From positions 62,001-126,000 of the forward strand of contig CAJXSD010000003.1 in the NCBI GenBank assembly GCA_913060475.1: a stretch of DNA of 64,000 nucleotides. Direction: 5' to 3'. The DNA comes from an uncultured Paracoccaceae bacterium (GTDB lineage Bacteria > Pseudomonadota > Alphaproteobacteria > Rhodobacterales > Rhodobacteraceae). The notes beneath the pieces were generated by a model. That model was not told where the DNA came from and ran no database searches. It saw only the letters and a program-made list of their open reading frames with translations. The translations under genes were made by a program, and so were the position numbers. Below are positions 1-64,000 of this stretch, one piece after another; the first letter of the stretch is position 1, and every line of letters begins with the position of its first letter.

Positions 1-248
1 AACATATCCGGATCGATTTTGATCGCGCGGGCCGCGGACCCAATCCCACCAAATCCCAAGGGGTTGCAGCGCGCGGTATTGTAGAACGCGCGCGGTTTAT
101 GGGCAGCGAAAGTTTGATTGAATTTCGCATGGACTATGATGGATCCGTGATTAAGGCCACGGTTCCGAACGTGTTTTTGCCCAAGGCGGGCCAACCCCTG
201 TGGTTAACGATACCGCGTGATCGGTGCTTTGTCTTTCCGGCGATCTAA
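1..248 (+). CDS. ABC transporter ATP-binding protein, C-terminal fragment (TOBE domain)
   Basis: Only the last ~81 codons are in the window; the reading frame enters at base 3 and ends at TAA 246-248. The end of the protein reads ...PLWLTIPRDRCFVFPAI, which fits the C-terminal TOBE domain of importer ATPases of the PotA/MalK/FbpC type, where the motif lies near the last beta strand and helps sense substrate or contact the permease. The nucleotide-binding part lies upstream of the window, so the substrate cannot be named. Its stop overlaps the stop of the convergent gene on the minus strand by a few bases. Confidence 0.75.
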   Translation, partial: HIRIDFDRAGRGPNPTKSQGVAARGIVERARFMGSESLIEFRMDYDGSVIKATVPNVFLPKAGQPLWLTIPRDRCFVFPAI

Positions 249-694
249 AATTCCTGTAGACTGATTTCGGAAATGCAATTTTTGTCGGTCATGTTGAATG
301 GCACATATTCGATCGCAATTTTGGCTGGTGGTTCCACCATCCAAGAGGCCGGAAAAATCACAGGCTGGCGTCGGTCAGAGGATGAAACTGCATTAATTTG
401 CGAATTCATCAAAACATCATTGTGATCATACCCTGTCAGTCTGATAAAAAATGACCCAGCGGTTTTACCTGATCCTACCTTAGAATATTTGATCTTGACC
501 CAAATTCGATCCAGCTGAGTCGGGCCAGACAAAACAAATTCTGCCTGTTTGCCCAATTTGCACCCCTGATCTGTGTACCGCGCCCGTTCGGTTGCTGGAT
601 AAAGCGTAAAACCGCTTTTGGCATAAATTTCGTGGCGATCAGGGATGCTGATCAGGGCCATTGAAATACAAGCGATATGAACCAATTTTTTCAA
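245..694 (-). CDS. Hypothetical exported protein
   Basis: I do not recognise a family. I place the start at TTG 692-694 because AAAGG (703-707 on the complement) lies 8 bases before it, and the product then begins directly with a signal peptide (KKLVHIACISMALI, then a likely cut near YAKSG). An in-frame ATG at 742 would add 16 residues and lacks a good ribosome site. The mature part is about 125 residues, rich in Ser, Lys and beta-type segments, with two Cys (TDQGCKLG and DKNCISE) that could form a disulfide in the periplasm. It converges on the ABC ATPase gene with overlapping stop codons. Function unknown. Confidence 0.6.
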   Translation of the reverse strand: MKKLVHIACISMALISIPDRHEIYAKSGFTLYPATERARYTDQGCKLGKQAEFVLSGPTQLDRIWVKIKYSKVGSGKTAGSFFIRLTGYDHNDVLMNSQINAVSSSDRRQPVIFPASWMVEPPAKIAIEYVPFNMTDKNCISEISLQEF

Positions 695-1014
695 GTTTAC
701 AACCTTTGTTACTGTGATGTTCAGGTCACAGTGTGTCACCACTCTAACACTTAAGACGTATGCAAAAGAGCTAATTTGAGGAAAGTTATCAATTTGATCG
801 ATTGGGTTTCATGTTTGCCTTTGAATTAGCCGCGGTGAAACGAACTCAGCCGACAGAGGTACCAAGATTTTGCTGCAGTAAATTGGCCCAAATCCGCCTT
901 TTTTAACTTTTATCTTGGCAAAGGCGCATTATCGGCTTTAATCACGGGACGTAAATGAATAAATAGGGATCATGGCACAAAAGGGCGTGGGCCCGACACT
1001 ACAGGAGAGTATGG
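695..1014. other. Intergenic region between an exported protein gene and tatA
   Basis: About 320 bases with no gene that I can support. It must hold divergent promoters for the minus-strand exported protein and for tatABC. A weak sigma-70-like pair on the plus strand is TTGGCA at 915-920 with TTAATC at 938-943 (17-base spacer); the second hexamer is a poor match, so this is only a suggestion. A strong ribosome site AGGAG (1003-1007) precedes the tatA ATG by 7 bases. No tRNA, repeat or terminator is visible. Confidence 0.4.
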
Positions 1015-1230
1015 ATGCTGAACAACATTGGTTTGCCCGGATTGCTGCTAATTGCGGTGGTTGTATTGGTATTATTTGGCCGCGGAAAAATCAGTTCTTT
1101 GATGGGCGAAGTGGGCAAAGGCATTACTGCGTTCAAAAAGGGTGTGAATGACGGCACCAAGGAATTGGAAGAAGACGCATCAGAAATCGCAAAAGACGTC
1201 ACACCATCATCGGACAAAGACAAGGTCTAA
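1015..1230 (+). CDS. tatA: Twin-arginine translocase subunit TatA
   Basis: A 71-residue protein with the TatA plan: a short N-terminal membrane helix (about residues 5-22, [17 protein letters not shown]), the conserved FGRGKI hinge (21-26), an amphipathic helix (about 27-45) and an acidic, polar tail. TatA oligomers form the conduit for folded proteins with RR signal peptides in the inner membrane. An ATG at 1011 is out of frame; the ATG at 1015 follows AGGAG by 7 bases. It is the first gene of a tight tatA-tatB-tatC unit, with 3 bases between it and tatB. Confidence 0.96.
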
Positions 1231-1233
1231 TCC

Positions 1234-1713
1234 ATGTTTGATATGGGATGGTCGGAACTGTTGGTGATCGGCGTTGTTGCATTGATTGTCGTCGGTCCCA
1301 AGGATTTGCCGATTCTGTTTCGACGCGTTGGGCAATTTGTTGGCAAAGCCAAAGGCATGGCACGCGAATTTAGTTCGGCGATGAACCAGGCGGCCGATGA
1401 ATCCGGCATGGCCGAGGTGAAAAAATCGCTGCAAGCCGCGACCAACCCAGTGCAAACCGGATTGGATAGCGTAAAATCAGCTGCGACAGATTTTGCCAAA
1501 TATGACCCCGAAAGCGAAACGGGGAAATTGGCCGCTGATCGCGAAGAAGCCCGCAAAAAAATCCATGATGCAACTGTTAAGAGGGCCGAAGAGCGCCGCG
1601 CCGCAGAGAAAGCTGAGGCCGAGGCCAAAGCCGCCCAAGCTGCAATGGACGCCGGTACAGACAGTGCGTCAGAGCCGATACAGACTGCGGAACCCGCTAA
1701 GGACACCAAATGA
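1234..1713 (+). CDS. tatB: Sec-independent translocase subunit TatB
   Basis: A 159-residue TatB: start [26 protein letters not shown], with the membrane helix, the Glu near residue 8 and the G-P hinge typical of the family, then a long charged amphipathic region rich in Ala, Glu and Lys. TatB sits with TatC in the receptor complex that binds twin-arginine signal peptides. The C-terminal half (roughly 90-159) is low-complexity Ala/Glu, as is common in alphaproteobacterial TatB. The last 4 bases overlap tatC (ATGA), indicating translational coupling. Confidence 0.96.
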
Positions 1714-2591
1714 CAACGGACAATATCGACGAGTCATCGGCCCCATTGATCGAACATTTGGCCGAATTGCGCCAGCGCCTGATTTATTCAGCTTCGGCTT
1801 TCATCGTGGGGATGGTGATTTGTTTCACAGTTTGGAACCCGATTTTTGATTTCCTGACACATCCGCTGTGTTCTGCGATGGCGGTCAAGGGGCATTCGGA
1901 TTGCGGGTTGATTTTGATCAAACTGCAAGAGGGCTTCTTTGTCGCGATTTCTATTTCGCTGCTTGGGGGATTGGTTTTATCCTTTCCGTTTATCGCGTTT
2001 CAGTTATGGCGATTTGTGGCACCCGGTCTGTATAAATCGGAAAAGGGCGCGTTTTTGCCGTTCCTGATTGCGTCGCCATTTATGTTTTTTCTTGGCGCGT
2101 CCTTTGCCTATTACGTTGTGACACCTTTGGCCTTTGACTTCTTTTTGGGGTTCCAGCAGGCGGGGTCTGTTTTGGGTGATGGGGACACCGGCCAAAACGC
2201 CGTAGCCGGGATCGCGTTTCAGGGCTCTGCCCAAGAATACCTAAGCTTGACCATCAAATTCATTGTGGCCTTTGGCCTATGTTTTCAGTTGCCTGTTTTG
2301 CTGACATTGTTGGGCAAGGCTGGCTTGGTCAGTTCCGAAGGTTTGGGCAATGTGCGCAAATATGCTGTCGTGGCCATTTTGGTTTTGGCCGCATTGGTCA
2401 CCCCGCCCGATGTTATAACGCAGGTCATTTTGTTTGTTGTGGTCTATGGGTTGTATGAAATTTCCATTTTCTTGGTGGCCCGCGTCGAAACCAAACGCGA
2501 AGCGCGCCTGCGCGAAGAGGGATATTATGACGACGAAGAAGAGTTCGACGATCCCCTGATCAAAGAGTTCGACGAGGACAAAAATGACTGA
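1710..2591 (+). CDS. tatC: Sec-independent translocase subunit TatC
   Basis: A 293-residue polytopic membrane protein. The N-terminal motif [12 protein letters not shown] (about 12-23) is the TatC signature, and six hydrophobic helices follow, including the conserved [15 protein letters not shown] region and a LVTPPDV loop in the last third. TatC recognises the RR signal peptide in the inner membrane. The C-terminal tail (about 265-293) is strongly acidic ([10 protein letters not shown]...). The start overlaps tatB by 4 bases, and the end overlaps the next gene by 8 bases. Confidence 0.97.
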
Positions 2592-3426
2592 TACCTCTGA
2601 TTTGGCGCGGATTGCGGATGCCTTGGACCGTATGTGTCCTGCGCCTGCACCTGCGCCAGATTTTGATGCGGCTGATGCCTTTGTTTGGCACACCGGGCCG
2701 GATCGTTTAGAACCTGTGCCACAGGTATCGCGGGTTGATTTGTCATTGCTGGTGGGGGTGGACCGATCGCGGGAAACCTTGCTGGCCAATACACTGCAAT
2801 TTGCCAAAGGCTATGCTGCCAATAACGCGTTATTATGGGGCGCGCGGGGGATGGGGAAATCATCCCTTGTCAAGGCAATCCACGGGCATATCGTGGATCA
2901 GGGCCTGCCGTTGAAAATCGTTGAATTGCAGCGCGAAGACCTGCCCAGTGTCACCCGTTTGATGAACCATTTGCGCGCGGCACCCTATCGGTTTTTGCTG
3001 TTTTGCGATGACCTTAGTTTCAGCCATGATGACCAGCATTACAAATCGCTTAAGGCGATCTTGGACGGCGGGATCGAGGGGCGGCCGGAAAATGTGTTGC
3101 TGTATGCCACATCGAACCGCCGCCATTTGATGCCGCGCGATATGATTGAAAATGAACGCTCTAGCGCGATTAACCCTGCCGAAGCGGTCGAAGAAAAGGT
3201 ATCGCTGTCGGATCGTTTTGGCCTGTGGCTGGGGTTCCATCCCTGTTCGCAGGATGATTATCTGACCATGATTTATGGATACTGCGATGCCTATGGCATT
3301 GGCGTCGATCGTGGCACCATCCGCGCCGAGGCGATCGAATGGACCGCCACCCGTGGGTCGCGGTCTGGTCGTGTTGCGTGGCAATATTTCACGGATCTTG
3401 CGGGGCGCCAAAGCGTGCGTGTGTAA
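2584..3426 (+). CDS. DUF815-family ATP-binding protein
   Basis: A 280-residue protein of the DUF815 P-loop family. Walker A is GARGMGKS (residues 86-93) and Walker B is LLFCDDLSF (about 138-146); these are AAA+-like features. An [12 protein letters not shown] segment follows, as expected for sensor 1 in this family. It starts 8 bases before the tatC stop, so it is in the same transcript. The family is widespread in bacteria but its job is not settled; the neighbourhood does not by itself prove a role in Tat export. Convergent with the nlpD-like gene, 32 bases away. Confidence 0.88.
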
Positions 3427-3458
3427 CGCGCGCCTTTGTTTTATTGCGCCCAGTTGAT

Positions 3459-4655
3459 TTACTTCGCCAGATACTGCATTGGATCGACGCTTTCGAACCC
3501 TTTGCGGACCTCAAAATGGACATAGGTGGGGTTGCCATCGCGCACTTTGCCCAACACGGCGCCGCGTTTCACGCTAGATCCCTTGGATACAGCGATGTTT
3601 CCGACATTGGCGTAAACGGTCAGCAGGTTATCGGCATGTTTGATCACGATGATTGGCACCTGATTGGCGTCGGCGGTAATGGCCGCGACGGTGCCTGCCT
3701 CGGCTGCGACGATTGATGTGCCCGCGGGCGCAGAAATGTCGATGCCATCGGTTTTACCCTTAACATATTCGCGGATGATTTTCCCCTTGACCGGATAGGC
3801 AAGGCGGCCACCGGTTGGTGTGGCAACGGGCTTGGGCGCGCTTTGCGTGGTCTGTGCCGCGGGGGCGGGTGCGGGCGTTGCGGTGGGCAGGGGGGTGCTG
3901 GCACTGGGCGGGACCGGTGTTGCGCTGCCTGCGCCCGGGGCGCTGATGGTGTCTTGTGGGACGGGTTTGGGCGCGGATTGTCCCGCGGCCATTGGAACCA
4001 ATAGGATTTGACCTTCGCGAATTGTGAAATTTGCGTCCAGACTGTTCCATTCCGCCAAAGATCGGACCGACACATTATAGAGCCGTGAAATGGTAAATGC
4101 AGATTCCCCGCGGACCACCTTGTGGCGGATCGGTTCGATCTTGGGATCAGACGGTGCCGGTTTTTGTGGCGCAGCCGTCGGGGTTTGCGGCGCACGGTCA
4201 ATCGCCGATTGCGCCAAACTGGTGACATCAATTGCACCCTGTTGGGCCGCACCAGATGTTGGGGCCGTATCAGGATCGACAGAGGATTGTGCAGCCCCGC
4301 GCGCCACAGGTTTAGGCAGGGCGACAATGGCGCCATCCCGCAGTTTTTCATCAATTTTTAACCCGTTATATTCGGCCAATTCTGCCGGGTTCTGGTTTAG
4401 CCGGCTTGCGATGGACCCTACGGTTTCGCCACGCTTGGCGACAACAACCTGATAGGTTGGATATGAAATCACCCCACGGCTGTCAGGCTGCGGACGGTTT
4501 TTCAAAGCTTGGCTGACCGCCTCTGAGGTGTCAAAGGTATTGTTTCGAAAATCCAAATCGAAATCATTTAATGATCCAACTTGGCATCCGGATAGAACGA
4601 TTGCAGTCAAACCGACTGCAGAAAAACGGGTGAATTTTTGCACTGTTACTGCCAT
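3459..4655 (-). CDS. NlpD-like lipoprotein, two LysM domains and a degenerate M23 (LytM) domain
   Basis: A 398-residue envelope lipoprotein. The signal peptide ends in a lipobox LSGC (Cys24). LysM domains, which bind peptidoglycan, lie at about 69-114 and 178-221, followed by a Pro/Ala-rich linker (222-285) and a LytM/M23 domain (286-395). Zinc ligands seem lost: the HxxxD site reads KTDGIDI with no His, and the usual YAH reads YAN; only the last VHFEVR His remains. This matches NlpD/EnvC-type activators of cell-wall amidases rather than an active endopeptidase. AGGAG lies 8 bases before the ATG. Downstream of surE and pcm, as nlpD is in enteric bacteria. Confidence 0.88.
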   Translation of the reverse strand: MAVTVQKFTRFSAVGLTAIVLSGCQVGSLNDFDLDFRNNTFDTSEAVSQALKNRPQPDSRGVISYPTYQVVVAKRGETVGSIASRLNQNPAELAEYNGLKIDEKLRDGAIVALPKPVARGAAQSSVDPDTAPTSGAAQQGAIDVTSLAQSAIDRAPQTPTAAPQKPAPSDPKIEPIRHKVVRGESAFTISRLYNVSVRSLAEWNSLDANFTIREGQILLVPMAAGQSAPKPVPQDTISAPGAGSATPVPPSASTPLPTATPAPAPAAQTTQSAPKPVATPTGGRLAYPVKGKIIREYVKGKTDGIDISAPAGTSIVAAEAGTVAAITADANQVPIIVIKHADNLLTVYANVGNIAVSKGSSVKRGAVLGKVRDGNPTYVHFEVRKGFESVDPMQYLAK

Positions 4656-4700
4656 CTCAATTGCTCCTAGGGTCTTGGAATTGACCTTTTTGCGGGTATC

Positions 4701-5345
4701 TTAGCGTTCTTTTTCTAATCCTTCAACGAGCGGAACAAAACGAACAGATCTAAGTTCATCATAGTCAAAGCCCGCATCCGTGCGCGTGACTCGGATCAGG
4801 TGCTGCACATGGTCGGACTGCCCCACGGGAATGACCATGATCCCACCTGGTTTTAGCTGTGATAACAATGTGCTAGGGGGATCTTCGGCCGCAGCCGTCA
4901 CAATAATGCGATCAAAGGGGGCCTGATCGGGCAACCCGTGACAGCCATCCGCCAAAATCGGCGTAATATTGCTAAGGTTCAGTTTTTGAAATGTCTCGGC
5001 GGCCTGTTTCACCAGGGGCCGGTGGCGTTCGACCGTATAAACCCGCCGCGCCAGTTGGCTGAGGATTGCGGCCTGATATCCGGATCCTGTGCCCACCTCT
5101 AACACTTTGTCGCGGGGACTGATTTTTAACGCCTGCGTCATTAACCCCACGACCGATGGTTGGCTGATCGTCTGACCACAGGCGATCGGCAGCGGCACAT
5201 CCTCATAGGCGCGGGCGGCAAATACGCCAGTTACAAATTGGCCGCGATCAATGCGTTCCATGGCGGTCAAGACATGGGTATCTGTCACACCTTTGGACCG
5301 GATCCCAAAGATGAACTGCATTTTGCGTTCGGCGTCCTGGGTCAT
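4701..5345 (-). CDS. pcm: Protein-L-isoaspartate O-methyltransferase
   Basis: A 214-residue SAM-dependent enzyme that methylates isoaspartyl residues in damaged proteins so that they can return to aspartate. The SAM-binding motif I is [13 protein letters not shown] (about 80-92), preceded by the family motif [14 protein letters not shown] (about 57-70), which shapes the substrate site. A motif near [14 protein letters not shown] is also present. The start overlaps surE by 4 bases (ATGA), so the two are probably translationally coupled; the nlpD-like gene follows after 45 bases. Confidence 0.95.
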
Positions 5346-6124
5346 TTGTCGGTACTAAGGTGATCTAGGGCATCATAGGCCGTCATATCCGCACGCAGCG
5401 GCGTGACCGAGATATAGCCATCAAGGTTTGATTGCACATCTGTATCAGGGGCCGCAGGGACATGCTGGTCGCCCCCTTGGATGAACAGAAATTCACGCCC
5501 CGAGGCGGTTTTATGCGGATGGGCTGAAAAATTGGACCCCTGTCTGCGCCCTTGGCGCACGATGCGTTGACCCAAAACCTGATCCGCCGGAACAGGGGGG
5601 AAATTGATGTTATAGAACAGGCGATAATCACCGTGTTCTGGTGGTTGCGCGTCTAGGAGGGAACGCACAACAGTGGCACCATGAATAATACTAGCATCAA
5701 AGGGGTCATCCAGTTTCGCATTTTTGGGCCCGAAATATTGCGACAGGGCAAAGGATGGAACGCCTTGCAATGCCCCCTCCATCGCGGCGCCGATGGTGCC
5801 AGAATATAACACATTTTCGGCCGAGTTATTGCCGCGGTTGACACCGGACAAAATCAGATCGGGTTTATTGTCAGCCATGACATGATACAGGCCTGCCAAG
5901 ACACAATCGGCTGGGTTCCCTTCGATCGCGTAGCGGCGATCCGCCAGTTTGGTGATCAACATGGGATTGGTATAGCTGATGCAATGTCCGACGCCCGAAC
6001 GTTCCTGCGCGGGTGCAATTGTCCAAACCTCGCCCGATGGGCCCGCCAGTTCACGGGCAATGGTGGTCATTGCGATCAGGCCTGGTGCATTTATCCCGTC
6101 GTCATTGGTAATCAAAATGCGCAT
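5342..6124 (-). CDS. surE: 5'/3'-nucleotidase SurE
   Basis: A 260-residue cytosolic phosphatase of nucleoside monophosphates, linked to stationary-phase survival. The metal-binding NDDG motif is at residues 7-10 ([15 protein letters not shown]), and the conserved SGVNRGNN segment (about 93-100) and [10 protein letters not shown] segment (about 108-117) are present. A G-rich ribosome site precedes the ATG. It is the first gene of surE-pcm-nlpD-like, the same order as in many gammaproteobacteria but without rpoS, which alphaproteobacteria lack. Confidence 0.95.
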
Positions 6125-6200
6125 GCGTTTCCCCCCGTGCTAACCTATGTCTGTTTCTGACATAGATTAGGGCACAGCGCGCCGCAAGCCCCGCACGAAA

Positions 6201-6845
6201 TCAAAGATCAAGTGTTGCCAAGATGCGTGCAGCCTCGGTCGCGGTATCGGTCAGATCATCGCGATTTTCACCGGGGTGAAACCGTGCGCGAACCGCCGTT
6301 GGCATTGGGGCAGGGGTGACAATATTGACCTTGGGGCCCGTTTTCGCGGTTTCAGTGGCCCAGCTGTTGACCAATGACATTTGTGCCGCTTTGGTCGCGC
6401 CATAGGCCCCATAGAATTTTTCACCCGCGTGGGGGTCATCGAAGAATATGGCCTGACCCGCATCGCCCAACAAAGGCGCAACATAAGTGATCAATGTGGC
6501 CGTGGCCGTGACGTTTAGATCGACGGATTTTCCGAAATCTTTCATGTCCAGAGTCGATGTCACCATCAAGGGGGCGGCATGAATTGCCGTATGGACCCAT
6601 AGATCAATTTTGCCCCAACGGTCATAGATGGACCGACACAAATGCGCCATCGCATCCGCGTTTGTCACATCCATCGGCGCCAAGGTTGCCTGACCCGATT
6701 TGGCCTTGATCCGGTCATCCAGTTCCTCGAGCGCGCCAGTGGTGCGCGCAACGGCAATGACATGATAATCCGGCGCCAGTTCTGTGGCGATTGCAGCACC
6801 CAATCCGCGGGATGCACCAGTAATAAGAGCGAGTTTTTCAGTCAT
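6201..6845 (-). CDS. Short-chain dehydrogenase/reductase (SDR) family protein
   Basis: A 214-residue classical SDR. The NAD(P) site GASRGLGAA (about 10-18) and the active-site YGATKAA (Tyr-x-x-x-Lys, about 147-153) are visible. The usual catalytic Ser just before the Tyr is not evident: the strand reads QAIFFDDPHAG, where many SDRs have an SS pair. That may reduce or change activity. The substrate cannot be deduced. It stands 76 bases downstream of surE on the same strand and 36 bases after the DUF2199 gene. Confidence 0.85.
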   Translation of the reverse strand: MTEKLALITGASRGLGAAIATELAPDYHVIAVARTTGALEELDDRIKAKSGQATLAPMDVTNADAMAHLCRSIYDRWGKIDLWVHTAIHAAPLMVTSTLDMKDFGKSVDLNVTATATLITYVAPLLGDAGQAIFFDDPHAGEKFYGAYGATKAAQMSLVNSWATETAKTGPKVNIVTPAPMPTAVRARFHPGENRDDLTDTATEAARILATLDL

Positions 6846-6881
6846 ACCCGTCTGTTGATCGTTTTTACACGCAAGGTCAAG

Positions 6882-7529
6882 TTATTTTGCGTGTCCCACG
6901 TCCGCGGATAGAAATTTGTGCCCATAGCCCGCCAACAGTGTGATCAGTTGGTCAAAATCAAACCCATCAATCTGCGCGATATAGAGCGGATCCTCTTCGA
7001 TTGCGATATGGGTGATGGGGCGTTGAAAATCGTCACGCGGCTGCATCACGCAGGCCTGACCCATGCCGAAACCGGGAATGATATTTGCCGTTTTCCCAAA
7101 CATCAGCGGCATCACCCCTTGTTGCCCCAAAGGCATGGTATCCAAATATGTGTGGAAACAGGCTTGGTCAACCTCGACCCAGATGCCCAGAATAATCGGA
7201 TCTGCGCAGCCGATCAGTGGAATGATCATCACGGTGCGAATAAAATGGTGATCGGCCATCCGACACAGATCATGCGTCAAAATATCGGTTGTGTCGGGGT
7301 GTAAGATTGCGCTGTTATCTTGGGGGCTGGCGGTCCCGGTCCAGCGTTCCGGCGCAACATAGGCCAGGCTAAGCAGGTCCTTTAATGTGGTTTCACAGCA
7401 TCCGCAGATGTTTTGGTCATCGTGAATATGCGCCCATCTGGGATCAATTGCGGGTGTTTCGCTAAATTGGGTCGATGGGCTGGGGGCCGGTGTGGCGCGT
7501 TTGCGTGGTGCAAGGTTGAACCATTTCAT
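6882..7529 (-). CDS. DUF2199-domain protein
   Basis: A 215-residue soluble protein with the DUF2199 pattern: an N-terminal Cys cluster (ICGCCETTL, around residue 42), a central DLCRMADHHFIRTVMIIPL segment and a GIWVEVDQ strand. The CxxC-like cluster may bind a metal; this is inference. Its start overlaps the purF stop by 4 bases (ATGA), so it is made from the purF transcript, yet no link to purine synthesis is known to me. The first ~27 residues are basic and Pro/Thr-rich, and are probably disordered. Confidence 0.75.
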   Translation of the reverse strand: MKWFNLAPRKRATPAPSPSTQFSETPAIDPRWAHIHDDQNICGCCETTLKDLLSLAYVAPERWTGTASPQDNSAILHPDTTDILTHDLCRMADHHFIRTVMIIPLIGCADPIILGIWVEVDQACFHTYLDTMPLGQQGVMPLMFGKTANIIPGFGMGQACVMQPRDDFQRPITHIAIEEDPLYIAQIDGFDFDQLITLLAGYGHKFLSADVGHAK

Positions 7530-9022
7530 TCGCTACCTTGTACCACAAACCCCTTGTTGATCATATCAGATGGTTTCACTGGGTATTCCCCCGAAAAACA
7601 GGCATCACAATATTGTGGACAAGATGCGTTGCGCCCTTTGGCTTCGCCGGCGGCGCGGTACAGACCGTCTAGCGATATGAATTTCAGGCTGTCAACAGCC
7701 AGATGATCGCGCATTTCGTCTTCTGTCATTGTGGCGGCCAACAATTTTTCACGTTGTGGGGTGTCCACGCCGTAAAAACAGGGCCAAGCTGTGGGGGGCG
7801 ATGCAATACGGAAATGTACCTCGGCCGCGCCTGCGTCCAAGATCATTTCCTTGATTTTGCGTGATGTCGTACCTCTGACCACGGAATCGTCCACCAATAT
7901 GATGCGCTTACCCTTAATCAACGCCCGATTCACGTTTAATTTTAGACGCACACCCATGTTACGGATCTGTTCGGTCGGTTCGATAAAGGTGCGACCCATG
8001 TATTGGTTGCGGATAATCCCCATGGCAAAGGGAATGCCCGATTGCTGGGAATATCCGATGGCGGCCGGTGTGCCACTGTCGGGCACGGCGCAGACCAAAT
8101 CCGCCTCGACCGGGCTTTCTTTGGCCAGTTCAACGCCGATCTGACGGCGGGTTTCATAGACGGACCGGCCACCGATGATGCTGTCGGGCCGTGAAAAATA
8201 GACATGTTCAAAAATACAGAACCGTGATGATTGTTCGCGGAATGGGAAATTGCTGTCCACGCCGTCTTTGGTGATTACAACCATTTCGCCCGGTTCGATT
8301 TCGCGCACGAATTCGGCACCGATGATATCCAGCGCACAGGTTTCCGATGACAGTGCCCAGCCATCGCCGACACGCCCCAAAACCAAGGGGCGCACGCCCA
8401 ATGGATCGCGCACGCCAATCAATTTGGTCCGCGTCATGGCCACAACGGAAAACGCGCCCTCGACGCGGCGCAGGGCGTCCTCCATGCGTTCGGGGATATT
8501 GCGGCCCATGGACCGTGCCATCAGGTGGATGATACATTCACTGTCGGACGAACTTTGGAAAATGGATCCACGTTCCACCAATTCGCGGCGCAGGGCATCC
8601 GCGTTGGTCAGGTTTCCGTTATGCGCAATGGCGGCCCCCCCCATGGCGAATTCGCCAAAAAACGGTTGAACATCGCGAATGGCGGCTGCTTTGGATCCGG
8701 CGGTTGAATACCGCACATGCCCAATGCCAATGGATCCGGGCAGGGTGGCCATCACCGATTGTGACGTGAAATTGTCGCGCACATATCCAAACCGTCGCGC
8801 CGAATTGAAACCGGCTGCGTCATCATAGGTGACAATCCCGCCGGCCTCTTGGCCGCGGTGCTGCAAGGCATGCAACCCCAGGGCTACGAAATTGGCGGCA
8901 TCTGTGACGCCAACCACGCCGAATACGCCACATTCTTCGCGTAATTTATCATCATCAAAGGGGTGGGCGGGGGGCATTTGTTTGTTGGACAAATCACGCA
9001 ACTCCGAATCCGGTCGTTTCAT
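7526..9022 (-). CDS. purF: Amidophosphoribosyltransferase
   Basis: A 498-residue enzyme for the first committed step of purine synthesis: PRPP + glutamine to 5-phosphoribosylamine. The N-terminal glutaminase half starts with a propeptide and the nucleophile Cys31 (EECGVFG), then HVRYSTAG and AHNGNLTN. The PRTase half carries the PRPP loop ILVDDSVVRGTTS. C-terminal cysteines (CPQYCDACFSGEYP) are present. The ATG at 9022 follows a GAGGGGGG site; an internal ATG at residue 16 also fits the family. Downstream of cvpA, the same purF-cvpA association seen in enteric bacteria. Confidence 0.96.
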   Translation of the reverse strand: MKRPDSELRDLSNKQMPPAHPFDDDKLREECGVFGVVGVTDAANFVALGLHALQHRGQEAGGIVTYDDAAGFNSARRFGYVRDNFTSQSVMATLPGSIGIGHVRYSTAGSKAAAIRDVQPFFGEFAMGGAAIAHNGNLTNADALRRELVERGSIFQSSSDSECIIHLMARSMGRNIPERMEDALRRVEGAFSVVAMTRTKLIGVRDPLGVRPLVLGRVGDGWALSSETCALDIIGAEFVREIEPGEMVVITKDGVDSNFPFREQSSRFCIFEHVYFSRPDSIIGGRSVYETRRQIGVELAKESPVEADLVCAVPDSGTPAAIGYSQQSGIPFAMGIIRNQYMGRTFIEPTEQIRNMGVRLKLNVNRALIKGKRIILVDDSVVRGTTSRKIKEMILDAGAAEVHFRIASPPTAWPCFYGVDTPQREKLLAATMTEDEMRDHLAVDSLKFISLDGLYRAAGEAKGRNASCPQYCDACFSGEYPVKPSDMINKGFVVQGSE

Positions 9023-9093
9023 TTGCCCCCCTCATAAACAACAAACTGCGATGTGTCACGAAACTATCACAATTTTATTGGTCTAATTCGTGA

Positions 9094-9648
9094 TCAGCCT
9101 TCGCAGACAGAGACCAATTGTTCATATTGCACCGTGATCCAGCCCAGTGCCTGTTCGGGATTGCGTTCCTCGATCGAGGTCACGACCGATCCGAACAGAT
9201 TGGCGGATCGGCTTTCTTCGATCATGGGAACGGCGTCGCTGCTCATGACCATTTTATAGGCGAATAGGGCAACGGCAACCAAGGCGATGCCACGAAATAC
9301 GCCGAATACGAACCCGGCAGCCTGATCAATACGTCCCAGAAAGGATTTGTTGATCACTGACGACAAAAGCGGGGTAAAGAATGACACAATCATCAATGTC
9401 ACAGCAAAGACCGCGGCAAAGGATGCAATGATCGACAATTCGCAGCTGTCCGCCAGCAGGGACCCGACAACCGGAATTTCGTTGATCAGTGGCATGACCT
9501 GTGGCGCAAAAACAAAGGCGACCAAAGCCGCGGCAATCCAGCCCAGAATTGCCATGACTTCGCGGACCAAACCCCGCGCATATGCCAACAGTGATGATAG
9601 GATTACGATTGCTAACACAACCCCATCGACGACATTAAAACCTTCCAT
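9094..9648 (-). CDS. cvpA: CvpA-family inner-membrane protein
   Basis: A 184-residue protein starting MEGFNVVDGVVLAIVIL. It has four predicted membrane helices and the conserved YARGLVREVMAILGWIAA segment in the second helix, which marks the CvpA (colicin V production) family. CvpA affects envelope stress tolerance and was named from its place beside purF in E. coli. I choose the ATG at 9648 over one at 9702 because family members begin with this first helix and the longer form would overlap radA. It lies 25 bases after radA and 71 bases before purF. Confidence 0.9.
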   Translation of the reverse strand: MEGFNVVDGVVLAIVILSSLLAYARGLVREVMAILGWIAAALVAFVFAPQVMPLINEIPVVGSLLADSCELSIIASFAAVFAVTLMIVSFFTPLLSSVINKSFLGRIDQAAGFVFGVFRGIALVAVALFAYKMVMSSDAVPMIEESRSANLFGSVVTSIEERNPEQALGWITVQYEQLVSVCEG

Positions 9649-9673
9649 ATGTGTCCCAATCTTTCCCTTTGGC

Positions 9674-11041
9674 CTAACCGGCCCCGAATACATCCCCGAC
9701 AAAGGTCGTTAAATCCCCCAGTCGCCCCAAATTGATTCCCTCAATCTTCACGTCTTTACCGCCTTGCGGGCCAAAAGCATTTGCAAACCCCAGCTTTTGC
9801 GCTTCTTTTAGGCGGTTTTCCATCTGTGAAACGGGTCTCAGCGCCCCTGATAGGCTAATTTCACCGAAAATAACAGTGTCGGTTGGAATAATCACATCCT
9901 CGCGCGCGGACAGTAGCGCGGCCGCCACAGCCAGATCAGCGGCCGGTTCATTGACTTTCATCCCGCCGGCGACGTTTAGATAGACATCTAATCCTGCAAA
10001 TGGGATGGCGCAGCGCGCCTCAAGCACGGCCAAGATCATGGACAACCGGCCACTGTCCCACCCCACAACGGTGCGGCGCGGTTGGCTGAGCGAACTGGGC
10101 GCGACCAAGGCCTGAAATTCCACCAAAACGGGGCGCGTGCCCTCGATCCCGGCAAAAACCACAGACCCTGCACTGGGCGTGCCGCGATCGGACAAAAACA
10201 GGGCGGATGGGTTTGTCACTTCAACCAAACCACCGCCAGACATTTCAAACACACCGATTTCATCGGCCGCACCAAATCGGTTTTTGACAGATCGCAAAAT
10301 GCGGAATTGATGGCCGCGTTCGCCTTCGAAATACAAAACCGTATCGACCATGTGTTCCACAACGCGGGGGCCTGCGATTTGACCGTCTTTGGTGACATGG
10401 CCCACCATGATGACCGACACGCCGTTGCGTTTGGCAAATGTGGTCAATTCATGGGCTGCGGCGCGCACTTGGCTGACGCTGCCCGGGGCGCTGTCGACCG
10501 TATCCGCCCACATCGTTTGGATCGAATCGATAATAACCAGATCGGGTTTTTCCGCCTCAAGCGTGGTCAGGATGTCGCGTAGGTTGGTTTCTGCACCCAG
10601 CTGCACGGGGGCGTCCGCCAACCCCAAACGCTGGGCCCGCATGCGCACTTGGGCGCGCGCCTCTTCGCCCGAAATATAAATCGTTTTTTGACCGGCGCGG
10701 GCAAATTGTGCGGCGGCCTGCAACAACAGCGTTGATTTCCCGATCCCCGGATCACCGCCCACCAGAATGGCCGAGGCAGGAACTAATCCGCCTCCCAAAA
10801 CGCGGTCTAATTCGTCCATGCCGCTGTTGGTGCGGGGCAATGGCGCCTCTTGCGTGCGTAGATCGCTCATTTCGATGGTTTTGCCGCGCATACCGCCGAT
10901 GCTGCCTTTTTTCGGGCCGGCGGATATCCCTTTGTCTTCGACAATGGTGTTCCATTCGCCACAGGCATCGCAGCGGCCCGACCATTTGGTCGTGACATTG
11001 CCGCAGGCTGTGCAGGAATATGATGCAGTGTTTTTCGCCAT
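9674..11041 (-). CDS. radA: DNA repair protein RadA (Sms)
   Basis: A 455-residue RadA/Sms ATPase that drives branch migration of recombination intermediates. In order: a C4 zinc finger (CTACG...CDACG, near the N-terminus), Walker A GGDPGIGKST, the RadA-specific KNRFG motif (SVKNRFGAADEIG), and a C-terminal Lon-protease-like domain (the VYLNVAGGMKVNEPAADLAVAAAL region). I use the ATG at 11041, which starts MAKNTASYSC as is usual; an in-frame TTG at 11056 would add 5 residues. First gene of radA-cvpA-purF-DUF2199. Confidence 0.96.
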   Translation of the reverse strand: MAKNTASYSCTACGNVTTKWSGRCDACGEWNTIVEDKGISAGPKKGSIGGMRGKTIEMSDLRTQEAPLPRTNSGMDELDRVLGGGLVPASAILVGGDPGIGKSTLLLQAAAQFARAGQKTIYISGEEARAQVRMRAQRLGLADAPVQLGAETNLRDILTTLEAEKPDLVIIDSIQTMWADTVDSAPGSVSQVRAAAHELTTFAKRNGVSVIMVGHVTKDGQIAGPRVVEHMVDTVLYFEGERGHQFRILRSVKNRFGAADEIGVFEMSGGGLVEVTNPSALFLSDRGTPSAGSVVFAGIEGTRPVLVEFQALVAPSSLSQPRRTVVGWDSGRLSMILAVLEARCAIPFAGLDVYLNVAGGMKVNEPAADLAVAAALLSAREDVIIPTDTVIFGEISLSGALRPVSQMENRLKEAQKLGFANAFGPQGGKDVKIEGINLGRLGDLTTFVGDVFGAG

Positions 11042-11083
11042 GCCCCTAAGTGCCAAAGCCTGAGCGCGCTGACAAGGTGGTTT

Positions 11084-11524
11084 TCACGACTTGGGCCGTT
11101 TTATTAGTGTCAAGACCATAGACAGGAACACGCACAGTGTAAAAACATATAATCCCCAGCGGGTTTCGATGTGCCCGACACCCACGCCTTTGGCAATGAC
11201 GATATAAAGGGAAATCAGAAAAATATCGGCCATGGCCAAGCGGGACATGAACCACGCCACAGGCGCGCCCAGTATGTCGCGACCCATCACAAGGGACGCC
11301 AACCCAAGCGCTGTTTTGACGTAGGGCGCACAGATTGCCAAGACCGCAATCAAAACCCCCAAAATCGGATCACTGCCCAACAGTGCCATGACCCCCGACA
11401 GGATGGAAATGCTGTCTTGTCCAAACCATGGCAACAGCCCCGCCGTTAATATCGGTGCGACCCACGCCACAGGATAAAGTGCCAAGAGCGCCACATGCGC
11501 CGCGATCAATAGGCGATGGTCCAT
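11084..11524 (-). CDS. PqiA-family membrane protein (short)
   Basis: About 146 residues with four hydrophobic helices. The pattern fits paraquat-inducible protein A: an N-terminal AALYPVAWVAPILTAG helix, an SISILSGVMALL segment, and ICAPYVKTALGLASL. PqiA proteins work beside MCE or Mla-type lipid transporters. It lacks the zinc-finger part of long PqiA proteins. I choose ATG 11524 (MDHRLLIAAH), which overlaps the preceding gene by 19 bases; a downstream TTG would overlap by only 4. Last gene of the alr-mlaE-mlaF-like unit, which supports a role in envelope lipid traffic. Confidence 0.75.
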   Translation of the reverse strand: MDHRLLIAAHVALLALYPVAWVAPILTAGLLPWFGQDSISILSGVMALLGSDPILGVLIAVLAICAPYVKTALGLASLVMGRDILGAPVAWFMSRLAMADIFLISLYIVIAKGVGVGHIETRWGLYVFTLCVFLSMVLTLIKRPKS

Positions 11525-11895
11525 AATACATAGATCGCGGATGCGCATAAAATTGGCAAAACACCGCCTGCGCTGTTCCAGCGTTGCCCCATTACACCAC
11601 ATAGACTGATTGCAACGGCACAGACCCCGATCCAGGCCATCCCACCAAGGGGGCGCAAAATGGGGGCCAAGGCGAATTTGAAATCGACAAGGGCAGGATG
11701 CAAACTGGCCCCCGTCACGCCCAATAGTCCGGCCAAGGTCAACATGATGGCGATTAAACCGATCAGGCGGGCCGTACCGGTGCGGGCGCGCACAATATTC
11801 ACACCGCCCAAAACAAACAGCGCCGGATATATCAGATAATTAAGCGCAAAGAGATAGGTCACGACATAGGGGGATGGTCGCAACAGTTCGATCAT
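11506..11895 (-). CDS. Hypothetical four-helix membrane protein
   Basis: A 129-residue hydrophobic protein with about four membrane helices (near 14-35, 45-62, 80-105 and 110-128). No motif is recognised. Its ATG overlaps the MlaF-like ATPase stop by 4 bases and its end overlaps the PqiA-like gene, so it belongs to the same transcript. By position it is probably an accessory part of the lipid-type ABC system or its PqiA partner; that is inference only. Confidence 0.7.
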   Translation of the reverse strand: MIELLRPSPYVVTYLFALNYLIYPALFVLGGVNIVRARTGTARLIGLIAIMLTLAGLLGVTGASLHPALVDFKFALAPILRPLGGMAWIGVCAVAISLCGVMGQRWNSAGGVLPILCASAIYVLWTIAY

Positions 11896-12638
11896 CGAAC
11901 CGCCTCAATCGGGCCAGTGGCGCGACCGTGGATGAATTGATCAAGGTAGGGATCACCAGAATGATCCAGATCAGACACAGGGCCCGTCCATTGGATCACA
12001 CCGTCATGCAACATCGCGATATCATCGGCAATGGCGCGCACCGATGACATATCATGGGTGATTGTCATGGCGGTTGCCCCCATTTCCACCACGATTTCAC
12101 GGATTAAATCATTGATCACGCCCGACATAATCGGGTCTAGCCCGGTGGTGGGTTCGTCAAAGAATATGATTTCCGGATCGGCGGCAATGGCGCGGGCCAA
12201 TCCCACACGTTTTTGCATGCCGCCCGATAATTCGGCCGGGAATTTATCGGCGACCTCGGGCTTTAACCCGACGCGGCGCAGTTTTTCGATGGCGATGTCG
12301 CGGGCTTCGTCCTTGGGGCGTTTTAGATGCCCGCGCTGCAGGCGAAACGCCACATTTTGCCAGACGGGCAAACTGTCGAACAACGCGCCACCCTGAAACA
12401 ACATGCCAAAGCGGGCCAAAAATGTATCGCGTTCAGCGGTTTGGACGTTTTGGCCGTCAACCTTAATGGTGCCTTGGTCTGGTTTGACCAAGCCTAGCAC
12501 AGATTTTAGCGCAACAGATTTTCCAGTTCCCGAACCGCCGATAATCACCATGGATTTGCCACGTCCCACAGACAGGTTCACCCCCCGCAAAACCGCATTA
12601 GAGCCAAAGGATTTATGGACATTCTCAAGCTGTATCAT
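11892..12638 (-). CDS. MlaF-like ABC transporter ATP-binding protein
   Basis: A 248-residue ATPase starting [19 protein letters not shown]. Walker A GGSGTGKS (about 34-41), a LSGGMQKRVGLARA signature and Walker B IIFFDEPTTGLDP are all intact. The GGMQKRV form is characteristic of the MlaF/Ttg2A subfamily that powers phospholipid traffic across the periplasm. The start overlaps the MlaE-like permease by 4 bases (ATGA), which decides against a longer reading with an atypical Cys-rich N-terminus. Confidence 0.92.
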   Translation of the reverse strand: MIQLENVHKSFGSNAVLRGVNLSVGRGKSMVIIGGSGTGKSVALKSVLGLVKPDQGTIKVDGQNVQTAERDTFLARFGMLFQGGALFDSLPVWQNVAFRLQRGHLKRPKDEARDIAIEKLRRVGLKPEVADKFPAELSGGMQKRVGLARAIAADPEIIFFDEPTTGLDPIMSGVINDLIREIVVEMGATAMTITHDMSSVRAIADDIAMLHDGVIQWTGPVSDLDHSGDPYLDQFIHGRATGPIEAVR

Positions 12639-13411
12639 GTGGTAAAGAAAACTTCTGTTAAAACATAGTTGGCAGCCAAAATCAGGACCGAGGCTGAGAC
12701 AACCGCCGATTTGGTGGCCGCACCTACACCTTGGGCCCCACGGCCCGATTGCATGCCCCAATAACAGCCCATAATCGCCACGATAAAGCCAAAGGCCGCC
12801 CCCTTGGCCAAGCCGCTGAGGATATCGCCGGCCTCAAGGAAATTGACAGTATTGGTCAGATAGGCAGCGGCGTTGAAATCCAACCGATTTACGCCCACCA
12901 GATATCCGCCCAAAATGCCAATTGAATCGCCCACAGCCACCAAAACAGGCACCGCCAAAGTTGCCGCGATAACACGCGGCACGGTCAAATATTTCATCGG
13001 GTTGGTCGACAGCGTGACCAGCGCATCAATTTGTTCGGTGACCTTCATCGTGCCGATTTCGGCGGCGATCGAACTGGCCACACGGGCGGCAACCATCAGC
13101 CCACCCAAAACAGGGCCCAATTCCCGCACCATCCCGATGGCCACGATTGACGGCACCACAGCCTCGGCATTGAACCGCGCGCCGCCAGCATAGATTTGCA
13201 GCGCCAAGGCACCGCCCGTAAAAAATGCAGTCATGCCCACCACGGGCAACGACAGCCAGCCGATTTGCAACAATTGTTGACCCAATTCGCGCAGATAAAA
13301 GGGTGGTGTCACAATATGGCGCAGGGTTTCCAACGTGAACCATGCCAAGCGGCCGATCGCGGCCAGCATGTTCAAAACCCAACGGCCTATCATTGCCAAA
13401 AAATGCGTCAT
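12635..13411 (-). CDS. MlaE-like ABC transporter permease
   Basis: A 258-residue permease of the MlaE family. The conserved core is visible: [31 protein letters not shown] (around 92-122) with the EQIDAL segment after it. It pairs with the ATPase downstream. The usual third partner, a MlaD/MCE-domain protein, is absent from this cluster, so the outer-membrane link must be encoded elsewhere or be supplied by the PqiA-type neighbours. Its start overlaps alr by 4 bases. Confidence 0.93.
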
Positions 13412-14463
13412 GCGTGATCCATCTGTCCGGCACCCAGATAAGTGCGTTGATACCTGTTGCCCAATGAGGTCAGGATTTCATATCCTATCGTACCGGCATT
13501 ATCGGCCAAGGTATCCACCATTTGTTCACCATTGAGCAGGGTCAGAAAATCAGGCGTTTGATCCAAGGCCGTGATATCAACCCCGATTAAGTCCATGGAA
13601 ATGCGTCCAACTATGGGGCAGGGGATTGCCCCATGAAACAGGGCCGTTTGTGGCCCCATGGCACGAATAATACCATCAGCATAGCCCGCAGCAACGGTTG
13701 CAATTTTGCGCGGTGACGGGGCTGTCCATGTGTTTGAATACCCAACCGTTTCGCCAGTATCGACATCGCGGATCTGAATGACCGGAATATCCAGCCGCAC
13801 AACTGGTTTCGCCGCACTAAAGGGAAATCCGCCATAAAGTCCAATACCAGGTCGGGTCAGATCAAAATGATATTTCGGACCCAGTAAAATGCCGCCTGTC
13901 GCGGCCAGCGATTTGATGCAGTTTACCCCTGCGGTCATATCGCGAAATGCGGCCAGCTGGCGTTCGTTCATGTCATGGGATGGGTCATCGGAACAGGCCA
14001 GATGGGACATGATCATTTGTGGCCCAAGGCGCAGCGCAATATCGCGGACGGCCGCCCATTCTGCAGGCTCCATCCCTAGACGATTCATACCTGTGTCCAG
14101 TTGGATGCCAAAGCTGTGATGCGGCAGACGTTCGGCATGACGGATCAGCTGATCCACCGAATTTACAAGGGGGATCAGATCGTGATCTTGGATCAATGGG
14201 GTGTCTGTTTCCATATGGCCCGAAAACACCATAATTTCGGGGCCTGGGCCCAAGGCACGGCGGATTGCCACACCCTCTTCGGCGGCGGCCACAAAAAATT
14301 TGCGAACGCCAATCGCAGCCAAGGCAGGGGCCACGCGATCGGCGTTTAGTCCATAGGAATTTGCCTTGACCACGGCCGCAGTTTCACCCGCCGTTTTCGC
14401 GTCAAGCGCGCGCCAGTTGTCGCAAATTGCGTCCAGATCGATTGTGAGATGCGCTGTTGTCAT
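13408..14463 (-). CDS. alr: Alanine racemase
   Basis: A 351-residue PLP enzyme that interconverts L- and D-alanine for peptidoglycan. The PLP lysine is Lys33 in VVKANSYGL, slightly altered from the common KANAYG. The C-terminal domain has AAGYADGI and [12 protein letters not shown], both standard for alr. It is the first gene of a coupled run alr-mlaE-mlaF-membrane protein-pqiA. Upstream, to dnaB, lie 132 bases with a strong GC hairpin (14533-14550) and a copy of the repeated 3' element. Confidence 0.95.
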
Positions 14464-14551
14464 ACCCCCTGTTTTGACATGCTGTGTATAAAGGTCAAGG
14501 GGCTAGTGCGCAAAATTGAGTTTAATAAAGAGTGGGGGGCGTTGCCCCCAC

Positions 14552-14593
14552 CGCCTGGGGCGGTTCCCCCAGAGTATTTTTGCAAAACTGAAA
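14552..14593 (-). repeat. Repeated 3' element, copy 1 (downstream of dnaB)
   Basis: On the plus strand it reads GC-rich arm, then GAGTATTTTTGCAAAA and CTGAAA. It lies just after the dnaB stop (14596-14598). The same core recurs after pyrC (18432-18465) and eno (52459-52492), in the same orientation relative to the gene it follows. It holds the near-palindrome TTTTGCAAAA, and a GC hairpin lies beside it (14533-14550). A terminator or RNA-processing role is likely but not shown. Confidence 0.65.
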
Positions 14594-14595
14594 GA

Positions 14596-16083
14596 TCAGT
14601 ATTCGTCTTGTTGTTGCCAAGGTTTGATGAGGTTGCCAAAGCGGGTGAAGCGGCCTTCGAAGGAGAGATCGACGGTGCCGATGGGGCCGTGGCGTTGTTT
14701 GCCGATGATCACTTCGGCGCGGCCATGGAGGCGGTCCATTTCCTCTTGCCATTTGGCCATTTTTTCCAGGTCATGATCGCCGGGTTTTTCGCGTTCTTTG
14801 TAGTATTCTTCGCGGAAGACGAACATCACAACGTCGGCGTCCTGTTCGATTGAGCCGGATTCGCGCAGGTCAGAGAGTTGTGGTCGTTTATCTTCGCGAT
14901 TTTCGACCTGACGGCTGAGCTGGGAGAGCGCGATCACGGGGATATTCAGTTCTTTGGCAATTGCTTTCATGCCTTGGGTGATTTCTGAAACTTCGTTTAC
15001 GCGGCTATCCTTGGCGGAGGCCGGGCGGACAAGTTGGAGGTAGTCGATGATGAGCACATCAAGCCCATGGGTGCGTTTTAGGCGTCGTGCGCGCGCGGCC
15101 AGCTGGGAAATGGGCAGGGCAGGGGTGTCGTCGATATAAAGCGGGCAGCTTTCGAGGGATTTTGCAGCCTCGACAAAGCGGCGGAATTCGGTTTCGGTCA
15201 TGTCCCCTTTGCGGATTTGTTCGGAAGGGACCTCGGCCGCTTCGGAGAGGATCCGCGCGGCGAGTTGTTCCGCGCTCATTTCCAGAGAGTAGAAGCCGAC
15301 GACGCCGCCGTTTACCGTGCCCTCGGTTCCATCGGGTTTGGGGCCACGTTTGAAGGCCTTGGCGATGTTAAAGGCGATATTCGTTGCAAGGGATGTTTTC
15401 CCCATTGAAGGACGGCCCGCCAAAATGATGAGGTCTGATGGATGCAGACCCCCCATTTTTTTATCCAGATCCACCAGGCCGGTGGAAATTCCGGCCAAGC
15501 CGCCATCGCGTTGATAGGCCGCGTTTGCCGTGTCTACGGCCGAGGTGACCGCGCGCAGGAACGATTGGAACCCGCTGTCGGCCTGTCCCTGTTCGCCCAG
15601 TTTATAAAGCGCCTGTTCGGCTGCGATGATTTGTTCTTTGGGTTCTTGGTCAACCTCCATTTTTTGGGCGCGGGTGGCGATATCCTGGCCCAAGCGTATC
15701 AGTTCGCGCCGGACGGCCAAATCATAGATCAGTTGGGCGTAATCACGCACGGCAAAGCCTGCAATGGCAGATCCTGCAAGTCGCGCCAGATAGGCCGCGC
15801 CGCCAAGTTCCTTTAGGCCCTCATCCTCTTGTAGGAAGGTTGAGAGTGTTACGGGGGAGGCCAAATTGTTTTTGGCAATGCGTGCCGCGGCCACATCATA
15901 AATGCGCGCATGCACGGGTTCATAGAAATGTTCAGATCGGATGATCGATGCGACACGGTCGTAGACTTCGTTATTTGTGAGGATCGCCCCCAGCAATTGC
16001 TGCTCTGCCTCGATGGAGTGAGGCATGGTGTCTGGCATTTGGATGTCTGCGCCGGTTGGATTGATCGCTGCTAGCTGATTCAT
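14596..16083 (-). CDS. dnaB: Replicative DNA helicase
   Basis: A 495-residue hexameric 5'-3' helicase of the replication fork. The N-terminal DnaB domain begins at MPHSIEAEQQLLGAIL (about residues 20-35). The RecA-like domain has Walker A AGRPSMGKTS, Walker B VLIIDYLQL and the SQLSRQVENR segment with the arginine finger region. I choose ATG 16083 (MNQLAAINPT), preceded by AAGGGGC; an upstream ATG at 16125 has no such site. Followed by copy 1 of the repeated 3' element. G-ending codons seem more frequent here than in alr next door, seen by eye only. Confidence 0.97.
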   Translation of the reverse strand: MNQLAAINPTGADIQMPDTMPHSIEAEQQLLGAILTNNEVYDRVASIIRSEHFYEPVHARIYDVAAARIAKNNLASPVTLSTFLQEDEGLKELGGAAYLARLAGSAIAGFAVRDYAQLIYDLAVRRELIRLGQDIATRAQKMEVDQEPKEQIIAAEQALYKLGEQGQADSGFQSFLRAVTSAVDTANAAYQRDGGLAGISTGLVDLDKKMGGLHPSDLIILAGRPSMGKTSLATNIAFNIAKAFKRGPKPDGTEGTVNGGVVGFYSLEMSAEQLAARILSEAAEVPSEQIRKGDMTETEFRRFVEAAKSLESCPLYIDDTPALPISQLAARARRLKRTHGLDVLIIDYLQLVRPASAKDSRVNEVSEITQGMKAIAKELNIPVIALSQLSRQVENREDKRPQLSDLRESGSIEQDADVVMFVFREEYYKEREKPGDHDLEKMAKWQEEMDRLHGRAEVIIGKQRHGPIGTVDLSFEGRFTRFGNLIKPWQQQDEY

Positions 16084-16380
16084 TTTTGCCCCTTGTGTCG
16101 TCGTGCACGGTTTTAGCCAAGTCAAGGAATAGGCGCAAACTGTATAAGTCTGTGGATAACTTGGTGATAAGAAAGCATAGCATATTTGGTGTCCGAGCCC
16201 AATATAAATCTATATTTTGATGGAATTCCCGGTTGAGTTGTTGGCGATATTTTGCAAATCTGAAAACACGCATTGCGAGAAAATTGTTATTCCACACTGC
16301 ATATAATTGATATCCGGTGTGCGGAGTTGACGATAATTCAGCCATTGGGCTGAGCGAATTTTGATAAGGGGAGATTTTAA
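16084..16380. other. Divergent intergenic region, dnaB / ankyrin-repeat gene
   Basis: 297 bases, AT-rich, no gene that I can support. It must hold the dnaB promoter on the minus strand and the promoter of the ankyrin gene on the plus strand. The ribosome site AAGGGGAG ends 8 bases before the GTG at 16381. I see no clear dyad or tRNA. Confidence 0.4.
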
Positions 16381-17652
16381 GTGATTGATATTGAGATATC
16401 TTTGCCACCTGAATTGCGGGACGTATTGAACAATCGCGGTTATTTTTCAGCCGATGACATCGTTCGGGATCTGAGCGTCAAAGTGTTGCACATCGTTCGG
16501 CCAGATTTGATCGGGATAGAAGATATGATGCATCTGACTGCAGCAGATCAAGAGGTGGTTGCCACAGTCGTTTCAAAAACAAAGAGAGCCGATATATTTT
16601 CAGGGCTTGGAACCCATATTGAGCATTTTGGAGGGCTTGATCTTGCCTTGGATTTTGTCGCCTTGCAGATTTCAATGTCTATGACCACGCCTGACGATGA
16701 AATGCTGTCCCTGTTAGAGCAAGAGGAAGTAGACTATGACACCCCTGAATTCAAATTGAAACTGTTGCAGGATCAATTTAATTCAACGTTCCAAATGTGT
16801 GGGACGAACATACAAACCATGGAAATGTTTTGCGACGATCCTGTGGTCGCAGAGGAATATCGTCAGAAAAACCGAGATCTTATTGCAGAAATCAAATCGA
16901 TCGGAACCGTTGAAAATCTGTTGGAAAAGTGCGGAGGACCGGATCAAGCGCTGGGTTTTTTGATGTCTCGGATATCGATGTGTCTGCCACCGTTTGACCC
17001 GCAGCCCAGAATTTATGAGGCCATCAACGAGGGCGACATAGAAACCCTAAGAGAATCACTAAAGCATGAGGACGTGAACCAGCGTCATGGCAAATTTGAT
17101 ACAACCCCGCTTTACGCGGCAATAACGAGCGTTGAGGCGTCGTTTGATATCATGAACCTATTGCTTGATCATGGGGCTGATCCAAACTTAGGATTGACCG
17201 AGACGAATGTTGTGCACGGATTTGGCTTTGGTTATTTTCAAGAGGATCAAACCGATGCAGTCGCCCAAGTGGTGCAGCGTTGTGTGAATTTGGGGGCCGA
17301 TTTGGAACAATGTTCAGATCGTTTGCAATGGACCCCGCTGATGACAGCGATTTATGAAATGAATATGGCTGCAATGGTGGCATTGTTGCGGGCAGGGGCC
17401 GACCCAAATGCCCGCGCCGGAGATAGTACGGGGGCGGTGAGCGATGGAAAGAATTGTTTGGAAATGGCATTTTCGCCTGAATTTGTAAAAGTGTTGTTGG
17501 AATTTGGGGCAGACCCTGCGGCCAAAAATGCGACCGGACGATCTGCGATTGATTACATGACATCGCAGATGGTGCAGGCAACATCCCAAGACTATCGCGA
17601 CACATGTTCAAAGAGTTTGGATCTGATGTTGCGGTCGCAGCGCCGGCATTAG
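16381..17652 (+). CDS. Ankyrin-repeat protein with duplicated N-terminal segment
   Basis: A 423-residue protein with a GTG start supported by AAGGGGAG 8 bases upstream. The C-terminal half has ankyrin units: about 209-235, 240-272 (LLLDHGADPN), 290-310 (degenerate), 316-345 (LLRAGADPN) and 355-385 (LLEFGADPA). The N-terminal half is not recognised, but contains an internal repeat: residues about 74-100 and 173-200 share a pattern of Gly-Thr, GG-x-D-x-A-L, Phe and ISM. No signal peptide or membrane helix, so probably cytosolic and protein-binding. It is alone on its strand between dnaB and pyrE, as an accessory insertion would be. Confidence 0.85.
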   Translation: MIDIEISLPPELRDVLNNRGYFSADDIVRDLSVKVLHIVRPDLIGIEDMMHLTAADQEVVATVVSKTKRADIFSGLGTHIEHFGGLDLALDFVALQISMSMTTPDDEMLSLLEQEEVDYDTPEFKLKLLQDQFNSTFQMCGTNIQTMEMFCDDPVVAEEYRQKNRDLIAEIKSIGTVENLLEKCGGPDQALGFLMSRISMCLPPFDPQPRIYEAINEGDIETLRESLKHEDVNQRHGKFDTTPLYAAITSVEASFDIMNLLLDHGADPNLGLTETNVVHGFGFGYFQEDQTDAVAQVVQRCVNLGADLEQCSDRLQWTPLMTAIYEMNMAAMVALLRAGADPNARAGDSTGAVSDGKNCLEMAFSPEFVKVLLEFGADPAAKNATGRSAIDYMTSQMVQATSQDYRDTCSKSLDLMLRSQRRH

Positions 17653-17663
17653 AACAATAGGTC

Positions 17664-17698
17664 ACGGTGTCCCAGTTGCAATTTTATCGGGACACCGT
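17664..17698. terminator. Perfect 10-bp hairpin between convergent genes
   Basis: ACGGTGTCCC (17664-17673) and GGGACACCGT (17689-17698) form a 10-bp perfect stem around a 15-base AT-rich loop. It lies between the ankyrin gene stop and the pyrE stop, a place where a shared terminator is expected. No clean T-tract follows on either strand, so it may act as an mRNA 3' stabiliser or a weak bidirectional terminator. Confidence 0.6.
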
Positions 17699-17706
17699 CT
17701 GACGTG

Positions 17707-18390
17707 TTACACGCGGTTTTTGTTGGCCTCTTGCCAGTCGCGCGGTGCGTTAAGGAATGTTTCGACCTCGGCCAGAGTATCCGTGTCAAAGCTGCCTTGG
17801 GCCTTGGCCTCGGCCAGAACGTCCCACCATGTGCATAAAGAGTGCAGGGTAACGCCATGATCGCCCAGAGTTTTTTCGGTTTCTGGGAAAATTCCGTAGT
17901 AAAATATGACCGCCGTATGGGCGCAGGTTGCACCTGTTTCGCGGATGGCGTCCACAAAGGACAGTTTCGATCCGCCGTCTGTTGTCAGATCCTCGACCAG
18001 AAGCACCCGCTGGCCTTCGGACATTGCGCCTTCTATCCGGGCGTTGCGCCCGTAACCTTTGGGTTTTTTGCGCACATATGTCATGGGCAATGCCATGCGT
18101 TCGGCAACAAAGGCGGCAAAGGGGATCCCAGCGGTTTCGCCGCCTGCGATGTTGTCGAATGCCTCAAATCCTGCGTTGCGCATGACGGTGACGGTTAGAA
18201 AATCCATCAAAGTCGCGCGGATGCGCGGATAGCTGATCAGTTTGCGGCAATCGATATAGGTGGGGCTGGGCAGGCCTGAGGCCAGTTTGAAGGGGTCGCG
18301 CGCATTAAAATGAACGGCTTGGATTTCCAAAAGCATGCGTGCGGTCAGGCGTGCAATTTCGGTGGCGTCTGGGTAAGAGGAGGGGATCAT
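17707..18390 (-). CDS. pyrE: Orotate phosphoribosyltransferase
   Basis: A 227-residue enzyme joining orotate and PRPP to give OMP in pyrimidine synthesis. Visible motifs: [11 protein letters not shown] near the N-terminus, an [16 protein letters not shown] segment, [14 protein letters not shown] (the flexible catalytic loop) and the PRPP site [15 protein letters not shown] choose ATG 18390, preceded by AAAGGAA at 9 bases. It follows pyrC on the same strand with about 75 bases between, which hold the repeated 3' element. Confidence 0.95.
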
Positions 18391-18431
18391 CGCGCTGTTC
18401 CTTTGGGTTGGGGCGAAGGCGCGGTTGGGAC

Positions 18432-18465
18432 GCCTTCGGCGAGAGTATTTTTGCAAAAATGAAAG
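18432..18465 (-). repeat. Repeated 3' element, copy 2 (downstream of pyrC)
   Basis: Plus strand GCCTTCGGCGA then GAGTATTTTTGCAAAAATGAAAG, ending right at the pyrC stop codon (18466-18468). The 12-base TTTTTGCAAAAA is a perfect palindrome here. The GC part can fold as GCCTTCGGC. Compare copies at 14552-14593 and 52459-52492. Lies between pyrC and pyrE. Confidence 0.7.
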
Positions 18466-19506
18466 CTAGGTCGCGGACCAATAGATATCAAAGCCAGGGT
18501 CAAAGACCGTGACGGGCCCGTTATTGGTGTCGATTTTATTCGGGAAGGTAACGGGCGTGTCGGATTTTGTGAGTGTGAGCGTGCCTTGGTTTTGTGGCAG
18601 ACCGTAGTAGGCCGGGCCATTTTCACAGGCAAATTTTGCGAGGTTGTGAAGCGCGTTTTCCTGTTCAAAAACATGCGCAAGGAGCGGCATGGTGTTGGTT
18701 GCGGTAAAACACCCTGCGCAGCCACAGGCGGAGAGTTTATCGTGATCGAGGTGTGGCGCGCTGTCGGTGCCCAAGAAAAACCGTTTGTCGCCGCTGGTTG
18801 CGGCTGCGCGCAGGGCCAAGCGGTGTGTTTCACGTTTGGCCACGGGCAGGCAGTAGTAATGCGGTTTGATCCCGCCCACCAAGATGTGGTTGCGGTTGAT
18901 AATCAGGTGGTGCGTCGTGATTGTTGCACCCAGGTTTTTATCGGCTGAGCGTGCATAATCAACGCCGTCCTTGGTGGTGATATGTTCCATCACAATGCGC
19001 AGGTCGGGGATTGCGCGGCGTAACGGATCAAGGACAGTGTCGATAAAGGCCGCTTCGCGGTCGAAAATGTCGATTTCAGCGGTGGTCACTTCGCCATGAA
19101 CGCAAAGGGGGCAGCCGATTTCTGCCATTTTTTCCAGGACAGGGCGCACTGCGTCGATCGCACGGACGCCTGATGCGGAATTGGTCGTGGCCCCGGCTGG
19201 ATAAAGTTTTACCGCCCTAATCAGGCCGCTGGTAAAGGCTGCGGCCAGATCATCTGGATCGGTTGTTTCTGTCAGATACAGCGTCATGAGCGGTGTAAAG
19301 TCGCAGCCCTCGGGGCGGGCGGCAAGAATACGGTCGCGATAGTGTGCCGCCTGATCGCCTGTGACCACGGGCGGGACCAAATTTGGCATAATGATCGCGC
19401 GGTCAAAATGGCGTGTGGTTTCCGGTAAAACCGCGCGCAGCATATCGCCATCGCGCAGGTGAAGGTGCCAATCATCGGGGCGGGGGATTGTCAATGTCTG
19501 TGTCAT
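18466..19506 (-). CDS. pyrC: Dihydroorotase
   Basis: A 346-residue class II (E. coli-type) dihydroorotase that closes carbamoyl aspartate to dihydroorotate. The metal-binding [10 protein letters not shown] (about 11-20) starts the TIM barrel. The LCVHGEVT segment and [13 protein letters not shown] (zinc His residues) are present, as is [10 protein letters not shown] with the catalytic Asp. The Lys that becomes carbamylated is in the [16 protein letters not shown] strand. Upstream of pyrE on the same strand. Confidence 0.96.
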
Positions 19507-19565
19507 GAGGCTGCGTTACACAATGTTGGTTCAAGGTTCCAGTGTTAATTCGTGCAAGTCACGGT

Positions 19566-20528
19566 TCAAAGAGTTTTCAATCGTTTGATCATTTGAACGT
19601 GAAAGCCCGTAAGAGGCTGCGTCGGTAAGAGCATAAGGACACGCTGAGCGAGGTTTGCAATCTGATCGTTTTGCAAAATTTCGGGTAGGATCGTTTTGCG
19701 CCACTGATGGCTGTTGGCTTCGCAGTCTTGGATCCCGGGCAGGGCGCGCAGTTGGGTCAAATTCTTCGCGATGTCTGCGGTATCAATCTGGTCTGATATC
19801 GTTTCGAAATTAAAATTATGATCAACCCAAAAGGCAAGAGGATCGAGAATATGTCTGGCTTTGGGGCTGTTGGTGGCAAGGTCGATTAAAAAATCACAAA
19901 CCGAGCGGAGTGGATAGCTGTTTATCTGTGCCCAAGCGAACCGATCGGCGTTTAACACGCGCGCGCGTTGGGGGAATTTCAAGGGTCTACCAGATCCGTC
20001 CAGCCACGCGTTTGGGGGCTGGTCGCAAACTTGGTGCAGATAGGCCGGCAGTCGGTTAGGCGTGGGGCGGTTTAGGATTGCGGGCGCCCCCCTAAGATGC
20101 GTTTGAAAAACAGATTTTTGCGACGGATCGACCAGACCGTTGTTTCCAAAATACCGCCGGGACAGGGCCAGGCCCGTTGCATCGGGGATCTGTTGTGTCA
20201 GATGGGGCAAAGTGCCGCCATCGCAGTGGACGATCAAAAAATCATCCAGATCCAGACACAGGGCCCAGTCTGACGCGGATAAACCGAGCTGTTGGACAGT
20301 GGTTTCAATCGCATGTTCCGGCGTGGCGGATGCATCACTATAGACCGCAAGTGGGATATGGGTCAGATGTCGGTGTTCGTGCAATATCGATAACATCTGA
20401 ACAGTGTCATCATCGCTGGGATACGACATCACCACCAGATCAAGATCGCCCAGCGTTTTGTAATGGCTGACCCATTCCAAAATCTGATGCGCCTGGTTGT
20501 GCGCAAAGGTAATCACAGAATGTCGCAT
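19566..20528 (-). CDS. Glycosyltransferase family 2-like protein
   Basis: A 320-residue cytosolic protein fitting the Glyco_tranf_2_4 group. It begins MRHSVITFAHNQAHQILEWVSHYKTLG, the 'attending to one's own name' type start of these enzymes, and carries a DLDDF motif (about 93-97) that stands for the metal and nucleotide-sugar DxD site. The centre has PAYLHQVCD and later WVDHNFNFET. The acceptor and sugar are unknown; no other polysaccharide genes are near. Divergent from the MoxR gene with 142 bases between. Confidence 0.75.
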   Translation of the reverse strand: MRHSVITFAHNQAHQILEWVSHYKTLGDLDLVVMSYPSDDDTVQMLSILHEHRHLTHIPLAVYSDASATPEHAIETTVQQLGLSASDWALCLDLDDFLIVHCDGGTLPHLTQQIPDATGLALSRRYFGNNGLVDPSQKSVFQTHLRGAPAILNRPTPNRLPAYLHQVCDQPPNAWLDGSGRPLKFPQRARVLNADRFAWAQINSYPLRSVCDFLIDLATNSPKARHILDPLAFWVDHNFNFETISDQIDTADIAKNLTQLRALPGIQDCEANSHQWRKTILPEILQNDQIANLAQRVLMLLPTQPLTGFHVQMIKRLKTL

Positions 20529-20670
20529 ATTCGGATCCTAGTTTGACCAGCCGCCCCAATTCTAGCGGGAAATTTTGCCGGTCAAAAGGATGAAAGTACA
20601 AAAATTTTATTGTTTCGCTTGACCTTGGGTGTGTGGCATGCAGCATAACGGGAAACGATGGGGGGACAGT

Positions 20671-21579
20671 ATGGTTCAATTCAGCACAATTGATGAAATG
20701 CAAATGGCCCTGCAGGCACAGGGCTATGTCAGCCATCGGGCCTTATCAACGGTCTTGTTTTTGGCGTTGAAATTGGGGCGCCCCATGTTTCTTGAGGGCG
20801 AAGCGGGCGTTGGTAAAACCGAAATCGCTAAGGTTTTGGCCCAAGCGTTGGATCGCCGATTGATCCGTCTGCAATGTTACGAAGGGTTGGATGCCGCAAC
20901 GGCCGTTTATGAATGGAATTTCGCAGCGCAGATGATTGCCATTCGCACAGCCGAGGCAGCAGGCCAAACAGATCGCGCGGCGTTACAATCCGATCTGTTT
21001 TCCGACGAATTTTTGATCAAACGTCCGCTGTTGCAGGCAATGCAGCCTGATGACCGTGGTGCGCCGATTTTGTTGATTGATGAATTGGATCGCACGGATG
21101 CCCCGTTTGAGGCATTTTTGCTAGAGGCCTTGTCAGATTTTCAGGTCACGATCCCTGAATTGGGCACGATCCGCGCACCTGAACCGCCCATTGTGATATT
21201 GACGTCAAACCGCACCCGCGAGGTGCATGACGCGCTAAAGCGGCGGTGTTTGTATCACTGGGTGGATTATCCGGATTTTGCCACGGAACTGGACATTTTG
21301 CAAACCCGCGCGGGGGATGTGGCGCTGGATCTTAGCCGTGAAATTGTGGCCTTTGTTCAGGCATTACGGACCGAGGATATTTTTAAAAAACCAGGTGTCG
21401 CCGAAACCATTGACTGGGCCAAATGTTTGCTGGCCTTGGATGTTGTGTCCCTAACGCCCGAGGTGATTTCTGACACGCTGGGCGCGGTTTTGAAATACCA
21501 AGACGACATTGCCAAAATTCATGGATCCGAGGCCGCGCGTTTGTTGGAACAGGCCAAGACCACGTTACAAAACACGTGA
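20671..21579 (+). CDS. MoxR-type AAA+ ATPase (CoxD-like)
   Basis: A 302-residue AAA+ ATPase of the MoxR/CoxD type. Walker A GEAGVGKT (43-50), Walker B ILLIDELD (133-140) and the sensor ILTSNRTREV are intact. In carboxydotrophs CoxD helps build the Cu-S-Mo site of CO dehydrogenase. Start ATG 20671 (MVQFSTIDEM) follows GGGGGA closely; an upstream ATG at 20629 is less likely. First gene of a tight four-gene run with a VWA protein, XdhC and a molybdopterin-binding protein, but the hydroxylase genes are not in the window. Confidence 0.9.
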   Translation: MVQFSTIDEMQMALQAQGYVSHRALSTVLFLALKLGRPMFLEGEAGVGKTEIAKVLAQALDRRLIRLQCYEGLDAATAVYEWNFAAQMIAIRTAEAAGQTDRAALQSDLFSDEFLIKRPLLQAMQPDDRGAPILLIDELDRTDAPFEAFLLEALSDFQVTIPELGTIRAPEPPIVILTSNRTREVHDALKRRCLYHWVDYPDFATELDILQTRAGDVALDLSREIVAFVQALRTEDIFKKPGVAETIDWAKCLLALDVVSLTPEVISDTLGAVLKYQDDIAKIHGSEAARLLEQAKTTLQNT

Positions 21580-21585
21580 TCGCAC

Positions 21586-22854
21586 ATGCCTGAATACGCG
21601 CCCCTTACTGTTCCGGATGACCCTAAGCTGGCCCAAAATATCATGCATTTCGGGCGTGCTTTGCGGCGGGCTGGGTTGGCGATTGGCCCGGGGCGGATAT
21701 TGGATGCCATTCAGGCGGTTCAGGCCATCGGGTTTACAAACAAGGCCGATTTTTATTGGACCCTACATGCCTGTTTTGTCGATCGTCCCGAACATCGAAC
21801 GGTGTTTTCGCAGATTTTTCGGCTGTATTGGCGCGATCCGCGGTTTTTGGAACATATGATGTCGCTGATGCTGCCGGCGGTGCGGGGCGTCCAAGAGGAA
21901 CGCAAAGCCCATGCTGCAGAAAAACGTGCGGCCGAGGCTCTGTTGGATGGCAACACCCCCGATCCTGCGCCCCAAGAGGATAAGGACGATCAAACGCGGA
22001 TTGACGTAGATGCCTCTTATACGACCTCGGCCCAAGAAAAGTTAAAGACGCTTGATTTCGAACAAATGAGCACCGCCGAAATCGCCATGGCCAAGCGAAT
22101 GCTGGCGCAGTTGCGGTTGCCCGTGCGTCCCATGCAATCGCGGCGCAGCCATGCCAGCCATATCAAAAAACAGATTGATCCACGCCGCACGATGCAAACG
22201 GTGTTGCGGCGGGGGGGGGATTTGGGCACCTTGGCCTATCGGCGCCCCAGACTGAAATGGCCAAATTTGGTTGTGCTGTGTGATATTTCGGGGTCTATGT
22301 CGCAATACAGTCGCATGGTGCTGCATTTTTTGCATGCGGTTGCGAACAATCAAGGACAGGGTTGGGCGAAATTGCATGCCTTTACCTTTGGGACGCGGTT
22401 GACAAATATCACCCACCATTTGGCACAGCGCGATGTCGATGCGGCCCTGGCGCGTGCGGGCGCGCAGGCGCAGGATTGGCAGGGCGGCACCCGCATTGCC
22501 GGCGCGCTGCATCGGTTCAATCACGATTGGTCGCGCCGTGTCATGGGGCAGGGGGCGGTTGTATTGTTAATCACGGATGGTTTGGATCGGGACAGCCAGT
22601 ATAACCTATCACACGAAATGCAGCGCCTGCAGCTGTCTGCGCGGCGTTTGATTTGGCTAAACCCCCTGCTGCGTTGGGATGGGTTTGCCCCACAGGCAGC
22701 GGGAATTCGTGCCATGTTACCCTATGTCGACAGTTTCCGCGCCGCACATTCCATTTCATCGCTCGAAGATTTGGCGCGCGTCATTTCTGTGTCGCATGAT
22801 ACAGGTGAAAAATCTAGGTTGATGGCCATGCTGTCAGAACAACAGGATCGTTAA
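21586..22854 (+). CDS. VWA-domain protein (CoxE-like)
   Basis: A 422-residue protein of the CoxE family. The C-terminal von Willebrand A domain has the MIDAS motif DISGSMS (233-239), and later TRIAGALHRF and VLLITDGLD strands. The N-terminal 200 residues are helical and charged. MoxR ATPases and VWA proteins commonly act as a pair, the VWA protein tying the ATPase to its metal-enzyme client. It starts 6 bases after the MoxR stop and its own stop touches the xdhC start. Confidence 0.9.
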   Translation: MPEYAPLTVPDDPKLAQNIMHFGRALRRAGLAIGPGRILDAIQAVQAIGFTNKADFYWTLHACFVDRPEHRTVFSQIFRLYWRDPRFLEHMMSLMLPAVRGVQEERKAHAAEKRAAEALLDGNTPDPAPQEDKDDQTRIDVDASYTTSAQEKLKTLDFEQMSTAEIAMAKRMLAQLRLPVRPMQSRRSHASHIKKQIDPRRTMQTVLRRGGDLGTLAYRRPRLKWPNLVVLCDISGSMSQYSRMVLHFLHAVANNQGQGWAKLHAFTFGTRLTNITHHLAQRDVDAALARAGAQAQDWQGGTRIAGALHRFNHDWSRRVMGQGAVVLLITDGLDRDSQYNLSHEMQRLQLSARRLIWLNPLLRWDGFAPQAAGIRAMLPYVDSFRAAHSISSLEDLARVISVSHDTGEKSRLMAMLSEQQDR

Positions 22855-23838
22855 ATGCAAATCACAGATCAGAATTTTGACCAAATTCCCGAAACCGCGC
22901 TGGCCTGGCACACCGCGGGCAAGGGGGCGGTATTGGCAACCGTTATTGAAACCTGGGGGTCTGCACCGCGCCGTGTTGGGGGGCAAATGGTCATTAACGC
23001 CGATGGCGATATGCAGGGGTCTGTGTCCGGCGGCTGTGTTGAGGGGGCCGTGATCCTTGAGGCGCAAGAGGCCTTGGAAAGGGGGCAATCTGTCGTCTTG
23101 GAATATGGGGTGTCTGATGGTGACGCCTTTGCCGTCGGGTTGGCCTGTGGCGGTAAAATTCGCGTTTTGCTGGAACCCGTCAGCGATGCAGGATTGCCGC
23201 CGCAGATGTTGCGCGAATTGGTTGGTGCGCGGGCCAATCGGGTGCCGGTGGCCTATGTGGTTGATTTGGATGGGTTTCAGCGGCGGTTGGCATACAAGGG
23301 ATATGATGATTTGTTCCGTCTCGACCGCTCTGGTATCCAAGAGGGAACGCAGACATTTGTCGGATTGCATAACCCTCCTGTGCGTGTGGTCATTGTCGGG
23401 GCGGTTCATATTACACAGACATTGGTTCCGATGCTGCGACTGGTGGGAATTGATCCCATCATTATTGATCCACGCGACGGGTTTGCATCGCAGGCGCGGT
23501 TTGGGGATGTCGACATTATTCCCGATTGGCCAGATGAGGCATTGCAGACCCTGCACCCTGATGCGCGTACTGGAATTGTTTTGCTGACACATGATCCGAA
23601 ACTGGATGATCCCGCTTTGCACATCGCGCTGGGATCTAATGTGTTTTATATCGGCGCCCTGGGGTCCAAGCGGACCCATGCCAAACGGATTGATCGTCTG
23701 CACGAAATGGGGTTCGGCGATGATGATATTGCGCGTATTCATGGGCCGGTCGGTCTGGATATCGGGGCGGCCACCCCTGCGGAAATTGCCGCGTCGATTT
23801 TGGGACAGATTGTTCAAACCCTGAGGGTGTCCAAATGA
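22855..23838 (+). CDS. XdhC/CoxF-family molybdenum cofactor maturation protein
   Basis: A 327-residue XdhC-family protein. The N-terminal domain has VLATVIETWGSAPRRVG and GSVSGGCVEG (55-64) with the conserved Cys; the C-terminal domain is Rossmann-like (VIVGAVHITQTL, DPRDGFA, YIGALGSKRTHAKR). XdhC binds molybdenum cofactor, helps sulfurate it and hands it to xanthine-oxidase-family enzymes. The ATG directly follows the VWA stop (TAAATG). Its last 4 bases overlap the next gene. Confidence 0.93.
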   Translation: MQITDQNFDQIPETALAWHTAGKGAVLATVIETWGSAPRRVGGQMVINADGDMQGSVSGGCVEGAVILEAQEALERGQSVVLEYGVSDGDAFAVGLACGGKIRVLLEPVSDAGLPPQMLRELVGARANRVPVAYVVDLDGFQRRLAYKGYDDLFRLDRSGIQEGTQTFVGLHNPPVRVVIVGAVHITQTLVPMLRLVGIDPIIIDPRDGFASQARFGDVDIIPDWPDEALQTLHPDARTGIVLLTHDPKLDDPALHIALGSNVFYIGALGSKRTHAKRIDRLHEMGFGDDDIARIHGPVGLDIGAATPAEIAASILGQIVQTLRVSK

Positions 23839-24842
23839 TTTTTGGTCCAACACCCGTGGCAGAGGCTGCGGGACATATTTTGGCCCATTCAATCGCGCTG
23901 GGCGCGGTCCGCCTGCGCAAGGGGTGCGTTTTGAATGCAGATGATATTGACCTGCTGCAACAGCATAATATCGCACAGGTGGTCACAGCGCAGCTGGACC
24001 GCGATGACATTCACGAAGATGACGCCGCAACCCAATTTGCGCGCGCCATTTGCCCCGATCCCGTCGCAGCCCATGTAACCGTGACGCCGGCGCATACGGG
24101 GCGGGTCAATATCATTGCTAAATGTGCAGGTGTTGTGCGGTTGGACGCAGAACGTTTGATCCAGGCAAATGCCGTAAATCCGATGATTTCGGTGGCAACG
24201 GTGCCCCCCTATCAACAAATGGCCATGGGTGGATTGATTGCGACTGTAAAAATCATCAGCTATGCGGTACCGAAATCCGATCTGGCGCGGGCTATGGACT
24301 TGGCGCACGGGGCGGTGGTGCTGGCGCCCGTTCAATGCGCTACCGCCAGTTTGGTGTGCACCCATACCGGCCCTGAACCCGATACAGTAGGGATCGACGC
24401 CATTGCGGCGCGCTGTGATGCCTTGGGCATTGGGTTTGACCACGTGTTGCATTGCCCGCATGACGCGGAGGCCTTGGCCAAGACCCTGGCCCGCGTGACC
24501 ACAGATCTGATCCTAATTCTAACGGGATCGGCCACATCGGATGAAAATGATACTGCACCCGCCGCCCTGCGTCAGGCAGGGGGGCAGGTTGTGCGATTTG
24601 GTATGCCGGTTGATCCCGGAAATCTGTTGTTTTACGGCAACCTTGGTGACAGACCCGTAATCGGATTGCCAGGATGTGCGCGGTCCATTGCATTAAACGG
24701 GGCCGATTGGGTTTTGTCGCGGGTGGTCTGTGGCTGCCCGCCCAATGATACCGATTTTGCCCAAATGGCGATTGGCGGTCTGCTAAAGGAAATTCCAACC
24801 CGCCCACAGCCGCGGCGCAAATCCCGCAGCCCATCGCGGTAG
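23835..24842 (+). CDS. Molybdopterin-binding protein (MoeA/MoCF domain)
   Basis: A 335-residue protein. The N-terminal half is like the extra domain seen in Cox-type molybdopterin proteins (GHILAHSIALGAVRLRKGCVL), while the C-terminal half has the MoCF fold (LILILTGSATSDENDTAP, GNLGDRPVIGLPGCARS), which binds molybdopterin in MoeA, MogA and similar proteins. It is translationally coupled to xdhC by a 4-base overlap and ends the four-gene run. It probably tailors or stores cofactor for one hydroxylase. The full MoeA length (about 400) is not reached. Confidence 0.85.
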   Translation: MIFGPTPVAEAAGHILAHSIALGAVRLRKGCVLNADDIDLLQQHNIAQVVTAQLDRDDIHEDDAATQFARAICPDPVAAHVTVTPAHTGRVNIIAKCAGVVRLDAERLIQANAVNPMISVATVPPYQQMAMGGLIATVKIISYAVPKSDLARAMDLAHGAVVLAPVQCATASLVCTHTGPEPDTVGIDAIAARCDALGIGFDHVLHCPHDAEALAKTLARVTTDLILILTGSATSDENDTAPAALRQAGGQVVRFGMPVDPGNLLFYGNLGDRPVIGLPGCARSIALNGADWVLSRVVCGCPPNDTDFAQMAIGGLLKEIPTRPQPRRKSRSPSR

Positions 24843-24844
24843 AC

Positions 24845-24880
24845 AAAAAAACAGGGAACGCGCGGGTCCCCTGTTTTCGC
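24845..24880. terminator. Bidirectional terminator between the molybdopterin gene and infC
   Basis: The stem ACAGGG (24851-24856) with CCCTGT (24869-24874) encloses a GC-rich loop. On the minus strand it is followed by a run of T (A24845-24850 on the plus strand), ideal for ending infC transcripts. On the plus strand TTTT follows at 24874-24877. It therefore probably serves both convergent genes. Confidence 0.8.
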
Positions 24881-24903
24881 ATTCGGTCTAAACCAAGCTG
24901 GGT

Positions 24904-25452
24904 TTATGTTTTCGCTAGTGGACCAATCATCATGGTCATTTGACGGCCTTCCATCTTGGGCATGTTTTCCACCTTGCCGGTGTCTTTCACGTCCTCAGCC
25001 ACGCGCTCTAACAATTCGCGGCCCAAATCTTGGTGCGCCATTTCGCGACCGCGGAACCGCAGGGTGATTTTCACTTTGTCACCGTTTTGCAAAAACTTTA
25101 GCACGCTGCGCATTTTTACTTCATAGTCGTGCGTATCGGTACCGGGGCGGAATTTAATTTCCTTAACCTCGATCACCTTTTGTTTTTTGCGGGCTTCAGA
25201 TTCGCGTTTTTGTTGTTCGTATTTGTATTTCCCGTAGTCCATAATCTTACATACGGGGGGATTTGCATTTGGTGAAATTTCGACCAAATCTAATCCGGCG
25301 TCTTCGGCCATTTCCAGGCCACGTTCTGGGGTAACAACCCCGACGTTTTCGCCATCAGCTCCGATCAGACGGATTTCAGGACAACGGATACGATCATTGA
25401 CCCGTGGGCCCGAGTCGCGCGAAGGTGGCGCATTGTGCGGTTTGCGAGCTAT
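24904..25452 (-). CDS. infC: Translation initiation factor IF-3 (rare AUA start)
   Basis: IF-3 keeps ribosomal subunits apart and checks the start codon. A full-length 182-residue IF-3 reads back to an ATA codon at 25450-25452, giving (M)[19 protein letters not shown]..., then [18 protein letters not shown]. There is no in-frame ATG, GTG or TTG before the internal ATG at 25311, and starting there would remove about 47 conserved N-domain residues. AAGGA lies 8 bases before ATA. E. coli infC uses the rare AUU for autoregulation, so a rare start here is expected of the gene. C-domain motifs [15 protein letters not shown] and [11 protein letters not shown] are present. Confidence 0.92.
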
Positions 25453-25643
25453 GGTTTTGTTCCTTGTGTTGTTTTAAACATTAATGTCCGCACACTACCC
25501 TTGGCCTATCAGAACATCAAGCAAGAATCCGCCGTTTCCCGTGCCTGTCGTCATGAAATTCGTTGCAGTCCCCGCATATTTGGTATCAACCGCAGGCAGG
25601 CGCCGTGCGGTCTTGATGCACGCGCGTATGAAAGGGATGCAAA

Positions 25644-26291
25644 ATGAAAAATATTATTGTTGCCGCGATTGCATTGGCCGTCGCAGGAATTGGGTATGTG
25701 GTCTATCAAGCCCAGACCCAGCCAGACATCACACAAGAGGCGCAAACACCGCCACCCCCCGCGGAACCCGTGGAAATTGTCGAAGAGGTGATCGCGCCTG
25801 AAACCCCCGCAACCGTAGAAGAGGCGGTGCAAACTCTGCAAGAAACGGCAGAACAGGCGGTTGATGATGTCGTGACGGATACAAAACAGGCGGCCCAAGA
25901 CGCAGTGAAATTAGTTGCTGAGGGAACCGCAGATGTCGGTACCGCCCTGGAAACGGTGACCCAAGCGGCAGAAACATCGGCCCAAGATGCGGTCCAGAGT
26001 GTTGTCGAAACCGTGACGGACACCACGAAAAACGCCGTTGAAACCGTGGAGACCAAAGTTCAGTCTGTTGCCGCAGATGCGGCAGAGGATGCAACGCCAG
26101 AAACGGCAGAGCCCGCCGATCCATTAAGTGTTGCCGGATTTGATTTAGCCCAAGTGTCTGGAATGATCGACGGATCGTCCATCAATGACATGACCAAACT
26201 GGCGTTAAAGGCAGGGTTGCAACAGGCCCAGAATAATCCAGATCAGCTGAAACAAATTCTGGACCAAATCAAGGCCGCGTTGCAAAAATAA
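25644..26291 (+). CDS. Hypothetical membrane-anchored Ala/Val/Thr-rich repetitive protein
   Basis: A 215-residue protein, not recognised. An N-terminal helix (about 4-22, IIVAAIALAVAGIGYVVY) anchors it, then a Pro/Glu linker (28-52) and a long segment (55-140) of repeated amphipathic motifs (variants of AQDAV and ETV) rich in Ala, Val, Thr, Gln and Asp. It could form long helices or lie on membranes. The end (about 150-215) is a separate helical part (MTKLALKAGLQQAQNN). AAAGGGA lies before the ATG. Divergent from infC with 191 bases between. It may be a periplasmic stalk or surface-active protein; unproven. Confidence 0.7.
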   Translation: MKNIIVAAIALAVAGIGYVVYQAQTQPDITQEAQTPPPPAEPVEIVEEVIAPETPATVEEAVQTLQETAEQAVDDVVTDTKQAAQDAVKLVAEGTADVGTALETVTQAAETSAQDAVQSVVETVTDTTKNAVETVETKVQSVAADAAEDATPETAEPADPLSVAGFDLAQVSGMIDGSSINDMTKLALKAGLQQAQNNPDQLKQILDQIKAALQK

Positions 26292-26320
26292 CCTATGCGG
26301 ATGTCGTATTAAATCAAAAT

Positions 26321-26350
26321 GGCCGCCCCCTTCGGGCGGCCAATTTATTT
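26321..26350. terminator. Strong GC hairpin terminator
   Basis: GGCCGCCC (26321-26328) pairs with GGGCGGCC (26334-26341), with a 5-base loop, and is followed on the plus strand by AATTTATTT. On the minus strand ATTTTG follows. It lies between the convergent repetitive protein gene and fpr and probably ends both. Confidence 0.85.
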
Positions 26351-26386
26351 GGTGGTAATGTAGTGTCATGTGGCGTCTATCGCCGT

Positions 26387-27217
26387 TTAGCCCACGAATG
26401 CCTTTTCTACGACATATTCGCGCGGGTCGGAATTTGCCCCTTCGCGCAGGCCGTGGCGTTCTAGGATGTCCTTGATGTCGGTGTTTAATCCCATCGACCC
26501 ACAGACCATGGCACGGTCCGTTTCGGGGCCGAAATCGGTGATGCCCAGATCGGTAAACAATTCGCCTGAATTCAGCAAATCGGTGATGCGGCCCATTTTC
26601 GGGCTCTCTTCGCGGGTTGTGGTAGGATAGTAATGCAGCTTGGCCAAATTTTCAGGGCCTAAGAGTTCGCCCAACATTTCATCCGATTTCACATGATCAA
26701 CCAAGCGGCGGCCATATTCCAATTCGGCAACCTCACGGCAGGTGTGGGTCAGGATGATTTGATCATAGTCCTCATAGGTTTGGGGTTCACGGATCAGCGA
26801 TGCAAAGGGCGCAATCCCCGTCCCCGTTGCAAAAAACCACAACCGTTTTCCGGGCAGCAATGCATCATGAACCAAAGTGCCAACAGGTTTGGGGCGCAGG
26901 ATGATTTCATCGCCCACCTGAATATGTTGTAATTTACTGGTCAGGGGGCCATCTTGGACCTTGATCGAATAAAATTCCAATTCTTTGTCCCAAGCGGGCG
27001 AGGCAATGGAATAGGCGCGCAACAGCGGTCTGCCGTTATCGCCCATCAGACCGATCATCACAAATTCACCCGACCGAAACCGCAGGGATTGCGGACGTGT
27101 CACACGAAACGAAAATAATCGGTCAGTCCAATGTTGAACCTGTGTCACGGTTTGGGCGTCGGGCAGGGTGGGTACTTTGGTGATTTGGTCTTGGGTCACG
27201 GGATCCAGCTCGGTCAT
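26387..27217 (-). CDS. fpr: Ferredoxin--NADP(+) reductase
   Basis: A 276-residue flavoenzyme passing electrons between NADPH and ferredoxin or flavodoxin. The FAD site LRAYSIASPAWD (RxYS, about 65-76), the NADP site FATGTGIAPFASLIR and the C-terminal end YVVEKAFVG are characteristic of the bacterial Fpr type. It ends the sulfur operon on the minus strand, 43 bases after the DUF934 gene, and is a plausible electron source for the siroheme sulfite reductase. Confidence 0.93.
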   Translation of the reverse strand: MTELDPVTQDQITKVPTLPDAQTVTQVQHWTDRLFSFRVTRPQSLRFRSGEFVMIGLMGDNGRPLLRAYSIASPAWDKELEFYSIKVQDGPLTSKLQHIQVGDEIILRPKPVGTLVHDALLPGKRLWFFATGTGIAPFASLIREPQTYEDYDQIILTHTCREVAELEYGRRLVDHVKSDEMLGELLGPENLAKLHYYPTTTREESPKMGRITDLLNSGELFTDLGITDFGPETDRAMVCGSMGLNTDIKDILERHGLREGANSDPREYVVEKAFVG

Positions 27218-27260
27218 TTTTTATAATCCTGTTGTACATACGCTGAATTGGTTTTGAATG

Positions 27261-27644
27261 CTAGGCTGATTTGCCCAACCGCGACTGATAGTCATGGGCC
27301 TGCCAATTTGCGCGGGCCAACCAGTCCTGTTGCGATTGACGTGCCGCCAGTGCGTCACTGATTTCGACGGCGTCAAATCCTGATCTGCGCACCATGGCGT
27401 ATTGGTCAGAAATGACATGGCCAAAGGCATGCAGCACCCCGCGAAATCCGCGCAGCCGCAACAACCGCGCCAGTGTAAACCCGCGCCCATCGGCAAAGGA
27501 TGTAAATTCAATGCGGATCAGATCTGCATTCAACATATCGGCATCAAAGGTGGCCGGATCGGTACCTGCCTCCAGTGTTTTGATCAGGGCATAGCCCGCA
27601 TGTGACAGGGGGTGAAACCCGGTGTCGGTGACTAAAATGCTCAT
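27261..27644 (-). CDS. DUF934 protein of sulfite reduction operon
   Basis: A 127-residue protein starting MSILVTDTGFHPL, with the DUF934 core IRIEFTSFADGRGFTLARLLR (about 43-63) and GHVISDQYAMVRRSGFDAVEI. The family almost always sits beside siroheme-dependent reductases and cysH, and is thought to help sulfite reduction, though no reaction is known. The start overlaps cysH by 4 bases, which excludes a 47-residue Arg-rich extension. Confidence 0.88.
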   Translation of the reverse strand: MSILVTDTGFHPLSHAGYALIKTLEAGTDPATFDADMLNADLIRIEFTSFADGRGFTLARLLRLRGFRGVLHAFGHVISDQYAMVRRSGFDAVEISDALAARQSQQDWLARANWQAHDYQSRLGKSA

Positions 27645-28387
27645 GCCAATTCTCCTTGGGGTAGGGGCTGTGTTTTTGGGGCTGCAGGGGGCAAATGAAT
27701 GCCGCATTCGGTTTTTTGCGTGCCCCGCCAGCGGCCTGATCGCGGGTCCTCTCCGTCTTTGACGGGGCTGGTGCAGGGGGTGCAACCAATCGACGGATAT
27801 CCGCGCGCGACCAAAGGGTGGCGGGGTAAATCATGGGCCTGAAAATAGGCGGCCACATCTTGCCCTGTCCAATGTGCCAGCGGATTGATTTTGATCCCTG
27901 CAATGATCGGGTCAACCTCATAAAGGGGGAGGTGGCCGCGTGTTTGCGCCTGATGCCGTTTGCGCCCCGTAATCCAACCCGAATAGGGGCGCAACGACGC
28001 CGTTAATACATCGGTTTTGCGAATGCGGCAGCATGTGTCCGGGTCTGACTGATGCAGCATCGCGGTCGGATCGTGACGGGTCACAGTTTGCGGGCCTGCG
28101 CGGTGGTGTTGGATATTGGTCAATCCAAATTTCAACGCCAATTCAGATTGATAGGTCAATGTTTCAGGAAACAGCATCATCGTATCGATAAAGATAATCG
28201 GCCAATCGCGATTAATTTCAGACACCATATGCAGCAAAACTGCGCTTTCCGCCCCAAAGCTTGAGACCAAGGCATAAGGCACCGCCTGTTGCCCATCACA
28301 TAAGGCGCACAAAATATCTTGTGCCGCTGCATCTGCATTGCGGCGGTTTAGATCGCGTACCTGTGCTGTCTGGTTATTCGGCGGCAT
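27641..28387 (-). CDS. cysH: Adenylylsulfate/phosphoadenylylsulfate reductase
   Basis: A 248-residue CysH enzyme that reduces activated sulfate to sulfite. The PP-loop motif is SSFGAESAVLLHM (about 42-54). It contains the Cys pairs DTCCRIRKTD and GCTPC, which bind a [4Fe-4S] cluster in APS-type reductases, and the catalytic C-terminal ECGIH. So it is more likely an APS reductase (assimilatory, bacterial or plant type) than a PAPS-only one. AAAGGGG lies before ATG 28387; the first 14 bases overlap the reductase gene upstream. Confidence 0.93.
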   Translation of the reverse strand: MPPNNQTAQVRDLNRRNADAAAQDILCALCDGQQAVPYALVSSFGAESAVLLHMVSEINRDWPIIFIDTMMLFPETLTYQSELALKFGLTNIQHHRAGPQTVTRHDPTAMLHQSDPDTCCRIRKTDVLTASLRPYSGWITGRKRHQAQTRGHLPLYEVDPIIAGIKINPLAHWTGQDVAAYFQAHDLPRHPLVARGYPSIGCTPCTSPVKDGEDPRSGRWRGTQKTECGIHLPPAAPKTQPLPQGELA

Positions 28388-30044
28388 GGGCGCCCCTTTC
28401 TTGCGGATAGAGTGCCGCCTGAAACGGGGCCAGCCCCACCCGTCGATAGGTGGTGATAAATGGTTCATCGCGATCAATCCGCAGCGCCAGATAGGTGTCG
28501 ATGATGCGTTCAATGGCCGGCAAAATGGCGTCCGCGGAAAATCCGGGCCCCGTCCGGTCGCCCACGCGCGCCGTTTCTGTTGCGTCCCCGCCCAGTGTGA
28601 TTTGATAATTTTCCACGCCTGCGCGATCCAATCCCAAAATCCCGATGTGGCCCACATGGTGGTGCCCACAGGCGTTGATGCAGCCCGAAATTTTCACCTT
28701 GATCGGGCCAATGTCGCGTTCCAGTTCCAGCGCGTCAAAGCGTTGGGCAATTTGTTGTGCAACCGGAATGGATCGCGCTGTGGCTAGCGCGCAATAATCC
28801 ATGCCTGGGCAGGCGATGATATCGGAAATCAATCCGATGTTTGCGGTGGCCAGTCCTGCCGATTTCAACGCGGACCACAGTGCAAATAAATCGGATTTGT
28901 GGACATGGGGTAAAATGACGTTTTGTTCGTGACTGATGCGGATTTCATCATGGGCCAGTGTTTTTGCAACATCGGCGATCACACGCATTTGCTGGGCGGT
29001 TGCATCACCCGGGGTCTGGCCATGCGCCTTAAGGCTGATGGTGACAATGGCGTATTCAGGGTTTTTATGCGCCACTGTGTTCGTATCGATCCACGACTGA
29101 AACACAGGGTTTGCGCGATAATCACGATCAAACCCTGTGACAGATCCGCTGCGATAGGGGGGCGGTGCAAAATGTGATTTGATCTGATCCAACAGCTGCA
29201 GGGCGGCATCTTGGTACTGGCCCCGCAATTGGTCAAATCGTTCAGCCACCCGCGCACGAATATCGTCCAGCCCATGTTCATGGACGGTTATTTTGATCCG
29301 CGCTTTGTATTTGTTGTCGCGCCGACCGATCAGGTTCCAAACACTGACCACAGATTCCAGATAGGCCAACAAATCTGAAAGTGGCACGAAATCCTCTAGA
29401 ACCTTGCCGATCATGGGGGTCCGTCCCAATCCGCCCCCGATGATCACACGCATGCCCAGTTTTCCGGCCTGTTCGACCAGTTGCAGACCGATATCATGCG
29501 CACGGATCACCGCGCGGTCATTGTCCGACCCTGTCACCGCGATTTTGAATTTGCGTGGCAGAAACTGGAATTCGGGGTGATCGGTGGACCATTGCCGGAT
29601 CCATTCCGCATAGGGGCGGGGGTCGGCCACTTCGTCCGCGGCGGCCCCTGCAAAATGATCTGCGGTCACATTGCGAATGGTGTTGCCGCTGGTTTGGATG
29701 GCATGCATGTCCACGCTGGCCAATGCGTCCAGGATATCGGGAATATCGGACAGGCTTGGCCAGTTGAATTGGATGTTCTGGCGTGTTGTGAAATGTCCGT
29801 ATCCTTTGTCCCAACGCTCTGCGATATGGGCAAGCGTCGTCATTTGGGCGCTGTTCAACGTGCCATAGGGAATGGCCACCCGCAGCATATAGGCATGCAG
29901 CTGCAGATAAACGCCGTTCATTAATCGCAGCGGTTTGAATTCATCCTCGCTAAGCGCACCGGAAATGCGGCGGGCCACTTGGGCGCGAAACTGTGTGTTG
30001 CGTTCGCGCACGAAATCACTGTCAAAATCGGAATATTTATACAT
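28374..30044 (-). CDS. Siroheme nitrite/sulfite reductase hemoprotein
   Basis: A 556-residue reductase with duplicated ferredoxin-like and siroheme halves. The cluster and heme site is in the second half: CPGMDYC (C-x5-C) and CINACGHHH (C-x3-C). The first half has GYGHFTTRQNIQFNWP. In this operon it is almost surely the assimilatory sulfite reductase (six electrons, sulfite to sulfide), as no nitrate genes are near. Start ATG 30044 (MYKYSDFDSDF) overlaps the DUF2849 stop by 8 bases. Electrons may come from ferredoxin via Fpr, as no CysJ is seen. Confidence 0.93.
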   Translation of the reverse strand: MYKYSDFDSDFVRERNTQFRAQVARRISGALSEDEFKPLRLMNGVYLQLHAYMLRVAIPYGTLNSAQMTTLAHIAERWDKGYGHFTTRQNIQFNWPSLSDIPDILDALASVDMHAIQTSGNTIRNVTADHFAGAAADEVADPRPYAEWIRQWSTDHPEFQFLPRKFKIAVTGSDNDRAVIRAHDIGLQLVEQAGKLGMRVIIGGGLGRTPMIGKVLEDFVPLSDLLAYLESVVSVWNLIGRRDNKYKARIKITVHEHGLDDIRARVAERFDQLRGQYQDAALQLLDQIKSHFAPPPYRSGSVTGFDRDYRANPVFQSWIDTNTVAHKNPEYAIVTISLKAHGQTPGDATAQQMRVIADVAKTLAHDEIRISHEQNVILPHVHKSDLFALWSALKSAGLATANIGLISDIIACPGMDYCALATARSIPVAQQIAQRFDALELERDIGPIKVKISGCINACGHHHVGHIGILGLDRAGVENYQITLGGDATETARVGDRTGPGFSADAILPAIERIIDTYLALRIDRDEPFITTYRRVGLAPFQAALYPQERGAHAAE

Positions 30045-30345
30045 GGTTTGCCTGCTGTTGTTTGCCGTGGTCGTAATTGGATGGGCCGGTTGCACGAAAC
30101 GCTTCGCGAAAATGGGCGGGCTGGATTGCACCATCGATGAAATGAACATCGGCCAGATAAACGCCAACGGCGACATCCGTTTGGTTTTGTGCGGCCTCCA
30201 GCCGGGATTGGGCACGTTCGGGCGAGTCAAACACCTGCGCAGATTGCAGATCGCGCACCCAGGCCCCCCAAGGGTCCAGATAGATCACATCCCCCAAGGT
30301 CAGATGATTTGCGGTGATCACTTTGAATATCGGTTTGCGCGACAT
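30037..30345 (-). CDS. DUF2849 protein of sulfite reduction operon
   Basis: A 102-residue DUF2849 protein: PIFKVITANHLTLGDVIYLDPWGAWVRDL at the start, then AAQNQTDVAVGVYLAD. The family lies between cysG and the siroheme reductase in many alphaproteobacteria; function unknown. It is joined to cysG by a 1-base overlap and to the reductase by 8 bases, so all are coupled. Confidence 0.87.
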   Translation of the reverse strand: MSRKPIFKVITANHLTLGDVIYLDPWGAWVRDLQSAQVFDSPERAQSRLEAAQNQTDVAVGVYLADVHFIDGAIQPAHFREAFRATGPSNYDHGKQQQANHV

Positions 30346-31733
30346 TATGCTGTTTCCTTTTGTGTAAGCGGCAGATTGACCGCATCGCGCGGCTGTAGTC
30401 CCAAAAAGATCAGGGCAGGCCCAGCAATCGCACCGGATTGAAACACATGGGCCAAACGGTCCAATGTGACCGATGTGATGGTTTGATCCGCCCGTGATGC
30501 GTTTTCGATAATGGACAGGGGCGTATCCGCGCGCGCGCCATGCATTAACAACCGACCCTGAATAAAGCGGGACGATTTTTTCCCCATGTATATGGCCGCC
30601 ACCTGATCCCCGCCTGCTAGGCTGGTCCAGTCATGATCGGCAAACCCCGCCATGTCGTGGCCGGTCAGAAATCGTACCGATGTATTGCGCCCCCGTTTGG
30701 TCAGCGATTGACCAATCGCCGCCGCCGATGCCGAGGCCGCAGTGATCCCAGGAACGATGTGCCAGCTGATATCATGGGGTGCCAGTGCCTCAATCTCTTC
30801 GTCCAGTCGGCCAAAAACGGTGCAATCGCCACCCTTAAGCCGGACAACATAATCGCCCTGCTGTGCATGTTTGACGATCAAATCGTTGATTGTGCCTTGA
30901 TCGACCGAGGGGCCAAAACCGGTTTTACCCACATCAATCATGCGCGCTTCGCGTCGGGCCAATTCCAAAATGCCGGTGCCGACCAAACGGTCATAGATCA
31001 CCACATCTGCGCGATCCAATTCTTTGCGCGCCTTTAGTGTCAGTAATTCTGGGGCGCCCGGACCCGCCCCGACAAAGGCGACATGGCCCAAGGCATCAGC
31101 GGGGGATTTATGTGTTTCGAACAATTTTTCCAATGCGTTTGCCACGGCGGCTTTGCCTTGCGACAGCGCGCGTGGGCCGATGGTGCGATAAAATTCATCC
31201 CAAAATTTGCGCCGCGCTGGGCCCATAGGGATCTGGTCGGCAATGGCGCGAAATGGTTTGGCCACTTGGGCCAAGATGCCCAAATTGGTGTCCAGATGTT
31301 CTTCTAGATGCGCCTTGATTTGGCGGGCCAGAATGGGGGCTGTGCCCTCTGATCCGATGGCGATGGTGACGGGATCGCGATCCACAATCGCGGGTGTGAT
31401 AAAGGCGCTTGCGGCAAGGTTATCCACCACATTCGCAAATACGCCTAGTTTTGTGGCCAATGCGGCCTGTTCGCGGTCCAGCGCGTCATCATCATGCGCC
31501 GCGTAAAACAGGGCTGCGCCAGCGATATCATCTGCCATAACATGACGGCGGTGCAGCGTAATCAAATCTGCCCGCGCCAGCGCGATCAAATCGTCCACAG
31601 GGCTGGGATGATACACATGAATATCCGCGGATGTTTTTTGCAACAGGCGCAATTTGGCCAAGGCTGTTTCGCCACCGCCACAGACCACGATTTTTCGATT
31701 TTCAACATTCAAATAAACAGGAAAGTGGTTCAT
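30345..31733 (-). CDS. cysG: Siroheme synthase (uroporphyrinogen methyltransferase, precorrin-2 dehydrogenase, ferrochelatase)
   Basis: A 462-residue trifunctional enzyme that makes siroheme, the cofactor of the downstream reductase. The N-terminal part (MNHFPVYLNVENRKIVVCGGGETALAKLRLL) is the NAD-dependent dehydrogenase/chelatase. The C-terminal SUMT part begins near VAFVGAGPGAPELLTLKA and has VIYDRLVG, RLKGGD and VVPGITAASASAA. First gene of the operon cysG-DUF2849-reductase-cysH-DUF934-fpr, divergent from an Lrp-type regulator. Confidence 0.95.
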   Translation of the reverse strand: MNHFPVYLNVENRKIVVCGGGETALAKLRLLQKTSADIHVYHPSPVDDLIALARADLITLHRRHVMADDIAGAALFYAAHDDDALDREQAALATKLGVFANVVDNLAASAFITPAIVDRDPVTIAIGSEGTAPILARQIKAHLEEHLDTNLGILAQVAKPFRAIADQIPMGPARRKFWDEFYRTIGPRALSQGKAAVANALEKLFETHKSPADALGHVAFVGAGPGAPELLTLKARKELDRADVVIYDRLVGTGILELARREARMIDVGKTGFGPSVDQGTINDLIVKHAQQGDYVVRLKGGDCTVFGRLDEEIEALAPHDISWHIVPGITAASASAAAIGQSLTKRGRNTSVRFLTGHDMAGFADHDWTSLAGGDQVAAIYMGKKSSRFIQGRLLMHGARADTPLSIIENASRADQTITSVTLDRLAHVFQSGAIAGPALIFLGLQPRDAVNLPLTQKETA

Positions 31734-31767
31734 GGTGGTCGTCCTTGTATGTGTTTTCTGCGACCAT

Positions 31768-31786
31768 TATAGAATAATGTTCTATA
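31768..31786. promoter_or_regulatory. 19-bp dyad in the cysG/lrp divergent region
   Basis: TATAGAA (31768-31774), spacer TAATG, TTCTATA (31780-31786): a perfect inverted repeat 35 bases before the cysG ATG. A related half, TAGTTCTA, lies near 31816-31823. It is well placed to be the operator of the divergent Lrp/AsnC-type regulator or of another regulator of sulfur genes. Which protein binds it is inference. Confidence 0.65.
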
Positions 31787-31875
31787 TTTAGGCTATATGA
31801 CTTGCAAAATAAGGAATATAGTTCTAAAAATACCCCAATACGTCCGAATATTCCAAAATGGCAGGTGAAACCGAA

Positions 31876-32337
31876 ATGACCGTCCGAATAAATGAAATGG
31901 ATCGAAAAATTTTATCCGAACTGCAAAGCGATGCCAGCCAGTCCCTAGACGAAATTGCGCGTAAAATTGGCAGTTCCAAGACGCCCGTCTGGAACAGGAT
32001 TCGCAAAATGCGCGACGCAGGGATCATCAAAGATACGGTCGCCCATCTGGATGCCGAAAGTTTGGGGTTTGACGCCTGTTTTTTCGTCTTGGTCCGCACC
32101 AGCGAACACGAAGCGGCGTGGCAAGACGCATTCCTGACCGCCCTGCGCAAACGCCCCGAGGTCCAAGAGGCGCATCGCCTAGCGGGTGACATTGATTACA
32201 TACTAAAGGTCCGCGTACAAAACGCACGTGCCTATGACGCGTTTTACCAAGCCCTGATTTCCGAGGTGAAAATTCACAACGTCACCGCCCTGTTATCGAT
32301 GGAGGAAATCAAATCCACCACCGCGCTGCCCCTATAG
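31876..32337 (+). CDS. Lrp/AsnC-family transcriptional regulator
   Basis: A 153-residue regulator: N-terminal winged helix (ILSELQSDASQSLDEIARKIGSSKTPVWNRIRKM) and a C-terminal RAM ligand domain (HRLAGDIDYILKVRVQNARAYDAF). I prefer ATG 31876 because AGGTGA lies just before it; an ATG at 31858 would add six residues and has no ribosome site. It is divergent from the sulfur operon and may sense an amino acid such as cysteine to control it. Its last 6 bases overlap the convergent P450 gene. Confidence 0.92.
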   Translation: MTVRINEMDRKILSELQSDASQSLDEIARKIGSSKTPVWNRIRKMRDAGIIKDTVAHLDAESLGFDACFFVLVRTSEHEAAWQDAFLTALRKRPEVQEAHRLAGDIDYILKVRVQNARAYDAFYQALISEVKIHNVTALLSMEEIKSTTALPL

Positions 32338-33513
32338 GGTGACGTTCAACGCCTTGAGCCCGTGGAAATGATAGATATCGGCATATTCTGGCGTTTGGGC
32401 CAAGTTTAGGTTGGGGCAGCGTTCAAACAGGATGGGAATGGCAATTTGCAGTTCCAACCGCGCCAGTGGGGCACCGACACAAAAATGAATACCGCCGCCA
32501 AAGGCGGTATTTTTTTGGACGCGGCGCGTCGGGTCGAACCGATCCGGCGCATCCCAGCGGTTTGGATCGCGGCCTGCAGCACCAAACATCAACGCCACTT
32601 GGTCACCGCGTTGCAGTGTGATCCCCCCGATGTCCACCGGTTCATAGGCAAAGCGGGTAAACATGTGCAGCGGCGGGTCATAGCGTAGGATTTCCTCGAC
32701 CGTGTTTTCGATGGTTTCGGGGCGCAGCCATTCAGGGATGCATCCCTGTTCCAACAGTGTTTTGACACCATTGCCGATCGTGTGCACGGTCGCTTCGTGA
32801 CCGGCGTTTAACAGCAAGATGCAGGTTGTGATCAGCTCATCCGTGGTTAGCTTTTGGCCATCCTCTTCTGCGGCGATCAAATGTGTGATCAGGTCATCTT
32901 GGGGGTTTTGGCGTTTTTCTTGGATATAGCGATGCATAAAATCGCGAAATGCGATTGATGCGGCAATGGCGCGATCCTCTAGCGCGCGGGTTCGGCGCGC
33001 CTGATACATCAGAACCATATCATTGGACCACCGCAGTAAATCAGAGGCCATGGTTTCGGGCACGCCCAGCAGACGCGCAATGATAATGACGGGGATTTGT
33101 GTCGCATATTGGGGCAGTAAATCACAGACATCGCGGGGCAGATCATCAATCAGATCATGGCACAATTGTGCGATTTCGGGGCCCAGTGCTGCAATCCGCC
33201 GCGATGTAAAGGCACGTAAAACCAGGCCGCGTAACCGTGTGTGGCGCGGGGGTTCCAATTCCAGCATGGAATGTGCCTCGATATCGTAAAACGGGGCCAG
33301 ATGCGGCGCGATTTTGGGGGCGAAATCCGGCAACGCTTCGCGGCCTAACCGTTTGTCCTTGAGCAGGGCTGCAATGTGATCATGCGCAAAGACGGCGGCC
33401 ATGTTATAATCGCGCCAAAACACAGGACCCCCATGTGCCAACATTTCGGCATAAAAAGGATAGGGGTTTTGTACAAATTCCGGATCTGTGGGCGATTGTG
33501 AAATCGAGTGCAT
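32332..33513 (-). CDS. Cytochrome P450
   Basis: A 393-residue soluble bacterial P450. The heme-binding loop is FGGGIHFCVG with Cys345 as the thiolate ligand; the I-helix motif is AGHEAT (237-242) and the K-helix ExxR is E274-R277. It probably hydroxylates a small molecule, using ferredoxin and a reductase from elsewhere. Start ATG 33513 (MHSISQSPTD) follows AAAGGA. No tailoring or ferredoxin gene lies nearby, so the substrate cannot be guessed. Divergent from dctB with only 54 bases between. Confidence 0.94.
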   Translation of the reverse strand: MHSISQSPTDPEFVQNPYPFYAEMLAHGGPVFWRDYNMAAVFAHDHIAALLKDKRLGREALPDFAPKIAPHLAPFYDIEAHSMLELEPPRHTRLRGLVLRAFTSRRIAALGPEIAQLCHDLIDDLPRDVCDLLPQYATQIPVIIIARLLGVPETMASDLLRWSNDMVLMYQARRTRALEDRAIAASIAFRDFMHRYIQEKRQNPQDDLITHLIAAEEDGQKLTTDELITTCILLLNAGHEATVHTIGNGVKTLLEQGCIPEWLRPETIENTVEEILRYDPPLHMFTRFAYEPVDIGGITLQRGDQVALMFGAAGRDPNRWDAPDRFDPTRRVQKNTAFGGGIHFCVGAPLARLELQIAIPILFERCPNLNLAQTPEYADIYHFHGLKALNVTL

Positions 33514-33567
33514 GGAATGTCCTTTCGCTATGGTCAATTCATACCAAGTCGCGCTAGATTGCAATTC

Positions 33568-35346
33568 ATGTTTGGCAAACACCCTAAGTTTTTTTGGGCC
33601 TATGGGGCCCTGATCGGCGCGGCACTGGCAATTGCGGCGGCTGTCTGGCATTTGGGCTATGTCCGTGCGGTCGAACAGGTCCATGCGCGTGCGCAATCTG
33701 ATTTGGCCCTGGCCTCGGATCGATTACAGGCCCAGTTGCAACGTTATCAAGAGGTTGCGGTATTGATGGCCAACCATCCTGTTTTGGCCCGTCTGACCCA
33801 TCCAGATGCATCCCCGCAGGATCAGCAGGCCGCGCGTGATGTGTTACGGGCTGCGGCTGATAAAACAGGGGCCGTTACGCTGACCTATGTTGCGGTGGAT
33901 GGGACGATTTTGGCCTCGGCCACGCCCGAGGTATCGCGCGACATCGCCGCCGCCCCCCATTATCGCCGTGCCTTAACGGGCGCCTTGGGGGTGGGTCATG
34001 GGGATGACCCTGTTTTTGGCAAACGGGTGTTTTATTACGCATCGCCGTTTTTCGGGGCAAAACGGGGTGTTCGCGCCGTGTTAATCGTTACCGTTGATGT
34101 CGACCGCATAGAAGCCCGCTGGCGCGGAACGCGGCCGACGGTGTATTTCGTCGACCAAGGCGGGCATGTGTTTATTTCGAACCGCTCCGAACTGTTGGGG
34201 TGGTTGCGTGACCAAAACGAAGTGGGCCTGCATCCCCCGCAAAAATCAGCGGGATCGGATTTTGCGTCGCATTTGGTGGCCGCCCAGTATGAGGTTTGGT
34301 CGCTGAACTGGGGGCCCTATGTGCCAAAACGGGCATTACATATTTCCAGTGATTTGCCGACCATCGACATGCGTGCCGAGGCTTTGGTTGATTTGTCGCC
34401 CGCGGTTCGGGTTGCGTGGTTGCAATCGTTCGGGGTGGGGGCCAGTGTCGTTTTGTTTGGCCTGGTGTTGTTGTTTGTCGGTCATCGGCGCGCAGCCTTG
34501 GCCCAAGAAAACACAGAACTGGAACATCGCGTGTCCGAACGCACAGCTGAATTGTCCATCCTGAACCAAAACCTGCGCAGTGAAATTCGTGAACGCCAGG
34601 AGGCCGAAGCCGCGCTAAAGCTGGCGCAATCGGAATTGGTGCGGGCGGGTAAACTTTCTGCACTGGGGCAAATGTCGGCGGGCATCAGTCATGAATTAAA
34701 CCAGCCTTTGATGGCGATCCAGCAATATGCAATCAACGCACGGACATTTTTGGCGCAGGAAAAAAATCAGCAGGCGGGTGCCAATCTGGATCATATTGCG
34801 AGCCTGTCTCAGCGCATGGGCCGTATCATCAAAAACCTGCGGGCTTTTGCGCGAAACGAACATGAACCCGTGGGGCAGGTGGATGCGGTCGCAGTGATCG
34901 ACAGCGCGGTCGAGTTGATGGCCGTGCGCTGCACACAAGATGATATCAGCCTGAATTGGGATGCGCCCGGCATGCCCGTCTATGTTGTCGCCGGCGAGGT
35001 GCGATTGGGGCAGGTCATCGTGAACCTGATTTCCAATGCCGCGGACGCCATGGCACAGTCTGCCACGCGCGAAATAACGATCACGCTGAAACCTGCGCCT
35101 AGGGCCGACCAACCGGTGGTCGTGTCGGTTGCAGATACGGGGCCGGGCATTGACGAGCCGGAAAAAATCTTTGATCCCTTTTATACCACGAAATCGGTGG
35201 GGCAGGGCGATGGAATGGGGCTGGGTTTGTCAATTTCCTATGGCCTGATCCAAAGTTTCGGCGGCGACATCCGCGGGGAAAACACCAAAGATGGCGCGAT
35301 ATTTTCGATTGATTTGAAACCCTGGACAGGTACACAGCAGACATGA
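33568..35346 (+). CDS. dctB: DctB-like sensor histidine kinase
   Basis: A 592-residue membrane kinase of the C4-dicarboxylate (DctB) type. An N-terminal helix (about 8-30) and a second helix (about 285-305) bracket a periplasmic double-Cache/PAS sensor. A coiled coil (about 310-350) leads to the H-box GISHELNQPL with His375, then ATPase motifs (NLISNAADA, DTGPGI, GLGLSISYG). The start is uncertain: GTG 33508, ATG 33517 and ATG 33568 are all in frame; I choose 33568 because the protein then begins right before the first helix. The stop overlaps the regulator by 4 bases. Confidence 0.9.
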   Translation: MFGKHPKFFWAYGALIGAALAIAAAVWHLGYVRAVEQVHARAQSDLALASDRLQAQLQRYQEVAVLMANHPVLARLTHPDASPQDQQAARDVLRAAADKTGAVTLTYVAVDGTILASATPEVSRDIAAAPHYRRALTGALGVGHGDDPVFGKRVFYYASPFFGAKRGVRAVLIVTVDVDRIEARWRGTRPTVYFVDQGGHVFISNRSELLGWLRDQNEVGLHPPQKSAGSDFASHLVAAQYEVWSLNWGPYVPKRALHISSDLPTIDMRAEALVDLSPAVRVAWLQSFGVGASVVLFGLVLLFVGHRRAALAQENTELEHRVSERTAELSILNQNLRSEIRERQEAEAALKLAQSELVRAGKLSALGQMSAGISHELNQPLMAIQQYAINARTFLAQEKNQQAGANLDHIASLSQRMGRIIKNLRAFARNEHEPVGQVDAVAVIDSAVELMAVRCTQDDISLNWDAPGMPVYVVAGEVRLGQVIVNLISNAADAMAQSATREITITLKPAPRADQPVVVSVADTGPGIDEPEKIFDPFYTTKSVGQGDGMGLGLSISYGLIQSFGGDIRGENTKDGAIFSIDLKPWTGTQQT

Positions 35347-36575
35347 AACAGGTTTTATTGGTTGATGACGATGCGGCCGTGCGCAACGCGGTGGCCCAAA
35401 CGCTGGAACTGGCCGATTTCGATGTGATCACGGCCGGATCCTTTGTCGAGGCCAAAGACCACATCACCAAACGCTATGCCGGCGTCATTTTGTCGGATAT
35501 TCGGATGCCTGGTCGCGACGGGTTTCATTTGCTGGACTATACCAAATCGGTCGATCCAGAATTGCCAGTCGTATTTTTATCCGGCGAAGGGGATATTCCC
35601 ATGGCGGTGCGCGCCGTCGGCAAAGGGGCCTTTGATTTTTTGGAAAAACCCTGCGGACCGGCCGACATGATTGCCGTTTTGCATCGCGCCTGTGCGGCAC
35701 GATCTGTGGTTTTGGAAAACAGGGCCATGATGCATGAAATTGAAACCGGCGATCCGGCAGCGCGGTTGATATTTGGCGTATCTGAGGCCGCAGAACAGCT
35801 GCGCAGAAAAATACGGTCTGTTGCCGGGATCGAGGCAGAGGTTTTAATCACAGGCGCGGCGGGAACAGGGATTTCCAAGGTCGCCGAAGTGCTGCATCTG
35901 AGTTCGCCGCGATCCAAGGGCGCATTTCAAAAACGTGCCTCTGAGCAGTTGACACGGGACGGATTGGCCCAGGTGTTGGCGCAGTGCGAACATGGTGGGG
36001 TGTTTTTCGATGCGATCGAACAAATGCCGCGCGATACCCAGTTGATGTTGCTGGACCATATGGAATCGGGCGACCCCATGCCGCGTGTGATTGCGGGAAC
36101 AAACCTGTCCTTGGCAGATCTGGATCATTCCGGCGCCTTGGTGCCCGATTTGTTTTACCGGTTCAATGCCTTGTCCATTCGTATCCCGCCCCTGTCCGAA
36201 CGCCCCGAAGATATTCCGGTTATGTTTCACCACTATGTCGCCCAAGCGGCTGAGCAATCGGGAAAGCCCATCCCTGACATCGGCCCCGAGGTGATCGGGT
36301 CGTTAATGGCGCGCGAATGGCCTGGAAACGCGCGGTCATTGATGAGCGTTGCGATGAAATTTGTGCTGGGGATCGCAGATTTTGCCCAAACGGACATTGA
36401 TGAAACCTTGGGGTTGGCGCAGCAAATGGCGCAGGTCGAAAAGGCCCTGATTGTTGACGCATTGCGCAAATCAAATGGCCGCGTGGCCGAGGCGATCAAA
36501 ATCCTAAAACTGCCGCGCAAGACATTTTACGACAAACTGAACAAACACGGGATTCGTGCAGAGGAATTTCGCTAG
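35343..36575 (+). CDS. dctD: DctD-like response regulator with degenerate sigma-54 AAA+ domain
   Basis: A 410-residue NtrC-family regulator. The receiver domain has Asp52 as phosphate site (LSDIRMPG). The AAA+ domain is damaged: Walker A reads GAAGTGIS (171-178), with the Lys replaced by Ile; the GAFTGA loop is absent and the region around 193 reads GAFQKR; Walker B reads FFDAIE (221-226) in place of LDE. The domain is also shorter than usual. PPLSERPEDIP and EWPGNARSL remain, as does a Fis-type HTH (about 378-402). It likely binds DNA under DctB control but cannot remodel sigma-54 holoenzyme, and may act with sigma-70. Confidence 0.88.
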   Translation: MKQVLLVDDDAAVRNAVAQTLELADFDVITAGSFVEAKDHITKRYAGVILSDIRMPGRDGFHLLDYTKSVDPELPVVFLSGEGDIPMAVRAVGKGAFDFLEKPCGPADMIAVLHRACAARSVVLENRAMMHEIETGDPAARLIFGVSEAAEQLRRKIRSVAGIEAEVLITGAAGTGISKVAEVLHLSSPRSKGAFQKRASEQLTRDGLAQVLAQCEHGGVFFDAIEQMPRDTQLMLLDHMESGDPMPRVIAGTNLSLADLDHSGALVPDLFYRFNALSIRIPPLSERPEDIPVMFHHYVAQAAEQSGKPIPDIGPEVIGSLMAREWPGNARSLMSVAMKFVLGIADFAQTDIDETLGLAQQMAQVEKALIVDALRKSNGRVAEAIKILKLPRKTFYDKLNKHGIRAEEFR

Positions 36576-36577
36576 GC

Positions 36578-36595
36578 TGTGTGGAAATCCGCACA
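36578..36595. promoter_or_regulatory. Dyad 1 upstream of dctP
   Basis: TGTGTGGAA/ATCCGCACA: an 18-bp inverted repeat with one arm mismatch, starting 3 bases after the dctD stop. Its form resembles sites bound by DctD upstream of rhizobial dctA, as I recall them. A second dyad lies 33 bases further, about three helical turns, so a dimer pair on one face of the DNA is plausible. Confidence 0.7.
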
Positions 36596-36611
36596 AACCC
36601 CGTTGTGGTGC

Positions 36612-36627
36612 GTGTGAAATTTCGCAC
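36612..36627. promoter_or_regulatory. Dyad 2 upstream of dctP
   Basis: GTGTGAAA/TTTCGCAC, a 16-bp inverted repeat (7 of 8 arm pairs match). The centre is 33 bp from dyad 1. About 170 bases before the dctP ATG. AT-rich hexamers TATAAT lie at 36683-36688 and 36692-36697 and may be -10 elements; I find no GG-N10-GC sigma-54 element between. Confidence 0.68.
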
Positions 36628-36798
36628 AGTGTGCGCAGGAACAGATTGCCCTTGTGTCCCTGATGCGATGTAAGTATCTGAATATAATAAATATAATTGA
36701 TTAGATGAAAATGGAAACTCTTTGTTTGCAACATGTGGGGTTAGAGGTTCTAGTGTACTCAGCCCAAGTTGGGATCAATGGAAACGGGAGGATATTCC

Positions 36799-37800
36799 AT
36801 GAAACTATTTACCGCTGCTTTAACGGCGCTGACCCTTACCGTGTCAGCTGGTGCGGTTTCTGCTGCATGCGATGACGGCGAAATCGTAATCAAACTAAGC
36901 CACGTTACAAACACTGATAAGCACCCCAAAGGGATTGCTGCATCGTTGTTGCAGTCGCGCGTGAACGAAGAGATGAACGGCAAAGCCTGTATGGAGGTTT
37001 TCCCGAACTCAACCCTATATAACGATGACCAAGTTCTAGAAGCCTTGTTGCAAGGCGACGTTCAAATGGCGGCCCCATCGTTGTCGAAATTCGAACAGTT
37101 TACCAAAGTGTTCCGGATTTTTGACCTGCCATTTATGTTCAAAAACATCAATGCTGTTGACGAATTCCAGAACTCAGAAACGGGTCAAGCGATGAAAGAG
37201 TCCATGACCCGTCGCGGTTTGTTGGGTCTGGCGTTCTGGCACAACGGCATGAAACAAATGTCAGCAAACAAAGCGTTGAACCTGCCAACTGATGCAAACG
37301 GTCTGAAATTCCGCGTTCAGAATTCGGAAGTGTTAAAGGCGCAGATGGCCGCATTGGGTGGTTCACCCCAACCGATGGCATTTTCCGAAGTGTACGGCGC
37401 GCTGCAAACCGGTGTTGTAGACGGTCAGGAAAACACATGGTCTAACATCTATGGTCAGAAATTCTTTGAAGTCCAAGACGGCATCACCGAAACCAACCAC
37501 GGTATTATCGACTATATGTTGGTGACATCGGTTGATTGGTGGGATGGTCTGCCTGCAGATGTGCGCGATCAATTGGCAACAATTGTGACCGAAGTGACCG
37601 AAGCGCGCAACGCAGAGTCCACAGCCGTAAACGAAGCAGCCAAGCAAGAGATCATCAAAGCAGGTGGTGTTGTTCGGACATTGGACGCCGATCAGCGTGC
37701 GGCATGGGTTGCTGCGATGAAGCCTGTTTGGGAACAATTCGCGGGTGATGTTGGAACCGACAACATCGACGCTGCACAAGCAATCAACGCAAAGCACTAA
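36799..37800 (+). CDS. dctP: TRAP transporter solute-binding protein DctP
   Basis: A 333-residue periplasmic receptor for a TRAP transporter. The signal peptide is MKLFTAALTALTLTVSAGAVSA. The mature part has the DctP family pattern VIKLSHVTNTDKHPKGIAA and the solute-carboxylate region around LKFRVQNSEVLKAQMAALGGSPQPMAFSEVYGALQTGVVDGQENTW, with the conserved Arg (FRVQ) that pairs with a carboxylate. A C4-dicarboxylate is the expected ligand, supported by dctBD. Start ATG 36799 follows GGGAGGA. First gene of dctPQM. Confidence 0.94.
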   Translation: MKLFTAALTALTLTVSAGAVSAACDDGEIVIKLSHVTNTDKHPKGIAASLLQSRVNEEMNGKACMEVFPNSTLYNDDQVLEALLQGDVQMAAPSLSKFEQFTKVFRIFDLPFMFKNINAVDEFQNSETGQAMKESMTRRGLLGLAFWHNGMKQMSANKALNLPTDANGLKFRVQNSEVLKAQMAALGGSPQPMAFSEVYGALQTGVVDGQENTWSNIYGQKFFEVQDGITETNHGIIDYMLVTSVDWWDGLPADVRDQLATIVTEVTEARNAESTAVNEAAKQEIIKAGGVVRTLDADQRAAWVAAMKPVWEQFAGDVGTDNIDAAQAINAKH

Positions 37801-37810
37801 TCGCGATTAT

Positions 37811-37846
37811 CACCCGGCCATGATTATTTTGGCCGGGTGAATTGTA
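37811..37846 (+). terminator. Attenuating hairpin between dctP and dctQ
   Basis: CACCCGGCC (37811-37819) and GGCCGGGTG (37831-37839) make a 9-bp stem with an 11-base loop, followed by AATTGTATTTT. It sits just after the dctP stop. Such intercistronic hairpins often stabilise the upstream mRNA and limit readthrough, so that the binding protein is made in excess over the permeases. Confidence 0.75.
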
Positions 37847-37866
37847 TTTTATCTGGGGGCATTGCC

Positions 37867-38556
37867 ATGTCTGTGGACGATCAATCGCAAACGGGGTTTG
37901 CGAAATTTATCAATGAAATAGAAGAAACCTTTATCGCGCTGCTGTTGGGCGGCATGGTATTGATTACTTTTGTCAATGTTGTGCTGCGATATGGATTTAA
38001 CACCGGCCTGATTTGGGGGCTTGAATCTGTTTTGTTTTTGTTCGCATGGCTGGTTCTGTTTGGTGTGGCCTATGCGTTCAAAGTGACCGCAAATCTCGGT
38101 GTTGACGCCATTTTGAATATCGCGCCAACGCGCATCAAACGCATCATGATCCTTGCGTCCTGTGCTGTCTGTATTATTTATGCGGGTTTGTTGTTCAAAG
38201 GGGCATGGGATTACTGGGCAAATTTTGCCAACCTGCCGCAAACAACAGGGCGCTGGTTTCCCACCGGTTTCGAAGAGATGAAACGCACATCCTATCGTGC
38301 ATGGTATGAAACCATCGATATTCCCTTCCCTGAATTTTTGCGCTGGATCGAACCCATAATGAACGAAGGCGAGCATTACGAAAAACTGCCCCGCTTTATT
38401 CCCTATGCGATGCTGCCATTTGGTGTGGGTCTGATGTTGTTTCGGATCATCCAAGTCACCATCCGCATCATCAAAGGCGACGCAGAAAACATTATTGTCA
38501 GCCACGAAGCAGAAGATGCCGTGGAAGACGCAAAACATCTAAACCAAGAGGCCTAA
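37867..38556 (+). CDS. dctQ: TRAP transporter small permease DctQ
   Basis: A 229-residue membrane protein with four helices. The GLIWGLESVLFLFAWLVLFGVAYAFK segment is typical of DctQ. An insert of about 65 residues between helices 3 and 4 (WANFANLPQTTGRWFP... to HYEKLPRF) is longer than in many DctQ proteins and is probably exposed to one side of the membrane. Start ATG 37867 follows GGGGG. It precedes dctM by 3 bases. Confidence 0.92.
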   Translation: MSVDDQSQTGFAKFINEIEETFIALLLGGMVLITFVNVVLRYGFNTGLIWGLESVLFLFAWLVLFGVAYAFKVTANLGVDAILNIAPTRIKRIMILASCAVCIIYAGLLFKGAWDYWANFANLPQTTGRWFPTGFEEMKRTSYRAWYETIDIPFPEFLRWIEPIMNEGEHYEKLPRFIPYAMLPFGVGLMLFRIIQVTIRIIKGDAENIIVSHEAEDAVEDAKHLNQEA

Positions 38557-38559
38557 TCC

Positions 38560-40095
38560 ATGTCAGTCGCAATTTTATTTGGGATGATCATCGCGCTGTT
38601 GCTGATTGGCGTCCCCATCGCTGTGGCCCTGGGTCTATCGTCGATTGTGTTTCTATTGGTGCTTAGCGATACATCGCTTGCCTCAATCGCGCAGTCGTTT
38701 TTTCAGGCGATGGCTGGGCACTATACGCTGTTGGCGATCCCGTTTTTCATTTTGGCATCTACCTTTATGTCAACGGGTGGTGTGGCGAAACGGATCATTC
38801 GGTTTTCGATCGCGCTGGTCGGTCATTTCCGCGGGGGATTGGCGATTGCGGGCGTGTTTGCCTGCATGATGTTTGCGGCCCTATCAGGGTCATCACCGGC
38901 CACGGTTGTGGCCATTGGATCCATTGTGATCGCTGGCATGCGCCAAGTTGGGTACACCAAGGATTTCGCCGCTGGTGTCATTGCCAATGCAGGCACTTTG
39001 GGCATTTTGATTCCGCCATCGATTGTGATGGTGGTCTATGCCTCGGCCACGGATGTGTCCGTGGGACGGATGTTTTTGGCTGGGGTCATCCCCGGATTGA
39101 TGGCGGGTACCATGTTGATGCTGGCCATTTGGGTGATTGCCCGCATGCGCAACCTGCCCAAGGGCGAATGGAAAGGCTGGGGCGAGGTCCTGTCATCAGG
39201 GCGCGACGCCATCTGGGGTCTGTTTTTGATCATCATCATCTTGGGCGGGATCTATGGCGGTATTTTTACCCCGACCGAAGCGGCAGCCGTCGCAGCCGTC
39301 TATGCGTTTTTGATCGCAAACTTTGTCTATCGTGACATGGGTATCTTTGCCAAAGTGGCGCCCAAGGCGGGCAATTTCGCAACCATTTTTGTGTTGGGTG
39401 GCGTAGCGCTGGGAATTGCAATCTGGCTGACACTGGGCATCGATTTGCCAACCGCGACGCTGTACGGATTTGGGGTGGCGTTGGTATTGGCCATTTGGGA
39501 CAGCCTGCGCAAAGGGCAAATGCCGGTCCCCGTTCACATCGCGTCAGATATCGTGAAAATGCCCCTGTCTGTGGTGCACAAAGATACCCGTGACACCCTG
39601 TTCGAAGCGGGAAAAATGACCGTGACATTGATGTTCATCATCGCCAACGCGCTGATTTTGAAACATGTGTTGACGGACGAACAAATCCCGCAACAAATCA
39701 CGGCTGCTATGCTGGATGCGGGTTTTGGTCCGATCATGTTCCTGGTCATTGTGAACGTGATTTTGTTGATCGGGGGTCAGTTTATGGAACCATCCGGGCT
39801 GATTGTGATTGTGGCCCCTTTGGTTTTCCCGATTGCCATTGAACTGGGTATTGATCCGATCCATTTGGGGATCATTATGGTGGTGAACATGGAAATCGGC
39901 ATGATCACGCCGCCCGTAGGTTTGAACCTGTTTGTGACCTCGGGCGTGGCGGGAATGCCCATGATGAAGGTTGTGCGCGCCGCATTGCCATTCTTGGCCG
40001 TGTTGTTCGTGTTCTTGATTATGGTGACCTATATCCCGATCCTGTCTACGTTCTTGCCCACCTATTTCATGGGGCCGGAAATCATCACAAAATAA
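38560..40095 (+). CDS. dctM: TRAP transporter large permease DctM
   Basis: A 511-residue sodium-coupled permease of the DctM family with about 12-13 membrane helices. Family motifs: AMAGHYTLLAIPFFILAS, GGLAIAGVFACMMFAALSGSSPATVVAIGS, GVIANAGTLGILIPPSI and the C-terminal MITPPVGLNLFV. It is larger than common DctM proteins (about 425) because of an insert around 255-390 that includes extra helices and a polar stretch. It ends at a strong terminator. Confidence 0.95.
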   Translation: MSVAILFGMIIALLLIGVPIAVALGLSSIVFLLVLSDTSLASIAQSFFQAMAGHYTLLAIPFFILASTFMSTGGVAKRIIRFSIALVGHFRGGLAIAGVFACMMFAALSGSSPATVVAIGSIVIAGMRQVGYTKDFAAGVIANAGTLGILIPPSIVMVVYASATDVSVGRMFLAGVIPGLMAGTMLMLAIWVIARMRNLPKGEWKGWGEVLSSGRDAIWGLFLIIIILGGIYGGIFTPTEAAAVAAVYAFLIANFVYRDMGIFAKVAPKAGNFATIFVLGGVALGIAIWLTLGIDLPTATLYGFGVALVLAIWDSLRKGQMPVPVHIASDIVKMPLSVVHKDTRDTLFEAGKMTVTLMFIIANALILKHVLTDEQIPQQITAAMLDAGFGPIMFLVIVNVILLIGGQFMEPSGLIVIVAPLVFPIAIELGIDPIHLGIIMVVNMEIGMITPPVGLNLFVTSGVAGMPMMKVVRAALPFLAVLFVFLIMVTYIPILSTFLPTYFMGPEIITK

Positions 40096-40098
40096 ACG

Positions 40099-40125
40099 AA
40101 AGGCGCCCGGATCGGGCGCCTTTTA
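40099..40125. terminator. Bidirectional terminator between dctM and tpiA
   Basis: GGCGCCCG (40102-40109) pairs with CGGGCGCC (40113-40120); TTTT follows on the plus strand, and AAA before the stem gives T on the minus strand. Suits both convergent genes, dctM and tpiA. Confidence 0.88.
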
Positions 40126-40145
40126 CATTCGAACGGACTGTTGGA

Positions 40146-40883
40146 TCAGGCCTGTTCCAAGGCGGTGATAATGGGGCTGAAATCCGCGGCCGTCAGGCTG
40201 GCGCCGCCCACCAATGCCCCATCGACATGCGGTACGGCAAAAATTTCGGCGGCGTTCGATCCCTTGACCGATCCCCCATACAGCAGGCGCATGTCCTGGG
40301 CCGTGGATCCATGTGACACCAACAGGGTGGTGCGAATGAAATCATGCGCTTGGGCGATCTGGTCTGTGCTGGGGACCAAACCCGTGCCAATGGCCCATAC
40401 GGGTTCATAGGCAATCACTGTATTGTCCGCCGTCGCCGTGGCGGGAACCGATCCAGAGAGTTGTTGGCCCAAGACCTCTAGGGTTTTACCGGTTTCGCGG
40501 TCGTGCAGTGTTTCACCGATGCAGATCACGGCAATCAATCCCGCGTCATAGGCCGCCTGCGCCTTGGCATGGACTTCGGCATCCGTTTCGTTGTGATCGG
40601 CGCGGCGTTCAGAATGGCCCAGTATCACATAGCGCGCGCCAATATCGGCGATTTGCACCGCCGAGATATCGCCCGTATGGGCGCCACTGGCATTTGCGTG
40701 GCAGTCTTGTGCGCCAAATGCCATCGCATCGGTTGCGGCGGTGGCCGCGTGGATCAAATGGGCAGGTGGGCAGATCAGGATGTCAATCGGTGAATTTTGA
40801 TGGTCTGCGGCCAGCGTTCGGATCTGTTCCAAATCCGCTAGCGTTCCGTTCATTTTCCAATTTCCTGCGGCAAGCTTGCGCAT
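40146..40883 (-). CDS. tpiA: Triosephosphate isomerase
   Basis: A 245-residue TIM-barrel enzyme that interconverts dihydroxyacetone phosphate and glyceraldehyde 3-phosphate. N-terminal GNWKMNG (about 7-13) has the Asn/Lys of the site; the catalytic His is in ILGHSERR (about 90-97) and the catalytic Glu in AYEPVWAIGTG (about 160-170). Loop LYGGSVKG binds phosphate. Single gene on the minus strand, divergent from the 2OG oxygenase with about 90 bases between. Confidence 0.96.
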   Translation of the reverse strand: MRKLAAGNWKMNGTLADLEQIRTLAADHQNSPIDILICPPAHLIHAATAATDAMAFGAQDCHANASGAHTGDISAVQIADIGARYVILGHSERRADHNETDAEVHAKAQAAYDAGLIAVICIGETLHDRETGKTLEVLGQQLSGSVPATATADNTVIAYEPVWAIGTGLVPSTDQIAQAHDFIRTTLLVSHGSTAQDMRLLYGGSVKGSNAAEIFAVPHVDGALVGGASLTAADFSPIITALEQA

Positions 40884-40972
40884 AATCGACCTTTCTCATC
40901 AATTCCCCTTGAACCTGCGTTGTAACACAAGTATGCGCCTTGGCAATAATTGTTCTGAGGTGGGGCGCTTTG

Positions 40973-41878
40973 ATGATACCACGCATAGATTTTGAAAAAC
41001 TGATCTGTCGCGATGATCAAACATTGGATCAATTGCGCCATGCCATCCAGGACGACGGATTTCTGATCGTGGCCAATACCGATATTACGCCTACCACGAT
41101 GCAACGCGTTCTTGCGGCCTATCGCGCGTTTTTTCATTTGCCGCTGTCCGATAAACAACAGGTCGACATGGCCAAAACCGGTTCAAATCGCGGTTGGGGC
41201 GCGTCCCAGTCGGAACAGGTCGATCCAAATGCCAACCCCGATTACAAAGAGGTGTTTGACTGCGGATTTGAAATGCCCGCTTCGGATCCTATGGCGGGGT
41301 TTTCTGTCTATGCCCCGAACCTGTGGCCACAAAGCCCTGCTGATTTTCAATCTGTCATCTCGTCCTATTATACCCAAGCAAATGGTGTGGCCCTAGAGAT
41401 TTTGCGCACGATTGCCCTGGTTTTGGATTTGGATCAAACTTACTTTGACGACAAATTTTCGAAACCGATGGCGCTGCTGCGTGGTAATTTTTACCCCCAA
41501 CGTCCCAGTTGGGCAGGGGATCAGGATTTTGGCATCGCCGCGCATACTGACTATGGCTGCGTGACACTGTTGGGTACCGACGGCATCGACGGGCTTGAGG
41601 CGCAAACCACGTCTGGCGACTGGGTCCCTGTGCGGGCCGAGGTTGGCGAATTCATCATAAACTTTGGCGAAATGTTGCAAATGTGGACGGATGGGGTGGT
41701 CCGCGCCACGCCGCACCGCGTTCGCGGCACATCGCAAGAACGCATATCGGTGCCCTTATTCTTTAATCCGAACTACGATACAAATGTGGCCCCAATCGGG
41801 TCCAGCACCCCGATTATTGCAGGTAAACATTTGGCCAAGCGTTTTAACGAAACCTATCTGCACCTGAAAGGTTCCTAA
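40973..41878 (+). CDS. 2-oxoglutarate/Fe(II)-dependent oxygenase, isopenicillin N synthase-like
   Basis: A 301-residue non-heme iron oxygenase with the DIOX_N part (IQDDGFLIVANTDI) and the catalytic core: His-x-Asp in IAAHTDYG, distal His in ATPHRV, and Arg-x-Ser in ERISVPLFF that holds the 2-oxoglutarate carboxylate. All iron ligands are kept, so it should be active. The substrate is unknown; no pathway genes flank it. Start ATG 40973 follows GAGGTGG. Confidence 0.9.
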   Translation: MIPRIDFEKLICRDDQTLDQLRHAIQDDGFLIVANTDITPTTMQRVLAAYRAFFHLPLSDKQQVDMAKTGSNRGWGASQSEQVDPNANPDYKEVFDCGFEMPASDPMAGFSVYAPNLWPQSPADFQSVISSYYTQANGVALEILRTIALVLDLDQTYFDDKFSKPMALLRGNFYPQRPSWAGDQDFGIAAHTDYGCVTLLGTDGIDGLEAQTTSGDWVPVRAEVGEFIINFGEMLQMWTDGVVRATPHRVRGTSQERISVPLFFNPNYDTNVAPIGSSTPIIAGKHLAKRFNETYLHLKGS

Positions 41879-41893
41879 CACGGGCGCCTCGGG

Positions 41894-42241
41894 TTATTCG
41901 GCAAATTTTATGGATTCCCCGCAGCCGCAGGCATCCACAACGTTCGGGTTTTTGAATTTGAAACCTGATTCCAGCAGGCCCGTTTCATAGTCAATTTCAG
42001 TCCCGAACAAAAACATTTGGGCCATCGGTGCGATCATCACACATGCGCCGTCTTGTTCGACGACTTCGTCATGGGGGTCGGCGGCATCCACATATTCCAT
42101 TGTGTATTCCATGCCCGCGCAGCCGCCCTTTTTGACGCCCAGTTTCAATCCCTTGTGGCCGCCTTTTTCCATCAACTTGGTGATCTGACGCACGGCGGCG
42201 GGGGTCAGGGTGACAGGGGATGTGCCAGGAATTCCAAACAT
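41894..42241 (-). CDS. HesB/IscA/SufA-family Fe-S assembly protein
   Basis: A 115-residue A-type Fe-S carrier. The three conserved Cys are visible: GVKKGGCAGMEY (first Cys) and DACGCGES (C-x-C near the end). It delivers Fe-S clusters to client apoproteins. It lies 9 bases after a SufT-like gene on the same strand. No other SUF genes are in the window. Confidence 0.93.
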   Translation of the reverse strand: MFGIPGTSPVTLTPAAVRQITKLMEKGGHKGLKLGVKKGGCAGMEYTMEYVDAADPHDEVVEQDGACVMIAPMAQMFLFGTEIDYETGLLESGFKFKNPNVVDACGCGESIKFAE

Positions 42242-42250
42242 TGTTAAATC

Positions 42251-42613
42251 CTACATAAATCCAAGCTCTAGGCGGGCTTCATCGCTCATCATGTCCATGC
42301 CCCAGGGCGGATCCCATGTCATTTCGATTTCGACATGTTGAACACCGGCCACCGGACCGATGGCCTGTTCGACCCAGCCGGGCATTTCACCGGCCACGGG
42401 GCATCCGGGCGCGGTCAGGGTCATGATGACGCGGACAACGTTTTCATCATTGATGTCAATCGTGTAAATCAGACCAAGGTCATAGATATTTACGGGGATC
42501 TCTGGGTCATAGACGGTGCGACAGGCCTCGACCACGGCATCATATAGGGGATGATCCGTTGACGAAGGCGCGATAAGGGGCGTTCCCTCGATTGGGTGAT
42601 GAGCCTCAGACAT
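42251..42613 (-). CDS. SufT/MIP18-family Fe-S maturation protein (DUF59)
   Basis: A 120-residue protein of the DUF59 family. The region VEACRTVYDPEIPVNIYDLGLIY (about 29-51) and MTLTAPGCPVAGEMP with the conserved Cys are characteristic, and DPPWGMDMMSDEARLELG closes it. SufT proteins help mature Fe-S clients. It precedes the A-type carrier gene by 9 bases and is surely co-transcribed with it. Confidence 0.92.
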   Translation of the reverse strand: MSEAHHPIEGTPLIAPSSTDHPLYDAVVEACRTVYDPEIPVNIYDLGLIYTIDINDENVVRVIMTLTAPGCPVAGEMPGWVEQAIGPVAGVQHVEIEMTWDPPWGMDMMSDEARLELGFM

Positions 42614-42681
42614 GTTTTGATGTTCCGTGTTATTACCTGACTAAACATATAGGGTATGTTCCTGCCAAGGTCCAGAGCGCG

Positions 42682-43497
42682 CTAGTCGGCACGCAAATCT
42701 TTTTCCGGCAGGGACAGGTTTGCCACCTGTTCTGCGATTGGCGTTGAATTCAATGGATGCAGGGTTATGTCAAAATTATCCGCCGGATCATAGCTTTGCC
42801 AAGATTGCCCGCGAAACAGCTCTAGCCCGGAAAACCGTGCCTTGTATCCCATTTTGGGACTGCCCGGGACCCAATAGCCCAAATAAACATATGGTAAATC
42901 ATAGTCTGCCGCCAATGCAATTTGATCCAAAATCACATAGGTGCCGATCGAATGACTGGCATAGTCGGGGTCAAAAAACGAATAAACCAAACTTAGACCG
43001 TCATCCAAAATATCCGTCAAACAGGCCGCGATCAGCTGATCACCATCGCGATATTCGATCACGCGGGTGCGAATTGGGGTTTCTTCGATCATGGCGGCGA
43101 ATTCGAATACATCCATATCCGCCATGCCACCATCATTGTGGCGCGCGGCTAAATATTTGCGAAACAGATCAAATTGTTCCTCGGTCGCCCAGGGCGATGT
43201 CACGCTGCGGGTCAGGCCCACATTTTTTTTGATAATGCGGCGCTGGGATGTGCTGGCATTGAACGCGTGAACATTCACCCGCGCCGACATACAGGCCGCA
43301 CAATCGGTGCAAGAGGGTCGGTACAGCACATGCTGCGATCGACGAAATCCCTGTTTAGATAGGCAGTCATTCAGCCTTTGTGCATTGTCAATTTGCAGCG
43401 ATGTAAACAGCTTTCGCTCCTGCCGATGCTCAAGATAGGGGCAGGGTTGGGGAGCCGTCACATAAAATTGGGGCACGATGGGCAGTGAATGGCGCAT
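42682..43497 (-). CDS. bpt: Aspartate/glutamate leucyltransferase (Bpt)
   Basis: A 271-residue aminoacyl-tRNA-protein transferase that adds leucine to N-terminal Asp or Glu and marks proteins for ClpAP. The N-terminal Cys group [14 protein letters not shown] and the segment [17 protein letters not shown] match the Ate/Bpt family, and the GNAT-like core follows ([40 protein letters not shown]). It stands alone between the Fe-S genes and RDD gene. Confidence 0.92.
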
Positions 43498-43558
43498 GGG
43501 CGGATGGTATCAATTCAGCGGCGTGGTTGCAATGAAAACAAACTATGCCCACAGTTTA

Positions 43559-43990
43559 TCACACCGATTGGGGTTTGTTAATCATCACTGTTCCCAAAAT
43601 TAGGTCTGTCACGCCTTTGCCGGTTGGTTGTGATGCCATCATCAGCATTGAGATGAATTGAACGATCGGCAGCGCAAAAGAGATATAGAGGCCAATGGTA
43701 TGCAAAACGGCACTGATGAATTCCAGTTTGCTGCCATCTGACTGGCGCAATTCAATCGACATCATGCGCATGCCCCAGGTTGCCGATCCGTTCGAAAGGG
43801 TTATGACACGATACATAAACCCAACCACAGCAACAAATACAGGAAAGAAAAACAGCGCGGTAAAGCCGGTCAGCGGCGTTAGAATTGCGCCGATGATCAT
43901 GATGATGACCATATCCAAAACCCAAGCGAAAAAGCGTTTCGGCGCAACGCCTGCATAAAATTCAGGATGTGTTTGTGCGGATGGTAACAT
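43559..43990 (-). CDS. RDD-family membrane protein
   Basis: A 143-residue membrane protein with the RDD pattern: GVAPKRFFAWVLDMVIIMIIG (Arg and Asp in helix 1), then a second helix (about 40-62), and SATWGMRMMSIELRQSDGS, the loop conserved in the family. RDD proteins may exchange ions across the inner membrane or be parts of stress systems. Start ATG 43990; a TTG two codons upstream is also possible. Precedes the Bpt gene and follows a DUF2852 gene on the same strand. Confidence 0.87.
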   Translation of the reverse strand: MLPSAQTHPEFYAGVAPKRFFAWVLDMVIIMIIGAILTPLTGFTALFFFPVFVAVVGFMYRVITLSNGSATWGMRMMSIELRQSDGSKLEFISAVLHTIGLYISFALPIVQFISMLMMASQPTGKGVTDLILGTVMINKPQSV

Positions 43991-44045
43991 TTTCAAATTC
44001 CAAAGTGTTCAAAGATGGGGGGCAGGGTCACCCGCCCCCAAGGGA

Positions 44046-44444
44046 TTATGCATCTTGTTTCTGTGATTCGCGATCTTTCATGAACTGATCAAATTCGGAC
44101 CGATCCTTGGCCTCGCGCAAGCGGTGCAGAAAGGCTTGGAAATCGTCTTGCTCTTGGGCCAAACGGTCCAATGTATCTTGGCGATAGGCATCAAAGGCAG
44201 AATTGCCAGAGGAATAGCGCATGCCGTGATTGCGCGATTTTGAACAGCAGCGGGATTTCATAAACATTTTATTGCTCCAAATTGCATAGAAGGTAACGGC
44301 CAGGCCAACGGGCCAAGCGATGATTAATGTGCCAAGGCTGGCTGCGATCCACGCGCCACGGCCTTTGCTGTCCAGCCAATGTTCGGTTCGCGCAAACCAC
44401 GATGGTTTTACGAAAGACCGATGATATTCAGCAGCGGATGTCAT
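44046..44444 (-). CDS. DUF2852 membrane protein
   Basis: A 132-residue protein with one main membrane helix region (about 30-55, AWIAASLGTLIIAWPVGLAVTFYAIWSNKM) followed by a charged helical tail (SGNSAFDAYRQDTLDRLAQEQDDFQAFLHRLREAKDRSEFDQFM), which matches DUF2852. Found in alphaproteobacteria, function unknown. AGGAG lies 8 bases before the ATG. Just upstream lie two operator-like inverted repeats, so it is probably under tight control, perhaps with the RDD gene downstream. Confidence 0.86.
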   Translation of the reverse strand: MTSAAEYHRSFVKPSWFARTEHWLDSKGRGAWIAASLGTLIIAWPVGLAVTFYAIWSNKMFMKSRCCSKSRNHGMRYSSGNSAFDAYRQDTLDRLAQEQDDFQAFLHRLREAKDRSEFDQFMKDRESQKQDA

Positions 44445-44464
44445 TTTAATTTTCTCCTAAATCC

Positions 44465-44485
44465 AATGTGAATTGTTTTCACATT
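44465..44485. promoter_or_regulatory. Operator-like dyad A upstream of the DUF2852 gene
   Basis: AATGTGAA (44465-44472), 5-base spacer, TTCACATT (44478-44485): a perfect inverted repeat ending about 20 bases before the DUF2852 ATG. A second copy with the same spacing follows at 44522-44546. A repressor site is the simplest reading. Confidence 0.72.
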
Positions 44486-44521
44486 ACAGATGTGGGGGTG
44501 CGGTCCGTGCATTACAATGGA

Positions 44522-44546
44522 TTAATGTAAATTATTTTCACATTAA
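44522..44546. promoter_or_regulatory. Operator-like dyad B upstream of the DUF2852 gene
   Basis: TTAATGTAAA (44522-44531), 5-base spacer TTATT, TTCACATTAA (44537-44546): the same core as dyad A with one mismatch and two more bases per arm. The centres are 59 bp apart. It lies 8 bases after the ybaK stop, so a role in ending ybaK cannot be excluded, but the AT-rich arm and its match to dyad A favour a protein-binding site. Confidence 0.7.
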
Positions 44547-44553
44547 TGTAATC

Positions 44554-45018
44554 TTAAATAAAATCAGCTAGTTGCGCAGATATTTTTTCCTGCAATGCCT
44601 GCGGAGATACGCAAAAAACATGATTTGGTGTGCCGGCTGCGACCCATATGATGTCATAATGCATCAATGTCGGGTCCATAAATATCGGGATCTCGGTCAC
44701 ATGGCCGATGGGTGATACGCCACCGATTGCAAACCCTGTCTGCAGGCGGACCTGTTGTGCTGTCGCGCGTTCAAGTGGACCGTTGGCCAATGTGGCGGCT
44801 TTGGCCAGGTTGACGGAATTGCCGCCTGCGGTCAAAAATAAATAGGTATCGCCTGTTTCTGTCCCGGATAACAAAATCGACTTGCCAATTTGGTTGACTT
44901 GGCATCCTACTTGGTTTGCGGCCATTTCTGCGGTGCGTGCTGGACCCGTTTCTAACAGGGTGTGTTGCAGTCCGGCCGTGGCCAATGCCGCTTTGACGCG
45001 GTTTAAACTTTTGCTCAT
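44554..45018 (-). CDS. YbaK/EbsC-family aminoacyl-tRNA deacylase
   Basis: A 154-residue protein of the YbaK/ProX family, which removes wrong amino acids from charged tRNA (such as Cys-tRNA-Pro). It starts MSKSLNRVKAALA and has the conserved AAMAANQVGCQVNQIGKSILL and GFAIGGVSPIGH segments, the last carrying the family GGVSP motif. Start ATG 45018 follows AAAGGGT; a 60-residue upstream extension is not like the family. Divergent from glnE with only 27 bases between. Confidence 0.9.
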   Translation of the reverse strand: MSKSLNRVKAALATAGLQHTLLETGPARTAEMAANQVGCQVNQIGKSILLSGTETGDTYLFLTAGGNSVNLAKAATLANGPLERATAQQVRLQTGFAIGGVSPIGHVTEIPIFMDPTLMHYDIIWVAAGTPNHVFCVSPQALQEKISAQLADFI

Positions 45019-45045
45019 TTTGGACCCTTTGCTGAAAATAACGCC

Positions 45046-47844
45046 ATGACATTCATGAACCGATGCAATACCGCCCTTTGCCCATTTGATCCAGACATGG
45101 CGCAGGATCTGCGTGATGCGGTTCCCTTTGATGGGAAAACGGGTGGCTTTCTGGCCGCTGTGGGGGGATCCAGCCCCTATCTGAAAACCTTGATCCAACG
45201 CGAAGCGGACTGGTTGCCGGCGGTTTTGGACAATCCCGAAACCGCGGTGGCCGATGAATTTCGGCGTATTCAGCGCGATTATGGCGCAGATATTGGCCGC
45301 GAATTACGCATTGCCAAGCGACGCATCGCACTGGCCACTGCATTGTGTGATCTGGGCGGTGTCTGGACATTGGAACAGGTGACACAAAACCTGACCGATT
45401 TTGCGGACTTGGCGGTCCAACGGGCCTGGGCCTATGCGGTGGGCCGTGAACTGGCGCGCGGTCGCATCCCCGGGTTCGCGGCCGATCATGATCCTGCGCA
45501 TCTGGGATATTTCATTCTGGCCATGGGCAAAATGGGCGCGGGCGAGCTGAATTATTCATCTGATATTGACCTGATCTGTCTGTTTGATGAATCCCGATTT
45601 GATCCCGGCGATTTTTATCAGGCCCGCAGTTCATTGATCAAAGCGACCAAAACCATGTCGGCGACACTAAATGACCTGACCGCGGATGGATATGTGTTTC
45701 GCACCGATTTGCGGTTGCGCCCTGATCCGGCTGTGACGCCCGTGTGCATGGGAATTGACGCGGCCGAACGATATTACGAAAGCTTGGGGCGTACATGGGA
45801 ACGCGCCGCCTATATCAAGGCGCGTGTCTGCGCGGGGGATCAGGCGCAGGGGGCTGCGTTTTTGAAATCGTTAACACCGTTTGTGTGGCGTAAACATCTG
45901 GATTTCGCCGCGATTGAGGATGCCCATAACATGCGCCTGCGCTACCGCGAACACAAAGGTACCGGCGGCCCCATCACCCTGCCAAACCACAATATGAAAT
46001 TGGGGCGGGGCGGCATTCGTGAAATCGAATTTTTCACCCAAACGCGCCAAATTATCGCGGGCGGGCGCGATCCCGAATTGCGGGTGCGGGGTACTGTGCC
46101 AGGGCTGGCCATTCTGGCGGCCAAGGGCTGGATTACCCAAGACACCTGTGACACCCTGAGCGCACATTATCGTGCGCATCGTCAAATCGAACATCGGTTG
46201 CAGATGATCAATGATGCCCAAACCCACAGCTTGCCGCAAAATGATGACGGATTTGCGCGCTTGGCCTGTTTGTGTGGTCAGGCACCGGACGCATTGCGAC
46301 AGGGTTTATATGAGCGTTTGGCGCAGGTCCATGATCTGACCGAAGGGTTCTTTGCCCCCACACAAACGGCAAAACAGGAAAGCAGCGCAAGGCTAAGCGA
46401 TCAGGAATATGATATCGTGTCGCGTTGGCCCACATACCCCGCCTTTCGCAGCGAACGGGCCGAGGCGATTTTTGAACGCCTTAAACCCGAATTTCTGTCC
46501 CGCCTGCGCACGGTTGCCAATCCTGCCGAGGCCTTGAATGCCTTTGACAATTTCTTGCAAGGTCTGCCAACAGGGGTTCAGCTGTTTTCGCTGTTTCAGG
46601 CAAATCCGCACTTGATCGATTTACTGATTGATATTCTGGGCACGGCCCCCGCATTGTCCCGCCATTTGGCAAAAAACCCTCAGGTTTTGGATGCGGTCAT
46701 TGGTGGGTCGTTTTGGGATGACTGGCCCGGGGTTGACGCATTGGCGCAGGAACTGTCGACGCGGTTGTCCGCTTTGCAAGATTATGAACGTAAACTGGAT
46801 ACGGCCCGCCGCTGGGGCAAGGAATGGCATTTCCGTATTGGTGTGCATCTGCTGCGCGGGATCACCGATGCGACCGATGCCTCGACCCAATATGCCGATT
46901 TGGCACAGGCCATGTTGCGGGGGCTTTGGCCTGCGGTCATCGATGAATTTTCGCGCAAACATGGCACGCCCCCTGGTCGGGGTGCGGTTGTTATGGGGAT
47001 GGGGTCACTGGGGGCAGGGCGGTTGCATGCCACCTCTGATCTGGATGTGATCGTGATCTATGATGCCCAAGGTGTCGAAGAGTCACAGGGCAAACGCCCC
47101 CTGCCGGCGCGCACCTATTACGCGCGCCTGACACAGGCGTTAATCACCGCCATGACCGCCCCCATGGCCGAAGGCCGCCTGTACGAAGTGGACATGCGAT
47201 TGCGCCCCTCGGGCAATATGGGGCCGGTTGCAACGTCGTGGGATGCGTTCCAATCCTATCAAACCAAGGATGCATGGGTTTGGGAACATCTGGCTTTGAC
47301 CCGTGCCCGCGTGGTTGCAGGGCCACAGGATTTGGCGGATGAGGTCGAGGCCTTTCGCCAATCCATTTTGGGCGATCGCGATATCGGGCATATTGCTGCC
47401 GCCCTATCAAAAATGCGCGCCCGGATTGCGGCTGCGAAAACCGATCCACACCCATGGCAGGTCAAAACCGGTGCGGGCCGGTTACAAGACATTGAATTAT
47501 TTTCGCAAATGGGATCCCTGGTTGCCGGTCGCAGTGAACGCGATGTTCAGTCTGGCCTAGGCGCCGGTGTTGCGTTGAATTTGATCACAGATCAGGGCCA
47601 AGTGTCGTTACTGGACGCTTATCGGTTGTTCTGGCGCTTGCAAGTGGCCTCAAAACTTCTAAGTGAAGACAGGTTGGATCCTGATCGATCGGGCACGCAT
47701 GGCGTCGAATTTCTGTTACGGCTGACGCAATGTGCAACGCTTGAGGATCTGCAAGACAACATGAACACATGTGCCGCGCAGGCCGCATCCTTGATTGAGG
47801 CCGCGCTGCCCGCACCGCAGGAGGACACGGATGAAAGGGGATAG
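45046..47844 (+). CDS. glnE: Bifunctional glutamine synthetase adenylyltransferase/deadenylylase
   Basis: A 932-residue GlnE that adds or removes AMP on glutamine synthetase according to nitrogen supply signalled by PII. It has two nucleotidyltransferase domains: MGKMGAGELNYSSDIDLI in the N-terminal half (deadenylylase) and MGMGSLGAGRLHATSDLDVI in the C-terminal half (adenylylase), each with the Asp pair for metal. Length is usual. It overlaps the next small gene by 14 bases. Confidence 0.95.
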   Translation: MTFMNRCNTALCPFDPDMAQDLRDAVPFDGKTGGFLAAVGGSSPYLKTLIQREADWLPAVLDNPETAVADEFRRIQRDYGADIGRELRIAKRRIALATALCDLGGVWTLEQVTQNLTDFADLAVQRAWAYAVGRELARGRIPGFAADHDPAHLGYFILAMGKMGAGELNYSSDIDLICLFDESRFDPGDFYQARSSLIKATKTMSATLNDLTADGYVFRTDLRLRPDPAVTPVCMGIDAAERYYESLGRTWERAAYIKARVCAGDQAQGAAFLKSLTPFVWRKHLDFAAIEDAHNMRLRYREHKGTGGPITLPNHNMKLGRGGIREIEFFTQTRQIIAGGRDPELRVRGTVPGLAILAAKGWITQDTCDTLSAHYRAHRQIEHRLQMINDAQTHSLPQNDDGFARLACLCGQAPDALRQGLYERLAQVHDLTEGFFAPTQTAKQESSARLSDQEYDIVSRWPTYPAFRSERAEAIFERLKPEFLSRLRTVANPAEALNAFDNFLQGLPTGVQLFSLFQANPHLIDLLIDILGTAPALSRHLAKNPQVLDAVIGGSFWDDWPGVDALAQELSTRLSALQDYERKLDTARRWGKEWHFRIGVHLLRGITDATDASTQYADLAQAMLRGLWPAVIDEFSRKHGTPPGRGAVVMGMGSLGAGRLHATSDLDVIVIYDAQGVEESQGKRPLPARTYYARLTQALITAMTAPMAEGRLYEVDMRLRPSGNMGPVATSWDAFQSYQTKDAWVWEHLALTRARVVAGPQDLADEVEAFRQSILGDRDIGHIAAALSKMRARIAAAKTDPHPWQVKTGAGRLQDIELFSQMGSLVAGRSERDVQSGLGAGVALNLITDQGQVSLLDAYRLFWRLQVASKLLSEDRLDPDRSGTHGVEFLLRLTQCATLEDLQDNMNTCAAQAASLIEAALPAPQEDTDERG

Positions 47845-48121
47845 TTTGGATCCCAAGGGATTGATTTACGAATCCTACCGGATTGACGGGATATCTGCGT
47901 CGGAATGTCGGACCATTTTCATGGATTGGGCGCTGAGCGTTCCGATGGACAGTGATACAAAATCTCTGATTACCAATTTGCTGGATAAATATGGTCCAAC
48001 CGCGCCGGATCATCCCATGACGCAAACCCTGCAAGACGGGTTAGCCGCAACCGATAAACCGCGCAGGCGCGGGGGATGGCGCAGTCGCCCGCGCCCCCCA
48101 TTGGATGGGTCAGCGGGCTAG
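47831..48121 (+). CDS. Small hypothetical protein coupled to glnE
   Basis: A 96-residue protein with no recognised domain: an N-terminal part with DPKGLIYESYRIDGISASECRTIFMDWALSVP and a basic, Pro/Arg-rich tail (PRRRGGWRSRPRPP). The ATG at 47831 follows AGGAGG by 6 bases, inside the end of glnE, so it is translated with glnE. I recall similar small proteins after glnE in relatives but cannot check. Its end overlaps the convergent eda stop by 12 bases. Confidence 0.7.
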   Translation: MKGDSLDPKGLIYESYRIDGISASECRTIFMDWALSVPMDSDTKSLITNLLDKYGPTAPDHPMTQTLQDGLAATDKPRRRGGWRSRPRPPLDGSAG

Positions 48122-48751
48122 GGCCGCGGCCTGTCGGGCCAATTCTGTGATGCCATCCCAATCGCCCGCATCAATCAGGTTTTGCGGGGCCACCCAACTG
48201 CCCCCAACGCATAAGGTGTTTGCCAGTGACAGATAACTGGGCGCATTGGCCAGGGATACACCGCCGGTTGGGCAGAAACTGACCTGCGGCAGGGGCCCGC
48301 CGATGGATTTCAACGCAGGCGCGCCGCCATTGGCTTCGGCTGGGAAAAATTTCTGGACGCTATAGCCGCGTTCCAGCAGGCGCATCACCTCGGTGGATGT
48401 GGCAGCGCCGGGCAGCAATGGCAGGTCGGCCGCTTCGCAGGCGTCCAGCAAAACGTCCGTGGCCCCGGGCGATACGCCAAATTTTGCCCCTGCCGCTTTG
48501 GCCGCTTGGACATCGGCAGGCGTTAACAATGTGCCCGCACCGACAACGCCGCCGGCGACCTGTGCCATTTCGGCAATCGCATCCAAGGCCACCGGCGTGC
48601 GCAAAGTCACCTCAAGCGCGGGCAGACCGCCTGCGACCAAGGCCTGGGCCAAGGGGCGGGCCTGCGCCAGATCATGGATTACCAAAACAGGCACAACCGG
48701 TGCCAGTAAACAAATTTCGCGCGCGCGCTCTGATGCAGCTTGCGGTGTCAT
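48110..48751 (-). CDS. eda: 2-keto-3-deoxy-6-phosphogluconate aldolase
   Basis: A 213-residue Class I aldolase that splits KDPG to pyruvate and glyceraldehyde 3-phosphate in the Entner-Doudoroff path. Motifs: PVVPVLVIHDL at the start, GGLPALEVTLRTP (catalytic Glu about residue 48), VGAGTLLTP, and KFFPAEANGG with the Schiff-base Lys. It follows edd by 12 bases on the same strand. Confidence 0.95.
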   Translation of the reverse strand: MTPQAASERAREICLLAPVVPVLVIHDLAQARPLAQALVAGGLPALEVTLRTPVALDAIAEMAQVAGGVVGAGTLLTPADVQAAKAAGAKFGVSPGATDVLLDACEAADLPLLPGAATSTEVMRLLERGYSVQKFFPAEANGGAPALKSIGGPLPQVSFCPTGGVSLANAPSYLSLANTLCVGGSWVAPQNLIDAGDWDGITELARQAAALAR

Positions 48752-48763
48752 AATAAATCCTTT

Positions 48764-50569
48764 CTACACGGCGACGCCGGCACCATTTGATGCCAGACCA
48801 ACATTTTTGCGGAATACATCGAATAATTCGCGGCCCAATCCAACGGAGCTGTCGCGCAGATCGCAGGTGGCGCAATCGCGGCTGTCCATATCATCGGCCA
48901 CCACAGACAGGGTTCCTGCGACCGCATCCAATTCAATCATATCCCCATCGCGAATTTTTGCGATGGGGCCACCATTGGCCGCCTCGGGGCTGACATGAAT
49001 GGCGGCGGGCACCTTGCCCGAGGCACCGGACATACGCCCATCCGTGACCAAGGCCACGCGCAATCCGCGGTCTTGTAAAACGGACAGAACGGGGGTTAGA
49101 CCGTGCAATTCGGGCATGCCGTTGGCCGATGGTCCCTGGAAACGGACCACGACGATTGTGTCATCGGTAAATTCGCCTGCCTGAAACGCGGATTTCACCG
49201 CCTCTTGGGTGTGGAACACACGGGCTGGGGCGCGGATGATATGGCGGTCTTGGGCCACGGCAGAAATTTTGATCACGCCAGATCCCAAATTGCCTTGCAG
49301 CTGTTTCAAACCACCCGTTTTCTGAAATGGATCGGCCGCAGGGCGCAGAATTTTGTCATTCAGGCTGTCCTTGGGGCCGTCAACAAACGTGATTGATCCA
49401 TTGTTCAAACGGGGTTCTTGGGCGTAATCACGCAGCGTGTCGCCGATGATTGTGGTCACATCACTGTGCAACAATCCCGCATCCAACAGTTGACCAATCA
49501 TATAGCTAAGCCCACCGGCGGCGTGGAAATGGTTCACATCCGCCAAACCGTTTGGATATACCTTGGCCATCAACGGAACAACCGATGACAGATCGTCGAA
49601 ATCCTGCAGTTCCAGGATCACACCTGCTGCGCGCGCCATGGCCGGCAAATGCAGGACCAAATTGGTCGATCCCCCCGTGGCCATCAGGCCAACAATCCCA
49701 TTGACGAATGTTTTTTCGCTTAGGATTTTATAGGTCGGGCGATAATCATCGCCCAGCGCCGTGATCGCGCTGGCCCGCTGGACCGCATAATCCGTCAACG
49801 CATCGCGCAGGTCGGTGTTTGGTGCGACAAAGGACGCGCCCGGCAGATGCAAACCCATAAATTCCATCAGCATTTGGTTTGTATTCGCAGTCCCATAAAA
49901 TGTGCAGGTGCCCGGCGCGTGATAACTGGCCATTTCGGCCTTCATCAATTCGTCGCGGCCCACTTCGCCCACGGCGAATTGTTTACGCACGCGCGCCTTT
50001 TCATCATTCGGGATGCCCGATGGCATGGGACCCGATGGAATAAAAACGGACGGCAAAAAACCAAATGTCCCTGCCGCCATGATCAGACCGGGAACAATTT
50101 TATCACAAATGCCCAGATAAACCGCCGTATCAAAGGTATTGTGCGATAATGATATGCCTGCGGCCATTGCGATTACATCGCGCGAAAACAGCGACAGTTC
50201 CATGCCGGGCTGCCCCTGTGTGACCCCGTCACACATGGCAGGCACGCCACCCGCCACCTGTGCGGTTGCCCCGTGTTTGCGGGCAAATTGGCGAATTTTT
50301 TCGGGATAGGTTTCATAGGGCTGATGCGCTGACAGCATATCGTTATAGGCAGTTACAATGCCGATATTTGGCTGGCGTGTTTCGGCCATTGCGGTTTTGT
50401 CATGGCCCATCGCAGCATAGGCATGCGCCTGATTTCCACAGGATAAATGCGCGCGTCTTGGGCCAAGGTCGGCCTGCTGCTGCATGCGGGCAATATAGTC
50501 GGCCCGTGTTTCGCGGGACCGTTCGATGATCCGCTGGGTGACTTGGTCAATGACAGGGTGTAGGGGCAT
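48764..50569 (-). CDS. edd: Phosphogluconate dehydratase
   Basis: A 601-residue Fe-S dehydratase of the IlvD/Edd family turning 6-phosphogluconate into KDPG. Key segments: [44 protein letters not shown] (cluster Cys), [14 protein letters not shown] (second cluster Cys), and [23 protein letters not shown]. Start ATG 50569 follows AGGAT; a longer reading with an extra 93 residues is unlikely. A perfect 12-bp LacI-type palindrome lies 25 bases upstream. Confidence 0.96.
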
Positions 50570-50591
50570 TGGATATCCTGTATCTGAAGTG

Positions 50592-50609
50592 TATGTTAGC
50601 GCTAACTTA
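50592..50609. promoter_or_regulatory. LacI-type operator upstream of edd (CceR-like)
   Basis: The core GTTAGCGCTAAC (50595-50606) is a perfect 12-bp palindrome; with the outer bases it is an 18-bp dyad with one mismatched pair. Its centre is 31 bases before the edd ATG. The same type of dyad precedes eno (53880-53893). This suits CceR, the LacI-family regulator of central carbon genes known in Rhodobacter, but the binding protein is not in the window. Confidence 0.75.
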
Positions 50610-50709
50610 TGTTGCTGGTACAATAGTTGGATGGTTTTATCAAGTGTCAGGTGGGGCCAAAGCGCAGATAGATCTTTCCAAGGGGGCCGAATGGGCCTAT
50701 GTGCAGGGA

Positions 50710-51909
50710 ATGACACAGATTGTTGATGCCCCGATTGTTCGCCTAAAACCCAAAGCCGCAGCCAAAGCGATCCGGCATGGGTTTCCCTGGATATACGATA
50801 ATGAACTGGTCTTGGACCGGCGCACCAAATCGATTGCGCCCGGGACAATTGTGCAATTACAAGACGCCGAGCGTCAATTTCTGGGGTGGGCCGCCTTTAA
50901 TCCCCTGTCGAAAATTCCGGCGCGTGTGTTGGATCGTGATCCGCAGGCCGTGGTTGACGATGAATGGATGCAGCGTGCCGTTGCGCGGGCGCTTGCGTTG
51001 CGCGACATGGTATTTGATGCGCCCTATTATCGCTTGATCCATGCCGAGGCGGACGGGTTTCCCGGATTGATCGTGGATCGGTTTGATGATGTTTTTGTGG
51101 TTCAGCCAAATGCCGCATGGATTGAAAACAGACTGGATCATTTGGTCACTGCCTTGGTTGAGGTCGCCGGTGCACGGGTGATTGTTAAAAATGCCTCGGG
51201 GCGTGCGCGCGGGCTTGAGGGGTTGGATGATCAAAACGCTGTTTTGCTGGGCGATATGCCCACCGCGCCCTTGGCCGTGCCCATGAATAGTGCGGTTTAT
51301 ATGGCCGATGTGGCGGGGGGTCAGAAAACAGGCCTGTTTTACGATCAACGTCCCAATCATGCGGTCGTAAAACAAATTGCCCAAGGAGCGCAGGTGTTGG
51401 ATGTGTTTTCCCATGTGGGGGGATTTTCGCTGGCGGCACTGGCCGGTGGGGCAACACAGGCCATGGCCGTGGATGGATCTGCCGCTGCATTGGATTTGGC
51501 CGCGCAAGGGGCGCAGGCCATGGGCGCATCTGAGCGGTTTTCAACCCGCCGTGGTGATGCGTTTGATGTGCTGACGGATTTGGGCGCACAGGGCATGAGC
51601 TATGATATTGTTATTTGCGATCCACCCGCCTTTGCAGCGTCTAAGCCCGCGTTAGAGGCAGGATTGCGGGCCTATGAACGTGTCGCGCGTCTGGCGGCCC
51701 CCTTGGTCAAAGAGGGGGGCGTTTTGGTTTTATGTTCGTGTTCCCATGCGGCGGATTTGCAGAAATTTCGTACGGCATGTGTACGTGGAATTGGGCGGGC
51801 CGGACGATCGGGCGCCCTGTTTCACACAGGGTTTGCGGGCATGGATCATCCGCTGCATCCGCAACTGGCCGAAAGCGGGTATTTGAAATCGCTGTTTTTC
51901 CGGTTATGA
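50710..51909 (+). CDS. RlmI/RlmK-type class I SAM-dependent rRNA methyltransferase
   Basis: A 399-residue methyltransferase with an N-terminal PUA domain ([19 protein letters not shown]) and a Rossmann core. [19 protein letters not shown] is SAM motif I and [15 protein letters not shown] carries the DPPAFA catalytic motif of the RlmI group that makes 5-methylcytosine in 23S rRNA. The start is uncertain: I use ATG 50710 to match family length, though the ribosome site is poor. The stop overlaps the PIN gene by 4 bases. Confidence 0.87.
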
Positions 51910-52448
51910 AAATTCTGTTCGATACCTGTGTGTTGTATCCCACTGTGATGCGACAGGCGCTGATGGGGGCCTGCCGTGTGATGTCATGGGATCCCCTGTG
52001 GTCGGAACGGATATTAGAGGAATGGGCCCGATCCGCACAAAAATTGGGGCCAGACGGCGAAATGCAGGCCCGCGCGGAAATTGCCCTGTTGCGGGCAGAT
52101 TGGCCCAAGGGGTGTGTTGATTATTCCGAGCGAGTTGAGCAGCGTCTGGCCCTGCCGGATTTGGCGGATCGGCATGTGTTGGCTGCGGCCATTGCCGGAT
52201 CGGCAGATGTGATTGTCACGCTGAATAACAAAGATTTCCCAAAGCATATATTATGGGAAGAGGGCGTAGATCGGATCGATCCGGACCGGTTGCTGTATGA
52301 TGCCTGGGTTGCCAAGCCAGAGGCAATGGAGGCGGTGGCCGATCAAATTGTGGCCGAAGCCCTGCGTATGTTTGAACAGGACTGGACGCGTCGGGGGTTG
52401 TTTAAGAAGGCGCGTTTGCCCCGATTTGCAAAGGCCATTGCAGGTTGA
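51906..52448 (+). CDS. PIN-domain protein (RSP_2648-type)
   Basis: A 180-residue PIN-like ribonuclease candidate. The first Asp lies in [12 protein letters not shown] and later acidic residues in ALPDLADRHVLAAAI and VIVTLNNKDFP, the usual PIN metal site order. No antitoxin-like gene adjoins it; instead it is translationally coupled (ATGA) to an rRNA methyltransferase. It may be an RNA-processing enzyme rather than a toxin. The C-terminal 60 residues (after about 115) extend beyond a minimal PIN domain. Confidence 0.78.
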   Translation: MKILFDTCVLYPTVMRQALMGACRVMSWDPLWSERILEEWARSAQKLGPDGEMQARAEIALLRADWPKGCVDYSERVEQRLALPDLADRHVLAAAIAGSADVIVTLNNKDFPKHILWEEGVDRIDPDRLLYDAWVAKPEAMEAVADQIVAEALRMFEQDWTRRGLFKKARLPRFAKAIAG

Positions 52449-52458
52449 GGGCGGCGAA

Positions 52459-52492
52459 GCCTGCGGCGCGAGTATTTTGGCAAAAATGAAGG
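52459..52492 (-). repeat. Repeated 3' element, copy 3 (downstream of eno)
   Basis: Plus strand GCCTGCGGCGC then GAGTATTTTGGCAAAAATGAAGG. It lies between the convergent PIN gene and eno, 36 bases from the eno stop. One base differs in the palindrome (TTTTGGCAAAAA). Compare copies at 14552-14593 and 18432-18465. Confidence 0.68.
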
Positions 52493-52497
52493 CAGAT

Positions 52498-52526
52498 GCG
52501 CCCCCGAGGTCGAGGGCGCAATTTTT
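52498..52526. terminator. Hairpin terminator between the PIN gene and eno
   Basis: GCGCCC (52498-52503) pairs with GGGCGC (52514-52519), with a 10-base loop, followed by AATTTTT on the plus strand. It can end the methyltransferase-PIN transcript and lies directly against the eno stop. Confidence 0.7.
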
Positions 52527-52527
52527 G

Positions 52528-53847
<1,320 letters not shown>

Positions 53848-53879
53848 TTAGCATGGGATCGCTGGAAAGGAAATGTTTT

Positions 53880-53893
53880 TGTTACCGCTAACA
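53880..53893. promoter_or_regulatory. LacI-type operator upstream of eno (CceR-like)
   Basis: TGTTACC/GCTAACA, a 14-bp dyad with one mismatched pair near the centre. It shares the GTTA...TAAC arms with the site before edd (50595-50606). It lies between the eno ATG and the DMT transporter stop, placed for control of eno. Confidence 0.7.
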
Positions 53894-53934
53894 TAGGATT
53901 TGTGGCTATGTTTGCGCAACCTGTTTGCGCAAAC

Positions 53935-54813
53935 TTATTTGGGCTGAGATTTGCGCAATCTCGCTTCGCGCCAAAAGGTATAGAGGCCGGAGGCAATCAC
54001 GATGAAAATGCCCAGACCTGTGACGGGATCAATGGTTTCACCCAAAAAGACAAATGATAACATTACGGCAAAAACCAAGCGCGAATAGCGAAAGGGAGCG
54101 ACCACGGATGCATCGCCAATGCGGGTTGAAATCACGATCATATAATAGCCAATCACCGCAAACAGGATCGCCAAAGCCAGCCAGAGTGTTTCTGTTGTCG
54201 TTGGCCAAACATAGGGTGCTGAGAAGGGCGCAATGACAATCCCTGCGGTGCCCATAGCGACAAAGCCATAGATCGAAATCGTGACCGAGGGCAGTTTGGT
54301 TCGGATTTGACGGGTCACCAGATCACGCACCGCCAGACCCGCAACAAAGATCAGCGCCAAGAGCGCGCCGATATTGACCCCTTGGGTGGTCGGGCGAATG
54401 ATGATCAAAACACCGATGAACCCAACCGCAATGGCGGTCCACCGTTTAACGCCCACGCGTTCACCCAATATCAGCGCTGCGCCTGCAGTGACGGCAAGCG
54501 GGATCGCCTGAATGATTGAACTGAGGATCGTCAGCGGCAATAGGACAATCGACCAGATAAAGAATATCGCCCCAACCAAATCCGCCAATGTCCGTATTAT
54601 GATGGGGCGTTCCCACAGTTGATTGGAATAGATGGGCGCACCCTGAACCCTGGCAATGGCGGCCAGGGCGAGGGCCGCGCCAAATCCAGTGAGCACCAAC
54701 AATTGTGATGCTGGGATTGTATCACTGAGCAGTTTTAGAAACACATCCTCAATCGCGAATCCAAGCATGGAAAGGATCATTAATAAAATACCGCGCAGGT
54801 TTGACGTTTGCAT
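53935..54813 (-). CDS. DMT-family (EamA) transporter
   Basis: A 292-residue membrane protein with ten predicted helices in two EamA repeats; the first starts MQTSNLRGILLMILSMLGFAIEDVFLK. The cytosolic loop LGERVGVKRWTAI ending the first repeat and FLGETIDPVTGLG ending the second are typical. It probably exports or imports a small metabolite; the substrate is unknown. Start ATG 54813, 10 codons inside a longer frame, fits the first helix. Confidence 0.88.
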   Translation of the reverse strand: MQTSNLRGILLMILSMLGFAIEDVFLKLLSDTIPASQLLVLTGFGAALALAAIARVQGAPIYSNQLWERPIIIRTLADLVGAIFFIWSIVLLPLTILSSIIQAIPLAVTAGAALILGERVGVKRWTAIAVGFIGVLIIIRPTTQGVNIGALLALIFVAGLAVRDLVTRQIRTKLPSVTISIYGFVAMGTAGIVIAPFSAPYVWPTTTETLWLALAILFAVIGYYMIVISTRIGDASVVAPFRYSRLVFAVMLSFVFLGETIDPVTGLGIFIVIASGLYTFWREARLRKSQPK

Positions 54814-54914
54814 GTTGTCCCAATCTTGATCGCAGGTTTGCAAATCAGCATAAGACTGCGAATTTCACTGCGGTCAAGGCCCTGTCTGCGATCTGTGGAT
54901 ATAAATGCCCGCCC

Positions 54915-56333
54915 TTAGGTGCCGCAAAACGTGGCCTGTACCACCTGATCAGGTCTAGGGTGATCTATATAGGCCCGTGTTGCCGGTGTTAAGTCATAAG
55001 GCGTTTGTAGCGCGTGCAGTAGGTCGTAAAATGGCGACATATCGCCCGCCAGTGCGGATTGTATTACATGTTCGATTTGGTGATTGCGGGGAATAATGAC
55101 TGGATTGTGCAGGGCCATTCCGGCTACGTAATCTGCATCGCGACGCGCAGCCCATGCGGCATACCATGCGTCAAAGGCCGGTGTGTCAGGTAATCTAGTG
55201 CCCGTTTTGTCACCCATCAACGCGCGAAAGCTGTTGGTGAAATCCATCTGGTGCCTCTGCATCAAGTCCAGCCAGTCTTGGATCAACCGGTCATCGGCGG
55301 GCGTTGCATCGGAAATCCCCAATTTCTGGCCAAAAAATTGGCGACGCGCCTGTGCAATTTGATCGGGCATCGCATGTACAATTTCCGTCAAATGGTCGAT
55401 GGTATCTTGGTGATCGGGCAATAACGGCAACAGGGCGCTTGCCAGTTGTCCCATGTTCCAAACAATGACGGCCGCTTGGTTGTCATAGGAATAGCGGCCA
55501 TATTGATCAATCGAGGAATAGACCGTTTGCGGATGGTATGTATCCAGGAACGCACAGGGACCATAATCAATGGTAATTCCATCAATGTGGCAATTATCGG
55601 TATTCATGACCCCATGAATGAACCCGACCGACAGCCAATGCGCAATCAATTTGGATTGCTTGGCAATGACAGATTTCAGAAAATCAATGGGGCCGGTTGC
55701 CTGCGGGTAATGTCGAGCGCAGGCATAATCGAACAACTGTTGCAGGCCATCACGATCCCCGCGTGCCGCAAAATATTGAAATGTACCGACGCGCAGGTGG
55801 CTGCTGGCGACACGTGTCAGCACCGCGCCCGGCAGCGGGGTTTCGCGGTACACGGTATCGCCCGTCGCGACAGCGGCAAGGGCGCGGGTGGTGGGAATGC
55901 CCAGTATGTGCATCGCCTCAGACACCAGATATTCCCGCAATACCGGCCCAAGCCAGGCACGCCCATCGCCCTGACGGGACCATTTGGTGCGGCCTGATCC
56001 TTTAAGTTGCAGGTCGAAACGCGCGCCCGTTTTGCCAATAACTTCGCCCAACAATATTGCGCGCCCGTCGCCAAGCTGCGGGTTGAAATGCCCAAACTGA
56101 TGGCCGCAATAGGCCTGCGCAATCGGCGTTGAACCCGGGATCGGCGTATTCCCCGAAAAATAGGCCGCGATTTCGGCCCTGTCGTCGGGGGCGGTGATGT
56201 TCATGTCATTTGCGAGATCTGTGTTCCACGCAATCAAACTGGGCGCAGATGCGTGCGCGGGCGTTTCAACGCTGAAAAACCGTTCGGGCAGCCGCGCATA
56301 GCTGTTATCGAATGTCAGTGACAGATCTGCCAT
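54915..56333 (-). CDS. selO: Protein adenylyltransferase SelO (YdiU/UPF0061)
   Basis: A 472-residue pseudokinase-fold enzyme of the SelO family that transfers AMP to Ser, Thr or Tyr of proteins. Conserved parts: AYCGHQFGHFNPQLGDGRAILLGE, LQLKGSGRTKWSRQGDGRA, LREYLVSEAMHILGIPTTRALA and GVMNTDNCHIDGITIDYGPCAFLD, the last with the metal-binding Asn/Asp. The C-terminal Cys found in eukaryotic SelO selenoproteins is replaced by an FCGT end here (Cys three from the end). Last gene of the minus-strand group. Confidence 0.93.
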   Translation of the reverse strand: MADLSLTFDNSYARLPERFFSVETPAHASAPSLIAWNTDLANDMNITAPDDRAEIAAYFSGNTPIPGSTPIAQAYCGHQFGHFNPQLGDGRAILLGEVIGKTGARFDLQLKGSGRTKWSRQGDGRAWLGPVLREYLVSEAMHILGIPTTRALAAVATGDTVYRETPLPGAVLTRVASSHLRVGTFQYFAARGDRDGLQQLFDYACARHYPQATGPIDFLKSVIAKQSKLIAHWLSVGFIHGVMNTDNCHIDGITIDYGPCAFLDTYHPQTVYSSIDQYGRYSYDNQAAVIVWNMGQLASALLPLLPDHQDTIDHLTEIVHAMPDQIAQARRQFFGQKLGISDATPADDRLIQDWLDLMQRHQMDFTNSFRALMGDKTGTRLPDTPAFDAWYAAWAARRDADYVAGMALHNPVIIPRNHQIEHVIQSALAGDMSPFYDLLHALQTPYDLTPATRAYIDHPRPDQVVQATFCGT

Positions 56334-56342
56334 TTCGGTTCC

Positions 56343-56789
56343 TTAGAAATTTTGTGACATCAATCCGTGGCTGTCGCGTCTGTGAAACCCGACCGAGGAT
56401 AAAAACCGTTCTAGGCGGACATCCTGGATTGGCAAGGAAAGCGACAGTGACCCAACGCCATTTTCGCGCAGCATCACGCAAATTTTATTCAGCGTTTCGC
56501 GCCCCATGCCGCGGACGCGCACTTTGTCGCGCATGAAAATCTGTTCCAATATTGCCTGCAAACCACCATGCGCAATGGACCAGTTAAATGTTACAATCGC
56601 ATAGCCCACCGGTGCGCTGGGCGGACCAATCAGGTAAATCACGCCCATGGGGCTGCCCTGCAACAAAGGCATCAGCGCCGCCTCGCGGGCTGTGCCGTCA
56701 AGGGTCAGACCAAATTCATCACAATAGGCCGCAACCAGCGGATCAATCTTGCTGAAATCGTCGGGATCAGCCAATCGGATGTTGGTCAT
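56343..56789 (-). CDS. GNAT-family N-acetyltransferase
   Basis: A 148-residue acetyltransferase starting MTNIRLADPDDFSKIDPL. The acetyl-CoA loop RVRGMGRETL (R-x-x-G-x-G/A type, about residues 96-105) and the strand VGYAIVTFNWS are visible. Substrate unknown. The ATG overlaps the nucleoside hydrolase stop by 4 bases, which fixes the start and excludes a 33-residue extension. It lies 9 bases before selO. Confidence 0.85.
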   Translation of the reverse strand: MTNIRLADPDDFSKIDPLVAAYCDEFGLTLDGTAREAALMPLLQGSPMGVIYLIGPPSAPVGYAIVTFNWSIAHGGLQAILEQIFMRDKVRVRGMGRETLNKICVMLRENGVGSLSLSLPIQDVRLERFLSSVGFHRRDSHGLMSQNF

Positions 56790-57721
56790 AGCCGTGCCAA
56801 CCGCTGTGTCAGCAAATCGAAAAATCCATCTGCATCCAGATCCCCAATGAAATAGGCATTTGGCGCGCGATCTGTGACGCGCCACCAATCGGCAACAGTC
56901 ATGCCGCGTGTTAGGGCAGACTGCGTTTCGATTTCGACATTGATGTACCGGCCCGTAAACAAATCAGGATTGATCAAATAGGCAATCACCGTGGGATCAT
57001 GCAGTGGTGCACCCGCGGATCCATATTTTTCCTTGTCAAAGCGTTCAAAGAAATCCGTCATTTGCGCCACGGCAATACCCACAGGGGTTCCAATGTCGCG
57101 GAATGCATCGTTGCGCGCACGCGTGACCAGGGCTTTGTGTGTGACGTCCAGAGGCAGGATTGTAATTTTTGCGCCCGATTTCATAACAATTTCTGCGGCT
57201 TCTGGGTCAACATATATGTTGAATTCAGCTGCCGGGGTGATGTTGCCCACTTCGAAATATGCGCCGCCCATCAGAACGATTTCTTGTATCTTTTCAATGA
57301 TATCAGGCGCTTTGTTTATGGCGGATGCAATGTTGGTCAATGGGCCCAAGGGGCATAATGTGACCGTGCCGGCAGGGTGGTTTCGGACCGTATCAATAAT
57401 AAAATCCACCGCGTGCCCATCCTGTAATGGCATGGTTGGGTCTGGCAAAACGGGACCGTCTAGGCCTGTTTTGCCATGCACATGTTCTGCCGTTACCAAC
57501 CGATGGGCCAAGGGGCGGTCGCAACCTGCATAAACGGGCATGTCCGGTCGTCCAGCCAATTCGCAAACGATGCGGGCATTTTTTTCGGTCAGTGCCAGTG
57601 GCACGTTGCCCGCAACGGCCGTGATGCCCAGAACCTCGATGTCTTCTGGGCTGGCAAGGGCCAATAATATGGCAATTGCGTCATCTTGGCCGGGATCTGT
57701 GTCGATAATTATTTTTCTCAT
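56786..57721 (-). CDS. Inosine-uridine preferring nucleoside hydrolase family protein
   Basis: A 311-residue hydrolase that splits nucleosides to base and ribose. The calcium-binding DTDPGQDDAIAI (about 6-17) is the family signature; VLMGGAYFEVGNITPAAEFN (about 150-170) and HDPTVIAYLI with the catalytic His are also present. Start ATG 57721 (MRKIIIDTDPG). Coupled to a GNAT gene. It may salvage nucleosides; no transporter is adjacent. Confidence 0.92.
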   Translation of the reverse strand: MRKIIIDTDPGQDDAIAILLALASPEDIEVLGITAVAGNVPLALTEKNARIVCELAGRPDMPVYAGCDRPLAHRLVTAEHVHGKTGLDGPVLPDPTMPLQDGHAVDFIIDTVRNHPAGTVTLCPLGPLTNIASAINKAPDIIEKIQEIVLMGGAYFEVGNITPAAEFNIYVDPEAAEIVMKSGAKITILPLDVTHKALVTRARNDAFRDIGTPVGIAVAQMTDFFERFDKEKYGSAGAPLHDPTVIAYLINPDLFTGRYINVEIETQSALTRGMTVADWWRVTDRAPNAYFIGDLDADGFFDLLTQRLARL

Positions 57722-57829
57722 TGGGGTGAAACCTTGGCAGTCGTCTAATCCGTCTAGCTTGCATGGAATAGGCGCGGTTTCAAGCGCAAAGCTGTGCCTT
57801 GGGGCCGCGGACCCATGGCACAACAGGGC

Positions 57830-58837
57830 CTAGTTGTCGAAATCGACCTGTTCCGTCATTTGCAGTGCCGCTGCGCGGTGTTTGGCCAATTCGGTCACAT
57901 TCAGATCATCCGCAACAAAGCTGCCCCACGAGGACACAATATCATTTGGTTCGGTACCTGCGGCGATGGGGTATTCAAAATTGGCATCTGCATAGATTTC
58001 CTGCGCCGTAGGCGAGGTTAGGAATTCGATCAGCGCAACGGCCTGTTCAGGGTTTGGCGCGTGTTTTGCCATGGCAACGCCTGACACATTCACATGAACC
58101 CCACCATTTTCAAACACAGGGAACAGGATGCGTACACTGTCGGCCCAAGCCTGCTGTTCTGGATCGGACAGCATTTGGCCCATGTAATATGTGTTTCCGA
58201 TGGAAATATCACATTCGCCAGACCAGATCGCCTTGACTTGGGCGCGGTCGTTACCTTGGGGTTTGCGGGCTAGGTTGTCTTTGACGCCCTGCAACCATGT
58301 CTTTGCCGCCTCGGTCCCGTGGTGCGCAATGACCGCGGATGTTAGGGCAATATTGTAATCATGCATGCCCGATCGCGTGCAAATGCGTCCCCGCCATTTG
58401 TCCGATGCCAGATCTTCGTAGGTGGTCAGTTCGCCATCGGCCACGCGATCTTTGCTGGCATAGGCGATGCGGGCGCGGGTGGATAAGCCAAACCAATGAT
58501 TGTCTGGGTCGCGATATTGCGCCGGCACATTCTGTGTCACCGTTTCACTGGTCACAGATTGTGTCAGGTCGGCGTCAACAACGGCGGCCAGACGGGCAAT
58601 GTCCACGGTCAAAATCACATCGGCAGGGGACCGTTTGCCTTCGGCCTTCATCCGTTCGATCAGACCCTTTTCCAGATATGCGACATTGACGGTGATACCG
58701 GTTTGTTCGTGAAACGCATCGGTCAGAGGTTTCAGCAATTCTGGCTGACGATAGGAATAAATATTCACCTCTTGCGCGATGGCGGTTGTGGCCATCAGCG
58801 CGCCTGCGAGTGTTCCGACTATGATGTGTTTGGTCAT
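57830..58837 (-). CDS. Periplasmic Fe(3+)-binding protein of an ABC transporter (FbpA-like)
   Basis: A 335-residue receptor with a signal peptide (MTKHIIVGTLAGALMATTAIA, cut before QEVNIYSYR). The iron ligand tyrosine pair is in IGNTYYMGQ, and VNIYSYRQPELL is the usual start of mature FbpA/FutA proteins. It carries ferric iron to an inner-membrane permease, but no permease or ATPase adjoins it. Two dyads upstream resemble iron-response sites, supporting induction under iron limitation. Confidence 0.92.
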   Translation of the reverse strand: MTKHIIVGTLAGALMATTAIAQEVNIYSYRQPELLKPLTDAFHEQTGITVNVAYLEKGLIERMKAEGKRSPADVILTVDIARLAAVVDADLTQSVTSETVTQNVPAQYRDPDNHWFGLSTRARIAYASKDRVADGELTTYEDLASDKWRGRICTRSGMHDYNIALTSAVIAHHGTEAAKTWLQGVKDNLARKPQGNDRAQVKAIWSGECDISIGNTYYMGQMLSDPEQQAWADSVRILFPVFENGGVHVNVSGVAMAKHAPNPEQAVALIEFLTSPTAQEIYADANFEYPIAAGTEPNDIVSSWGSFVADDLNVTELAKHRAAALQMTEQVDFDN

Positions 58838-58873
58838 GGATGCCTGTCCTTGATATGCAACTGCGCCACTTAT

Positions 58874-58894
58874 ACCTGACCAAAATAGTCAGGT
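58874..58894. promoter_or_regulatory. Iron-box-like dyad 1 upstream of the Fe-binding protein gene
   Basis: ACCTGAC (58874-58880), 7-base spacer CAAAATA, GTCAGGT (58888-58894): a perfect inverted repeat 37 bases before the ATG. It resembles the iron-linked palindromes described for Rhodobacterales (TGAC...GTCA). A second, weaker copy follows at 25-bp spacing. Confidence 0.75.
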
Positions 58895-58898
58895 CAAT

Positions 58899-58919
58899 AC
58901 CTGAATAAAAAAGTCGGTT
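58899..58919. promoter_or_regulatory. Iron-box-like dyad 2 (imperfect)
   Basis: ACCTGAA (58899-58905), 7-base spacer, GTCGGTT (58913-58919). Same frame and spacer as dyad 1 but with three mismatches to its arms. It overlaps the mazG stop codon. Centre 25 bp from dyad 1. Confidence 0.5.
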
Positions 58920-59733
58920 ATTTTAGGTGCTGCTTGGCTTGATCCCATAGAGCATCCATTTCGGCCAGATTTGACTGTTCTGGTGTCTTGCCAGATTTAT
59001 TAAGTTCGCTTTCTATGTATCTAAAACGATTTGTAAATTTGGAATTCGCACGCCGCAGGGCTTCCTCTGCGTCGATGTTCAGGTGGCGGCCTAGGTTGAC
59101 AACAACAAATAACAAATCACCGAATTCTTCGGCCAGATGATCGGGGTCATTTTGGTCCCGTGCTTCGGCCAATTCGGCTGATTCCTCTTGGATTTTGTCC
59201 AGAACGTGGCTGATATCGGGCCAGTCAAATCCAACCCGCGCTGCCCGTTTTTGCAGTTTTTGCGCCCGCATCAAGGCGGGCAATCCGACGGCCACATCAT
59301 CCAAAACGCCACTGCGTTTTTTACTGGCGCGCTCGGCCGCTTTTATTTTTTCCCAATCTTGGGTTTGCTGATCGGCGGATTTGTCGCGCGATTCATCGCC
59401 AAACACATGGGGGTGGCGATGCACCATTTTGTCGGAAATGGCATTGACCACGTCATCGAAATCAAACCGGCCTTCTTCACTGGCCATTTGGGTGTGATAG
59501 ACGCTTTGTAACAGTAAATCGCCCAATTCAGATTTCAGATCGTCGAAATCACCGCGTTCTATGGCGTCTGCGACTTCATAGGCCTCTTCTATTGTGTAGG
59601 GGGCGATAGATTTATAATCCTGTTCGATGTCCCAAGGACACCCATTGACGGGATCGCGCAGCGCTTTCATAATTTCCAAAAGACGTGGCATGCCCCCTTG
59701 GGGATCCATGATTAATTTACTGTCAAAGCCCAT
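58918..59733 (-). CDS. mazG: Nucleoside triphosphate pyrophosphohydrolase MazG
   Basis: A 271-residue MazG with two all-alpha domains. The first has LLEIMKALRDPVNGCPWDIEQDYKSI and EEAYEVADAIERGDFDDLKSELGDLLLQ with the EExxE and ExxD metal motif; the second repeats it as EESAELAEARDQNDPDHLAEEFGDLLF. It clears non-standard or excess NTPs. I choose ATG 59733 (MGFDSKLIMDP); a reading 128 residues longer is not like the family. Divergent from the M20 gene with 63 bases between. Confidence 0.94.
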   Translation of the reverse strand: MGFDSKLIMDPQGGMPRLLEIMKALRDPVNGCPWDIEQDYKSIAPYTIEEAYEVADAIERGDFDDLKSELGDLLLQSVYHTQMASEEGRFDFDDVVNAISDKMVHRHPHVFGDESRDKSADQQTQDWEKIKAAERASKKRSGVLDDVAVGLPALMRAQKLQKRAARVGFDWPDISHVLDKIQEESAELAEARDQNDPDHLAEEFGDLLFVVVNLGRHLNIDAEEALRRANSKFTNRFRYIESELNKSGKTPEQSNLAEMDALWDQAKQHLK

Positions 59734-59796
59734 TGCACCACCCGTGTATCCAAGTTCATATACACCCTGACAATTTGCACCAAAGGAGTCCAGAGC

Positions 59797-60966
59797 GTGC
59801 CCGTTATAAATCGAATTGCAGCCTATGCTGATGATATGAAAACATGGCGCCGTCATTTGCATGCCCACCCTGAATTGGCGCTGGATTGTTTTGAAACGGC
59901 AAATTTTGTGGTGGACCGTCTGCGTGAATTCGGTGTTGATGAAATCCACACAGGGATTGCAAAAACAGGCGTTGTTGCGATCATCAACGGGCAGGGTGAT
60001 GGGCCCACAATCGGGTTGCGTGCCGATATGGATGCGCTGCCTATGACGGAAACAACCGGCCTGGACTGGGCCAGTAAAACGGTTGGCGCGATGCATGCCT
60101 GTGGTCATGATGGGCACACCACAATGTTATTGGGTGCCGCGAAATACCTGTCCGAGACACGCAAATTTTCCGGCCGTGTCGCATTGATTTTCCAACCTGC
60201 AGAAGAGGCAATCGGCGGGGGCCGCATCATGGTCGAAGAGGGCATGATGGATCGTTTCGACATTGCGCAGGTCTATGGGATCCACAATGTGCCCAATCTG
60301 GCCTTGGGGCATTTTGAAACGACCTTGGGTCCCTTGATGGCGGGGGCGGACGAATTTCACGTGGATATTACGGGCCTAGGCGGGCATGCCGCCTATCCCC
60401 ATGAAACCAAGGATCCGGTCATGGTGGCCGTTGCCATCGCACAGGCGTTCCAGACCATCGTGACACGCAATCTGGACCCCTTTGATCAATTGGTGCTGTC
60501 CATCACGCAAATTCATGCGGGCCAGACCGATAATGTGATCCCTGAAACCGCCTATATGAATGGGACCGTGCGCATATTTTCCAAGGACGTTCAGGCGATG
60601 GTAATTGATCGGATGCAGGCCATTTGTGATGGTCTGGCGCTGTCCTTTGGGGTGCAGGTGACCCTAAGATACGAAAAGGGATATCCCCCCACCATCAATG
60701 ATGCCGACAAGGCTGAATTCGCGGCCAAGGTTGCAGGCGAAATTTCAGGTCCCGCGGCCGTGGATACAACATCGGGCTGTGAAATGGGGGCCGAAGATTT
60801 CAGCTATATGCTTGAGGCGCGGCCGGGGGCCTATTTGTTCATGGGTATTGGCGACGGGGCTGGGCTGCACAATACCAACTATGATTTCAACGACGATGCC
60901 GCACCCTATGGGGCCAGTTTTCTGGCGCGATTGGTGGAACAGGCGCAACCTGTGTCCACAGCATAA
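59797..60966 (+). CDS. M20-family amidohydrolase (aminoacylase/hippurate hydrolase type)
   Basis: A 389-residue metallopeptidase of the M20D group. Metal-site segments: MHACGHDGHTTMLLGAAK (Cys, His), FQPAEEAIGGGRIMVEEG (Glu pair), YGIHNVPNL and the C-terminal GAEDFSYMLEARPGAYLFMG. It splits N-acyl or amide bonds of small amino-acid derivatives. The GTG start at 59797 is fixed by AAAGGAG 8 bases before. It precedes the DUF1499 gene by 11 bases. Confidence 0.93.
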   Translation: MPVINRIAAYADDMKTWRRHLHAHPELALDCFETANFVVDRLREFGVDEIHTGIAKTGVVAIINGQGDGPTIGLRADMDALPMTETTGLDWASKTVGAMHACGHDGHTTMLLGAAKYLSETRKFSGRVALIFQPAEEAIGGGRIMVEEGMMDRFDIAQVYGIHNVPNLALGHFETTLGPLMAGADEFHVDITGLGGHAAYPHETKDPVMVAVAIAQAFQTIVTRNLDPFDQLVLSITQIHAGQTDNVIPETAYMNGTVRIFSKDVQAMVIDRMQAICDGLALSFGVQVTLRYEKGYPPTINDADKAEFAAKVAGEISGPAAVDTTSGCEMGAEDFSYMLEARPGAYLFMGIGDGAGLHNTNYDFNDDAAPYGASFLARLVEQAQPVSTA

Positions 60967-60977
60967 GGGGCGTAAGC

Positions 60978-61379
60978 ATGTTCAAAATTGTAATTCTGGT
61001 CCTGATCGTGGCGGGTTTGGCCTATATCCGTTTGGCGCCCAGCGATGTTGAGCGTTGGCATGATATGCCTGATTTCGACAGTGATCAGGATTTGGCGGGT
61101 GGGGTCATGCGTATTCTTGACCCTGTCGATCAGGCGCAATTTGCTGATTTGGTGGATGTTATCCAAGCCAGCGATCGCGTGACACATCTGGCAGGGTCGG
61201 TCGCAGATGGCAAAATCACCTTTATTGCGCGGACCAAATGGATGGGGTTTCCCGATTACGTCACGTTGCAGTGGCGCAATGGTCGATTGCGTATTTATTC
61301 TAGACTGCGGTTTGGTCAGTCTGATCTGGGCGTCAATGGCCGCAGGCTACAGGCATGGGTATCGCAGGTTTTGGGGTAA
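60978..61379 (+). CDS. DUF1499-domain protein
   Basis: A 133-residue protein with a single N-terminal membrane helix (FKIVILVLIVAGLAYI) and the DUF1499 fold: HDMPDF near the start, VADGKITFIARTKWMGFPDYVTLQW and RLRIYSRLRFGQSDLGVNGRRLQAW at the end. Function unknown. It stands between the M20 gene and prfA on the same strand. Confidence 0.85.
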   Translation: MFKIVILVLIVAGLAYIRLAPSDVERWHDMPDFDSDQDLAGGVMRILDPVDQAQFADLVDVIQASDRVTHLAGSVADGKITFIARTKWMGFPDYVTLQWRNGRLRIYSRLRFGQSDLGVNGRRLQAWVSQVLG

Positions 61380-61420
61380 TTAGGGCTTGACCAGCGGTGA
61401 TCTTTGGTGATGTTAGCGGC

Positions 61421-62476
61421 ATGATACCTTTTGACAGACTTGAACAAATCAAACAACGTTTCGAATTCCTTGAGGCGCAGTTAAACGCGGGCGCATCAGG
61501 CGATGACATTGCGAAAATTTCGCGTGAATATTCCGAATTGCGCCCAGTTGTGGAACAGATTGGCGAATATCAAACGCTGCTGTCTGATCTGGACGAGGCC
61601 AAGGAAATGCTGGCCGATCCAGACATGCGCGAATTGGCCGAGGATGAATTGCCCCGCCTTAAATCCCGCATCCCCGAGGTCGAACACGCCCTACAGCTGG
61701 CATTGCTGCCCAAGGATGCCGCCGATGCGCGTCCGGCCATGCTGGAAATTCGCCCCGGCACTGGTGGGGACGAGGCGGCGTTGTTTGCTGGCGATTTGTT
61801 GCGCATGTATCAACGCTATGCCGAAACCAAGGGCTGGACATTTGAAATCATCGAAGAGCAGCACACAGAATTGGGTGGCATCAAAGAGGTTGTGGCCCAT
61901 ATCAAAGGGGACGGCGTCTTTGCCCGTATGAAATACGAATCCGGTGTGCACCGCGTGCAGCGCGTCCCCGAAACCGAAAGCGGCGGGCGTGTGCATACAT
62001 CCGCCGCCACCGTTGCCGTATTGCCCGAGGCCGAGGATGTCGATATTCAAATCGATGCCAATGATTTGCGTATTGATACCATGCGATCATCCGGCGCAGG
62101 GGGACAGCACGTCAACACCACCGATTCTGCGGTCCGCATTACCCATATTCCAACGGGTTTGGTTGTGACCAGTTCGGAAAAATCACAGCACAGAAACCGC
62201 GAAATTGCGATGCAGGTGTTAAAAACACGTCTTTATGACATGGAACGCCAGCGGGTGCATGATGAACGATCTGCGGACCGTAAATCTCAGGTTGGATCTG
62301 GGGATCGGTCGGAACGGATCAGAACCTATAACTTCCCCCAGGGGCGCATGTCGGATCACCGCATCAATTTGACCCTGTATAAACTGGATCAAATCATGCA
62401 GGGCGATTTGGATGATATCGTGGATGCACTGATTTCGGATGCTCAGGCCAGCTTGTTGGCCGAAATGAACCAATGA
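61421..62476 (+). CDS. prfA: Peptide chain release factor 1
   Basis: A 351-residue RF1 that reads UAA and UAG. The GGQ peptidyl-release motif is [16 protein letters not shown], and the region [24 protein letters not shown] is the RF1 anticodon-like domain. The ATG at 61421 ([10 protein letters not shown]) fits family length; a GTG-like earlier start at 61397 is less likely. It overlaps prmC by 4 bases, the enzyme that methylates its GGQ glutamine. Confidence 0.96.
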
Positions 62477-63303
62477 TTGCACAAATCGCTCTGCGGGATG
62501 CAATCGCTCGGTTAAACGACCACGCAATCGCATCAGCGCCGCGCGATGCACGGGTGCTGCTCTCCTATGCCATGGGCATTGATCCATCGCGTTTGACATT
62601 GGAATTATCGCAGACCTTGGATCAGGATGTTTTGGACCGGTTCCAGAACGTGATTGATCAACGTTGTGCCCACAAACCGGTGTCCCGTATTTTGGGGTAC
62701 CGCGATTTTTGGGGACGTCGGTTCAGGATAACGGCGGATGTTCTGGATCCACGGGGCGATACGGAAACCCTGGTTCAGGCAGTTGTCACACAACCGGCGA
62801 CCCGCGTTTTGGATTTAGGCACGGGCAGTGGAATTTTGGCGGTGACTTTGGCGGCTGAATGGCCCGCCGCACAGGTTGTGGCCAGCGATATATCGCCAGA
62901 TGCCTTGGATGTTGCGCGCCATAACGCGCAGGCCTTGGGCGTGCAAGATCGTGTCAGCTGTGTTCAGTCGGATTGGTTTGATCAGATTGATGGGCGCTAT
63001 GACCTGATCGTGTCGAACCCCCCCTATATTACCGATCGCGAAATGGCGGAATTGCAGCCGGATGTTTTGCATTTTGACCCCAAAATTGCTCTGACCCCGG
63101 GGGGGGATGGATTGCACCCCTATCGCGTCATATCTGCACAGGCTGCGGCATTTTTGAACGCTGGTGGGCGCATTGCGGTGGAAATTGGATGGCAACAGGG
63201 ACCAGTCGTTGCCGAATTGTTCCGCGCAGCCGGTTTTCGAGATGTCGCCGTCTTGACCGACCTAGACGGAAAAGACCGCGTTGTTGTGGCAAATTGGCCG
63301 TAA
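62473..63303 (+). CDS. prmC: Peptide chain release factor N5-glutamine methyltransferase
   Basis: A 276-residue PrmC/HemK that methylates Gln of the GGQ motif in release factors. The SAM site is [20 protein letters not shown] and the catalytic NPPY motif is in [14 protein letters not shown]-terminal [14 protein letters not shown] helix region is present. Translationally coupled to prfA, its substrate gene (ATGA overlap). Confidence 0.96.
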
Positions 63304-63516
63304 TTTACAATTTTGCAGGAAAAAAACATGTTTTTGTGACGAAAGTGGTAATTTCTACTTGTGGCCATCGGTGGTTACGGGTTATCAAGTCGCAGCGTTA
63401 GACAGGTTGTGCACAGCACCCCAACGCGGAAATTACCGAACAGCAGTAGAATTTGGGTGACACTCTGGTTCAACACTGCCCTTAGACTATCAGACTAGCA
63501 AGGCTGGAAAGCTTAC
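63304..63516. other. Intergenic region before the DUF4167 gene
   Basis: 213 bases with no gene. A 14-bp palindrome AAAAACATGTTTTT at 63322-63335 lies 18 bases after the prmC stop and could form a weak terminator-like hairpin. A promoter for the DUF4167 gene must lie here; no clear consensus is seen. Confidence 0.4.
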
Positions 63517-64000
63517 ATGAGATCATCTAAATCGCGGTCGCGGTCCAGACAGAACCGCAACAACAACCGGTCCCTTGGCAATGTTATCAATCGTGTTTTT
63601 GATAGCTCGGGCCCCGAGGGCAAAGTGCGCGGCACACCCCAACAGATTATTGAAAAATATAATCAATTGGCACGGGACGCGCAGTTGGCCAATGATCGGG
63701 TTGCTGCGGAAAATTTTCAACAGCACGCGGAACATTATTTACGCCTGCTTGGCGAGGCGCAGCGCGAAATGGATCAGCGCCGCGAACAGCAAGAACGTGA
63801 AAACCGCGAACGCCAAGCGCAGCGGGACAAAGAACGCCAAGACCGTGAAGTTGCGCCTGTCGATGAGAGCAGTAACTTAATATCAGATGGGTTTGCCGAC
63901 ACTGACGATCAGCCAATTGTCGATTCTATGCCGATCTTAGACGATGCACAGCCAGCCCACGACCAAGACGTCCAATCGATTAATCCTGCCGACCCTGCTG
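63517..64000 (+). CDS. DUF4167-domain protein, N-terminal part
   Basis: Open from ATG 63517 to the end of the window (161 codons), so the 3' end is missing. The N-terminal SKSRSRSRQNRNNNRSLGNVINRVFDSSGPEGKVRGTPQQIIEKYNQLARDAQLANDRVAAENFQQHAEHYLR run fits DUF4167 in alphaproteobacteria, then a Gln/Arg/Glu-rich coiled stretch and an acidic tail. Very basic and low-complexity at the start; possibly nucleic-acid bound. Role not known. Confidence 0.85.
   Translation, partial: MRSSKSRSRSRQNRNNNRSLGNVINRVFDSSGPEGKVRGTPQQIIEKYNQLARDAQLANDRVAAENFQQHAEHYLRLLGEAQREMDQRREQQERENRERQAQRDKERQDREVAPVDESSNLISDGFADTDDQPIVDSMPILDDAQPAHDQDVQSINPADPA

Follow-up and report, generated by a model that had tools for sequence, protein, structure and literature searches.

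In 1998, Bowman and Kranz reportedly found that the NtrC protein of Rhodobacter capsulatus activates σ70 promoters. In the excerpts of PMC10274813 that describe it, this protein has no GAFTGA loop, acts at σ70 promoters and needs phosphorylation; it retains a Walker site, needs ATP binding and serves a nitrogen regulon. In Caulobacter NtrC, which also works at σ70 promoters, GAFTGA has been deleted; only eight residues are gone, however, its Walker A Lys and Walker B Asp are both retained and required, and the protein both activates and represses (PMC10274813, excerpts). VpsR of Vibrio cholerae likewise acts at σ70 promoters without GAFTGA, and ATP is reportedly not needed, but it is a c-di-GMP binder and an orphan biofilm regulator (PMC10274813, excerpts). 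Rhizobial DctD is the counterpart with the same kind of partner (DctB), a dicarboxylate transport target and palindromic half-sites upstream of dctA. Unlike the DctD described here, that of Rhizobium leguminosarum (locus L186) has GAFTGA and intact Walker motifs, its dctA has a -24/-12 site, and the target is DctA rather than a TRAP transporter.

The locus considered here belongs to an alphaproteobacterium of the same order as R. capsulatus, and like R. capsulatus NtrC its regulator is a member of the NtrC family without GAFTGA. In the window, meaning the whole stretch of 64,000 nucleotides analysed, the genes of interest are all on the + strand. A dCache sensor histidine kinase is encoded by dctB (33568..35346; HisKA, HATPase_c and dCache_1), the start of which is uncertain, the open reading frame being listed from 33508. 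Its stop overlaps the start of dctD (ATGA), which encodes an NtrC-family response regulator of 410 aa that lacks both GAFTGA and the Walker A Lys (35343..36575). Downstream are dctP for a TRAP solute-binding protein (36799..37800; DctP family, E 1.3e-104), dctQ for the small permease (37867..38556) and dctM for the large permease (38560..40095). The last two are assigned by position and open reading frame and named by homology, dctQ with the DctQ of relatives. As befits its name, dctD adjoins dctB and a dicarboxylate transporter. In three other loci (L057, L068 and L108) dctB was not detectable beside dctD.

The protein has a receiver, an NtrC-type AAA+ fold and a Fis-type HTH, recognised by Pfam (Response_reg, partial Sigma54_activ, AAA_lid_14, HTH_8), in the predicted structure (mean pLDDT 93.8 for the AAA+ fold) and by structural matches. 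The model superposes on the AAA+ domains of σ54 activators (4qht_B, Z 23.7, rmsd 2.0, 211 residues), and the receiver matches that of Sinorhizobium meliloti DctD (1qkk, Z 24.8, 41% identity). VpsR also matches (7v2b_A, Z 23.8, rmsd 13.1, 337 residues, 19% identity), with a different placement of the domains. Receiver residues D9, D10, D52 and K102 are all present. What is missing are the marks of a σ54 enhancer-binding protein: GAFTGA, the Walker A Lys and the Walker B Asp-Glu pair. The GAFTGA segment is deleted. In the degenerate Walker A, GAAGTGISKVAE (35853..35888, +), Ile177 replaces Lys, and Lys179 is conserved instead; in the degenerate Walker B, GGVFFDAIEQ (35994..36023, +), Asp223 is kept and Ala224 replaces Glu. 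An earlier note on this DNA had correctly read the Ile in Walker A, the absence of GAFTGA and the intact receiver Asp and Fis-type HTH. Its statement that Walker B lacks the Asp-Glu pair is right for the Glu of the query (VFFDAIE), but the Asp remains and most relatives keep both residues.

How widely are these changes shared? We aligned 116 relatives, from which rows L014 (= L044), L059 (same protein as L029), L080 (from the 116-row alignment) and the partial L090 and L091 had been removed; rows may include one species from two collections, and counts across loci are not independent, the loci being related. GAFTGA is present in 0/116 and the Walker A Lys in 0/116. The phospho-Asp D52 is invariant (116/116), as are the HTH residues. 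Most relatives keep the Walker B pair (D in 111/116, E in 91/116), so the loss of Glu in the query is common to only a few of them. Lys179, two residues past the lost Walker Lys, is K in 115/116 rows. The P-loop glycines are retained (G171 in 115/116, G174 in 116/116, G176 in 113/116), and sensor II Arg331 and Arg273 are found in 114/116 and 101/116. Across 60 close pairs, dN/dS was 0.054 for the receiver, 0.055 for the Walker A region, 0.049 for the HTH and 0.121 for the AAA core; the altered AAA+ domain is therefore under selection. These ratios led us to reject dctD as a pseudogene. Sequencing error or a frameshift was also rejected as the cause of motif loss, since the same state is found in 116/116 relatives; this makes it very unlikely that resequencing would restore an intact motif, the outcome that the earlier note had held up against its own reading. 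The nearly invariant Lys179 and the stepwise losses across the clade are absent from that note.

The DNA between dctD and dctP contains two palindromes, each a predicted DctD site. Palindrome 1, TGTGTGGAAATCCGCACA (36578..36595), begins 3 bases past the dctD stop, and palindrome 2, CGTGTGAAATTTCGCACA (36611..36628), starts 33 bp from the start of palindrome 1. Such a pair, with the consensus TGTGCGG-N4-CCGCACA, precedes dctP in most loci, and its spacing is 32 or 33 bp in 80 of the 94 regions that have both sites at a score of at least 10/14. In R. leguminosarum, the dctA half-site pairs TGTGCATTTTTCTGCACG and TGTGCGGATTTCCGCATT also have starts 33 bp apart, judged by eye. The S. meliloti locus L185 is that of a GAFPGA paralogue with no dctA beside it. 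The palindromes were rejected as a piece of the dctD 3' end because they travel with dctP: in 7/7 rearranged loci, where dctP is 1.1-3.3 kb away from dctD, the palindrome is found ~0.24-0.32 kb upstream of dctP. Genome scans found the palindrome in 21/21 genomes with degenerate DctD, in all 21 either at the dct locus or no more than 3 kb from it, and in 2/20 genomes without degenerate DctD, both of which turn out to carry a DctD free of the AAA+ domain; a reversed control pattern also matched 7/43 genomes. In 4/21 genomes there is an extra palindrome away from dct.

A σ70-type context is suggested by position. In the query, the predicted -35 element TTGCAA (36726..36731, +) is 106 bp from the palindrome 2 centre, where relatives have their TTG, and is separated by a 17-bp spacer from the predicted -10 element TCTAGT (36749..36754, +), which was placed where the -10-like T....T falls in relatives. 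A TTG(A) stands at this fixed distance downstream: 65/85 loci have TTG at 105-109 bp from palindrome 2, against a median of 8 for other distance ranges, and 20/85 regions have none at +105..109. The -10 part is weak among relatives, with A at the second place in just 25%. A generic promoter scan of the query ranks CTGATG-17-TATAAT, nearer the palindromes, above the TTGCAA site. Overall such scans score barely above shuffles (12.08 vs 11.68); position alone is informative. Between the palindromes and the predicted promoter is an A+T-rich stretch (36670..36704) at the place of the relatives' IHF-like site, although the query itself is a poor match to the IHF consensus. IHF-like scores of 8 or 9 of 9 occur in 36/85 regions, compared with 8.3 in shuffles, and 18/36 share one position. 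The query showed no GG-N10-GC site in its dctD-dctP interval. Among relatives, -24/-12 sites did not exceed shuffles in 89 regions, scanned with and without a GG/GC requirement, and none of 90 regions had at least 10/12 of the -24/-12 consensus bases. On these scans a -24/-12 promoter was rejected for the degenerate clade. Both the two dyads and the lack of GG-N10-GC had been seen in the earlier note; the pair is now known to be common to relatives.

In the genome of the window, which is 81% complete so that rpoN may be in the missing part, there was no σ54 match over the cut-off. Among 248 genomes, 104 have degenerate DctD (picked by hand from matches at roughly at least 47% identity, two of them partial), 75 have σ54 and 23 have both (Fisher p 0.025, kinship uncorrected). 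Because 23/104 genomes with degenerate DctD have σ54, its loss is not a sufficient cause of the degeneration, and rpoN loss as the sole cause was rejected. The TTG element was found in 7/13 checked loci with σ54 and in 38/46 without it (Fisher p 0.06).

In the tree, degenerate DctD falls together with DctD proteins of the same locus that carry GAFTGA, in a 54-row dct-locus clade with support 100/99. The series starts with GAFTGA together with rpoN and -24/-12 sites; the loop was then lost, later Walker A or Walker B, and the entire AAA+ domain at least twice. Sister clade B retains Walker A Lys or Arg and has lost Walker B. Close homologues without any AAA+ domain, at the same locus and with the same palindrome, group with DctD and sit between dctB and dctPQM. 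At five loci of the order dctB-dctD-dctPQM, such a protein is accompanied by one good palindrome, and TTG at +105..109 occurs at only one of the five (+106); with a single palindrome and mostly no TTG there, their promoter geometry may differ. Judged by alignment and tree, the motif losses are clade-wide, ancient and stepwise, up to deletion of the whole AAA+ domain. Regulators of the RegA/PrrA/ActR type, which are global redox regulators, also consist of a receiver and a Fis-type HTH with no AAA+ domain. AAA-free DctD shares this architecture, but sits at the dct locus and groups with DctD in the tree.

The motor parts have been lost while the DNA sites and target genes are kept, and therefore DctD probably uses the ordinary transcription machinery. 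The explanation that we favour, with rather better than even confidence, is that DctD is a phosphorylation-controlled activator of dctPQM, working from an inherited σ54-type enhancer on a σ70-type promoter. The sequences show the motif losses, their conservation and order, the palindrome pair, the positioned TTG and the want of -24/-12 sites; that DctD binds DNA and activates, which sigma factor it uses, that ATP binding is gone and that the DNA bends are inferred. DctD would be the response regulator of DctB, and its phosphorylated form would switch dctPQM on. Its ancestor would have been a normal σ54 enhancer-binding protein of the same locus. DctD would still bind the inherited palindrome pair, with the ATP hydrolysis that opens σ54 promoters gone; the AAA+ fold would be retained as a scaffold for oligomerisation and would probably not bind ATP in the normal way. 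With a bend in the DNA between palindromes and promoter, as the IHF-like site in relatives suggests, DctD may recruit or stimulate σ70-type RNA polymerase at TTG(A)-17-T....T, ~107 bp downstream. A Ruegeria pomeroyi strain mutated in the sensor gene of the locus fails to grow on fumarate and succinate, as do strains mutated in dctM and dctP (PMC10130141, excerpts). By analogy this favours activation, though a polar effect is possible and the DctD sequence of that strain was not seen. The earlier note's proposal of σ70 activation or repression of dctPQM is thus supported in outline, and is narrowed towards activation by the dyads ~107 bp upstream of TTG(A) and by this sensor mutant.

Could DctD instead repress dctPQM, by blocking the promoter or forming a loop across it, until dicarboxylate signalling lifts the repression? 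The palindromes alone are silent on the sign of control, and some GAFTGA-less regulators do both, such as Caulobacter NtrC (PMC10274813, excerpts). However, the palindromes precede the -35-like element by ~107 and ~140 bp, at a fixed distance and without overlapping it, and sensor loss in R. pomeroyi mimics transporter loss, the opposite of derepression (PMC10130141, excerpts). That phenotype would be compatible with repression if it is unphosphorylated DctD that represses, or if the insertion has a polar effect. We regard a repressor as unlikely. Or, does an activator of the favoured kind bind ATP or another nucleotide through a remade P-loop, with Lys179 substituting? The conserved P-loop glycines, Lys179, Arg331 and Arg273 would fit, as would the low dN/dS of the Walker A region (0.055), and in R. 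capsulatus NtrC ATP binding is needed and hydrolysis is not (PMC10274813, excerpts). Lys179 is two residues downstream, though, and on a helix in the model, and is therefore not placed like a Walker Lys; clade B has lost Walker B, and two lineages have lost the whole AAA+ domain. Nucleotide binding of this kind seems improbable. It is highly improbable that DctD is an inactive remnant in decay, with dctPQM expressed independently of it: the catalytic motifs are lost, but dN/dS is low in every domain, the phospho-Asp and HTH residues are invariant, the palindromes are conserved, and the R. pomeroyi sensor mutant has a phenotype (PMC10130141, excerpts). A dctP promoter still dependent on σ54, driven by DctD or another activator, is hardly credible: σ54 is present in 23/104 genomes with degenerate DctD, but GAFTGA is found in 0/116, -24/-12 sites do not exceed shuffles and the window genome has no σ54 over the cut-off at 81% completeness.

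R. capsulatus NtrC and VpsR are precedents for the principle of such an activator. Rhodobacter NtrC, to which the earlier note appealed, is an apt comparison, yet the DctD clade goes further: it shares with the NtrC-type proteins acting with σ70 the lost GAFTGA and the retained receiver and HTH, and it is also without the Walker A Lys, with close homologues that have no AAA+ domain. The locus as a whole may have been converted from a σ54 to a σ70 enhancer system, a scenario towards which we are slightly sceptical. The tandem sites and probably the bend would have been kept and the -24 replaced in place by a -35 (TGGCACG at +104/+106 in two GAFTGA loci; CTTGAGCG consensus at ~+107 in the degenerate clade). 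The AAA+ motor would have been dismantled in different orders, and completely lost at least twice, in what would still be an activator of the same genes.

Our literature search, which covered few subscription journals, found no report of a GAFTGA-less DctD in this family or of an AAA-free DctD. The dct locus offers a natural series from a full σ54 AAA+ activator to a motorless two-domain regulator, with sensor, target and DNA sites constant. What does the AAA+ domain contribute once σ54 is not the partner? And how does an enhancer-binding protein switch sigma factor? With such a series at one locus, this long-standing question becomes testable. The label "sigma-54 dependent regulator" is wrong for the DctD clade, and plasmid records name even related matches so.

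The genes dctB, dctD, dctP, dctQ and dctM are consecutive in the window, all on the + strand, in a genome of 2.54 Mb that is 81% complete. The 410 aa DctD (35343-36575) contains a receiver, a partial sigma-54 activator domain, an AAA+ lid and a Fis HTH, as assigned by Pfam. It has GAAGTGISKVAE as Walker A and VFFDAIE as Walker B, and it lacks the GAFTGA segment. Within the P-loop the canonical GKExxAR is replaced by ISKVAE, with the Lys lost at 0, a Lys gained at +2 (Lys179, 35877-35879) and Arg changed to Glu at +5 (Glu182, 35886-35888). The AlphaFold model of the protein has a mean pLDDT of 93.8 and a pTM of 0.72. Superposition with FlrC (4qht_B) gives Z 23.7 and rmsd 2.0 over 211 residues for its AAA+ part, and superposition with S. 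meliloti DctD (1qkk) gives Z 24.8 and rmsd 1.4 over 139 residues for its receiver. The motor residues are thus gone, with the fold retained.

Is this form an accident of one genome? It is not; the degenerate DctD is a clade. It was present in 104 of the 248 genomes of the family that were surveyed, about one per genus, as counted by hand from the match list. None of 116 aligned DctD proteins has a GAFTGA-like motif, and the Walker Lys position is occupied by I (73), T (21), V (13), L (4), N (3) or M (2). Two residues past this site there is a K in 115 proteins and an R in one. The phospho-Asp, D52, is invariant (116/116), sensor II Arg is found in 114, and at the second arginine-finger position 101 proteins have R and 12 have K; the Walker B Asp is kept in 111 and the Glu in 91. 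For 60 DctD pairs of 80-97% identity, 55 to 59 of them usable per domain, the median dN/dS was 0.054 for the receiver, 0.121 for the AAA core, 0.055 for the Walker A region, 0.064 for the lid and 0.049 for the HTH. At three loci (L057, L068 and L108) no dctB was detected adjacent to the degenerate dctD.

A tree of 73 proteins, built with the motif columns excluded, orders the losses. Two proteins with GAFTGA, L122 and L189, are basal in the dct-locus clade (support 100/99), followed by L116 and L115, in which the GAFTGA loop is lost and GKE/GKD and DE are kept. Two sister clades come next. The main clade (99/97, 42 rows) has lost the Walker Lys. Group B (100/100, 8 rows: L117-L119, L121, L123, L127, L130 and L132) keeps GK or GR in Walker A, has lost Walker B (xSxKxL) and has dctPQM divergent from dctBD, the palindromes in most cases lying in the gap that separates dctP from dctB. 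At L117 the sequence TGGCAC-N5-TGC falls short of a -24/-12 site by a single base. Loci L122, L189 and L230 are in genomes with sigma-54 and have a -24/-12 site and palindromes 32 bp apart; measured from the palindrome 2 centre, the -24 element TGGCACG begins at +60, +106 and +104, respectively. L116 has TTGATC at +107 and no sigma-54 match in its genome. L115 is in a genome with sigma-54, and neither a -24/-12 site nor a TTG element was seen there.

The two palindromes between dctD and dctP have the consensus TGTGCGG-N4-CCGCACA. The better one matches at least 10 of 14 positions in all 94 regions and at least 11 in 93; both reach 10 of 14 in 84 regions, with a spacing of 33 in 57 and 32 in 23. 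Of 19 loci without dctP directly downstream of dctD, seven have dctP 1.1-3.3 kb away, and in all seven a palindrome of at least 12/14 is located 0.24-0.32 kb before it. In the stretch available for the remaining 12, in which dctP was not found, such a palindrome was present somewhere in three and absent from nine. We also scanned 43 chosen genomes: 21 with degenerate DctD, one transitional, one with GAFTGA and 20 others. The palindrome was present in all 21 (19 directly behind dctD, two within 3 kb), in the transitional genome and in two of the 20 others; at this stringency it was not found in the GAFTGA genome. A reversed control pattern matched in 7/43. A similar site, together with a -24/-12 promoter, is present at Rhizobium leguminosarum dctA.

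Candidate -24/-12 sites in 89 regions were no better than in shuffles (score of at least 9 in 3, versus 3.8 expected). A TTG lies at +105..109 in 65 of 85 regions, against a median of 8 across other 5-bp windows, and has the consensus CTTGAGCG. Its distance from the palindrome is near constant, and that from palindrome to ATG is variable. Seventeen bp past it is T....T (0.58 and 0.82 for the two T), and a CG precedes it by two bases; this -10 part is weak, and the TTG is missing in 20 regions. The element occurs at 7/13 loci with sigma-54 versus 38/46 without. The query has TTGCAA-17-TCTAGT at +106; a generic promoter scan favours another site. The next-highest TTG peak, 29 regions at +55..59, fits an IHF site. 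IHF-like scores of 8-9 of 9 were found in 36/85 regions (versus 8.3 in shuffles), and 18 of these sites are at +50/51, in a single orientation within an A+T-rich zone.

The fixed distance from palindromes to TTG(A), a possible bend between them and the intact receiver argue for phosphorylation-dependent activation, in which DctD would act from a distance on a sigma-70-type promoter. As to the sign of the regulation, three R. pomeroyi mutants are reported to lose most of their growth, seen as a lower OD, on fumarate (dctM, SPO2626, 99.1%; dctP, SPO2628, 96.7%; sensor, SPO2630, 96.9%) and on succinate (92.6%, 75.2% and 81.8%, respectively); on malate the growth drop of the SPO2628 and SPO2630 mutants was not significant (PMC10130141). 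SPO2630 is termed a sensor in PMC4809877, and gene order suggests that SPO2629 is the DctD. The SPO2630 mutation may have a polar effect on neighbouring genes.

The two exceptions of the palindrome scan carry DctD of 199 and 208 aa, consisting of receiver and HTH_8 only. A search of the 248 genomes, followed by inspection, found seven such AAA-free proteins, each a receiver and Fis HTH of about 200 aa (L231, L232 and L267-L271, in G001, G063, G146, G230, G074, G139 and G240). Five are between dctB and dctPQM: L231 (2368-2994), L232 (2545-3144), L267, L268 and L269. The other two, L270 and L271, have the group B arrangement. In a tree of the receiver and HTH columns, the five group together as a single clade (99/95), and the other two branch next to L132 within group B (99/99); the AAA+ domain has therefore been lost at least twice. 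Each of the five loci has a single good palindrome (12-14 of 14), placed 172-186 bp ahead of dctP by manual reading; none has a second at 31-34 bp, and one has a TTG at +105..109. Sigma-54 is present in 2/7 of the genomes. These proteins lie outside the window, yet they are central to the reading of the query DctD. The AAA+ domain can thus be wholly dispensable at the dct locus.

NtrC-family proteins that lack GAFTGA and work with sigma-70 are already known, including R. capsulatus and Caulobacter NtrC, VpsR, HupR, TyrR and DhaR; ATP binding is reported as necessary for R. capsulatus NtrC, and VpsR is reported to work without ATP (PMC10274813, PMC3162934). The DctD clade differs from these in its uniform Walker Lys loss, its conserved promoter layout and its AAA-free homologues.

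Sigma-54 was detected in 75/248 genomes of the family and in 23/104 with degenerate DctD. In the window genome, 81% complete, the sole match was a Sigma54_DBD below cut-off (19.9 versus 22.8 bits), and the other three NtrC-family proteins that a Pfam search picked up there (L001-L003) are likewise without a GAFTGA-like motif. One of these, L002 (G000:C10:12321-15779; about 480 aa), has Walker A GETGTGKT, an altered loop and Walker B LEDIE. Other DctD-like regulators (L124-L126, L128, L129, L131, L133, L190-L192 and L195-L198) have intact Walker motifs, but their loop carries a Pro (GAFPGA, GAYPGA or GSFPGA). Sigma-54 did not exceed the cut-off in 10 of 13 of their genomes checked, and Thr-to-Pro changes in the GAFTGA loop are noted in PMC3162934.
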